Below, piece by piece: positions 1 to 35,254 of a stretch of DNA of 35,254 nt. The DNA lies in the NCBI GenBank assembly GCA_005191415.1, contig SUPS01000009.1:1-35254 (forward strand). Direction: 5' to 3'. Position 1 is the stretch's first letter. Each line of letters opens with the position of its first letter. The notes beneath the pieces were generated by a model that ran no database searches, was not told the DNA's origin, and saw only the letters and a program-made list of their open reading frames with translations. Source of the DNA: Candidatus Helarchaeota ASGARD archaeon Hel_GB_A. Its GTDB lineage: Archaea > Asgardarchaeota > Lokiarchaeia > Helarchaeales > HEL-GB-A. A program made the translations under genes and the position numbers.

Positions 1-77
1 TAGTAGGATGGATACGAAAAAAAGGATGATGCTCCAGATTTCTAAATCTTGATTTTTAAAGAAATAAAAGGGAAGCT

Positions 78-449
78 CTATTTTTTATCTAAATCGCGAG
101 ATGCAATAATATTTGCATTGAGACCAAGAACATTTTTTACCAAAATTTGTCCCATTTTAATAGGGGCAGGGACGATGATGGAACTTAGATATTTCATACA
201 ATCGAAGAGACGCTCTTTAGGTATAGGTTTATCAGTACGTACCGGGATAAGTGGTAGAACTCCATTCTTAACTTGAAGGGTGGTAGTGAGAATACGTTTG
301 GGCGCTGTGAATTCCTCAATTGCATATTTTTCGCCGCGTTTGCATTGATTGCCTTCTACCTGAAAGGTATCACCAATTTTCGTAACGGTCATTTCGCAAC
401 CACTAGGACATCCAATACAGGTGATGATTTTTGTCTCTGGTTTAGCCAT
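78..449 (-). CDS. DUF1667 protein, GlpABC-like operon third gene
   Basis: Small cytoplasmic protein of 123 residues. The N-terminus has a CxxCxxxC pattern (C11, C14, C18) and a fourth cysteine at C36 in NQCKRG, an arrangement suited to an iron-sulfur cluster or zinc. This matches the DUF1667 family, which is typically encoded just after a GlpA-like dehydrogenase and a thioredoxin-reductase-like flavoprotein, the order seen here. The ATG overlaps the stop of the upstream gene by one base (TAATG), so translational coupling is likely, and an AGGAAGG ribosome site lies inside the end of that gene. Known of the family: its role is unproven, and an electron-transfer subunit is usually assumed. Family and operon placement are firm; biochemical role is inference. 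Confidence 0.85.
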   Translation of the reverse strand: MAKPETKIITCIGCPSGCEMTVTKIGDTFQVEGNQCKRGEKYAIEEFTAPKRILTTTLQVKNGVLPLIPVRTDKPIPKERLFDCMKYLSSIIVPAPIKMGQILVKNVLGLNANIIASRDLDKK

Positions 450-1726
450 TATTGACCTTCCTCGCCTTTTGGGATAATATTTATCGTAATATCAGAGATT
501 TTTTCAGCAAAGTCTTTTAAGGGAGGTAAATTTACTTTAATCATCTCACTGGGTAAAGCAAATTTAGTAAACTTTCGATAAATTTGTTGATTATTCATAA
601 TAAATTCGACATAAACGTTCCTTTGAGGTTTTTTCGCACGCATAAAGAACGTAATCTTATCTGAGAAAGCGCGCGAAGAGATAAATTGGGGAACTACATA
701 GCCAACATTTGTGCCAGGGAGGCATGATATTTTGGATTCAGCGACTTCGAGTTTCCGTGAAATATAGGTCGCTGCCATTTCACCGGCACGTGTTCCTTCT
801 AATGCGACATTATCGATCAAATCATGGACTTGAAGCACATTTCCACAGGCAAAAATCCCAGGGATGCTGGTTTCCAGAAAGTTAGTTACGATTGGTCCTT
901 TTGTTTTAGGATCAATCTCAATTCCGGCAGCTTTAGAGAGTTCGTTTTCAGGAATTAATCCTACGGAGAGTAATAGGGTATCACATTCAATGAAGCGTTC
1001 GGTACCGGGAATGGGACGCCATTTTTCATCGACTTTTGCGATTGTGACGCCCTCTACTCGTTGGTGCCCATGAACTTGTATCACAGTGTGTTCTAAAATC
1101 AGAGGGATATTGTAATCTTTCAAGCATTGGACTTGATTTCGAATTAAGCCACTTGGATACGGCTGAATTTCGACGACTGCTTCTACTTTCGCTCCTTCCC
1201 AGGTCAAGCGGCGCGCCATGATCATTCCAATATCGCCACTACCAAGAATGACGAACCGCTTTCCAGGCATAAATCCCTCGATATTCACGAGACGTTGGGC
1301 TAGACCAGCGGGATAGATTCCTGCTGGACGTGATCCAGGAACCAGAATGTTATGCCTCGTCCGTTCTCTGCAGCCCATCGCAAGGATAATAGCCCCTGCC
1401 TTGATTCGTAAAAGCCCATCGATTTTATTAACGGCAATAATTTCTTTCTCAGGAGAGATGCTTATAACCATAGTGTCTAATTTTGCAGGAATTTTCAATT
1501 CATTAACTCGGTTAATGTATCTCTGAGCAAATTCAGGACCTGTCAATTCTTCTTTGAAGATATGCAATCCAAATCCATTATGAATGCACTGATGGAGGAT
1601 ACCACCTAATTCAAAATCGCGTTCGATGATAAGGACATCGGCACCTTGTTCTCTTGCGGCAATTGCGGCGGCAAGACCTGCAGGCCCTCCACCTACTACC
1701 GCAATATCAACTTTAATTTCCTTCAA
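449..1726 (-). CDS. FAD/NAD(P)-dependent oxidoreductase (GlpB-position flavoprotein)
   Basis: A 425-residue pyridine-nucleotide-disulfide-type flavoprotein. It opens with an FAD-binding Rossmann motif (VVGGGPAGLAAA, about residues 10-21) followed by an acidic residue after strand 2. A second dinucleotide-binding motif is seen near residue 162 (GSGDIGMIMARR). A CIHNGFG segment near 47-53 resembles the family active-site region. The C-terminal FACGN...HDLIDNV...EG segment is the usual second FAD-contact region. The start is TTG, chosen because GGAGG lies seven bases upstream and the family motif starts right after it. It overlaps the GlpA-like gene by 14 bases and the DUF1667 gene by one. It probably passes electrons between the GlpA-like subunit and NAD(P) or a cluster protein; that direction is inferred. 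Confidence 0.85.
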   Translation of the reverse strand: MKEIKVDIAVVGGGPAGLAAAIAAREQGADVLIIERDFELGGILHQCIHNGFGLHIFKEELTGPEFAQRYINRVNELKIPAKLDTMVISISPEKEIIAVNKIDGLLRIKAGAIILAMGCRERTRHNILVPGSRPAGIYPAGLAQRLVNIEGFMPGKRFVILGSGDIGMIMARRLTWEGAKVEAVVEIQPYPSGLIRNQVQCLKDYNIPLILEHTVIQVHGHQRVEGVTIAKVDEKWRPIPGTERFIECDTLLLSVGLIPENELSKAAGIEIDPKTKGPIVTNFLETSIPGIFACGNVLQVHDLIDNVALEGTRAGEMAATYISRKLEVAESKISCLPGTNVGYVVPQFISSRAFSDKITFFMRAKKPQRNVYVEFIMNNQQIYRKFTKFALPSEMIKVNLPPLKDFAEKISDITINIIPKGEEGQ

Positions 1727-3182
1727 CGGTTATCCTCCAGAGGTCTTTTGTTTTTCCAACGATTAACTCAGATTTTGGACCTTTTTTGCTTATTTGTTCA
1801 ATAGGGACTTGGAGTTCCCGGGATAGGATTTCAAGAATACGGTTTGTGCAGAATCCCCCATGGCAACGCCCCATTTGAGCTCGTGTCCTGAATTTCACGC
1901 CATCTAAAGTTGTTGCACCTAAGGGACGATGAATAGCCGCTTTAATCTCGGCTTCTGTAACATATTCACAGCGACAAATAATGTGACCGTAATCAGGATT
2001 TCTTAAAATTAGCTGGTGGCGTTCCTCATTTGATAAAGTCGCAAAGCGGGGAGGTATTTCACGAATTGGATTGAAATTTGGTTTTACGGATAGTTTTACG
2101 CCAAGATTTTCCAATAATTCAACGATATATTCAGCAATTGCGAGTGATGCGGTTAATCCAGGCGATTGAATCCCCGCTACATTTATAAAACCCTCAACTT
2201 TAGTAGGTTCAATAATAAAATCATTATTATCTGAAACCGCTCGAAGTCCTGCATAGGTGACAATCGCCTCATTAACTGGAATATCTGGAACTAGTTTGCG
2301 AGCACCTTCAATAATTTCATTCAAGCCTTCCGTAGTTGTAGATTTATCTTCTTTATCTTCGATAGTTTCTGCATTCGGACCAAGGAAAATATGTCCTTCC
2401 ATTGTAATAGAAACCACTATACCTTTGCTTATAGGTGTTGGAATAGGAAATAATACATGATTTAATTCAATACATTTTTTATCTAAAAGGATATACTCTC
2501 CTTTTCGTGGTGTAATTGTGAAATAATCCAATCCCACCATCCGGGAGATCTCATCTGCATGAACCCCTGCTGCATTAAGAATGAAATGGGTTTTGATTTC
2601 TTTAGAGCGAGTTTGAATTACTTTATAGCGTTCTTTGATATCAATACCAACCACTTCAGAATTGAAAAAAAATTGCACGCCATTGACATAGGCATTCTCA
2701 GCTAAGCCAATTGTAAGATCATAGGGGGAGACAATACCGCCTGTCGGGGCATATAAAACACCAGTGACGTTAGGTGTAAGGGACGGTTCCATTTGTCTGA
2801 TTTTTTGTGTATCAGTTATGATTTGTAATTTAGGAATTTTATTCTCTTGACCCCTTTGATAAAGCTTTTCTAATACCTTTATACCATCATCAGTAATTGC
2901 AACAACGAATGTGCCGATCCGCGCAAAGGGAACGCTTAATTCATGGCAAACTTGATCAAAAAGGGGATTTCCAGCAGCATTAAATTTAGCCTTCAGAGTG
3001 CCAGGTTGTGCGGCATATCCTGCATGTACTATTCCTGAATTTGCCTTGCTTGTCCCACAACAGACATCAGGACCTTTTTCTATAACAGCTGTTTTTAACT
3101 GGAACTGAGCAAGTCGTCTCGCAATTGCACAACCAACCACGCCAGCTCCGATAATACAACAATCGAAAATCTCTTCAGTCAT
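1713..3182 (-). CDS. GlpA-like FAD-dependent glycerol-3-phosphate dehydrogenase with BFD-type [2Fe-2S] tail
   Basis: A 489-residue DAO-family flavoprotein. Residues about 12-17 form the FAD motif GAGVVG, and TSKANSGIVHAGY near 44-56 is the signature of anaerobic glycerol-3-phosphate dehydrogenase GlpA and relatives. The C-terminus carries a BFD-like [2Fe-2S] domain with C403, C405, C440 and C445 (CRC...CHGGFC). Known reaction of GlpA: glycerol 3-phosphate to dihydroxyacetone phosphate. Related DAO enzymes oxidise 2-hydroxyacids, so the substrate is not certain. First gene of a three-gene minus-strand operon; TAGGA lies about seven bases before the ATG. In an archaeon the enzyme could serve glycerol catabolism or supply G3P, a point discussed in the findings. 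Confidence 0.85.
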   Translation of the reverse strand: MTEEIFDCCIIGAGVVGCAIARRLAQFQLKTAVIEKGPDVCCGTSKANSGIVHAGYAAQPGTLKAKFNAAGNPLFDQVCHELSVPFARIGTFVVAITDDGIKVLEKLYQRGQENKIPKLQIITDTQKIRQMEPSLTPNVTGVLYAPTGGIVSPYDLTIGLAENAYVNGVQFFFNSEVVGIDIKERYKVIQTRSKEIKTHFILNAAGVHADEISRMVGLDYFTITPRKGEYILLDKKCIELNHVLFPIPTPISKGIVVSITMEGHIFLGPNAETIEDKEDKSTTTEGLNEIIEGARKLVPDIPVNEAIVTYAGLRAVSDNNDFIIEPTKVEGFINVAGIQSPGLTASLAIAEYIVELLENLGVKLSVKPNFNPIREIPPRFATLSNEERHQLILRNPDYGHIICRCEYVTEAEIKAAIHRPLGATTLDGVKFRTRAQMGRCHGGFCTNRILEILSRELQVPIEQISKKGPKSELIVGKTKDLWRITVEGN

Positions 3183-3344
3183 TGTTTTTTCCTAGTAAAG
3201 TATGTAGAATCATATAAAAAGAATATAATTTCTTCATCAATATTTCTATCAAGAGAGAAAAATCACAAAAAATCTGAATTCGTAAATTTTTTCTATAAAA
3301 CGATATTGAGATATGGAAGTACTTCAAGTTTTAAGGAAATTCTC

Positions 3345-3363
3345 ATTAGATTTAGAATCTAAT
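3345..3363. repeat. Inverted repeat in intergenic region
   Basis: ATTAGATT and AATCTAAT flank a three-base loop, giving an eight-base perfect stem between the 3' end of the dehydrogenase at 3432 and the promoter side of the GlpA-like gene. On the plus strand it is followed by an A/T stretch. No T-tract follows on the minus strand, so a terminator function for the dehydrogenase gene is only possible. The rest of 3183-3431 shows no gene. Confidence 0.35.
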
Positions 3364-3431
3364 TTTAAATTGGGAGTATATTTAAAAAGTTTCATTAGTT
3401 GAGGCAATTTTTTTTCTATTCTTGGGAAATA

Positions 3432-4580
3432 TTACCAGCCTGTAACGTCTTCCTCATCTGGATCAACATCAAAAGCGAAATCATATTGAACCAGATTCAA
3501 TTCTCTTTGCATTTTGAGGAATTGACGTTGGGTCACTCTACTAATCGGGATTCCAGTCCTTTTCCGCTCTTGATAGGCGAGATATTCTTTCTCACCAGCA
3601 ACATAAATATGAGAGGCACCGGGTTGTTTCTTAGCGCCTGCCAACTGCCGCAAAAGATCACCCGTTTTCTTTTTAAAAGCATCAATCTCGCAGAACGCCG
3701 CAGGATCTATCGCAATGAAAAAATGGCCCAAATTATAAGGAACAAAATTGCCATTTTTATCGAGCCCTAGGCAAGCTTGAAGCATATTAGCTTGACTTAA
3801 ACACGCGGACATAATTTCAACGAAAGTAGCATAATTGTATCCTTTATGGCCGCCTAATTCTTCGCCGATACCGCCAAGAGGGGTTAAGGCAGTTTTCAAT
3901 TTGAGCATATCAGTAATAATTTGCTTACTATCGGTGGCAGCATTACCATTTTCATCAATAACCCACCCTTTCACCGCATCCTTACCAAGTCGTGCATATG
4001 TTTCGATTTTACCGCGTTGTGTAATGGATGTAGCATGATCAGCAATCCATGGAAAATCCCAATCAGTTGGCACTCCAAAGGTAAATGGATTTGTACCTAA
4101 CATCGGTTCAACACTCCAAGTCGGCGCAATGGATGGGCGAGCGTTTGTACCACACATTCCAATGCAGTCTTGTTTGGTTGCCATCAGTACATAATAACCA
4201 GCAATTCCAAAATGATTTGAATTCTCAACAATAGCCATCCCAATTCCATTTTTTTTCGCTTTATCAATCGCGATTTGCATTGCCTTTTTAGAAGCTACCT
4301 GACCCATCCCATTATTTGCATTGAGGCGAATCGTTCCTGGAGTTTCTTTCACGATCGTCAGTTTGGTAACTGGTAATTGCTGTTTTCTTTTGATACGCAT
4401 ATAATACATATAAAGACGAGCGCATCCATGAGAATCAATTCCACGCTTATCAGATTCGATCAGGACATCTGCGCAAATATCAGCATCTGCCTCAGGAACA
4501 CCCGCCGCTATAAACACATCTTTCATAAAATTAAAGAGTGTTTTAATGTCGAGATAGACATATTCGTTAGAATCATTCAT
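3432..4580 (-). CDS. Malate/L-lactate dehydrogenase type 2 family (Ldh2/AllD-like)
   Basis: A 382-residue NAD(P)-dependent 2-hydroxyacid dehydrogenase of the family that includes archaeal malate dehydrogenase, sulfolactate dehydrogenase and ureidoglycolate dehydrogenase; it is unrelated to classic LDH/MDH. Visible signatures are RGIDSHGCAR (residues 46-55, with the family histidine H51), NSNHFGIAGYY (120-130) and TNPFTFGVPTD. A TTG 30 bases further upstream is in frame, but the ATG at 4580 is preferred because GAAGGA lies six bases before it. The last 40 residues are a charged tail beyond the usual fold. It interconverts a 2-oxoacid and a 2-hydroxyacid; which one cannot be told. A link to the 2-hydroxyacyl-CoA-type genes at 15-21 kb is conceivable but only inferred. 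Confidence 0.85.
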   Translation of the reverse strand: MNDSNEYVYLDIKTLFNFMKDVFIAAGVPEADADICADVLIESDKRGIDSHGCARLYMYYMRIKRKQQLPVTKLTIVKETPGTIRLNANNGMGQVASKKAMQIAIDKAKKNGIGMAIVENSNHFGIAGYYVLMATKQDCIGMCGTNARPSIAPTWSVEPMLGTNPFTFGVPTDWDFPWIADHATSITQRGKIETYARLGKDAVKGWVIDENGNAATDSKQIITDMLKLKTALTPLGGIGEELGGHKGYNYATFVEIMSACLSQANMLQACLGLDKNGNFVPYNLGHFFIAIDPAAFCEIDAFKKKTGDLLRQLAGAKKQPGASHIYVAGEKEYLAYQERKRTGIPISRVTQRQFLKMQRELNLVQYDFAFDVDPDEEDVTGW

Positions 4581-4651
4581 TTTAATTCCTTCTTCAAATA
4601 AATCATTCAAATTTTTCGGTAACTAATCAAAATATTTGTACCTATGTTTTG

Positions 4652-5038
4652 TTATATTAGTATAAAAACAAAATCGAGAATAATTGCACCAATAGCGAGG
4701 TAGAAAAAGAAAACCGTGTAGGTATAGAAGCCTCCACTAGTAGAAATTAGAGCACCAACCAAAATTAGAAGGGAACCAATCCCAAAGCCATCGAACCCAG
4801 TAGGATTCAGAAGTAGAATATAAGCACAGATGAGGGAGACAAGACCTGTTCCATGGAAATGATAACGTGATAGAATCATACAAATGATAATGATACAACT
4901 AAGGCTAATACTTATTGCTGCAGCAAATAACGATGTAAAATTAAGAACCAATTGAGTAATAATTAGACTACTCCCAATGATAGCAAAAATCCAGAGATTC
5001 TTAAATATTTTCCCGAATAATTCATCCAGAGTTACCAT
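4652..5038 (-). CDS. Small polytopic membrane protein, unknown function
   Basis: A 128-residue very hydrophobic protein with four to five predicted helices (about 14-31, 33-56, 62-80, 86-104, 108-127) and almost no soluble part. I recognise no family. It starts nine bases after the stop of the GH2 gene, with a GATGAG sequence just before the ATG, so the two are very likely co-transcribed. Because the GH2 enzyme carries its own membrane hairpin, this protein could be its membrane partner; that is inference from proximity only. Alternative: an independent small integral membrane protein. Confidence 0.7.
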   Translation of the reverse strand: MVTLDELFGKIFKNLWIFAIIGSSLIITQLVLNFTSLFAAAISISLSCIIIICMILSRYHFHGTGLVSLICAYILLLNPTGFDGFGIGSLLILVGALISTSGGFYTYTVFFFYLAIGAIILDFVFILI

Positions 5039-5047
5039 CTCATCATC

Positions 5048-7318
5048 TCATTTAATTTTTAAGGTATAGCTATTTGTAATTTGCGTTTCATTAAATTCAA
5101 GAGTCAAAATTAAGGTATAAGACCCTTGAGCATCTGAGGGAAACGTATAGGTGATTTTACCAAGGGTTTGAATGGAATCCTCATCCAATGAACATGTATA
5201 ATCGCCGGAGGCCACGGTGTTTTTCTGGGTATCCTGTATTTGCCATTGAACTTTCGCGTTCGGAATTGGTTCGTGTAAATCATTTACCACGTATATGTTT
5301 GAGGTGAAGGTTTTATTAGGTTTGTAGTGTGTTTTGGGCCAATCTGCCATAACATATACTGGTTCAAAAGATAATTTAGTGCTGTAATAGCCTTTCTTTG
5401 GAGTACGCCAATAATCTACGATAGACCAGGTAATACCAGGAAAACAATCATTAAATTGGAACATTAAAGTTCCACCATTAGGGTTATAACGGTTAATTCG
5501 CCAAAGTTCATTGTAAAATTTAAGTAATTCTGCTTGGTAACTCTGTGTAGCTTCGACCCATTCAGTAATATTTGAATAGTCTTTAAAATTGAACCAGCAG
5601 GCAAAGAACATGGGTTGGCATCGATATCGTTTCTTTAGAAGCCCCCAGTTTAGAGGCCATAAGTTGTCTTCTTTAAGTATTTTCTTTAAATTTTCAACGT
5701 TCGGAAACGCCTGCGCGCCGTATTCAGTTATGAAACAAACCATCCTCTTCAAGGGGAATTTAGTGTAGCAATATGCATCCCGATAGTTCTTTCCTGAATA
5801 CCAGCCTTCATAGGTATGAAGATCAGTCCCTTTCCAAAGTACACCCATTACACCAGAATTCGGAACTACTGGAAGGGAATCATCGATTTCTTGGACAGCT
5901 TTTACTAGCTCCCTATCGAGGACATTTTTATTTTTGTTATAAATAAAGACACTAGTTGGAATTAATCCAAGTAAGAAGGTTAAGATTAGAAATAGACCCC
6001 AAAATGTCGCATTTTTTAATATACCCAAATAGGTATCTACCACCCATGCGACTCCATACGAGATTAATAAAACTATACCTAATAAAATCAGGGATTTAGA
6101 GCTCATACCGGTAAATGGCTCGTTATGGCAGCAATAGACGGCTTGTGATGGGTAATTCTGGATCTTTTTTACCATTTTTTTAATTTGTTCTTTTGCTGGC
6201 TCTTTGATCTTCATGGAATAGCCCCATTGGAGGGCAAAATCTTGCCAAATGAGGATACCTTTCTCGGCACAAACCTCATGCAACTCAATTCGATCAATAT
6301 GTGCATGAACGCGTATCATATTAAAGTTTGCTTCTCGCGCAAGTTCAATATCTTTTTCAATAGTTTCTCGCGTAACATAAGCAATTCGATGATCGCTTGG
6401 GGCATAATTCCCACCCCGCAGATAGATTCGCTTGTTATTCAGATAAAATTCCCATCCTCGATTCTTAATGATTCGTTTGAATTCGCGAATGCCAAAAATG
6501 TGTTCCGTTTCATCGGAAACTTTTTCCCCTTCAAAAACGGCAATTTTAAGAAGATATAGATATGGATATCCATGGTCCCACGTCCACCAGAGATGAGCAT
6601 CCTCAAGAAGAATTTCCTTTTCGAATATTATTTCATTTGTGTCTAATTTTTCATAAAATTCTTCTTGTATTTCAGAACCTTGAAAATTTTTAGGTTGTAT
6701 GATCAATAGAAATTTTTTTTCACCAATTTTTTCTGTAAAGATCTCGACCCGTAAAAAAAGTTTAGCAGTATTTTCATCCAGTATTTTTGTTTTTATTTCG
6801 ACATATTTGAAATAGGTGGATCCAGTTTCAACAAGGGCAACATCATGCCAGATTCCACCTGGGTTAAAGAGCGGGTCGGAGGAATCCCAGTAGGAAAATA
6901 CCCCCGTAATTTGTCTCTTATTAGACATATCTTTTTCGTCATCACAGACTACTTTTACGACAAGAAGATTTTCTTTCTCAAGAAGAGCTGTAACATTAAA
7001 ATCAAAAGTATCGAAATATCCTTCATGATCACCAAGATATTGCTCATTTAACCAAACTTTGCAGTAATAGAAAATGCCTTTGAATTGTAATCGGATAATT
7101 TTAAAAAATTCTTTCATTTCATCAGGAATTTCAAATGTATAGCGGTACCATAAAATTCCTTGGTGATTTGGGAAGCCCTCTTCTTGCCAATGCCCTGGAA
7201 CTTTGATAAAGGTCCAGTCAGAATCATCATAATCTAATTCAAAATAACCTTCAGCTTCTCCTATATTCTCATCGTCGGTAATCGCTTTCCAGGTTCCATT
7301 TAAACTAAAAATTTTCAT
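5048..7318 (-). CDS. GH2-family beta-glycosidase with internal transmembrane hairpin
   Basis: A 756-residue glycoside hydrolase family 2 protein (beta-mannosidase/beta-galactosidase/beta-glucuronidase clan). Domains in order: N-terminal jelly-roll sugar-binding domain (about 1-165), Ig-like domain (165-280), TIM barrel (about 280-600) and a C-terminal beta domain. The acid/base glutamate is in CHNEP (about E400) and the nucleophile in FITEYGAQ (about E532), the latter most like beta-mannosidases. Directly after CHNEP come two hydrophobic helices (about 409-428 and 440-460) with a short linker, after which the barrel resumes. There is no signal peptide. ATG 7318 is preferred to a GTG nine bases upstream because GGATGGA precedes it. 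Substrate is not predictable. Likely bound to the cytoplasmic membrane face and co-transcribed with the 4652 gene. Confidence 0.85.
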   Translation of the reverse strand: MKIFSLNGTWKAITDDENIGEAEGYFELDYDDSDWTFIKVPGHWQEEGFPNHQGILWYRYTFEIPDEMKEFFKIIRLQFKGIFYYCKVWLNEQYLGDHEGYFDTFDFNVTALLEKENLLVVKVVCDDEKDMSNKRQITGVFSYWDSSDPLFNPGGIWHDVALVETGSTYFKYVEIKTKILDENTAKLFLRVEIFTEKIGEKKFLLIIQPKNFQGSEIQEEFYEKLDTNEIIFEKEILLEDAHLWWTWDHGYPYLYLLKIAVFEGEKVSDETEHIFGIREFKRIIKNRGWEFYLNNKRIYLRGGNYAPSDHRIAYVTRETIEKDIELAREANFNMIRVHAHIDRIELHEVCAEKGILIWQDFALQWGYSMKIKEPAKEQIKKMVKKIQNYPSQAVYCCHNEPFTGMSSKSLILLGIVLLISYGVAWVVDTYLGILKNATFWGLFLILTFLLGLIPTSVFIYNKNKNVLDRELVKAVQEIDDSLPVVPNSGVMGVLWKGTDLHTYEGWYSGKNYRDAYCYTKFPLKRMVCFITEYGAQAFPNVENLKKILKEDNLWPLNWGLLKKRYRCQPMFFACWFNFKDYSNITEWVEATQSYQAELLKFYNELWRINRYNPNGGTLMFQFNDCFPGITWSIVDYWRTPKKGYYSTKLSFEPVYVMADWPKTHYKPNKTFTSNIYVVNDLHEPIPNAKVQWQIQDTQKNTVASGDYTCSLDEDSIQTLGKITYTFPSDAQGSYTLILTLEFNETQITNSYTLKIK

Positions 7319-7357
7319 TCCATCCACAAAATTTTGTTAATTAGACATATAAAATAT

Positions 7358-7945
7358 TCATGTTTTACGTAATGTGAAGCCGATAGGCGCGATTTTCTTT
7401 TTAATACTCCAATATTCATCAAACATCCGAATCAGGGGTTTTAACGCGTCCATTTTGATTTTTTTGGAAGAATTATTTTTTAATACTTGAATATCTATAT
7501 GCATTGCTAATATTTCTGCAATAAATAGGTTATGGGAATACAAGGAAAGGACAGATTTTACGCGGCATTCAAGGTTACACGGACACTCCTCGATAAGAGG
7601 GGCAATCACGTGGTCCCCCATCGTGGGAGTGAGGGAAGAGGCTTCAAATTTATCTATGCGCTCCCCGGAGACCATACCAAAAAAATCTACATGTTCTAGG
7701 AGAGATTCATTTGGGATATTTACTACAAATTCCATCGTTTTTTTGACAATTTTATTGGAATGCCTTTCTTTATGGAGCGCAATGGTGATTAAAGGAGGAT
7801 CCTCATTTGCAATGCCTAAACTTGAAATTGTGATGATATTTAACTTATAATCAATATCAGTACAAGTAATTAAGACAATTGGTAAAGGATAAAAGTTGAT
7901 TGTTGGCGTAATAGCTACCTTTTTTGGACTTTTTCCTTTTATCAA
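7358..7945 (-). CDS. Flavin reductase domain protein (FMN-binding, DIM6/NTAB type)
   Basis: A 195-residue split-barrel FMN-binding protein. The segment YPLPIVLITCTDIDYKLN near 18-35, the DPPLITIAL segment near 49-57 and FVVNIPNESL near 73-82 are the order and spacing of the flavin reductase family. Members reduce flavin with NAD(P)H or bind FMN as redox proteins; several archaeal members transfer electrons to iron-sulfur partners. The only plausible start is TTG at 7945, with GAGGGA six to seven bases upstream. It sits 15 bases after the ATP-binding gene and is the third gene of an operon with two PEP-synthase-like domain proteins. Its partner is not evident from the sequence. Confidence 0.8.
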   Translation of the reverse strand: MIKGKSPKKVAITPTINFYPLPIVLITCTDIDYKLNIITISSLGIANEDPPLITIALHKERHSNKIVKKTMEFVVNIPNESLLEHVDFFGMVSGERIDKFEASSLTPTMGDHVIAPLIEECPCNLECRVKSVLSLYSHNLFIAEILAMHIDIQVLKNNSSKKIKMDALKPLIRMFDEYWSIKKKIAPIGFTLRKT

Positions 7946-7960
7946 TTCAATCCCTCGGTT

Positions 7961-8932
7961 TTATAAACGAGTGATATTACGTGATTGCAGAATTTTTATT
8001 TTTCCTCTTTCTATAGCCCATTCAATATCTTGAGGCGCACCATGAAATATTTTTTCAATCCGAATGCCATATTGTACAAGCTCACGAATTTGTTCTGTTG
8101 TTAGACAAAGCTTCTGTCGCTTTTCAGGTGGCGTATCAACGAGAATAGTGCTATCTTTATTCGGATTCTTGACGCTCATCTTCGATTTTCTTCCAACTCG
8201 TGTTTTAATGACCTCTAAAGTCCGTTTATCTACAACGATAGAATCCGGCTCAACCTTTCCATCAGCAATACATTCGCCAAAGCCACAAGTGGCATTGATA
8301 AGTACTTGATTTCGGTCTTTGGTTAAGACATTAGCAGTAAACATAACCCCAGAAACTTCTGCATGTACTATTTTTTGAATAATAACACCCATCGAAATAA
8401 GATTCAAAGGCACCTTAATCATTTGTTGAACATACATTAATGCACGAGCAGAATAAAGGGAAGCCCAGCATTTTTTAATGCTTTCTAGTAAATCTGTAGT
8501 ATTTCTAATGCATAGAAAAGTATCAGCTTGACCTGCAAAAGATGTCTGGGAGAGATCTTCTACATTAGCCGATGAGCGCACCGCAACACCAAAATCGGTA
8601 GGGTCGGAGCTGTGTAGTTGACTGAATCGTTGAATAACGATTTCTTTAATATCAGGAGTAATTTCCGTTTGTAAAATATAATTTTGGAGTTTTTGGGAGG
8701 TAGAAATAATTTCAGTCAGGGGGATTTCTTTATCGAGAAGTGTCCGTATGTCCTTTGCGAAAGGACTACGATTTAGAAATCGATCAAAAGCAGAGGTAGA
8801 TAATACAAATCCTTCAGGAATAGGAATTTTTTTTCTAATTAATTCGCCAAGGTGAGCTGCTTTCCCACCTACAGCATGAATAGAATCTTTACCTAAATCG
8901 CCTAATTTGTAAATAACTTTAATTTTACTCAT
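7961..8932 (-). CDS. Stand-alone PEP synthase N-terminal (ATP-binding) domain
   Basis: A 323-residue protein matching the pyruvate phosphate dikinase/PEP synthase ATP-grasp domain and ending where that domain ends (DIEWAIERGKIKILQSRN). Motifs: GGKAAHLGEL near 22-31, PIPEGFVLST near 36-45, VAVRSSANVEDLSQTSFAGQ near 117-136 (ATP-binding and phosphotransfer loop) and SGVMFT near 194-199. Known of the domain: ATP pyrophosphorylates a histidine on a separate swivelling domain. That domain is the upstream gene, overlapping by eight bases. No PEP/pyruvate TIM-barrel domain follows. The set resembles phenylphosphate synthase, whose ATP and histidine subunits are also separate, but rifampin-phosphotransferase-like or unknown substrates are equally open. 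Confidence 0.85.
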   Translation of the reverse strand: MSKIKVIYKLGDLGKDSIHAVGGKAAHLGELIRKKIPIPEGFVLSTSAFDRFLNRSPFAKDIRTLLDKEIPLTEIISTSQKLQNYILQTEITPDIKEIVIQRFSQLHSSDPTDFGVAVRSSANVEDLSQTSFAGQADTFLCIRNTTDLLESIKKCWASLYSARALMYVQQMIKVPLNLISMGVIIQKIVHAEVSGVMFTANVLTKDRNQVLINATCGFGECIADGKVEPDSIVVDKRTLEVIKTRVGRKSKMSVKNPNKDSTILVDTPPEKRQKLCLTTEQIRELVQYGIRIEKIFHGAPQDIEWAIERGKIKILQSRNITRL

Positions 8933-9290
8933 TTACATAAATTTCTCCGTTCTCATCATCAATGCTAACGATTTTTCCTTTTTTCCCGTGTAGGCTTTCG
9001 TAATCTTCGATATTAAATCGCACGGACATCAGAGCAGGAATTTCAAATTCTCTAGATACGATCGCTAAATGAGAACCTTCGGAACCCGTTGTACAAATCA
9101 CGCCACTAATTTTAGAGAGGATAGGGCCTAATGTGGTTGTACCACAATCTTCCACAATTACAAGTTTATTATCAGCACCCTTTTCTAATAATTCTAGCAC
9201 ATCTTCAACCGATTTAATTACAACAAACTCGCCGGATGCCTCTTCTTTTGAAGAAACGGAGAGACCTTTTCCAACCTTCTGAGATGCCAT
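8925..9290 (-). CDS. Phosphohistidine swivelling-domain protein (PEP-utilising enzyme mobile domain)
   Basis: A 121-residue protein consisting almost only of the PEP-utilisers mobile domain. The segment VICTTGSEGSHLAIVSREFEIPALM is the phosphohistidine motif; the usual GGxTSHxAI appears here as GSEGSHLAI, keeping the histidine but changing the residues before it. It presumably carries the phosphoryl group between the ATP-grasp protein encoded next (eight-base overlap) and an acceptor-binding protein that is not in this window. ATG 9290 is preferred over a GTG nine bases upstream because AGGTG lies six bases before it. The gene order, histidine domain first, differs from fused PEP synthase, so this is not a frameshifted ppsA. 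Confidence 0.82.
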   Translation of the reverse strand: MASQKVGKGLSVSSKEEASGEFVVIKSVEDVLELLEKGADNKLVIVEDCGTTTLGPILSKISGVICTTGSEGSHLAIVSREFEIPALMSVRFNIEDYESLHGKKGKIVSIDDENGEIYVNE

Positions 9291-9381
9291 AGCACACACC
9301 TATTAGTTATTATAAATCTTCTTTTATCTTTGAAAAGTTTATAGATAAATTAGTAATTTTGTAACGATGACGTTATAATCG

Positions 9382-9397
9382 TTTAAAAATTTTTAAG
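9382..9397 (+). promoter_or_regulatory. Likely TATA element for the 9419 gene
   Basis: The run TTTAAAAATTTTTAAG is centred about 27-33 bases before the ATG at 9419. No ribosome site precedes that ATG, so the gene may be transcribed from an archaeal promoter as a leaderless mRNA. The divergent operon starting at 9290 must have its own promoter in the same 128-base gap. Confidence 0.4.
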
Positions 9398-9418
9398 CAA
9401 AAAAATCCAATCAGTTAA

Positions 9419-9820
9419 ATGATGTTTGTTCTTACTAATAAAGCGAAAGAGGCAATTCAAGAGGATTTAGAGTTTTACCTGTCAATGGAGGAAGAAAATC
9501 TTCAACGCTCGGATTTGGGGCTTATTCTATTCGTTAGGAAACAATCATGTAGCCCCATGACAGATGGCGGATATCTGGAAGTGGGCGTGGCAGTTGAGCC
9601 CATTAAAAATTATCAATCCACAGCGAACTATAAGAAGGTAGAAATCCTCAAGGATCTTCAAGACCTTCCTGTATTTGTTGAAGATAAAGCTCTTAAAATG
9701 CTTGGAGATAGAAAAATAGTTGAAATTGATGCACGAGGTAGTATAGAAAAAGAATTAATAATTCGAGATGGTCCTATAAAAGATTTAGGAGCTTGTGAGG
9801 TTCGCTTTAGTAGGAAGTAA
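9419..9820 (+). CDS. Small protein resembling the IscA/HesB fold
   Basis: A 133-residue soluble protein. The pattern of an N-terminal LTNKAKEAIQEDL helix, an LILFVRKQSCSP strand-cysteine, then VFVEDKALKMLGDRKIVEID recalls HesB/IscA A-type iron-sulfur carriers (their VDxxSxxYLxGxxID segment). A late cysteine (GACEVRF) replaces the usual CGC. I therefore call a HesB-like fold with an incomplete cysteine set, at low certainty; it may bind a metal or cluster differently. It is monocistronic: a hairpin terminator follows at 9832. Two ATGs are adjacent (9419, 9422) and the sequence does not decide between them. Confidence 0.5.
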   Translation: MMFVLTNKAKEAIQEDLEFYLSMEEENLQRSDLGLILFVRKQSCSPMTDGGYLEVGVAVEPIKNYQSTANYKKVEILKDLQDLPVFVEDKALKMLGDRKIVEIDARGSIEKELIIRDGPIKDLGACEVRFSRK

Positions 9821-9831
9821 TGGAATATCTC

Positions 9832-9858
9832 TAGTTTTGTTTATAAAAACTAATTTTT
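9832..9858 (+). terminator. Hairpin plus T-tract after the 9419 gene
   Basis: TAGTTTT (9832-9838) and AAAACTA (9846-9852) can pair across a seven-base loop, followed by ATTTTT. It lies 11 bases after the stop codon. Between here and 10035 no convincing gene is seen; a short coiled-coil-like reading (LIKLRAELDELKF, then TAG) around 9868-9909 may be a remnant. Confidence 0.5.
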
Positions 9859-10034
9859 AAGCTGATTTAATTAAATTACGAGCAGAATTAGATGAATTGA
9901 AGTTTTAGATTAGCAGTCTCGTTAAAATAAATCCATCTTAAAGATTCAGAATCTAAGAATCGAGTTTGTACTAAATTTTTAAAAAACACCTATGTGTATT
10001 GTAAAGAAGAGGTTAAGTTTTCAGAGGTAAAAAG

Positions 10035-11012
10035 ATGTCATTAAAGATAGAGGAATTAATTAAACTCATTAAACCATTAAGTGATCAAGACGAATATCCT
10101 CATCATATGCTTAAAGAATTGAATTTAACGGAATATCCACCGAATTGGAATGAATCTTGGTATTTTAACTTTATATCCAAGCAGCTCAGTTGTATAACCC
10201 GAATATCATTTAAGCCTTATGAAGGTAAAAGCCGTATTCTCTGTCTCATCCTTGTAAATGATAAACCGGTGAATACTTATATCGATGAAGTAACGATTCC
10301 AAAAAATGATCTCCCTGATAAGATTGGGACTAAACGTTGTAATTACACATTAATTGAACCCCATAAAAAATGGCATATTGAATATATAGATCGCAAGTAT
10401 GAGCTGAAATTTGATAGTTTAGGGCGATTCAAACCTTTCGATTATTTCGAAGGGGTAAAAATGGAGGATTTCTCAACGGATTATGCGGATTTACTTGATA
10501 CCGCTGCGCAACGACATTATGAACAGGCATGTATTTGTAAAGGAACTTTTACTAAGAAAAGACGCGGAGAACCGATTGAATCAATGGAATTTGAGATTCT
10601 AGGACATCGAGACCATTCTTGGGGAGTAAGAGATTGGATTTATATTGATAGATGGAATTGGATTTCAGCCCAATTTAAGGATCGAACAGTAAATATTGCA
10701 AGAGTTGAAGTAAAGGGGCATCTTTTAATAGGAGGATTCATTTCAACAGAAGATGGAAATAAACCAGTTAAAGATGTTCAAATTACGACTGAAACAAAGG
10801 CAGATGGTAAAACCCCTGTATCATCAACCTTTTTAATAACTGACTCTGAAGGATCCACTCTAAAAGTAATTTCCAAAACGCGTCATTCAATACATTTACC
10901 AATGCCGACCAAATTCGGAATAACAGAAGTATTCGAGCAAATTGCCGATTTTGAAATAGAAGGCATGAAAGGAGAAGGCATTTCAGAATATTTAATATCA
11001 ACAAGAAAATAA
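10035..11012 (+). CDS. CrtC/AttH-like lipocalin-fold protein
   Basis: A 325-residue soluble protein without signal peptide or membrane segment. The strongest signal is GHRDHSWGVRDW (residues 190-201) followed by a tryptophan-rich stretch (WNWISAQF). This RDHSWG motif is characteristic of the carotenoid 1,2-hydratase (CrtC)/AttH-like double-lipocalin superfamily and related DUF7064/7065 proteins, in which it lines the cavity. Known members hydrate or bind hydrophobic substrates; many bacterial relatives sit near lipid or steroid genes. GAGGT lies six bases before the ATG, which supports the start. The nearest downstream genes encode a TPR membrane protein and SCP2 domains, so lipid binding is a fair but unproven guess. 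Confidence 0.65.
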   Translation: MSLKIEELIKLIKPLSDQDEYPHHMLKELNLTEYPPNWNESWYFNFISKQLSCITRISFKPYEGKSRILCLILVNDKPVNTYIDEVTIPKNDLPDKIGTKRCNYTLIEPHKKWHIEYIDRKYELKFDSLGRFKPFDYFEGVKMEDFSTDYADLLDTAAQRHYEQACICKGTFTKKRRGEPIESMEFEILGHRDHSWGVRDWIYIDRWNWISAQFKDRTVNIARVEVKGHLLIGGFISTEDGNKPVKDVQITTETKADGKTPVSSTFLITDSEGSTLKVISKTRHSIHLPMPTKFGITEVFEQIADFEIEGMKGEGISEYLISTRK

Positions 11013-11046
11013 AGAAATATTCAATAAATTGTATGTGGGAATAAAT

Positions 11047-11763
11047 ATGGAAGAAGAAAAAGAGGAGTTAGGTGATGCAATAAAATTATTCAATCGAGGA
11101 CTAGAATCCCATATGGAGGGAAAATTGGATCGGGCCTTAGAACAATTTAAAAAGGCTTTACCTACATTTCAGGAATTTGGCGTGGAAGATATGATTGCAG
11201 GAACATTTCATGAAATTGGGATGATCCTTCAAGAACAAGGTAAGTATGATGATGCTTTGGATTATTATCAACGAAGTTTGCAGCTCTCAGAATCAATAAA
11301 ATACAGGGCAGGGTGTGCTAAAACACTCTTCCAAATAGGCACACTTTACGAAGAAAAAGGAGATATAATTACAGCAAATGACTATTATCACAGAAGTAAA
11401 GTATATAGCACTAGTAAACCTGGTCCATTGAATTTCATAATTTTTGTGTTCATTGCATTAGGAGTGTGGGGGCTCGGAATGGGTATAGCAGGCATTTCAG
11501 GAGCGCTCCAAAACTGGACACCTACTTTTGTAAATCCAGCACAATGGGCTTATGTGGTGTCTTTTGCTAATACTTTCGGAGGGTTCTTATTATTCTTAGG
11601 CATCATTTCTTTAATTGCAGGAATTGGTCTCATCCAATTAAAAGGATGGGGATGGGTCGCCGGCATTATCACGAGTCTTATGACACTTATTACAATCTTT
11701 GGAATTATATCCTACTGGTACCTGAGCAAAGAAAATATCCAAGAACTATATGATGTGAAATAA
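11047..11763 (+). CDS. TPR-repeat membrane protein
   Basis: A 238-residue protein with three tetratricopeptide repeats (about 10-43, 51-84, 91-124; for example AGTFHEIGMILQEQGKYDDA) and then three hydrophobic helices (about 129-155, 170-200, 205-230). The N-terminal TPR domain should be a cytoplasmic protein-interaction platform tethered by the helices; partners are unknown. A TTG at 11029 is in frame, but the ATG at 11047 has GGGA six bases upstream and starts the natural helix. A strong hairpin terminator follows. This TPR-plus-membrane layout is widespread and gives no specific function. Confidence 0.8.
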   Translation: MEEEKEELGDAIKLFNRGLESHMEGKLDRALEQFKKALPTFQEFGVEDMIAGTFHEIGMILQEQGKYDDALDYYQRSLQLSESIKYRAGCAKTLFQIGTLYEEKGDIITANDYYHRSKVYSTSKPGPLNFIIFVFIALGVWGLGMGIAGISGALQNWTPTFVNPAQWAYVVSFANTFGGFLLFLGIISLIAGIGLIQLKGWGWVAGIITSLMTLITIFGIISYWYLSKENIQELYDVK

Positions 11764-11781
11764 TTCGAGAAAATAGTTCTC

Positions 11782-11805
11782 AAATAGTTTTCAACTATTT
11801 TTTTT
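11782..11805 (+). terminator. Intrinsic terminator after the TPR gene
   Basis: AAATAGTT (11782-11789) pairs perfectly with AACTATTT (11793-11800) around a TTC loop, and an uninterrupted T-run continues to 11805. It is placed 19 bases after the TPR stop codon. Confidence 0.65.
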
Positions 11806-11964
11806 ATTCTCATAAAGAAATTATTGTAAAGAAATTATGAAGAATTCTTTTCACGAATTATATTCTTTTAGGAGCACACCTATCAAAATCACCATACTTT
11901 AGAAAAGATCTATCGTCAAATTATTTGATAATCAAGGTCATTTTCGCTTCAAATACCTTTCTGA

Positions 11965-11999
11965 AAGATAGAGGCAAGAGGTTCTTTGGAAGATAGAGG
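11965..11999 (+). repeat. Direct repeat pair upstream of the 12-21 kb operon
   Basis: The decamer AAGATAGAGG occurs at 11965-11974 and 11990-11999, 25 bases apart start to start, and 30-65 bases before the TATA-like box of the SCP2 gene. Such spacing could be an activator or repressor site for the operon, but chance or a decayed coding sequence cannot be excluded. Another direct repeat, AAAGAAATTAT, is at 11814-11824 and 11828-11838. No gene is seen in 11806-12057. Confidence 0.3.
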
Positions 12000-12027
12000 A
12001 AATGAGTTTGAGCTGGTATTCAAAAAA

Positions 12028-12037
12028 AAATTTAAAG
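12028..12037 (+). promoter_or_regulatory. Likely TATA box of the SCP2/BCR-like operon
   Basis: AAATTTAAAG preceded by an A-run is centred about 26 bases before the ATG at 12058, the classic distance for an archaeal leaderless transcript. No ribosome site precedes that ATG. This would be the main promoter of the ten-gene co-directional cluster. Confidence 0.45.
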
Positions 12038-12057
12038 CTATTAAATGATTGATAATT

Positions 12058-12528
12058 ATGCAAACTATCAAAAAACATTTAGACATGAACTACGAGCAAA
12101 TAAAATTACGAGTTATAGCAAACTTATTACGGCTTCTCGTAGACATCTATGGAGATCCAAAAGCAAAGGAGAACCTAAGCAAGATTGAGGGGGAAGAAAT
12201 ATTATTTCGATTTCCCGCTTTAAATGGGGCTCTGGTTGTTAAGCCACATGCTGGGCGATTAATTGCAATGGTCGGCGAGTCTGAATCACCTATTGCAACA
12301 ATTAATTTTAAAGTAGAGGATACTAAGATATATGATACCATTGAAGATATAATAAAGAGTTCAGGATATTGGGGAATGCTAAAATTTATATTCAAATATG
12401 TTTTAAGGCGTAAGGTTGGGGTTGGGGGATCTATTAGGGCGCTTATTAAGATTTTTAAGGTATTGGGAATAGGAAATCATGAAATGTATAAAAGGGCAAA
12501 AGAAAAAATGAATTCTGGATGGAATTAA
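12058..12528 (+). CDS. SCP2-like sterol carrier domain protein 1
   Basis: A 156-residue protein whose core (about 45-105: a strand pattern ending GGVxxP-like LNGALVVKPHAGRL, then SPIATINFKVEDTKIYDTIEDIIK) fits the SCP2/alkyl-sulfatase C-terminal fold, which binds acyl chains or acyl-CoA. A basic helical tail (KFIFKYVLRRKVGVGG and beyond) is rich in Lys/Arg. Start: an in-frame TTG at 12049 exists, but ATG 12058 lies 26 bases after a TATA-like box. It heads the cluster and is followed one base after its stop by a second SCP2-like gene. In context the pair may carry the acyl-CoA or lipid substrate of the downstream enzymes; this is inference. Confidence 0.65.
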   Translation: MQTIKKHLDMNYEQIKLRVIANLLRLLVDIYGDPKAKENLSKIEGEEILFRFPALNGALVVKPHAGRLIAMVGESESPIATINFKVEDTKIYDTIEDIIKSSGYWGMLKFIFKYVLRRKVGVGGSIRALIKIFKVLGIGNHEMYKRAKEKMNSGWN

Positions 12529-12529
12529 G

Positions 12530-12883
12530 ATGGAAAAATATGAGGGACCCACTGATATTTTTGGAATTGCAATTTATAGTGCCCTTACTAGGAAGATGGA
12601 AGAAGATCCGGAGTATCGGGCATTTATTGAAAATTTAAACATGAATTTGATAGTAGAATTGGATTACTATCCTTTAATGATTAAATTTGAAAAGGATAAA
12701 TTTACAATTACGCGCGACATTGAAGACCCTACCGTCATAGTCAAAATTAATACACAGGATTTCTTAGACATCGTAGACGGAAAATCGTCTATTATCCGCA
12801 AGTTTTTAGGTCGTAAAATGAAGTTTAAGAAGGGAATTACTAAACTATTTAAGGTCTATAAGATTTTTTCAAAAATGATGTAA
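12530..12883 (+). CDS. SCP2-like sterol carrier domain protein 2
   Basis: A 117-residue protein similar in layout to the preceding one: MNLIVELDYYPLMIKFEKDKFTI strands, then DPTVIVKINTQDFLDIVDGKSS, the SCP2 pattern of a strand followed by a helix-forming D-x-F/L motif, and a basic C-terminal helix (RKFLGRKMKFKKG). It starts one base after the previous stop and ends 13 bases before the FAD oxidase start, so co-translation is expected. It lacks a signal peptide and should act in the cytosol, possibly as a heterodimer with its neighbour. Function beyond hydrophobic ligand binding is not visible. Confidence 0.62.
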   Translation: MEKYEGPTDIFGIAIYSALTRKMEEDPEYRAFIENLNMNLIVELDYYPLMIKFEKDKFTITRDIEDPTVIVKINTQDFLDIVDGKSSIIRKFLGRKMKFKKGITKLFKVYKIFSKMM

Positions 12884-12896
12884 TTAAGGTGATAAT

Positions 12897-14348
12897 ATGC
12901 TACAACAAGCAGAAACTCATGAAGAAATTTTAAATAAATTGAGAAAAATAGTTGGTAACGAATGGGTTTCAGATTTTCCTGAAGAATTATTACTTTATTC
13001 ATATGATATGACAGAGCATCCTCCTAGCAACCCAGATTTTATAGTCATGCCAAAGTCGGTAGAAGAAATAATAGAAGTCGTTAAATTAGCAAATGAATAC
13101 AAAATTCCAATAGTTCCATTCGTCACGGGAAATAACATTGGAGGATTGACGATTCCCCTTAAAGGTGGAATTGTTCTCGACTTAAAGCGAATGGATAGAA
13201 TTCTTCATTTAAATGAAGACGATATGTATATCATTATAGAACCTGGAGTCACATTCGGGCATCTGAAAAAATTTCTGAAAGACACTAATTTCCGTTATAA
13301 TTATCCTAATGCGCCACCTTTTGCGTCAGTGATGGCTAATGCATTGCTTAGCGGATTGAATAACTTGAGTTTAAGATATGGCTGTATGTCAGAAGTAATA
13401 AATGGGATTGAAGTTGTGCTTCCGACAGGGGAACTCGTTAAAATTGGGACATGTATGTGCTGGGATAAACATTGGTGGGGACGGGGACCACAACCCGATC
13501 TTCTCGGATTATTTATCAACTGGCAAGGAATGACCGGGATTGTTACGAAAATGGCACTCCAGGTGTGGCCTAAGAAACCATTTCGGGATTGGAAATTTAT
13601 TTTATCGAATGATCTGGCAAAAACTTATGAAATAGTAAGAAAATTAGCCAGGTCAGATATAATGAATGATATACTCTTAATGTCTGTGGAAACTATAAAG
13701 ATGGTCCTTGGAATACCATATGGACAGGCAGTACATTTGGAAGGTGAGCCCCATTGGGCAACTACTTTAGATTTCTCTGCTAATACCAAGAAAGAGTATG
13801 AGGCAAAATGGGAATTTATTAAAGATACATTTAAAGAATTAAAAGAAGTAGATCCGAAAGCAGTACTAAGTTCAGTTCAGGGCGCTGCAAAGATGTATGG
13901 ACAGAAATTCGCAGAATTCACAAACTTACCATTTACTATAGGGAGTATGTTGGAATATGGAGGATGCACATGGGTCGGGACTTATATGACTACCAACATC
14001 GATACGATTGTAAAAGGAGTTAAGATAGCCTTTGATATCATCGAAAAACATGGATTCGAGAAATGTTTATACACACGAATGATGAAAGGAGGTCATTATT
14101 TCGCGTTTCGATTTTTATTACGGTTTTCAAAGGAGGAGGAGGAAGAAGTTGAACGAATGCGGAAGCTCAACAAGGAACTGTTTGAGAATCTGTACGAATT
14201 AGGGGCTTTTCCTTATAAGACCCCCGCATGGGCAGCAGAGGAAATAATCAAAAGATGCGACCCGAATTGGGTAAATCTGATGCATAAAATCAAGAAAACA
14301 TTGGATCCAAATGGGATTTTCAACCCTGGGAGATGGGGCGTAGAATGA
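12897..14348 (+). CDS. GlcD-type FAD-linked oxidase/dehydrogenase
   Basis: A 483-residue FAD-binding (PCMH/VAO-fold) oxidoreductase. The N-terminal half has PKSVEEIIEVVKLANEYKIP (52-71), VPFVTGNNIGGLTIP, and EPGVTFGHLKKFL, the FAD-binding pattern of GlcD/D-lactate dehydrogenase; the C-terminus ends in DPNGIFNPGRWG, the family's final motif. It probably oxidises a 2-hydroxyacid or similar, or works in reverse, passing electrons through the HdrD-like protein encoded next. AAGGTGA precedes the ATG by a few bases. The next gene overlaps by ATGA. A CMCWDKHWWGRGP stretch near 190-202 is unusual for GlcD and is reminiscent of vanillyl-alcohol-oxidase relatives. Substrate unknown. Confidence 0.85.
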   Translation: MLQQAETHEEILNKLRKIVGNEWVSDFPEELLLYSYDMTEHPPSNPDFIVMPKSVEEIIEVVKLANEYKIPIVPFVTGNNIGGLTIPLKGGIVLDLKRMDRILHLNEDDMYIIIEPGVTFGHLKKFLKDTNFRYNYPNAPPFASVMANALLSGLNNLSLRYGCMSEVINGIEVVLPTGELVKIGTCMCWDKHWWGRGPQPDLLGLFINWQGMTGIVTKMALQVWPKKPFRDWKFILSNDLAKTYEIVRKLARSDIMNDILLMSVETIKMVLGIPYGQAVHLEGEPHWATTLDFSANTKKEYEAKWEFIKDTFKELKEVDPKAVLSSVQGAAKMYGQKFAEFTNLPFTIGSMLEYGGCTWVGTYMTTNIDTIVKGVKIAFDIIEKHGFEKCLYTRMMKGGHYFAFRFLLRFSKEEEEEVERMRKLNKELFENLYELGAFPYKTPAWAAEEIIKRCDPNWVNLMHKIKKTLDPNGIFNPGRWGVE

Positions 14349-15514
14349 GCGACGCATTAACCAAATACAAAGAAGAGCTTTATTGTTGTACCCGCTGTGG
14401 AACCTGTAAATACATATATCATGAATATAGCGACTCATGTCCAGCTGGTAAGAAATTTCGATTCGAGACTTTTTATCCCTCTGGGCGAATTCATATAGCT
14501 AGAGGGTTGCTTGAAGGAAAATTAGAGTGGAGTGAGCGAATTAGGGATATTCTATTTGCATGTCCCACTTGTGGAAATTGCACGATTCAATGCCAATCAA
14601 GACATCATAATTTAATCGTTGATATCATCGAAGCCTTGAGAGCGGATGCAGTTAGCAAAGGAATTGGACCCCTCCCGAATCAAAAAGCCTTTGCCGAATC
14701 CATTGCGAATGAACATAATCCTTACAAAGAATTGCATGCAGATAGGTTAAAATGGATGGAGAGAATTGAAGAAGAAGTCCCGCAGAAAGAAAAGGCAGAA
14801 ATATTCTATTTTGTTGGATGCACTTCTTCTTATAGGCAGAAAGACCTAGCACAGGCTACCATTAAGATTCTTAATAAGTTAGGGGTCGATTATACCGTCT
14901 CAAAAGACGAATGGTGTTGTGGTTCGCCCTTAATGCGAACAGGGCAGCTGGAATTAGTAAATGATTTAGTTAAACACAATTTAGAATTGATAGAAAAAGT
15001 GGGCGCAAAGAAAGTTATTACGTCGTGCGCAGGTTGCTATCGTACCTTGAAAACAGACTTTCCTAAGTATGCCGAAATGTTGGAAGGTGTCGAAATCCTT
15101 CATATTACGGAGTTCCTTCAACAAATGATAAAAACAGGAAAGCTCCGACTCCCCAAAAAATTTAATGCTCTTAAGGTGACGTATCATGACCCCTGCCATT
15201 TAGGGCGCCATTCTGATGTTTATGATGCACCCCGAACAGTGATTCAAGCAATACCAGGAGTGACCCTGATTGAAATGCCAAGGATTAGAGAGAATGCCTG
15301 GTGTTGTGGAGCTGGAGGGGGAGTCAAATCCGGTTTTCGGGATTGGGCTGTAGAAATTTCCTCTGAGCGAATACGCGAAGCTGAAGAAACAGAATGTGAA
15401 ATTTTACTAAGCGCTTGCCCTTTCTGTAAAACAAATCTTCAAGATGCCATTCAAGCCACAAATTCAAACCTAAAAATGAAAGATATAGTTAATCTTCTAA
15501 GTGAATTACTATAA
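14345..15514 (+). CDS. HdrD/GlcF-type iron-sulfur oxidoreductase with two CCG domains
   Basis: A 389-residue soluble protein. The N-terminal ferredoxin region has C15xxC18xxC21...C32P and C73xxC76xxC79xxxC83, i.e. two [4Fe-4S] clusters. Two CCG domains follow: C191-C192 with C228/C231 (WCCGSP...CAGC), and C320-C321 with C358/C361 (WCCGAGGG...CPFC), plus C284. CCG domains hold the non-cubane cluster of heterodisulfide reductase HdrB/D; in GlcF-like partners they shuttle electrons. ATG 14345 gives an ATGA overlap with the FAD oxidase and is preferred over the ATG 12 bases upstream. It is the evident electron partner of the GlcD-type protein; the final acceptor could be a thiol, quinone or the dehydratase system. 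Confidence 0.85.
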   Translation: MSDALTKYKEELYCCTRCGTCKYIYHEYSDSCPAGKKFRFETFYPSGRIHIARGLLEGKLEWSERIRDILFACPTCGNCTIQCQSRHHNLIVDIIEALRADAVSKGIGPLPNQKAFAESIANEHNPYKELHADRLKWMERIEEEVPQKEKAEIFYFVGCTSSYRQKDLAQATIKILNKLGVDYTVSKDEWCCGSPLMRTGQLELVNDLVKHNLELIEKVGAKKVITSCAGCYRTLKTDFPKYAEMLEGVEILHITEFLQQMIKTGKLRLPKKFNALKVTYHDPCHLGRHSDVYDAPRTVIQAIPGVTLIEMPRIRENAWCCGAGGGVKSGFRDWAVEISSERIREAEETECEILLSACPFCKTNLQDAIQATNSNLKMKDIVNLLSELL

Positions 15515-15557
15515 ATTGAAAAAATGCTTACAAATAACTCGATGAGGATGAAGCCGA

Positions 15558-16697
15558 TTGGCGTTAGATAAATTAGAATTTGTTCAGACGGCAAATATAC
15601 TAAAAAATACATATATAGACCAATGGAAAAAAGAAGGTAAGAAGGTACTTGGCTATTACTGTTCATATGCACCCGAGGAATTATTACATGCATTGGATAT
15701 ACTGCCATTTCGAATTCGAGGCACTACTTGTAAAGATACGGTACTCGCTGATGCCATTCTTTCTCGATTTAATTGCAGTTTCGTGAAGGCAACCCTAAAT
15801 CTAGCATTGGAGGGTAATTATAACTTTTTAGATGGATTAATCAGTGCCAATAGTTGTGATCATACGCGACGTATGATTGATGTTTGGAAAAGAAAAGAAG
15901 TTATTGCCAAAGATTTTCCACATTTCTTTTTATCAATCCCTCACGTCATTACAGAAGCAGGTCTAGAATGGTTAAAAACGGAAATAAACGCTTTTAAAGA
16001 ATCTTTAGAGAAGGTCTATAATAGACAGTTGGATGAAGAAAAGGTAAAAGAATCTATTAAAGTTTATAATGAAAACAGAAAATTATTGAAAGAGATTTAT
16101 TCATTTAGAATTGCAAATGACCCAAAAATAAAAAGTTCTGATTTTGCGCGTTTGCTGATCGCAAACACATCGGTGCCAAAGGAGATATGTAATGAAGAAT
16201 TAAGGAAAATAGTGGATATTCTGAAGGAACGAGATGGAATAAAGGATTATCGTGCTAGACTTATGCTAGTTGGGAGTTATGTAGATAATCCTGCCTTTTT
16301 TAAAATTTTCGAAGACGTAGGAGGATTAATTGTCACTGATAGTCTCTGTTACGGAGTAAGATACTTCTGGGATCAAATTGAACCGTCTTCCAATCCTTTA
16401 TTAGATATTGCAACGCGTTATTACCACAAGGTGTCTTGTCCAAGAATGATGGATCAACATCCTGCACGATTAGACTTTGTGAAAGACCAAATAAAGCGCG
16501 CGAAGGTTGATGGGGTAGTTTTACAGCGCATAGAATTCTGCGATTTGCATGGCTCGGATAACATGCTCTTTAGTCATGAATTAGAAGAGATGGATATTCC
16601 TATTTTAAACATTGATAGGGAATATTTGATGAGTGATGTGGCTCGTTTTAAAACACGCGTTGAAGCCTTTATAGAGCAGATTATGGTGAGTGGATAA
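15558..16697 (+). CDS. BCR/2-hydroxyacyl-CoA dehydratase family subunit, short type (BcrC/HgdB-like)
   Basis: A 379-residue member of the 2-hydroxyacyl-CoA dehydratase D-component/benzoyl-CoA reductase family. The start YYCSYAPEELLHALDILP (33-50) is the family's N-terminal signature. Three cysteines in the expected places (C73 in NCSFVK, C100 in NSCDHTRR, C328 in EFCDLHG) are probable [4Fe-4S] ligands. The family catalyses radical dehydration of 2-hydroxyacyl-CoA or ATP-driven two-electron reduction of benzoyl-CoA, using electrons delivered by an ATPase activator. The length matches the smaller subunit (BcrC-like). The start is TTG with GAGGATG upstream; no better start is in frame. The next gene begins directly after its stop. 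Confidence 0.85.
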   Translation: MALDKLEFVQTANILKNTYIDQWKKEGKKVLGYYCSYAPEELLHALDILPFRIRGTTCKDTVLADAILSRFNCSFVKATLNLALEGNYNFLDGLISANSCDHTRRMIDVWKRKEVIAKDFPHFFLSIPHVITEAGLEWLKTEINAFKESLEKVYNRQLDEEKVKESIKVYNENRKLLKEIYSFRIANDPKIKSSDFARLLIANTSVPKEICNEELRKIVDILKERDGIKDYRARLMLVGSYVDNPAFFKIFEDVGGLIVTDSLCYGVRYFWDQIEPSSNPLLDIATRYYHKVSCPRMMDQHPARLDFVKDQIKRAKVDGVVLQRIEFCDLHGSDNMLFSHELEEMDIPILNIDREYLMSDVARFKTRVEAFIEQIMVSG

Positions 16698-17966
16698 GTG
16701 GTAAATCGATTAAAACCTTATGAAATATTATACGAATCCTTAAAATTAACCTTGGACTTAACGGAGAGAATCGTGACTGAAGATGAACAGGTAGCTTTGA
16801 GAAGTTTCATGCGGAATGGGGTTAAAGTTTTAGAGCGAGCACTTCGAGATGCAGATGAAGGCAAACCTATTATTGGATACCATTTTGCAATGCCTGGCGA
16901 AATCGTTCAATGCTTTGATGCAATACCTCTCTGTTTTGAAGCAGTACCCTATTTGATGGCAGCACTCTTCCCTGATGGGGCAGAGTATTATTATGATAAA
17001 ATTCATTCATTCGGCTCGCCTTATCATTCCTGTACATCTCAGAAAGGCATCATGGGAATGTACTTAGATCAAATCGCGGATTTTGACCTCGTAGTCTGCC
17101 CCACCGCTCCCTGTGATAATACGATCGCGAGTTATCAATTCTTTTCTAATCATGCTAAGAAACCCTTACTTGTTGCGGATATGCCTTATTATCGTACAAA
17201 AGAGGCGTATCAATATTTTGCAGATGAAATTGCGCGACAAATTAATGAAATTAGTAAATTAATTAACCAGGAACCAAATTGGGATAAATTCAAGACTGCA
17301 GTCCAAAATAGTAGTAAAGCCCAAGAGTATTTGATTGAAATCAATGAGATGCGGAGAAATATTCCGTGTCCTATCGAAAGCATTGTAAATCCACTAATTA
17401 CGGGAGCAACGGTCATCATGGCGGGGACTCCTGAAAAGACCCAATTCTTTAAAGATGTTCGTGATTTGATGCGAAAACGCATAAAGAATGGTGAGGGGCG
17501 ATTAGGAGAAGAACGATTCCGTTCTATTTGGCCAAATATCTCAATTTTTTTCGATATTGGTCTATATGAATGGCTAGATCGAGTGGTAGGATTAAGTTAT
17601 CTCGTTGATGTATTCACTTACTATTACTATGAACCTATTTATAGTAACAATATTGATGAAATACTTCTTGGAATCGCAAAACAATGTATGAACTACCCTA
17701 TGACACATCAGGCGCAATCCTTCATAGAGATAATGATAGAAGATACGCTGTGGGCGGCAAAAGAATTCAAAGCAGATTGTGCAATAATGACAGGGCATCT
17801 GGGCTGCAAGCAAATCGCCTCTGCAATTCAATTAATTCGGGAAACTTTGCGAGATGAGTTAGATATCCCTATGTTGACTCTTGAAGTAGATATCGGAGAT
17901 AAGCGATTCACGTCAATAGAGACCATAAAGTATGAAATAGAAGAATTTGCCAAGACCTTATTATAA
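16698..17966 (+). CDS. BCR/2-hydroxyacyl-CoA dehydratase family subunit, long type, paralogue 1 (BcrB/HgdB-like)
   Basis: A 422-residue family member, the size of BcrB/BadE. Probable cluster cysteines are C112 (YHSCTSQK), C134 or C139 (VCPTAPCDNT) and C370 (GHLGCKQ). The short subunit and one long subunit would form the usual heterodimer. GTG start, placed immediately after the stop of the short subunit. Its nearest relative is the next gene: the two share long identical blocks (RIVTEDEQ, PDGAEYYYD, GSPYHSCTSQKGIMGM, CPTAPCDNTIASYQFFSN). Here the region 60-75 reads YHFAMPGEIVQCFDAIP; the extra C72 is absent from the paralogue. Substrate not predictable from sequence. Confidence 0.85.
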   Translation: MVNRLKPYEILYESLKLTLDLTERIVTEDEQVALRSFMRNGVKVLERALRDADEGKPIIGYHFAMPGEIVQCFDAIPLCFEAVPYLMAALFPDGAEYYYDKIHSFGSPYHSCTSQKGIMGMYLDQIADFDLVVCPTAPCDNTIASYQFFSNHAKKPLLVADMPYYRTKEAYQYFADEIARQINEISKLINQEPNWDKFKTAVQNSSKAQEYLIEINEMRRNIPCPIESIVNPLITGATVIMAGTPEKTQFFKDVRDLMRKRIKNGEGRLGEERFRSIWPNISIFFDIGLYEWLDRVVGLSYLVDVFTYYYYEPIYSNNIDEILLGIAKQCMNYPMTHQAQSFIEIMIEDTLWAAKEFKADCAIMTGHLGCKQIASAIQLIRETLRDELDIPMLTLEVDIGDKRFTSIETIKYEIEEFAKTLL

Positions 17967-17986
17967 GATGGATTGAGGCAAACTCA

Positions 17987-19261
17987 TTGAGTCAGCGAAT
18001 AAGACCATATCAAATATTATATGATATGTTAAGGCTAACCTTAGAGCTTGTTGAGCGAATTGTAACCGAAGATGAACAGATAGCCTTAAAAAGTTTCTTA
18101 AGAAATGCCCTTAAAGTTTTTAAGCGAACATTGCACTCCGCAGATCAGGGGAAGCCAGTTGTAGGATTTCATTTCGCCTTTCCTGTTGAAATATTATATG
18201 CATTCGATGTCGTTCCTTTTTGTATTGAGGCAATTCCCTATTTAATGGCATCTCTAACCCCAGATGGCGCCGAATATTACTATGATCGAATAGTTGCTTT
18301 CGGATCACCTTATCATTCTTGTACTTCTCAAAAAGGCATTATGGGAATGCTTCTTGAGGGGCTCGTGGATTTCGATCTCATGGTCTGTCCTACCGCCCCC
18401 TGCGATAATACCATTGCTAGTTACCAATTCTTCTCAAATTATATGAAAATTCCCTTACTTATTTCTGACATGCCACATTATAAGACAGAAAGGGGATACC
18501 AATATTACGCTGACCAACTATCTCACCAAATGAATGAAATTGGAGAATACTTGAAGCAGGAACCTGATCTTGAAAGGTTCAAAGCCGCCATTGCCAGAAA
18601 TAATCAAGCACACGAATACTTAATGGAAATTAATGACATGCGACGGCGAATCCCTAGCCCTATCGAGAGTATTGTGGGACCTTTAATCACTGCGACTACG
18701 ATTCTCCTTCCTTGTACAGAAGAAAAAATCCAGATTTTTAAAGATATCCGAGATTTAATGGCGAAACGCATAAAAAAGGGAGAAAGTCGAATCGGATCTG
18801 AACAGTTCCGATCGATATGGCCAAATATTACGTTTTTCTTTGACATAGGATTTTATGAATGGCTTGATCGCGAACTTAAGATGAGCCTTCTGATGGATTG
18901 CACAAACCACTATTATTACAATCCTATTAATTTGAATCAAACCGATTTTGAAGGGATAATCCAAGAACTGGCGCAACAGGTAATGAATTATCCGATGACA
19001 CGACAATCTCAGCATTTCTTAGAAACAATTATTAATGATTCGCTTTGGGCAGCGAAAACATATCAAGCTGATTGTGCTATTTTTACGGCACATTTAGGAT
19101 GCAAGCAAGTTGCCTCCGCCGTCCAACTGGTCCGAGAAGCATTACGCGATGAACTCGGCATTCCCATGCTCACAATTGAATGCGATATCGGCGATAAACG
19201 ATTTGCATCCATCGAGACAATTAAATATGAACTATCAGAATTTGTGAAAACGTTGTTGTAG
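17987..19261 (+). CDS. BCR/2-hydroxyacyl-CoA dehydratase family subunit, long type, paralogue 2
   Basis: A 424-residue tandem paralogue of the preceding gene, clearly over half identical by eye and collinear over the full length. All inferred cluster cysteines are conserved (YHSCTSQK, CPTAPCDNT, AHLGCKQ), so it should be active rather than a decayed copy. TTG start with GAGG eight bases upstream; 20 bases separate it from paralogue 1. Differences are concentrated in the middle and C-terminal thirds, for example TNHYYYNPINLNQTDFEG, which could shape substrate choice. It may pair with the short subunit as an alternative partner, or the three may form one complex. Confidence 0.85.
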   Translation: MSQRIRPYQILYDMLRLTLELVERIVTEDEQIALKSFLRNALKVFKRTLHSADQGKPVVGFHFAFPVEILYAFDVVPFCIEAIPYLMASLTPDGAEYYYDRIVAFGSPYHSCTSQKGIMGMLLEGLVDFDLMVCPTAPCDNTIASYQFFSNYMKIPLLISDMPHYKTERGYQYYADQLSHQMNEIGEYLKQEPDLERFKAAIARNNQAHEYLMEINDMRRRIPSPIESIVGPLITATTILLPCTEEKIQIFKDIRDLMAKRIKKGESRIGSEQFRSIWPNITFFFDIGFYEWLDRELKMSLLMDCTNHYYYNPINLNQTDFEGIIQELAQQVMNYPMTRQSQHFLETIINDSLWAAKTYQADCAIFTAHLGCKQVASAVQLVREALRDELGIPMLTIECDIGDKRFASIETIKYELSEFVKTLL

Positions 19262-19282
19262 ATATTTAAAGATTTATAGGAT

Positions 19283-19663
19283 ATGGAACGTGATATCATA
19301 GATTGTATAAAATACAATTGTGGTAAATGTTGTGAGAGGGAATGGGACGTATATGTTTCAGAAAAGGATATTAAGATGTGGGAAAAGAGCCGCCCAGACA
19401 TATTAAAAGAGGTTGTTACCAAAAAAGTAGGGAATAGAACAAAAAAATTGCTTAAAAAGAAACCTGTAAAATTTCCAGATGGTACAGAACGAAAAATTTG
19501 TATATTTTACGATTTTGAAAAGAAATGCCTGATTCATGAATTTAAACCAGAAGTATGTAAGAAATTTACGTGTTTAAAGCATCCACTTTTTATATTTCAA
19601 TTGTTTAAGCAAATTTCAGAATTAATAGAAGATTTAAATCTAAATACGAAGAAATATATCTAA
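19283..19663 (+). CDS. YkgJ-family cysteine-cluster protein
   Basis: A 126-residue basic protein with the YkgJ/UPF0153 pattern: CIKYNCGKCC near residues 8-17, then C-x(n)-C in the middle (KICIFYDFEKKCLIH) and EVCKKFTC near 95-102. This family is thought to bind zinc or an iron-sulfur cluster; it commonly appears as a small stand-alone protein of unknown role. Here it lies between the catalytic subunits and their ATPase activators, 21 bases after paralogue 2, so it could help cluster assembly or electron delivery in the complex; that is inference. ATG start, with no strong ribosome site. Confidence 0.8.
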   Translation: MERDIIDCIKYNCGKCCEREWDVYVSEKDIKMWEKSRPDILKEVVTKKVGNRTKKLLKKKPVKFPDGTERKICIFYDFEKKCLIHEFKPEVCKKFTCLKHPLFIFQLFKQISELIEDLNLNTKKYI

Positions 19664-19798
19664 AATGAAACTTAAAATAACCATAAAACGTATAGAAGTT
19701 CAGCCCATTCATTTATTTTAGGAATCTCGAAAATTGAATCATTATATGATGCGTTGTTACTACGAAAAATTAAAATTATGACTTTTAATGGTTGGCTT

Positions 19799-20581
19799 AT
19801 GTATTACGGTGGAGTCGACATCGGTAGTGCCTATTGCAAATGTATTATCATAGATGAGGAAGGAATAGTAGCGAAGGCGCTCTATCCGGTGGAAGGAAAT
19901 CCACAGGTTATATCTCAAAAGGTGGTAAAGGATGCGTTAGCACCGCAGAAACTAAAGGTAAAGCATGTGAAAAAGTTTGTAACAACGGGGAGGAATCGAA
20001 AGAAATTTCCTTTAAAGAATGAGGAAATGACAGAAGTAACATGTATTGCAAAGGGAACTTACAATTTATTACCATCTGTAAGAACGATAATAGATATTGG
20101 GGCAATTACAAATAAAGCAATTAAGATTAATGAGAAAGGTAAAGTTATGGAGTATGTTATCAATGATAAATGTGCATCAGGTTCAGGAATGTTCCTCGAA
20201 CTCGTAGCAAAGGCATTGGAAATGGAAGTCCAAGATTTAGGGCGGAATGCAGCACAATCAAGAAATCCACTCTCCATTACAAATCAGTGCACTATATTTG
20301 CAGAAAGTGAAGTTATATATCTGGTTAATGAGGGGAAAAGTGAGGTCGATATTGCAGCTGGAGTCTGTAATTCCATTGCGGGTAATTTATACTCCTTATT
20401 AAAACGCGTTCGAATGGAGAAAGATATAACATTAACGGGGGGTGTCGCAAATAATGGGCAAATCAGGCGGAATCTAGAAGAACGATTAAATTTTGAACTT
20501 AAAACATTCCCGTTCGACCCCTCCTATGTAGCAGCTTATGGGGCGGCGTTATTTGCGAAAGAAATGGAAAAAAAGGTGTAG
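19799..20581 (+). CDS. BcrD-type activator ATPase (BcrA/BadF/BzdG/HgdC family)
   Basis: A 260-residue ASKHA-fold ATPase. It starts GGVDIGSAYCK (phosphate-1 loop) and has NDKCASGSG with C125 and NQCTIFAESEV with C164, the two cysteines that in this family share a [4Fe-4S] cluster across the dimer. CASGSG rather than CAAGTG is what I remember for BcrD/BadG-type subunits. Oddity: the usual DIGGQDxK is DIGAITNK. In-frame ATG 19778 and TTG 19754 lie upstream; 19799 is chosen because the family fold starts there, with low certainty. A 135-base gap holding a TATATGA-like element (19742-19748) precedes it, so a second promoter is possible. It pairs with the next gene. Confidence 0.82.
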   Translation: MYYGGVDIGSAYCKCIIIDEEGIVAKALYPVEGNPQVISQKVVKDALAPQKLKVKHVKKFVTTGRNRKKFPLKNEEMTEVTCIAKGTYNLLPSVRTIIDIGAITNKAIKINEKGKVMEYVINDKCASGSGMFLELVAKALEMEVQDLGRNAAQSRNPLSITNQCTIFAESEVIYLVNEGKSEVDIAAGVCNSIAGNLYSLLKRVRMEKDITLTGGVANNGQIRRNLEERLNFELKTFPFDPSYVAAYGAALFAKEMEKKV

Positions 20582-21394
20582 ATGATGGGATTCTTTTTAG
20601 GAATAGATATCGGATCACTTACCGGGAAAGCCGTGATAATAGATGATGATGCAACGATAAAAGCCCAACAAATCATCTACGTGAAAAAACTTCCCATACA
20701 TACAGTGAATGCGTTAATGGAGGATGTTTTACCAAAAGTAGGGATTGAGGATATTTCAGAAGTAACATATTGTGTTGGAACTGGTTACGGTAGGCGGAAA
20801 ATACCTCTAGCAAACGAAACAATTAGTGAAATTACCTGCCATGGCACAGGAGCCCATCATGTATTGCCCTCTGTAAGAACTGTAATTGATATAGGGGGGC
20901 AGGATTGCAAAGTTATTAGGTTAGATGCAAAAGGGAATCTCAAAAATTTTATTATGAATGAGAAATGTGCCGCTGGCACAGGAAGATATCTGGAAATTAT
21001 GGCAAAGACATTAAATTTAACACTTGATGAACTGGGCACACTTTCGCTCAAAGCCAAAGCCCCTTTATCCTTAGCTAGTAAATGTAGCATTTATGCACGA
21101 CTTGAAGTGATGCAGCTCATCAGCGATGGACTTAAGAAACCAGAGATCGCCGCAGCAATTAATCGAGCTATGGCGGAACGTGTAATTAATCTTGCAGAAA
21201 AAGTGGGCATAGAGGAGGATGTCGCAGTCTCTGGGGGTGTAGCTAAAAATATTGGTGTAGTCACTAATATGGAACGAATAATCGGGATAAAATTCAAGAA
21301 ATTTCCCATCGATCCTCAAATTATTGGTGCTCTTGGTGCAGCACTCATTGCTAAAAGAGCCTATCAGAAATTATATAAAGAAGAAAAAAATTAA
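20582..21394 (+). CDS. BcrA-type activator ATPase (BcrA/BadF/BzdG/HgdC family)
   Basis: A 270-residue ASKHA ATPase that hydrolyses ATP to lower the potential of its [4Fe-4S] cluster and inject electrons into the catalytic subunits. Motifs: GIDIGSLTGKAV (7-18), VGTGYGRRKI, IDIGGQDCK (102-110), NEKCAAGTGRYLE (C129), SKCSIYARLEV (C168) and AVSGGVAKN. It starts directly after the previous stop with AGGTG upstream, so the two ATPases are produced together, as expected for a heterodimer like BcrA/BcrD. Note GGQDCK where most homologues have GGQDSK. The set ends here; a toxin-antitoxin pair follows. Confidence 0.85.
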   Translation: MMGFFLGIDIGSLTGKAVIIDDDATIKAQQIIYVKKLPIHTVNALMEDVLPKVGIEDISEVTYCVGTGYGRRKIPLANETISEITCHGTGAHHVLPSVRTVIDIGGQDCKVIRLDAKGNLKNFIMNEKCAAGTGRYLEIMAKTLNLTLDELGTLSLKAKAPLSLASKCSIYARLEVMQLISDGLKKPEIAAAINRAMAERVINLAEKVGIEEDVAVSGGVAKNIGVVTNMERIIGIKFKKFPIDPQIIGALGAALIAKRAYQKLYKEEKN

Positions 21395-21427
21395 TGTTAC
21401 CAGAACTATTACCAATTGGTGATTATA

Positions 21428-21703
21428 TTGGCAAAAGTTAAAATTGATAACTTTGGTAGAATTCTAATTCCAAAAGAAATAAGAAATGATCTTGGAATTA
21501 AAGAAGGCGTGGAGTTAGAAATAAAAGTAAAAGATGGGAAAATTTTAATAGTGCTTAAAAATTCTAATCTTGAGAAAAAAGTCAATGAATTAATTAATTA
21601 TCTTAAAAATAATGCTCCAAAACCTTTTGTTATTGCAGAGGAGGCAGGGCAAAAATGGTATTCAGCAGAGTACAGTCTAAAAAAGATAGGATTGAAGGAA
21701 TAA
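21428..21703 (+). CDS. AbrB/SpoVT-type antitoxin (VapB/MazE-like)
   Basis: A 91-residue protein opening with the swapped-hairpin AbrB DNA-binding fold: KVKIDNFGRILIPKEIRNDL, then GIKEGVELEIKVKDGKILI. The TTG at 21428 with GGTGA six bases before it is preferred over a TTG 12 bases earlier. The C-terminal half (45-91) is helical and would mask the toxin. It overlaps the PIN-domain gene by 49 bases in another frame. It should repress its own operon and neutralise the partner nuclease. Confidence 0.85.
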   Translation: MAKVKIDNFGRILIPKEIRNDLGIKEGVELEIKVKDGKILIVLKNSNLEKKVNELINYLKNNAPKPFVIAEEAGQKWYSAEYSLKKIGLKE

Positions 21704-22164
21704 TTGATGTTGGTTTGATAGTAATATCTCATTTTGAGAATCCAGCAAATGATTTTACGCTTGAATTTTTAAAGGATGTTTTGCTCTGGAAGAAAAAATG
21801 TTTAATTCCAGTTACTACGTTTCTTGGAGCATATCACATTCTTACCAAATATTTGGGAGTTGAAAAAGTTTCGGCTTATGAAGCTTTAAAAAAAACTCTT
21901 AATACAAAATCTCCAGCATTCTATACGGATATATCTATCGAAATGGTTGTAAATTCCTTAACAAATGCAATGGGTTATCGTATAGAATCGTGGGATGGCT
22001 ATATCATTACTATTGCCAAAATGTTTTCAGCACCTATAATTTATACGACCGATGGACAATTGGAAAAAAAGGTAAAAGATTTACACGTTTTAAATCCCAT
22101 TCCCGAAAAGATTTTCAGACAATATAATGATTGGTTGAAAGAACATTGGTTTAAAAAGAAATAA
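21655..22164 (+). CDS. vapC: PIN-domain ribonuclease toxin (VapC-like)
   Basis: A 169-residue PIN-domain protein. Acidic active-site residues are visible: D18 in IIDVGLIV, the WDGYIITIAK aspartate near 115, and YTTDGQLEK near 132. Known function: Mg-dependent ribonuclease, often cutting tRNA or rRNA, held inactive by the antitoxin made just before it. The ATG at 21655 has GGAGG and AGGG upstream and overlaps the antitoxin gene by 49 bases; a shorter form starting later cannot be excluded. About ten residues before the first strand are unusual, since PIN proteins mostly start within a few residues of the catalytic aspartate. Confidence 0.82.
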   Translation: MVFSRVQSKKDRIEGIIDVGLIVISHFENPANDFTLEFLKDVLLWKKKCLIPVTTFLGAYHILTKYLGVEKVSAYEALKKTLNTKSPAFYTDISIEMVVNSLTNAMGYRIESWDGYIITIAKMFSAPIIYTTDGQLEKKVKDLHVLNPIPEKIFRQYNDWLKEHWFKKK

Positions 22165-22181
22165 TTTCCCGAAGCTTTCAT

Positions 22182-22856
22182 ATGTATTGGTCTTTGCAAA
22201 ATGTATTATCAGCTACAATTTTTGGATGTGGATTGTGCATCGCCCTAATTTTTTCAAATAGCTATTTGGTGTTATTAGGTTATATGTTCGTTGGTGGAGG
22301 CGGTATCCTCTTTCTTATGAATTTTGAGCGCCGGTGGGTCAAACGAAATTATTTAAAGAAAGGATTGTTGGCGACCATTGTATTAGCGATCGTTTATGGC
22401 ATTTTAGAATACATATTTTTTGATTCAACATGGAACAATTGGTTTAAAATTTCTGATTGGTTTCCTAATAAATATTATTATTGGGGATTCATGACAATCC
22501 TGAATTTTACACTAGTTTTTTTAATTTCCCACAAGTCTATCGGACTTTCATTGGCATCAATTCCATTATTTGCTGTTAATGAGGATCTCTGGTACTGGAT
22601 CACCAAAAGCATCCATGAGCTACGCTGGGTTTTTCCTGTCGGAAATTGGTTTGATCAACGTTTCCCCTTTCTTCAAGGCTTAGGGGATCCAATCTATTCA
22701 TTTCCCTATTGGCCCCGATTTTATTTTGTAGGATGGATCTTGGTTTCCATTCTCCTAATAATCCAATTTAAGAATTTACAAGGGGGCAATTTTTTGATAG
22801 GAGTTGGCGGCTTCGTGTATGCTTCCTGTCTGTGTTTGCTTTTAATTCCAGTTTAA
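22182..22856 (+). CDS. Polytopic membrane protein, unknown
   Basis: A 224-residue protein with about six or seven hydrophobic helices (near 8-27, 28-48, 61-80, 100-118, 120-136, 185-203 and 206-222). Between helices 5 and 6 lies an aromatic-rich segment (NEDLWYWITKSIHELRW to DPIYSFPYWPRFY) with several acidic and aromatic residues that could form a pocket. I recognise no family. It starts 17 bases after the PIN gene and ends 21 bases before the M28 peptidase, so it may be co-transcribed with the latter. Function unknown. Confidence 0.72.
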   Translation: MYWSLQNVLSATIFGCGLCIALIFSNSYLVLLGYMFVGGGGILFLMNFERRWVKRNYLKKGLLATIVLAIVYGILEYIFFDSTWNNWFKISDWFPNKYYYWGFMTILNFTLVFLISHKSIGLSLASIPLFAVNEDLWYWITKSIHELRWVFPVGNWFDQRFPFLQGLGDPIYSFPYWPRFYFVGWILVSILLIIQFKNLQGGNFLIGVGGFVYASCLCLLLIPV

Positions 22857-22877
22857 GGGAAAGAATTATGTAGTAAA

Positions 22878-24470
22878 ATGATAAAAGGCAAAAAAGAAGT
22901 CTATCGAGATAGGTGGAGAAGTTTGTCGGAGAAAGATTACGTCATTGATTCAGATGAGAATTCGGATTACATGTATGATATCATTGCTAGAGTTATAAAT
23001 GAAGCAGGTCCGCGACTTCCTTGTAGTGAAAATGAGAAGAAAGCAGCAGAATTATTGAGTAAAGAGTTAGAAAATTACTGTGATTCTGTCGAAATTGAGA
23101 AATTTATGCATTATCCAGAATTAGGCGTATCGAGATGGCCACCTCGCTGCGCGATTATCGTTTTGATTTCTGTTGCGGTTTTTCTACTTTATCCATTTCT
23201 ACCGATTGTTTTTTCAGCACTTGCGGCGGGCATTAGTTTATTTGGGTTATTAAATATCTATTTCCAGTACTTAAAAGCGGAGGAATGGTCTCCAAAAATC
23301 TACCCTTATAAACCAAAGGAATCACGGAACGTTGTGGGAGTTATCAAGCCATCTGGCGAAATAAAAAAGCGTGTAGTTTTTAGTGGGCATATAGATAGTG
23401 CACATAGATTCAATCTTATGCAATATACCCATGAAGGTTATATCTATTTCGTTATTGGTGGCTTAATATGTTTATTTAACTTTCCTATTTTGCAGATACG
23501 ACAATTAGTTGTAATTCTTGCAGGTGTAAATGAAGCACCTTTGGCAACTATTTTTAATTGGCTGGCGATTTTGATTCCAATTTGTCTTGGAATCGGATAT
23601 ATTATCTTAGATATAATTTCTGCCAAAATTCTGAATGAAACAAGACGAGAGAAAATTTTTTGGGGGGCGATAAGTTCTCTGACAGGAAAAACAGTACTTT
23701 TAATTTTAGGCATCGTGGTCTATCAAATTCTAGTGAGTTTCTCATTGTTTGAGTATATAATGACAAATCCTTCTGGATTCAAAACTGCAATCTTAGTATT
23801 GCTCAATTATCTACCATTTATAATAGCTTTTATTCTCTTTATAAGTAAAGAAGGAGTTCCTGGGGCGTTAGATAACTTATCGGCGGTTGCTATTGCGATG
23901 TGTGTCGCGAAAATCTTGAAGGACTGGAAAACAGCATACCCAAATCGATTTCCCAAAAATACAGAAGTCGTTATTGCATTGTTTGGTAGCGAGGAAAGTG
24001 GATGTAACGGATCAAAGGCATTCGCTAAAAGGCATGCAGCAGAATATAATCAAATAGATACAACTTGCGTGAATATGGATACAATCGCAGATCCAGAAAT
24101 TATTTGGATATTTAAACGAGAAAGCTCTGTTCGGATTGATTTTGACCCAGAAACCGTGAAACTCCTAGCAGAAAGTGCAGAAGAATTGAACCTTAACTAC
24201 AAAGTGGGAAATCAACCCTGGGTTTCAGGAGGGAGCGATGCGTCAGGACTTACAAAATATGGATTACGGGCGGCTTCCCTTATAGGTTTAAAATTTGCCC
24301 ATTACCTGTATTATTACCACACGGATAGAGATGATATATCGATTATAAATAAGGAGCGCCGTCCTTGCACCGACTATGGTACAGAATGGTATAATCGCAA
24401 CATGCGATGCGCCTTTGAGAATGCCTTAAAGATTTGTCTAAAATATCTTGAAAAAAAAGATAAAGAATAA
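22878..24470 (+). CDS. M28-family metallopeptidase with membrane helices inserted in the catalytic domain
   Basis: A 530-residue M28 (aminopeptidase Y/S-like) zinc peptidase. Catalytic elements are seen in order: H171 and D173 (SGHIDSAH), D332 (GALDN), E372-E373 (SEES), D401 (NMDTIAD), H481 (YYHTDRDD). All usual zinc ligands are present. Two helices (about 91-131) precede the catalytic core, and about four more (near 188-204, 224-248, 265-290, 302-322) lie between H171/D173 and D332, where ordinary M28 enzymes have only 10-15 residues. The total is even, so both halves of the active site can meet on one side of the membrane, probably cytoplasmic as no signal peptide exists. Substrate unknown; peptide or lipid-linked amide cleavage is possible. 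Confidence 0.85.
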   Translation: MIKGKKEVYRDRWRSLSEKDYVIDSDENSDYMYDIIARVINEAGPRLPCSENEKKAAELLSKELENYCDSVEIEKFMHYPELGVSRWPPRCAIIVLISVAVFLLYPFLPIVFSALAAGISLFGLLNIYFQYLKAEEWSPKIYPYKPKESRNVVGVIKPSGEIKKRVVFSGHIDSAHRFNLMQYTHEGYIYFVIGGLICLFNFPILQIRQLVVILAGVNEAPLATIFNWLAILIPICLGIGYIILDIISAKILNETRREKIFWGAISSLTGKTVLLILGIVVYQILVSFSLFEYIMTNPSGFKTAILVLLNYLPFIIAFILFISKEGVPGALDNLSAVAIAMCVAKILKDWKTAYPNRFPKNTEVVIALFGSEESGCNGSKAFAKRHAAEYNQIDTTCVNMDTIADPEIIWIFKRESSVRIDFDPETVKLLAESAEELNLNYKVGNQPWVSGGSDASGLTKYGLRAASLIGLKFAHYLYYYHTDRDDISIINKERRPCTDYGTEWYNRNMRCAFENALKICLKYLEKKDKE

Positions 24471-24657
24471 ACGGTTAAAGAAAGAATTCAATCTTTTGTT
24501 GTCGAAATAAATTTAATATCATCAGATACGATCATAAAATGGAAGGTCCAGTCTCAAGTGACTACTTTTTTATTTTTGGGGAGGATCTAGAGGAAAATTT
24601 AAAGATGGAAAATTTATACCAAATTCAGTATTAAAGATCGATCTAAAAGGTGTTCAG
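24471..24657 (+). pseudogene. Possible decayed coding remnant
   Basis: Directly after the M28 stop, the same frame reads on for about 35 codons (SFVVEINLISSDTIIKWKVQ), and after a T-rich run near 24567-24579 a different frame continues with protein-like text (GGSRGKFKDGKFIPNSVLKI) up to the ribosome site of the next gene. This suggests one degraded gene with a frameshift in the T-run. No start codon and no recognised family. It may be chance; confidence is low. Confidence 0.25.
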
Positions 24658-25455
24658 ATGCTCACAGCGGGTATAGATATTGGATCACTTACGACAAAAG
24701 CCCTCATTATAGATGAGGATAAAATAAAGGGTTATGTAATATTGAAATCGGGGCATTTATTTGAGGAGGCGGGGAACGAGGCATATAAGCTCTGTTTAGA
24801 GAAATGTAATTTAACTAACGACGATATTAAATATATTGTAGGAACAGGATACGGACGGGCGCTTATCTCATTTGCGAATGAAAATATCACAGAAATTACC
24901 TGTCATGCGCGTGGAGTATATTATTATTTTCCAGATGCGCATACGGTCATTGATATTGGAGGACAGGATAGCAAAGCGATCAGAATTGGCGAAAATGGAA
25001 AAGTGCTTGATTTTGTTATGAATGATAAATGTGCAGCGGGTACGGGCCGATTTTTAGAGGTCATGCAGAAAGCCTTGAACATTGAGACCTTAGATATGAT
25101 GGGAAAATTGTCTTTAAATTCAAGAAATCCTGCCAAAATCTCGAGTATGTGTACCGTTTTTGCAGAGAGTGAGGTTATTTCGCTATTTGCCCAGAAAAAG
25201 GCGAAGAAAGAAGATATTGTCGCAGGACTTCACACAGCCATCGCGAAACGAATCACAGGCATGGTTAATCGATTGGGACGAGTGCAAGAAAAAATTATAT
25301 TCTGCGGTGGCGTGGCAAAAAATGTAGGCGTAAAGAAAGCTCTTGAACAAGAATTAGGTAAACCCTTATATACACCAGAAGATCCACAGATTACAGGGGC
25401 ATTAGGGGCAGCGTTACTAGCGCAAGAACGATACCAGAAAAAGAAAAAAATATAG
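24658..25455 (+). CDS. Acyl-CoA dehydratase/reductase activase (HgdC-like), canonical
   Basis: A 265-residue ASKHA ATPase with every family motif intact: GIDIGSLTTKAL (5-16), VGTGYGRALI, ITEITCHARG, DIGGQDSKAI (99-108), NDKCAAGTGRFLE (C125), SSMCTVFAESEV (C165), FCGGVAKNVG and ALGAALLAQ. It resembles the homodimeric activator of 2-hydroxyglutaryl-CoA dehydratase more than the two divergent ATPases at 19.8-21.4 kb. AAGGTG lies six bases before the ATG. It stands alone, 3.3 kb downstream of the main cluster, and could serve those subunits or a dehydratase elsewhere in the genome. A T-tract follows the gene at 25462-25468. Confidence 0.88.
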   Translation: MLTAGIDIGSLTTKALIIDEDKIKGYVILKSGHLFEEAGNEAYKLCLEKCNLTNDDIKYIVGTGYGRALISFANENITEITCHARGVYYYFPDAHTVIDIGGQDSKAIRIGENGKVLDFVMNDKCAAGTGRFLEVMQKALNIETLDMMGKLSLNSRNPAKISSMCTVFAESEVISLFAQKKAKKEDIVAGLHTAIAKRITGMVNRLGRVQEKIIFCGGVAKNVGVKKALEQELGKPLYTPEDPQITGALGAALLAQERYQKKKKI

Positions 25456-25461
25456 GCAAAA

Positions 25462-25468
25462 TTTTTTT
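25462..25468 (+). terminator. T-tract after the activase gene
   Basis: Seven uninterrupted Ts lie within a longer A/T run (AAAATTTTTTTCAAAAATTT), seven bases after the stop. Archaeal RNA polymerase often terminates at such tracts without a hairpin. Confidence 0.4.
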
Positions 25469-25551
25469 CAAAAATTTACAATTTTCCCTTAGAGTAATTA
25501 TATCGAAAATCGTAGAAATATTGAAATTAATAAAATAGGTATTTGTTATAT

Positions 25552-25779
25552 ATGGCAAATTATACAATTCATATCCCAGAAGAATTATATAACAGAATGA
25601 AAAAACACCCAGAAATAAAATGGAGCGAGATCCTTCGTCAAGGGATTAAAGAATACCTTGACATACTAGAATTTAAATATGAAATGAAAAGTAGTGAATT
25701 ATTATCAAAGTTAAAAGTAGATTTATCTAAGATTCCAGATGAGTTAGCCATCGATTTTGCTATAAAATCAAGGAGTTAG
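25552..25779 (+). CDS. Orphan VapB-like antitoxin (ribbon-helix-helix)
   Basis: A 75-residue protein starting ANYTIHIPEELYNRMKKHPE, the short strand and helix of the ribbon-helix-helix antitoxin fold, followed by IKWSEILRQGIKEYLD (helix 2) and a C-terminal toxin-binding helix ending IPDELAIDFAIKSRS. ATG 25552 fits the family start better than a TTG nine bases upstream. No PIN-domain toxin follows; the next gene is unrelated. The 3' end is partly duplicated (about 32 bases, out of frame), so the present C-terminus may be altered. It may be a decaying or solitary antitoxin, or act on a toxin elsewhere. Confidence 0.7.
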   Translation: MANYTIHIPEELYNRMKKHPEIKWSEILRQGIKEYLDILEFKYEMKSSELLSKLKVDLSKIPDELAIDFAIKSRS

Positions 25780-25803
25780 TCATCGATTTTGCCATCGATT
25801 TTG
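25741..25803 (+). repeat. Imperfect tandem duplication at the 3' end of the vapB-like gene
   Basis: GAGTTAGCCATCGATTTTGC at 25741 recurs as GAGTTAGTCATCGATTTTGC at 25773, a 32-base shift, and CATCGATTTTGC occurs a third time at 25793. Because 32 is not a multiple of three, the second copy is out of frame with the gene; the first TAG met is the one inside the second copy. Confidence 0.7.
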
Positions 25804-25823
25804 CTTCAAATTTATAAAAGTAA

Positions 25824-25843
25824 TTTATAACTTAAGTTATAAA
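25824..25843. repeat. Perfect 20-base palindrome
   Basis: TTTATAACTTAAGTTATAAA is its own reverse complement. It lies 44 bases after the vapB-like stop and about 140 bases before the next gene. It could be an operator for a dimeric regulator such as a ribbon-helix-helix protein, or a site where a transcript folds. The rest of 25780-25983 holds no visible gene. Confidence 0.45.
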
Positions 25844-25983
25844 AAATTAAAAATAAAGTCAGAATAAATGCTTTTAATTTTCTACAAAATTTTATTAATG
25901 AAATGAATTTATTGGTATAAGATTAGATGATGATGAAAAGAAGTAAATAACATGCAATAATTTTAATGGAGAGAAGAAAAAAA

Positions 25984-27159
25984 ATGCCATATACTTACGG
26001 GGATATTAAGGATACTATAAAAACGAAAGTTTATTTTCCTATGAATAGGAATCTCATGATGGTTCATCGGGAAATGGGTTGGGACTACATGGAGATGGCA
26101 TTGACTGAAACGATCCGAAATTTTTATGATATAGTGAAACTTCGGCTGGATGAAGCGATTCAAACATCCAAATTAGTTCTAGAAGGAAAGTTAGAGAATG
26201 CAGATAAGATATTTTGTTATTATTTTTTCCCCCCTGTGATTTGTATTAGAAGTGATTTGCAGCAAGGCACTACTACGCTTCTATATGGAGAATCAACCGA
26301 TACGACCTATGTAGTTATTTCGGACCTTACAGGGGAGATTGCATTTTTACTCAATACGCATTCAGAATCAGGGATTCCCGTTGAATGGTGGCTTGTGCAT
26401 TCGGAAGATGAATTGCTTAATCGACGTCATATTAAATTAGGATGGAAACTCCGAGACATACCAGCGAAAACTAAAGATTTAACCAAGACAGGGTTTCGAT
26501 TAATTGATATTTTTAAAGATATACGAAATGAACGCACACCACAATGGGCTCAGAGTGCTTACAATACATTAATGGTATATAGTGGAGGAATGTGTAATGC
26601 AGGTTTGGAGCAAAGCAATTATGAGGTCATTAGCTATATTTGGGAAGGAGTTAATGCCAAAAAAATCTCGACATTCGGCGATTATTACTTCTGTTTCACT
26701 CCGTGGCCACCGTTTCTCACAACCCTTTTCGGAATGCCTCGGGCAAATTTTACATCGCGGTTTTGTGGATTAAGCTCAGGTCATAAGCTATATCTTCATC
26801 AAATGCAGTTTCCCGGCGTGGCAGGTAATCCAGGAACTTGGTATATGGACACAATTCCGGAAACGGTGGATATCGTATGGCGCAAGAAATTAGAAAAAAT
26901 TGGCTATCCGACCCCATCCCAGACGTTACAGATGGAGACACCTAATTACGCCAAGAAAGAAATATATGAAAAGGAAACATTCGAGTATAAATATCCAAAA
27001 GGTGATCGTATCACCGCAGAAAAGTTAGGGTTATCTGTAGAGGAATGTATTTCAGGGGTCTATCTAGATCTAGACCATGAAACGCCTCTCAATGAGAAAA
27101 TTACGCCTGATAAAGTATTAGCGGTTGGGTTAGGGCGTCAGACACAATCAAAAAAGTAG
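25984..27159 (+). CDS. Unrecognised soluble protein, 391 residues
   Basis: No family is recognised. It has no signal peptide or membrane helix. Visible traits: many Trp/Tyr/Phe residues, a run of beta-strand-like segments in the first half (CYYFFPPVICIRSDLQQG, TTYVVISDLTGEIAFLL), conserved-looking acidic and histidine residues (NTHSESGIP, WWLVHSEDELLNRRH), cysteines at MCNAGLEQ and RFCGLSSGH, and a TPWPPFLTTLFGMP loop. The layout suggests an enzyme. An ATG at 25966 is in frame; 25984 is preferred weakly because GGAGAG lies ten bases upstream. It converges with the alpha-galactosidase gene, five bases apart. Confidence 0.72.
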   Translation: MPYTYGDIKDTIKTKVYFPMNRNLMMVHREMGWDYMEMALTETIRNFYDIVKLRLDEAIQTSKLVLEGKLENADKIFCYYFFPPVICIRSDLQQGTTTLLYGESTDTTYVVISDLTGEIAFLLNTHSESGIPVEWWLVHSEDELLNRRHIKLGWKLRDIPAKTKDLTKTGFRLIDIFKDIRNERTPQWAQSAYNTLMVYSGGMCNAGLEQSNYEVISYIWEGVNAKKISTFGDYYFCFTPWPPFLTTLFGMPRANFTSRFCGLSSGHKLYLHQMQFPGVAGNPGTWYMDTIPETVDIVWRKKLEKIGYPTPSQTLQMETPNYAKKEIYEKETFEYKYPKGDRITAEKLGLSVEECISGVYLDLDHETPLNEKITPDKVLAVGLGRQTQSKK

Positions 27160-27164
27160 GGAGT

Positions 27165-29570
27165 TTAACTTTTTAATTTTAATGTTATGTTAGCGCTATT
27201 CTCAAAGCGAATATTTATTACAAGTAAGTCATCCTCATTTCGTGCCATATCACATGGACTTTCGGAAATTAATTCAGTTTCTTGAAAAGATGAAGGCAAA
27301 TATAGATAAAGTTGCCCCTTGTTGCGGCCTGGCTTTTTTATTTCTAATGATACCTCATTAGTTTCTGGGTTGAATTCATACTTAGTTATCTCAATTGCAC
27401 CCTGAGAAAAGTGAAAAGTCGAAGCGATAAATTGAGGTTCTTGTTTTGTGGGACGAATTACAAGAAATTTCACTGAATGTCCTTTCAGTTCTTTAATTTT
27501 AGCATGATCCTTACGAATTTGGAAGTATTTTTTCTCCCAGAAATCGAAGATATGATAAGTAAGATTTGGATCGAGTTGAAATCGCTCGATTGAAATAAGA
27601 ATACTTTTCGTCTTCTTAGTCCAATTAAAGATTCCTACAAGATAAAAAGGGGTTGAAAAATGACTTGAGGTAATTTCGTACTTTAAATACATCGGAGGAG
27701 AATTTTCAAAAAGATCAAGAGGGATAGCTGGAGTTTTAGAGGGGGGTAATAAAAATTTGATATAATTTAAGTCTTGTGGAGCAAGTTCGGGAAGATTATC
27801 ACTTGAAATGAGCAGTCCTCCACATAACCCCATAAGGGTAACTTCGAATTCAATTTCGTGAGGCTTTAGATTGCTTCGGGTTCTACGCACGAGGAGGCAA
27901 TCAGGGTCGTTTATCCAAAATTTATTGTGCATAAAAGAGCGAAGTACCACAGATCTTAAGGCGTCTTCCATTGCTGGGACGCCTTCCAATCCTGCGAAGA
28001 AAAATTTATTAAGGAACCAATAAAGAAAAGGCTGACTAAATGCATAATAAGTGTCAACTCCAATTCGTATTCCATCCACTAGCCCGATAGAAGGTCCTAA
28101 TGGAGCACCGCACCCTAGAATAAAGACATCGTCACCTATGGCATCCCGAATGATTTCCAATCCCTTGCGATATGCTTGGATACGGGTCATAGATGGATCA
28201 TGAAAGACACCATCTACGGCTGCCGCAAAGATAAAATCGATTTTGATAAATTTGTATCCCCATTCTTCTGTAATTGTTTTAAAGAGGGTATGAAGCCATT
28301 CTTGCACTTCAGGATGGGTACAATCCAACCCATAAAATTTATTGAAAAGCCCCCATTCAGGATTAATTTCGACTTCCATAGGATTACCGTTTTTTTCCCG
28401 AATCACCCAATCAGGATGTTCTTGATATATCTTGGATGATTTCGATACAAGAAAAGGTGCAAGCCACAAACCGGGTTTAAAACCATCTGCAATAATTTCT
28501 TTGGCAAGCCATCCTAACCCATGAGGAAATCGATCATTAGTCTCTAACCAATCTCCAATTTTCACATTAAATCGTTTCTTCGGAAGATATCCATCATCCA
28601 GTTGAATATATTCTACAGGGATATCTTTATGATGGGTAAGGAATTCAGAATTCTGAAGTATCGCGTCCTCTGAAACTCGAGAATAATAGTAATACCACGA
28701 ACACCACCCAGTGGGAATGGGATCCCAAGTACGCGCTTTCATTTCAGCCCGTGTCAAATTCGCGTAATAATCGAGACTATCGAGTGCATCCATCCCATTC
28801 ATAATCAAAACAAGCTTTTCAGAGAAAACCTCGGTATTCGGTGGTAATTCAATCCCACCTACAAGGGATTGGGCGAAAATATATTTAAATTCATCCTTCT
28901 CATAATTCACATGGAGACCAATTTGGGTGAGATGGTTTTTCATAGAGATAAATCCGAGTGTAAGGAATTTCTGTGTCTTTAAATTCTTTATTACTGCAAA
29001 ATTATCGCTTAAAAATTGCCCTTTACGAAATTTTTCTTTCGTCGAATACATAACACGTTGTGGTAATTTCATCCAAGGGCGCTTCAGGCGTTTGTCTAAA
29101 GATATAACCTCCACGCGACTCCAGGATTGCCAATCTTGACGGAAAAGCCGCCAATCTTGAATTGACCCTAACTGAAAAATACCTTGATACTCTCTTGAAA
29201 CAATAAGGGGATAAAATGCTTTGATAAGATAGCCATTTTGCGAACTTTTGATTGAAGTTTGAAATATTATATGAGGAGTTTCTTCATAAAGAATTATTGA
29301 TAGCGTGAATAAAAGCCCATTCTTAAAGCGGAATTTAGCGATTAAGGATGTATATTTTCCCTTGTCATCAAGATTTGATTTAACTTCATATTGTTTTTCA
29401 CTCGCCTCTGGACTTGAAAGTTTAAGTTCCTTACCATCTTGCTTTATTAAGATAAATGATGCAAAAGCATTTATCATAAGTTTTGAACCAGTACTTTTAT
29501 CACAAATATCAAATAATCCCTTTTTTTCGTTATATGTGAGTTGAACCCATTGCGTCGATAATGTTGGCAT
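27165..29570 (-). CDS. GH36-type alpha-galactosidase (clan GH-D)
   Basis: An 801-residue glycoside hydrolase. Residues 1-275 form the beta-sandwich N-domain, 283-600 the TIM barrel and the rest a C-terminal beta domain. Catalytic signatures: PTGWCSWYYYY (286-296), QLDDGY (323-328), PGLWLAPF (366-373), FIKIDF with the nucleophile D445, and DGIRIGVDT with the likely acid/base D506. This order is diagnostic of GH36/melibiase-like alpha-galactosidases, although alpha-N-acetylgalactosaminidase or raffinose-synthase-like activity is possible. No signal peptide, so the enzyme should act on imported oligosaccharides or internal glycolipids. GAGGAG lies nine bases before the ATG. Divergent from the surface-protein gene at 29688. 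Confidence 0.88.
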   Translation of the reverse strand: MPTLSTQWVQLTYNEKKGLFDICDKSTGSKLMINAFASFILIKQDGKELKLSSPEASEKQYEVKSNLDDKGKYTSLIAKFRFKNGLLFTLSIILYEETPHIIFQTSIKSSQNGYLIKAFYPLIVSREYQGIFQLGSIQDWRLFRQDWQSWSRVEVISLDKRLKRPWMKLPQRVMYSTKEKFRKGQFLSDNFAVIKNLKTQKFLTLGFISMKNHLTQIGLHVNYEKDEFKYIFAQSLVGGIELPPNTEVFSEKLVLIMNGMDALDSLDYYANLTRAEMKARTWDPIPTGWCSWYYYYSRVSEDAILQNSEFLTHHKDIPVEYIQLDDGYLPKKRFNVKIGDWLETNDRFPHGLGWLAKEIIADGFKPGLWLAPFLVSKSSKIYQEHPDWVIREKNGNPMEVEINPEWGLFNKFYGLDCTHPEVQEWLHTLFKTITEEWGYKFIKIDFIFAAAVDGVFHDPSMTRIQAYRKGLEIIRDAIGDDVFILGCGAPLGPSIGLVDGIRIGVDTYYAFSQPFLYWFLNKFFFAGLEGVPAMEDALRSVVLRSFMHNKFWINDPDCLLVRRTRSNLKPHEIEFEVTLMGLCGGLLISSDNLPELAPQDLNYIKFLLPPSKTPAIPLDLFENSPPMYLKYEITSSHFSTPFYLVGIFNWTKKTKSILISIERFQLDPNLTYHIFDFWEKKYFQIRKDHAKIKELKGHSVKFLVIRPTKQEPQFIASTFHFSQGAIEITKYEFNPETNEVSLEIKKPGRNKGQLYLYLPSSFQETELISESPCDMARNEDDLLVINIRFENSANITLKLKS

Positions 29571-29651
29571 TCAAAAAACTCCTCACAATTCAATCGTTAC
29601 TTTTATAGGAGTATTTTATCGATTGATAATGTTTAAATGTTATCGCTTTTA

Positions 29652-29664
29652 GTTTATATATACC
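29652..29664 (+). promoter_or_regulatory. Possible TATA box for the surface-protein gene
   Basis: TTTATATATACC lies 24-36 bases before the ATG at 29688 in the divergent gap with the alpha-galactosidase. AAGG lies eight bases before that ATG, so translation is likely SD-led; another A/T box (GTTTAAATG, 29631-29639) is an alternative that would leave a longer leader. Confidence 0.3.
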
Positions 29665-29687
29665 ACTTACGTAAGAAGGTTACTTAT

Positions 29688-30416
29688 ATGAGAAATAAAA
29701 AATTCTTCTTCTTTGTTCTAGCTGGCTTATTATCAGTGACTTTCGCCATACCTGTAGTAGCAGATGGCAGACCTTCTTTGGCATTAAACCCTGAAGACGT
29801 ACCAGGCTGGTGGCTTTATACCGAAGGTGAAATTCCTGGTTGGAATTTTACCTACTCTTCAGAAAATGTTAATTTAACCACGTGGTACTAAATTTGGATT
29901 AATAATCAAACATCTCACGGTTCTGATATAGGTGCTGCGTGGGCAGAAGTAAATGCTTGCATCGCTCTCGCTGGCGTAGATTTAGGCTTTGATATGTCTC
30001 ATTACTGTATAGGACCTATATGTATTGATCTTTGGGAAATGTTTTTCCAACCTCTCTTCGTAGCTACTAATGCAACGGAAAAAAGTATTCCAGGATGGGA
30101 TCATGCTTATGTTTGGCAAGAGAATAGTCTTTGGTTCGCAATTGGTGCTCGAGGCTCATTACTGGTCTTCATTGGTGGATGGGGTTCTGATACACCCCCG
30201 GATAACCCCTTCGCAGGAGGCTGGATGGTAAAGACCCCCAGTGATAAAAATGCAGATGAGGATGACGTTGAAGGACTATTGAAGGCGCAAGGAGCGAAGT
30301 TTGCAGGTGGAATTCCAGCTTTTGACTTTATTCCCATTGTAGTAAGCGTAATGATGCTTATGAGCATAATTTTTCTACTTCGAAAAAACCAGCTAAGTCT
30401 CATAAAGACTTATTAA
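29688..30416 (+). pseudogene. Secreted surface protein with CTERM-like tail, interrupted by an in-frame TAA
   Basis: One frame encodes a protein of about 241 residues broken only by TAA at 29889-29891 (codon 68). Before it: a signal peptide (basic MRNKK, hydrophobic FFFFVLAGLLSVTFAIPVV, then ADG) and a W-rich segment (NPEDVPGWWLYTEGEIPGW). After it, without a frame change: cysteine-bearing ACIALAGVDLGFDMSHYCIG, IPGWDHAYVW, then GGIPAFDFIPIVVSVMMLMS with basic RKNQ. That tail, a proline motif, a hydrophobic helix and positive charges, resembles archaeal CTERM sorting signals, including those described in Lokiarchaea. It may be a nonsense-mutated gene, a sequencing error or readthrough. The downstream part could also start at ATG 29994 but would lack the signal peptide. 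AAGG precedes ATG 29688. Confidence 0.75.
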
Positions 30417-30424
30417 AAAAATTC

Positions 30425-30433
30425 TTTTTTTTT
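30425..30433 (+). terminator. T-tract after the surface-protein gene
   Basis: Nine consecutive Ts (30425-30433), followed by further T-rich sequence, begin nine bases after the final stop codon. This is typical of archaeal hairpin-free termination. Confidence 0.5.
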
Positions 30434-30498
30434 CTTTATTCTATTCTAAAAGATCAATATTTAAATTAGGAATAATTAAAAGAATATAACTTATTTTT

Positions 30499-30525
30499 AT
30501 CGGTAAAGAAGTATTTTTTGCCGAT
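30499..30525. repeat. Stem-loop in a non-coding stretch
   Basis: ATCGGTAAA (30499-30507) pairs with TTTGCCGAT (30517-30525), nine pairs including one G-U, around a nine-base loop. It sits in the otherwise empty stretch 30434-30642. It could be a structured RNA element, a transcription terminator for either strand, or a protein site; nothing decides between these. Confidence 0.35.
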
Positions 30526-30645
30526 ATATTTAATGAAATCCATTAGAATTATCATAATGGCATATTGTATTCGAATAATATCAAAATTTTATGTGATAAT
30601 TCTAAGAAGTATGAAATCATTTAAAATCTAAAAAAATTGGTTGTG

Positions 30646-30735
30646 ATGTGTATAGATTTACTCATAGTCATTGGATTGATTGCTACTGATTTTGTGTTTT
30701 TGAAATTAATCTATGACTTATTAAAGAAATGGTAG
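30646..30735 (+). CDS. Candidate small membrane peptide (29 residues)
   Basis: The ATG at 30646 (or a GTG at 30643) opens a short frame ending TAG at 30733-30735. The peptide has a single hydrophobic stretch (LLIVIGLIATDFVFLKLIY) and a basic KKW end, like known single-helix small membrane proteins. No clear ribosome site (only GGTTGTG overlapping the start). It converges on the FixX gene five bases away. It may be a chance ORF in AT-rich DNA. Confidence 0.25.
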   Translation: MCIDLLIVIGLIATDFVFLKLIYDLLKKW

Positions 30736-30737
30736 GG

Positions 30738-30751
30738 CGCTAGGAATAGCG
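30738..30751 (-). terminator. Hairpin across the FixX stop codon
   Basis: On the minus strand CGCTA-TTCC-TAGCG forms a five-base stem overlapping the TAG stop of the FixX-like gene, followed by a moderately T-rich stretch. A weak termination or 3'-end-protecting structure. Confidence 0.3.
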
Positions 30752-31042
30752 AAGGACAACGCCTGTTCCACCCTCAGGGTAGTTCCAGTCGATAGCGCCT
30801 GTTGGGCAGAGAATAACACAAGCCCCACACTCGAAACAGAGTTCTGGATAGGTATATTTTGCTTTTCCATCAATTATTTCGAAACATCCACCCGGACAAT
30901 GTTTAAAGCAAAGCCGACATCCACCACATTTATCTTCATTAACTTTAATATTATCACCCTTGGTGGGAATCATTTCCACGAGATCTTTCAATTTTTCTCG
31001 TAATTTTTCTCCTTCAAATTCCTCCGCTGGAAATTTTTTCAC
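30740..31042 (-). CDS. fixX: FixX-like ferredoxin with two [4Fe-4S]-type motifs
   Basis: A 100-residue ferredoxin. C39xxC42xxC45xxxC49P and C69xxC72xxC75xxxC79P are two complete cluster motifs, with an additional C53. The end WNYPEGGTGVVLRYS matches the characteristic C-terminus of FixX-type ferredoxins (W-x-YP-x-GG-x-GV). FixX proteins form the iron-sulfur part of ETF:quinone-oxidoreductase-like systems with FixC. The reading frame stays open back to 31147, but GTG 31042 is chosen: GGTGAG lies four bases upstream and the ferredoxin would otherwise overlap FixC by 76 bases. It follows the FixC-like gene by 29 bases. No FixA/FixB (ETF) genes are in the window. Confidence 0.82.
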   Translation of the reverse strand: MKKFPAEEFEGEKLREKLKDLVEMIPTKGDNIKVNEDKCGGCRLCFKHCPGGCFEIIDGKAKYTYPELCFECGACVILCPTGAIDWNYPEGGTGVVLRYS

Positions 31043-31071
31043 GTATCTCACCTTATTACAATTTTTGTAGT

Positions 31072-32430
31072 TTATCTCATTAAGGATGTGAATAATTGGA
31101 GGTACGGTCCCAATAGCATGCGCATAGGTTTGGAAAGTGCCATCCATTCTTGGGCGTATTTAATAGTCCGATTAATAGAGCTGCTACCGACTTCTTCATG
31201 GGAGGTACCATGTTCCATGAGGGAAGCGAGTCCTCGGGTGAATTGGTCGGCGAGGACGTTTATACCGCCAGATTCATGAGTGAGCCAATCTGCCATTTCT
31301 TTCCCCATTTTTAAGTTCTTTCCAACATCGCTTTCAATCCATTTTCGTTGGTATCGTTGGAAGAACTCGGCGGATGTATCGCCTTTTTCGAGGGCTTTGG
31401 TTGCTATTTCAGCCGCTATCTTACCTGCGGAGACCGCACCGCACCAACCAGCTCCATCAATCGGGCATACAAACCCCGCTGCATCACCAATTAACATTAT
31501 GTTATCGGCATACGATTTGAAGAGAGTACCATTCGGGCCGACAGGATTAGTTAAAGGAATAGAGTGAGCGATATAGCTTCGAGGTTTGCCACCTTTTAAT
31601 TTTGGTTTAACGATGGGATGATTTATTGAATTCCACATATACCACCAGATATTATGCTCAAGGCGAATAAGGTCGTTCATGATGATGCCAAGTCCAAGTG
31701 CTAGTGAGCCTCGGTCAGGGAAAATCCAAAAATAGCCCGCATTCCCTGCCATAGGTTGCGCGAAGTAAATTTCTAAAAGAACTCCAATATCGCCATCATC
31801 ATGTTCAATAGAGCTTCCGAATCGTTCATCAATAAGTTTTTCGTCAAGTTCCCAATCGATTTTACAGCATAGACAGTTTTCATGACTGCCCCACATTGGT
31901 CGGAGACCAGCCATTCGGCCAATAATAGAAAGTACGCCATCGGCTCCGATTACAATGTCAGCTTCATATTTTTCGCCTTTTTCATCAATTACTCCAATAA
32001 TTTTTCCATTTGCGTCGCGTACTACCCCCGTTACAAGGGTAGAAGTTTTTAATTCAGCTCCAGCGGCGACTGATTGTTCTGCCCACCATTTATCGAACAC
32101 ATTACGATAAACATTGAAGGGGTCAGAGATTTCTTTGCTAGGGTGGCTGAATCCTACCAGACTGTATCCACCTTTCTCCCAATCTTTACCTTCTGGGACA
32201 AAGTATAAGCGACCACCATCGACTCGTCGTTCGATGGGTGCATCGGCTGGAAAATCAGGATGTATTTTCCTGGCAATATTGCCCCAGATAGTGGACCCAC
32301 TTGTGTTTTTTTCGCCTGGATTTCGGGCGCGTTCCAGCATCAAGACCTTCAATCCGTTTTCGACAGCTATTTTGGAGAAGGCTGATCCTCCAGGACCAGC
32401 TCCAACTACAACACAATTGTATTTTGTCAT
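31072..32430 (-). CDS. FixC/geranylgeranyl reductase-family FAD oxidoreductase
   Basis: A 452-residue flavoprotein: FAD motif VVGAGPGGSAFSK (7-19), GADGVLSIIGRMAG near the middle (ADG motif), YFWIFPDRGSLALGLG, and IMLIGDAAGFVCPIDGAGW, the second FAD contact. It belongs to the FixC/ETF-QO and geranylgeranyl reductase superfamily. With a FixX ferredoxin behind it, either an electron-bifurcating/ETF-linked oxidoreductase or an archaeal prenyl-lipid reductase fed by ferredoxin is possible; both gene pairs are known in archaea. Two cysteines in ENCLCCKIDW are notable. ATG with GTGATGG upstream. It is divergent from the GNAT gene, with a 98-base gap holding A/T boxes for both strands. Confidence 0.82.
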   Translation of the reverse strand: MTKYNCVVVGAGPGGSAFSKIAVENGLKVLMLERARNPGEKNTSGSTIWGNIARKIHPDFPADAPIERRVDGGRLYFVPEGKDWEKGGYSLVGFSHPSKEISDPFNVYRNVFDKWWAEQSVAAGAELKTSTLVTGVVRDANGKIIGVIDEKGEKYEADIVIGADGVLSIIGRMAGLRPMWGSHENCLCCKIDWELDEKLIDERFGSSIEHDDGDIGVLLEIYFAQPMAGNAGYFWIFPDRGSLALGLGIIMNDLIRLEHNIWWYMWNSINHPIVKPKLKGGKPRSYIAHSIPLTNPVGPNGTLFKSYADNIMLIGDAAGFVCPIDGAGWCGAVSAGKIAAEIATKALEKGDTSAEFFQRYQRKWIESDVGKNLKMGKEMADWLTHESGGINVLADQFTRGLASLMEHGTSHEEVGSSSINRTIKYAQEWMALSKPMRMLLGPYLQLFTSLMR

Positions 32431-32493
32431 TCCATCACTTTAATGGTTAGTTCTGGATAGAATAAATTATAGGTATGTTATTTAACTTCTTAT

Positions 32494-32508
32494 CTTAAAT
32501 AAATATCC
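32494..32508 (+). promoter_or_regulatory. Likely TATA element of the GNAT gene
   Basis: CTTAAATAAATATCC is centred about 29 bases before ATG 32529, and no ribosome site precedes that ATG, suggesting a leaderless mRNA. On the other strand CTATAATTTATTC (32460-32472) is a candidate box for the FixC-like gene. Confidence 0.4.
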
Positions 32509-32528
32509 TATTAAAGCAAAATCGTTTA

Positions 32529-33665
32529 ATGAGTAATATAGAATATGGAGACGTTAAATTGAATTTTAGATTCCGGACCTTTCAAGAGGGCGATGAAAAA
32601 GGAATAATCAAGACCTATATGGCAGCTTTTTGTAAAAGCCGAATTTGTGAACCAATGACACCAGAATTTTGGAATTGGAAATATGGACCTATTCGCCCAT
32701 ATTATGATCCAGAAGGCTATCAAATCTGTGAATATAAAAAGAAGATTGTTGGAACGATTCAATGTACTTTACGCACGATGAAATTTAATGGAGTGCAATA
32801 TAAAGTAGCGGGCATAGATGACGTATCAACATGTCCAATCTTGGAGAAGCGAGGGATCGCTGGGCAACTGATGCGGAATGCAATTTCATTTATGGAAAAA
32901 AGAGAAGTTGACTTAAGCGTATTAACTGCTGATCCCAAAGGGCATGCACAAAGATTATATGAACGACTTGGATATACTGAAAAAACGTACATCTCCTTTG
33001 GGGCGAAATTAATAAGCGTTTGGGGAACTATAAAGAATTTTACAATACTTACGCCTTTAGCAATCCCTATGCGATTGTATGGCACTTTTAAGGCAGAAAA
33101 AGCCATGTTGAAATATAAAGGTGATGCTAAAATTCGAATTCTGGGAAAAAATCAAGAGGATTTTCGACAGAAACTCAATAAAAATTACCATACATTTTAT
33201 TCTTTTGATGATTATAGTCCTGATTATTGGAAATGGTATCATATAAACAGACCACAATCACATCGGAGCATTGTAGTAGCTGCAAAAGAGGATGGTATTA
33301 TAAAAGCAGGCGGCGTCATAACAAAATCATATCTTTTAGTTGTAAATACTAAAAAATTCAATCCTGTATTTGTACTCACTGAATTTTTCGTAGAGAAAGA
33401 TTTCAGAAAGAAAGGGCTTGGAAGTTATTTACTCAACCAATTAGAACGGATCGCAAGAAAAGAAGGCGTTGGTATAATAATTACCTTGTTTCACGGACGA
33501 AACATGAAATTTCGCAAATTTCTGAAAAAAATGGGTTACTTGACGATGGATAAATCGGTAATGCAAATGATTAAACCAATTTCAGAACGAGCTAAAGCAT
33601 TATTTAAAAGAAATAAGGGAAAAAAATTTGTATGGAAAGTACCATTTGAACAGTTAGGGTATTAA
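32529..33665 (+). CDS. Tandem GNAT acetyltransferase-like protein (Eis-like layout)
   Basis: A 378-residue protein with two GNAT folds. The first (about 12-150) contains VAGIDDVSTCPILEKRGIAGQLM, where RGIAGQL is the acetyl-CoA pyrophosphate loop, then LTADPKGHAQRLYERLGYTE. The second (about 200-350) contains TEFFVEKDFRKKGLGSYLL, with RKKGLG as the loop, and FRKFLKKMGYLT. The layout resembles Eis-type GNAT proteins. It acetylates an amine of unknown identity using acetyl-CoA in the cytosol. The stop overlaps that of the convergent phosphotransferase gene by four bases (TTAA, shared by both TAA codons). Whether both sites are active cannot be told. Confidence 0.82.
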   Translation: MSNIEYGDVKLNFRFRTFQEGDEKGIIKTYMAAFCKSRICEPMTPEFWNWKYGPIRPYYDPEGYQICEYKKKIVGTIQCTLRTMKFNGVQYKVAGIDDVSTCPILEKRGIAGQLMRNAISFMEKREVDLSVLTADPKGHAQRLYERLGYTEKTYISFGAKLISVWGTIKNFTILTPLAIPMRLYGTFKAEKAMLKYKGDAKIRILGKNQEDFRQKLNKNYHTFYSFDDYSPDYWKWYHINRPQSHRSIVVAAKEDGIIKAGGVITKSYLLVVNTKKFNPVFVLTEFFVEKDFRKKGLGSYLLNQLERIARKEGVGIIITLFHGRNMKFRKFLKKMGYLTMDKSVMQMIKPISERAKALFKRNKGKKFVWKVPFEQLGY

Positions 33666-34504
33666 TTATTGCTTACTTGAGAAGTCTTTCTTAATCGGAT
33701 ATAATTATAAAAGCCATAGATGTAATATCCTAAAAGGCAGAAAATAAACGATAGTGGAAGAAAGTGGGCGGTAAATTTTGAAATAGAGCTACCCATAAAG
33801 CCTCTAGCGATAATGATAGTGATGATTAAAACTATGGCGAAGATGATGATAAGATATTTCCAAATACCTCGCCGTTTTTGAACATCTTTACTAAAACGGA
33901 GGAAGGTGGCTACATTTAAGAATCCGAGGATTATCATCATGAGAGTAATGCTGAGGGTGTTACTGAAGAAATTACTTATTGGAAGGAGAGCATTATAATA
34001 ATCAGGTAGGAAAATACTTAGTTCCATGAAATAATGGTGAGAAAGATAAAAACTAATCATAAAGGCAGCGGTCATGGGGGTAGTTATACCCGTGTATCCT
34101 TCGCCTACATTTGCGACATTGAACCACGCGAGCCGAGTAATACCAAAAAAGACGAGAGCAAATGCACCAATCATTACTGCTTCTTTAGGTAAAAGAAAAA
34201 CTGAAAATTCTCCATTAAGACTAGCGCACAATAATAACACTCCAGGCGCAACAACAAAGCTAATTGCATCGCTTAATGAATCAATTTCTTTTCCAATTTC
34301 ATTAGATTGATTTAATTTTCTTGCAACGATGCCATCAAATAGATCACATCCCATAGCTCCTGCCCACATCAAAGCAGCGAATGGAATCCACCAAGATTCA
34401 GGGTAAATCAATCCTAAAATCGCAATTACTATTACGGAAGTTCCAAACATGGTCCCCGTTAGAGTAACATAGTCTTTTAACATCAATTCTTTGAGCATGC
34501 TCAT
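33662..34504 (-). CDS. CDP-alcohol phosphatidyltransferase (archaetidylserine synthase-like)
   Basis: A 280-residue integral membrane enzyme. The complete signature is present: D54-x2-D57-G58-x2-A61-R62-x8-G71-x3-D75-x3-D79. Seven to eight hydrophobic helices follow the usual order (first at 13-33 and 40-53). Known reaction: replaces CMP of a CDP-activated lipid with an alcohol such as serine, glycerol phosphate or inositol phosphate. The length and first helices fit PssA-like archaetidylserine synthases, but the head group is not certain. AGGTGATAAT directly precedes the ATG, a strong ribosome site. Confidence 0.87.
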   Translation of the reverse strand: MSMLKELMLKDYVTLTGTMFGTSVIVIAILGLIYPESWWIPFAALMWAGAMGCDLFDGIVARKLNQSNEIGKEIDSLSDAISFVVAPGVLLLCASLNGEFSVFLLPKEAVMIGAFALVFFGITRLAWFNVANVGEGYTGITTPMTAAFMISFYLSHHYFMELSIFLPDYYNALLPISNFFSNTLSITLMMIILGFLNVATFLRFSKDVQKRRGIWKYLIIIFAIVLIITIIIARGFMGSSISKFTAHFLPLSFIFCLLGYYIYGFYNYIRLRKTSQVSNN

Positions 34505-34625
34505 ATTATCACCTGGAATTCGGTCCTTCTAATTATCCTTTCTCATAACCAAATGATTTTTCGTCCCTATTTTATATGTTTTCTATTAACTTTTTTAAGA
34601 TAGATCTACTAATCAGTTGTAAATT

Positions 34626-35254
34626 TTAGGAGGAATTCGATATTTCAGAGTAGAGATCTCTCAAGGTTTGAAACGTTACGCCATGTTTTATTTGAAATTT
34701 GATGAATTTTGACAGGAGAAAAATAAATTGGTCCCCTGAATTGAGCCATCGGTCAGGTCTAGTAAAAATAACTCGGAAATAATTAGGGTGGTTGAGAAAC
34801 AGGCTTCGAACATCAATCCCTTCCCATGGATGAAAATAAAGCACGGGAAGTTTATTCAAAAAGCACCCAATCTTAAAAAGAGATAGCCCTAAGGGAAAAC
34901 GAAAATATACATTAGGAAACATAAGCCAAAATTCCTTTAAACGAGATGACAAGCGCCAATGATTAATTTTGAACCATGCTAATGAAGAATCATACTTAAA
35001 ATTAAGTTTCACCAAGGCGTTAAATAGTTCTTGAGAAACTTTAAGATAAGGCGCACGAAATCCTAGAATAGGCGCACCCGTTATTTCTTCTAATAGCTGT
35101 TTAGCAGACTTAAGAAGTTTAACCTTTCGTGGATCTATCTTGTTAAACGATTCATGATAAAATCCATGGCATCCAACCTCATAATTAGCACTCAAATTCT
35201 GAATGACTTTAGGGAATCGTTCAGCAACCTCACCAGTAACAAAGAAAGTCGCGG
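34626..35254 (-). CDS. Polysaccharide deacetylase (NodB family), 5' end beyond the window
   Basis: Partial gene: the frame remains open to the window edge, with the recognisable ATFFVTGEVAERFP just inside it, so the true start lies beyond 35254. Visible NodB signatures: HGFYHES (metal histidines), GFRAPYLKVSQELF (motif 3), YDSSLAW and LYFHPWEGID (motif 4, catalytic-site histidine). Members remove N- or O-acetyl groups from glycans, and in archaea they commonly sit with N-glycan or exopolysaccharide genes. An in-frame TTG at 35195 should not be taken as the start. The metal aspartate motif near the N-terminus lies outside the window. No signal peptide can be judged. Confidence 0.85.
   Translation of the reverse strand, partial: ATFFVTGEVAERFPKVIQNLSANYEVGCHGFYHESFNKIDPRKVKLLKSAKQLLEEITGAPILGFRAPYLKVSQELFNALVKLNFKYDSSLAWFKINHWRLSSRLKEFWLMFPNVYFRFPLGLSLFKIGCFLNKLPVLYFHPWEGIDVRSLFLNHPNYFRVIFTRPDRWLNSGDQFIFLLSKFIKFQIKHGVTFQTLRDLYSEISNSS

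Follow-up and report, generated by a model that had tools for sequence, protein, structure and literature searches.

A family 2 glycoside hydrolase with a predicted membrane hairpin beside its acid/base glutamate in a Helarchaeota archaeon

Glycoside hydrolase family 2 (GH2) is among the best-studied families of sugar-cleaving enzymes, and the members that we compared, or that our literature search turned up, are either soluble or seem to be anchored by one end. The closest matches in sequence and fold to the protein described here are the beta-mannosidases 6byc (Xanthomonas), 2vjx/2je8 (B. thetaiotaomicron) and 5n6u (Dictyoglomus), which share its domain architecture and catalytic glutamates and have no membrane hairpin. 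Monotopic enzymes with a membrane-inserted cap, fatty acid amide hydrolase among them, have hydrophobic helices at the entrance of the active site that give access to lipid substrates; fatty acid amide hydrolase has another fold and another chemistry than our protein, and the likeness is one of layout only. We know of no internal hairpin in GBA2, the non-lysosomal glucosylceramidase, which belongs to the unrelated family GH116. GBA2 acts on its glycolipid at the cytosolic membrane face (PMC5712312), and a passage of the same source, citing Korschen 2013, reports it as membrane-associated yet non-integral. The fatty acid amide hydrolase domain is listed among the integral monotopic ones (PMC1934363).

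The GH2 gene that we analyzed lies in a window of 35,254 nucleotides from Candidatus Helarchaeota archaeon Hel_GB_A (contig SUPS01000009.1, positions 1 to 35,254; Table 1). It reads from an ATG at 7316-7318 to a stop codon at 5048-5050, with a GTG at 7325-7327 as a possible alternative start, and many stops interrupt the opposite strand across 5048-7318. In the orthologue from genome G001 (L060, about 7000-7030), no ATG, GTG or TTG is found near the expected start, and the frame opens just after a stop. The 756-residue product is a member of GH2: matches to PF02837, PF00703 and PF02836 all score above cut-off, and fold matches span the whole length of the protein. The PF02836 barrel match ends at residue 410, and the sequence alignment to the GH2 beta-mannosidase structures likewise has a gap from about residue 401 to about 499. 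Compared by fold, the model of the protein matches beta-mannosidases with Z of about 38 (at best 662 residues aligned, rmsd 2.9).

Table 1. Features of the hairpin-bearing GH2 gene and its downstream neighbour in the window. Residues are those of the GH2 protein; KD, Kyte-Doolittle mean; AF2, AlphaFold2.
Feature	Position	Strand	Basis or remark
GH2 exo-beta-glycosidase with internal membrane hairpin (predicted), 756 aa	5048..7318	-	no long frame on plus strand
GH2 N-terminal sugar-binding domain, residues 5-164	6827..7306	-	Pfam PF02837, E=2.9e-15
GH2 immunoglobulin-like sandwich, residues 168-278	6485..6817	-	Pfam PF00703
TIM barrel, about residues 289-655, split by hairpin	5354..6454	-	PF02836, AF2 secondary structure and PDB alignment
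HNEP motif with acid/base Glu400	6116..6127	-	E400 invariant in 21/21 aligned proteins
Inserted beta4-alpha4 loop, residues 402-461	5936..6115	-	66 residues from E400 to L467; 8-21 in insert-free relatives
Hydrophobic helix 1, residues 409-428, predicted membrane-spanning	6035..6094	-	KD 2.45; AF2 helix 407-431
Hydrophobic helix 2, residues 441-460, predicted membrane-spanning	5939..5998	-	KD 2.33; AF2 helix 437-449 and 455-458, low pLDDT
Barrel helix alpha4, residues 462-478, resuming past hairpin	5885..5935	-	AF2 pLDDT about 94
Expanded loop 488-503, between beta5 and beta6	5810..5857	-	12-33 residues in hairpin clade; 8-10 in relatives
Expanded basic/aromatic loop 505-531, before nucleophile	5726..5806	-	28-35 residues in clade; 21-22 in relatives
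Nucleophile Glu532 in FITEYGAQ	5723..5725	-	Glu in all aligned proteins reaching that column
C-terminal beta-sandwich, about residues 662-756	5051..5335	-	Mannosidase_ig just below cut-off; AF2
Small membrane protein (predicted), 128 aa, probably incidental	4652..5038	-	four hydrophobic segments

Retaining beta-glycosidase activity is predicted for the protein from its family membership, with the acid/base glutamate following an asparagine at beta4 (E400, within CCHNEP) and the nucleophile glutamate at beta7 (E532). Its specificity is less readily assigned. Where the Dictyoglomus enzyme 5n6u has WDWGPR and RVWGG, our protein has WDSSDP and RVHAH; it thus lacks the WDWG and RVWGG-type motifs, which we take to mark characterised beta-mannosidases. 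A paralogue without the hairpin, encoded in the same genome (L003), keeps them, as YGWDWAPKL and RVWGGG. Because these positions are altered, the match to the beta-mannosidase fold does not establish specificity for beta-mannosides. Nor does the protein belong with the named GH2 enzymes of NCBIfam (beta-galactosidases, beta-glucuronidases), against which it scores at best 101.5 bits (equivalog cut-off 999). In each of three Lachnospiraceae loci (L056, L057 and L059), two GH2 genes related to ours lie side by side, and at least one of the two reads YKEP rather than NEP at the acid/base position, so that the usual asparagine before the glutamate is replaced.

The original prediction held that two hydrophobic helices follow the CHNEP motif within about ten residues, at a place where the loop of other GH2 enzymes is short, and both statements agree with what we found, the latter for all relatives compared. 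The first segment (SLILLGIVLLISYGVAWVVD) starts nine residues past E400 and is followed by the second (GLFLILTFLLGLIPTSVFIY). Hydrophobicity was scored with simple scales; as Kyte-Doolittle means over a 19-residue window, the two peaks contrast with a maximum of 1.09 elsewhere in the protein, and both segments are long enough to span a bilayer, a property kept across the relatives that carry the insert. When the sequence was shuffled 5000 times, a single peak this high arose in 49 trials and a close pair in none, which, together with the conservation described below, rules out chance hydrophobicity. An assembly or frameshift artefact is ruled out as well, since nine genomes have the same arrangement.

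A profile search of 227 genomes of the phylum, with a query alignment of six members, recovered the insert-bearing GH2 gene from these nine (G000, G001, G002, G012, G013, G031, G162, G170 and G171). The gene of G170 is truncated at a contig end, and loop lengths were taken from the complete members, in which 66-164 residues separate E400 from the position of L467 (8-21 in twelve relatives, where the loop is not hydrophobic). Hydrophobic peaks occur in the insert of all nine proteins, the window protein and its eight clade relatives; outside the clade, none of the 79 GH2-related frames compared has a hydrophobic segment at this position. Several class members whose first-pass matches reached the hairpin columns, L104-L108, L110 and L111 among them, were rejected for having no hydrophobic segment there. 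A single scan of genome contigs matched only Lachnospiraceae relatives, which have no insert. The nearest short-loop proteins in Asgard genomes (L065 from G080 and L098-L100 from G158-G160) are about 37% identical to the window protein and share its CCHNEP motif, with EFGAQ at the nucleophile; they differ in an 8-residue loop free of any hydrophobic insert, and further loops of their catalytic face are shorter and less basic.

In a tree restricted to alignment columns with residues in half or more of the sequences, a filter that dropped nearly all insert columns, the nine carriers form one clade (SH-aLRT 99), and the insert requires a single change of state. Within this clade, the window protein pairs with that of G001, from the same order (support 98), and three proteins, from genomes outside the class, branch apart from the rest. 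The insert is 24.6% identical among members, compared with 40-44% for the core; hydrophobicity has been kept where sequence has not, which is the pattern expected of membrane anchors. In the proteins of G002, G162 and G171, the insert contains three or four hydrophobic segments, for which a membrane domain is a better fit than a packed surface patch. Among the five members with two helices, four have at most one Lys/Arg in the turn; the fifth, P0002, has three, its turn is its most basic part, and its first helix is weakly hydrophobic (Kyte-Doolittle 1.53). The charge pattern flanking the two helices is thus only mildly informative about topology.

An AlphaFold2 model built from 21 sequences (mean pLDDT 84.9, pTM 0.87) orders the region as strand 392-399 (beta4), the two hydrophobic helices and helix 462-478. 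As the last of these corresponds to alpha4, no element of the barrel is missing, and the hydrophobic helices come in addition to it. The barrel had been predicted to resume after the hairpin and to reach the nucleophile in FITEYGAQ, and it does so in the model; the idea that the two segments are buried barrel helices was rejected, both being placed outside an intact barrel. Confidence in the hairpin itself is about 48-74, in a model made by a method that does not represent membranes. The protein of G171, with its longer insert, was modelled with the same barrel elements and again with low confidence in the insert.

In enzymes of clan GH-A, the beta-to-alpha loops ring the active site on the catalytic face of the TIM barrel. 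An insert in such a loop, right behind an acid/base glutamate at the end of beta4, would bind this side of the barrel to the membrane. On the same face, two more loops are enlarged in the clade (Table 1), and the one before the nucleophile carries five to eight Lys/Arg, one to three acidic residues and seven to nine aromatics, compared with one to four Lys/Arg in the relatives. Together, these loops fit a surface that would rest on the headgroups of the inner leaflet.

The reading that we prefer, with a probability of about 0.5, is that of an integral-membrane retaining GH2 exo-beta-glycosidase whose catalytic face lies on the inner leaflet and whose substrates are most likely amphiphilic. The enzyme would be made in the cytosol and stay on that side, with a hairpin of two transmembrane helices in the beta4-alpha4 loop anchoring it in the cytoplasmic membrane. 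The two other enlarged loops of the same face, one of them rich in Lys/Arg and aromatic residues, would probably lie on lipid headgroups, and the enzyme would remove terminal beta-linked sugars from inner-leaflet substrates, most likely glycolipids or polyprenyl-linked glycans. The anatomy is firm, as the GH2 architecture, the two catalytic residues, the conserved hydrophobic insert, the intact barrel and the single clade are all seen in sequence or model. We infer membrane insertion, cytosolic placement and orientation, and consider insertion with the catalytic face inward to be probable; the non-integral GBA2, membrane-associated all the same, cautions against equating hydrophobicity with insertion. 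The naming of a glycolipid or lipid-linked glycan is speculative. A wider claim, that there is an Asgard-specific class of integral-membrane GH2 enzymes, with the membrane domain in the catalytic face of the barrel, that trims beta-linked sugars off archaeal glycolipids or polyprenyl-linked glycans at the cytosolic leaflet, is one that we put forward tentatively and regard as doubtful as a whole.

Gene neighbourhoods bear mainly on the substrate. At L064, the hairpin GH2 gene lies amid two MFS/sugar transporters, GH4 genes and a glucosamine-6-phosphate isomerase-type gene; at L096, an MFS transporter is found two genes downstream; and a GH38 alpha-mannosidase gene and a phosphomannomutase-type gene are near those of L062 and L095, respectively. 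Such neighbours suggest cytosolic breakdown of beta-glycosides, as sugar catabolism rather than lipid metabolism. They also lend themselves to an alternative, in which the enzyme is anchored in the same way and cleaves soluble beta-linked oligosaccharides as they leave a sugar transporter, and GH2 tethering at the membrane seems to recur in this class in a second clade, described below. We rate this alternative as unlikely, although it is the best placed of those considered: a sugar-type MFS transporter is close by at only two of the nine loci, and tethering to a transporter does not require a hairpin on the catalytic face. The neighbours in the window are a lactate/malate dehydrogenase, a flavin reductase and PEP-synthase-like pieces, unrelated to sugars except for a melibiase-like gene about 20 kb away, and no conserved gene order was found across the hairpin loci. 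The model and the conservation of the insert give good, if inferential, support to the original proposal of a hairpin that keeps the active site at the inner membrane face, and the basic and aromatic loops of the same face add to it; the lipid-linked substrate of that proposal does not draw support from the neighbourhoods, which point to ordinary sugar breakdown, and is a reasonable but unproven guess.

The hairpin could also be a plain anchor or a relic of the lineage that fixes the enzyme to the membrane and leaves its choice of substrate unaffected. The low identity of the insert, its variable length and its varying number of hydrophobic segments are compatible with this; we think it improbable, given that the position beside the acid/base residue is fixed in 9/9 members and that two more loops on the same face are enlarged in the same clade. 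Placement of the helices outside the membrane, where they would form an oligomer interface or cover the active site as a lid, is very improbable. AlphaFold2 cannot tell such roles from membrane helices, and the second helix contains one proline and a few polar residues; against this, most members have nearly uncharged 20-residue segments with Kyte-Doolittle values above 2, some have three or four hydrophobic segments, and the helical hydrophobic moments are modest (0.85 and 0.6). Many glycosidases are extracellular, yet the notion of an enzyme exported in both halves and anchored by its hairpin from the outer face has almost nothing to commend it, with no hydrophobic N-terminus or signal peptide in the window protein (as originally stated) or in any clade member, and roughly 400 residues standing before the first hydrophobic segment.

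The small membrane protein said to follow the GH2 gene is a real open reading frame, beginning exactly nine bases downstream. A conserved partnership was rejected, because the 226 other genomes of the phylum hold no relative of the 128-residue protein, which is probably incidental for the same reason.

Several further observations were made at these loci. A GH4 gene in the sugar-utilisation cluster of L064 (8232-9735) is seemingly split into two frames, perhaps as a pseudogene or through a sequence error. In L061 (6178-7809), a radical SAM protein with an HMPTM-type zinc ribbon, presumably similar to archaeal tetraether lipid synthases, is encoded facing the hairpin GH2 gene of G002, the two genes adjoining at their ends; this is a single instance. 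On the plus strand of the window, at 16698-25455, translations read as two tandem 2-hydroxyacyl-CoA dehydratase/benzoyl-CoA reductase subunit-like proteins and three BadF-type activator-like proteins. Loci related to the hairpin GH2 locus encode many small GTPases, and the window genome yielded two ESCRT-III (Snf7) matches above cut-off, compared with none in 14 control genomes, both in keeping with an Asgard archaeon.

A second GH2 clade of the class (L034-L041, L043-L047 and L020) comprises beta-glucuronidase-like proteins of about 600-650 residues with one C-terminal hydrophobic segment, flanked by Lys/Arg and resembling a tail anchor, and with no obvious signal peptide. From its sequence, this segment apparently represents an independent tethering of GH2 enzymes to the membrane. 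For a GH2 enzyme with an internal membrane hairpin, we found no precedent in the titles and abstracts of the open-access literature that was searched. The layout appears to be new within a known family, for which such absence from the literature is weak evidence.

Asgard archaea are the closest archaea to eukaryotes, and their membrane chemistry is poorly known. If the preferred reading is correct, the placing of a membrane domain at the catalytic face would illustrate a route by which a TIM-barrel glycosidase becomes an enzyme of the membrane surface, and the hairpin GH2 proteins would offer a direct handle on the turnover of glycolipids or lipid-linked glycans in Asgard archaea.
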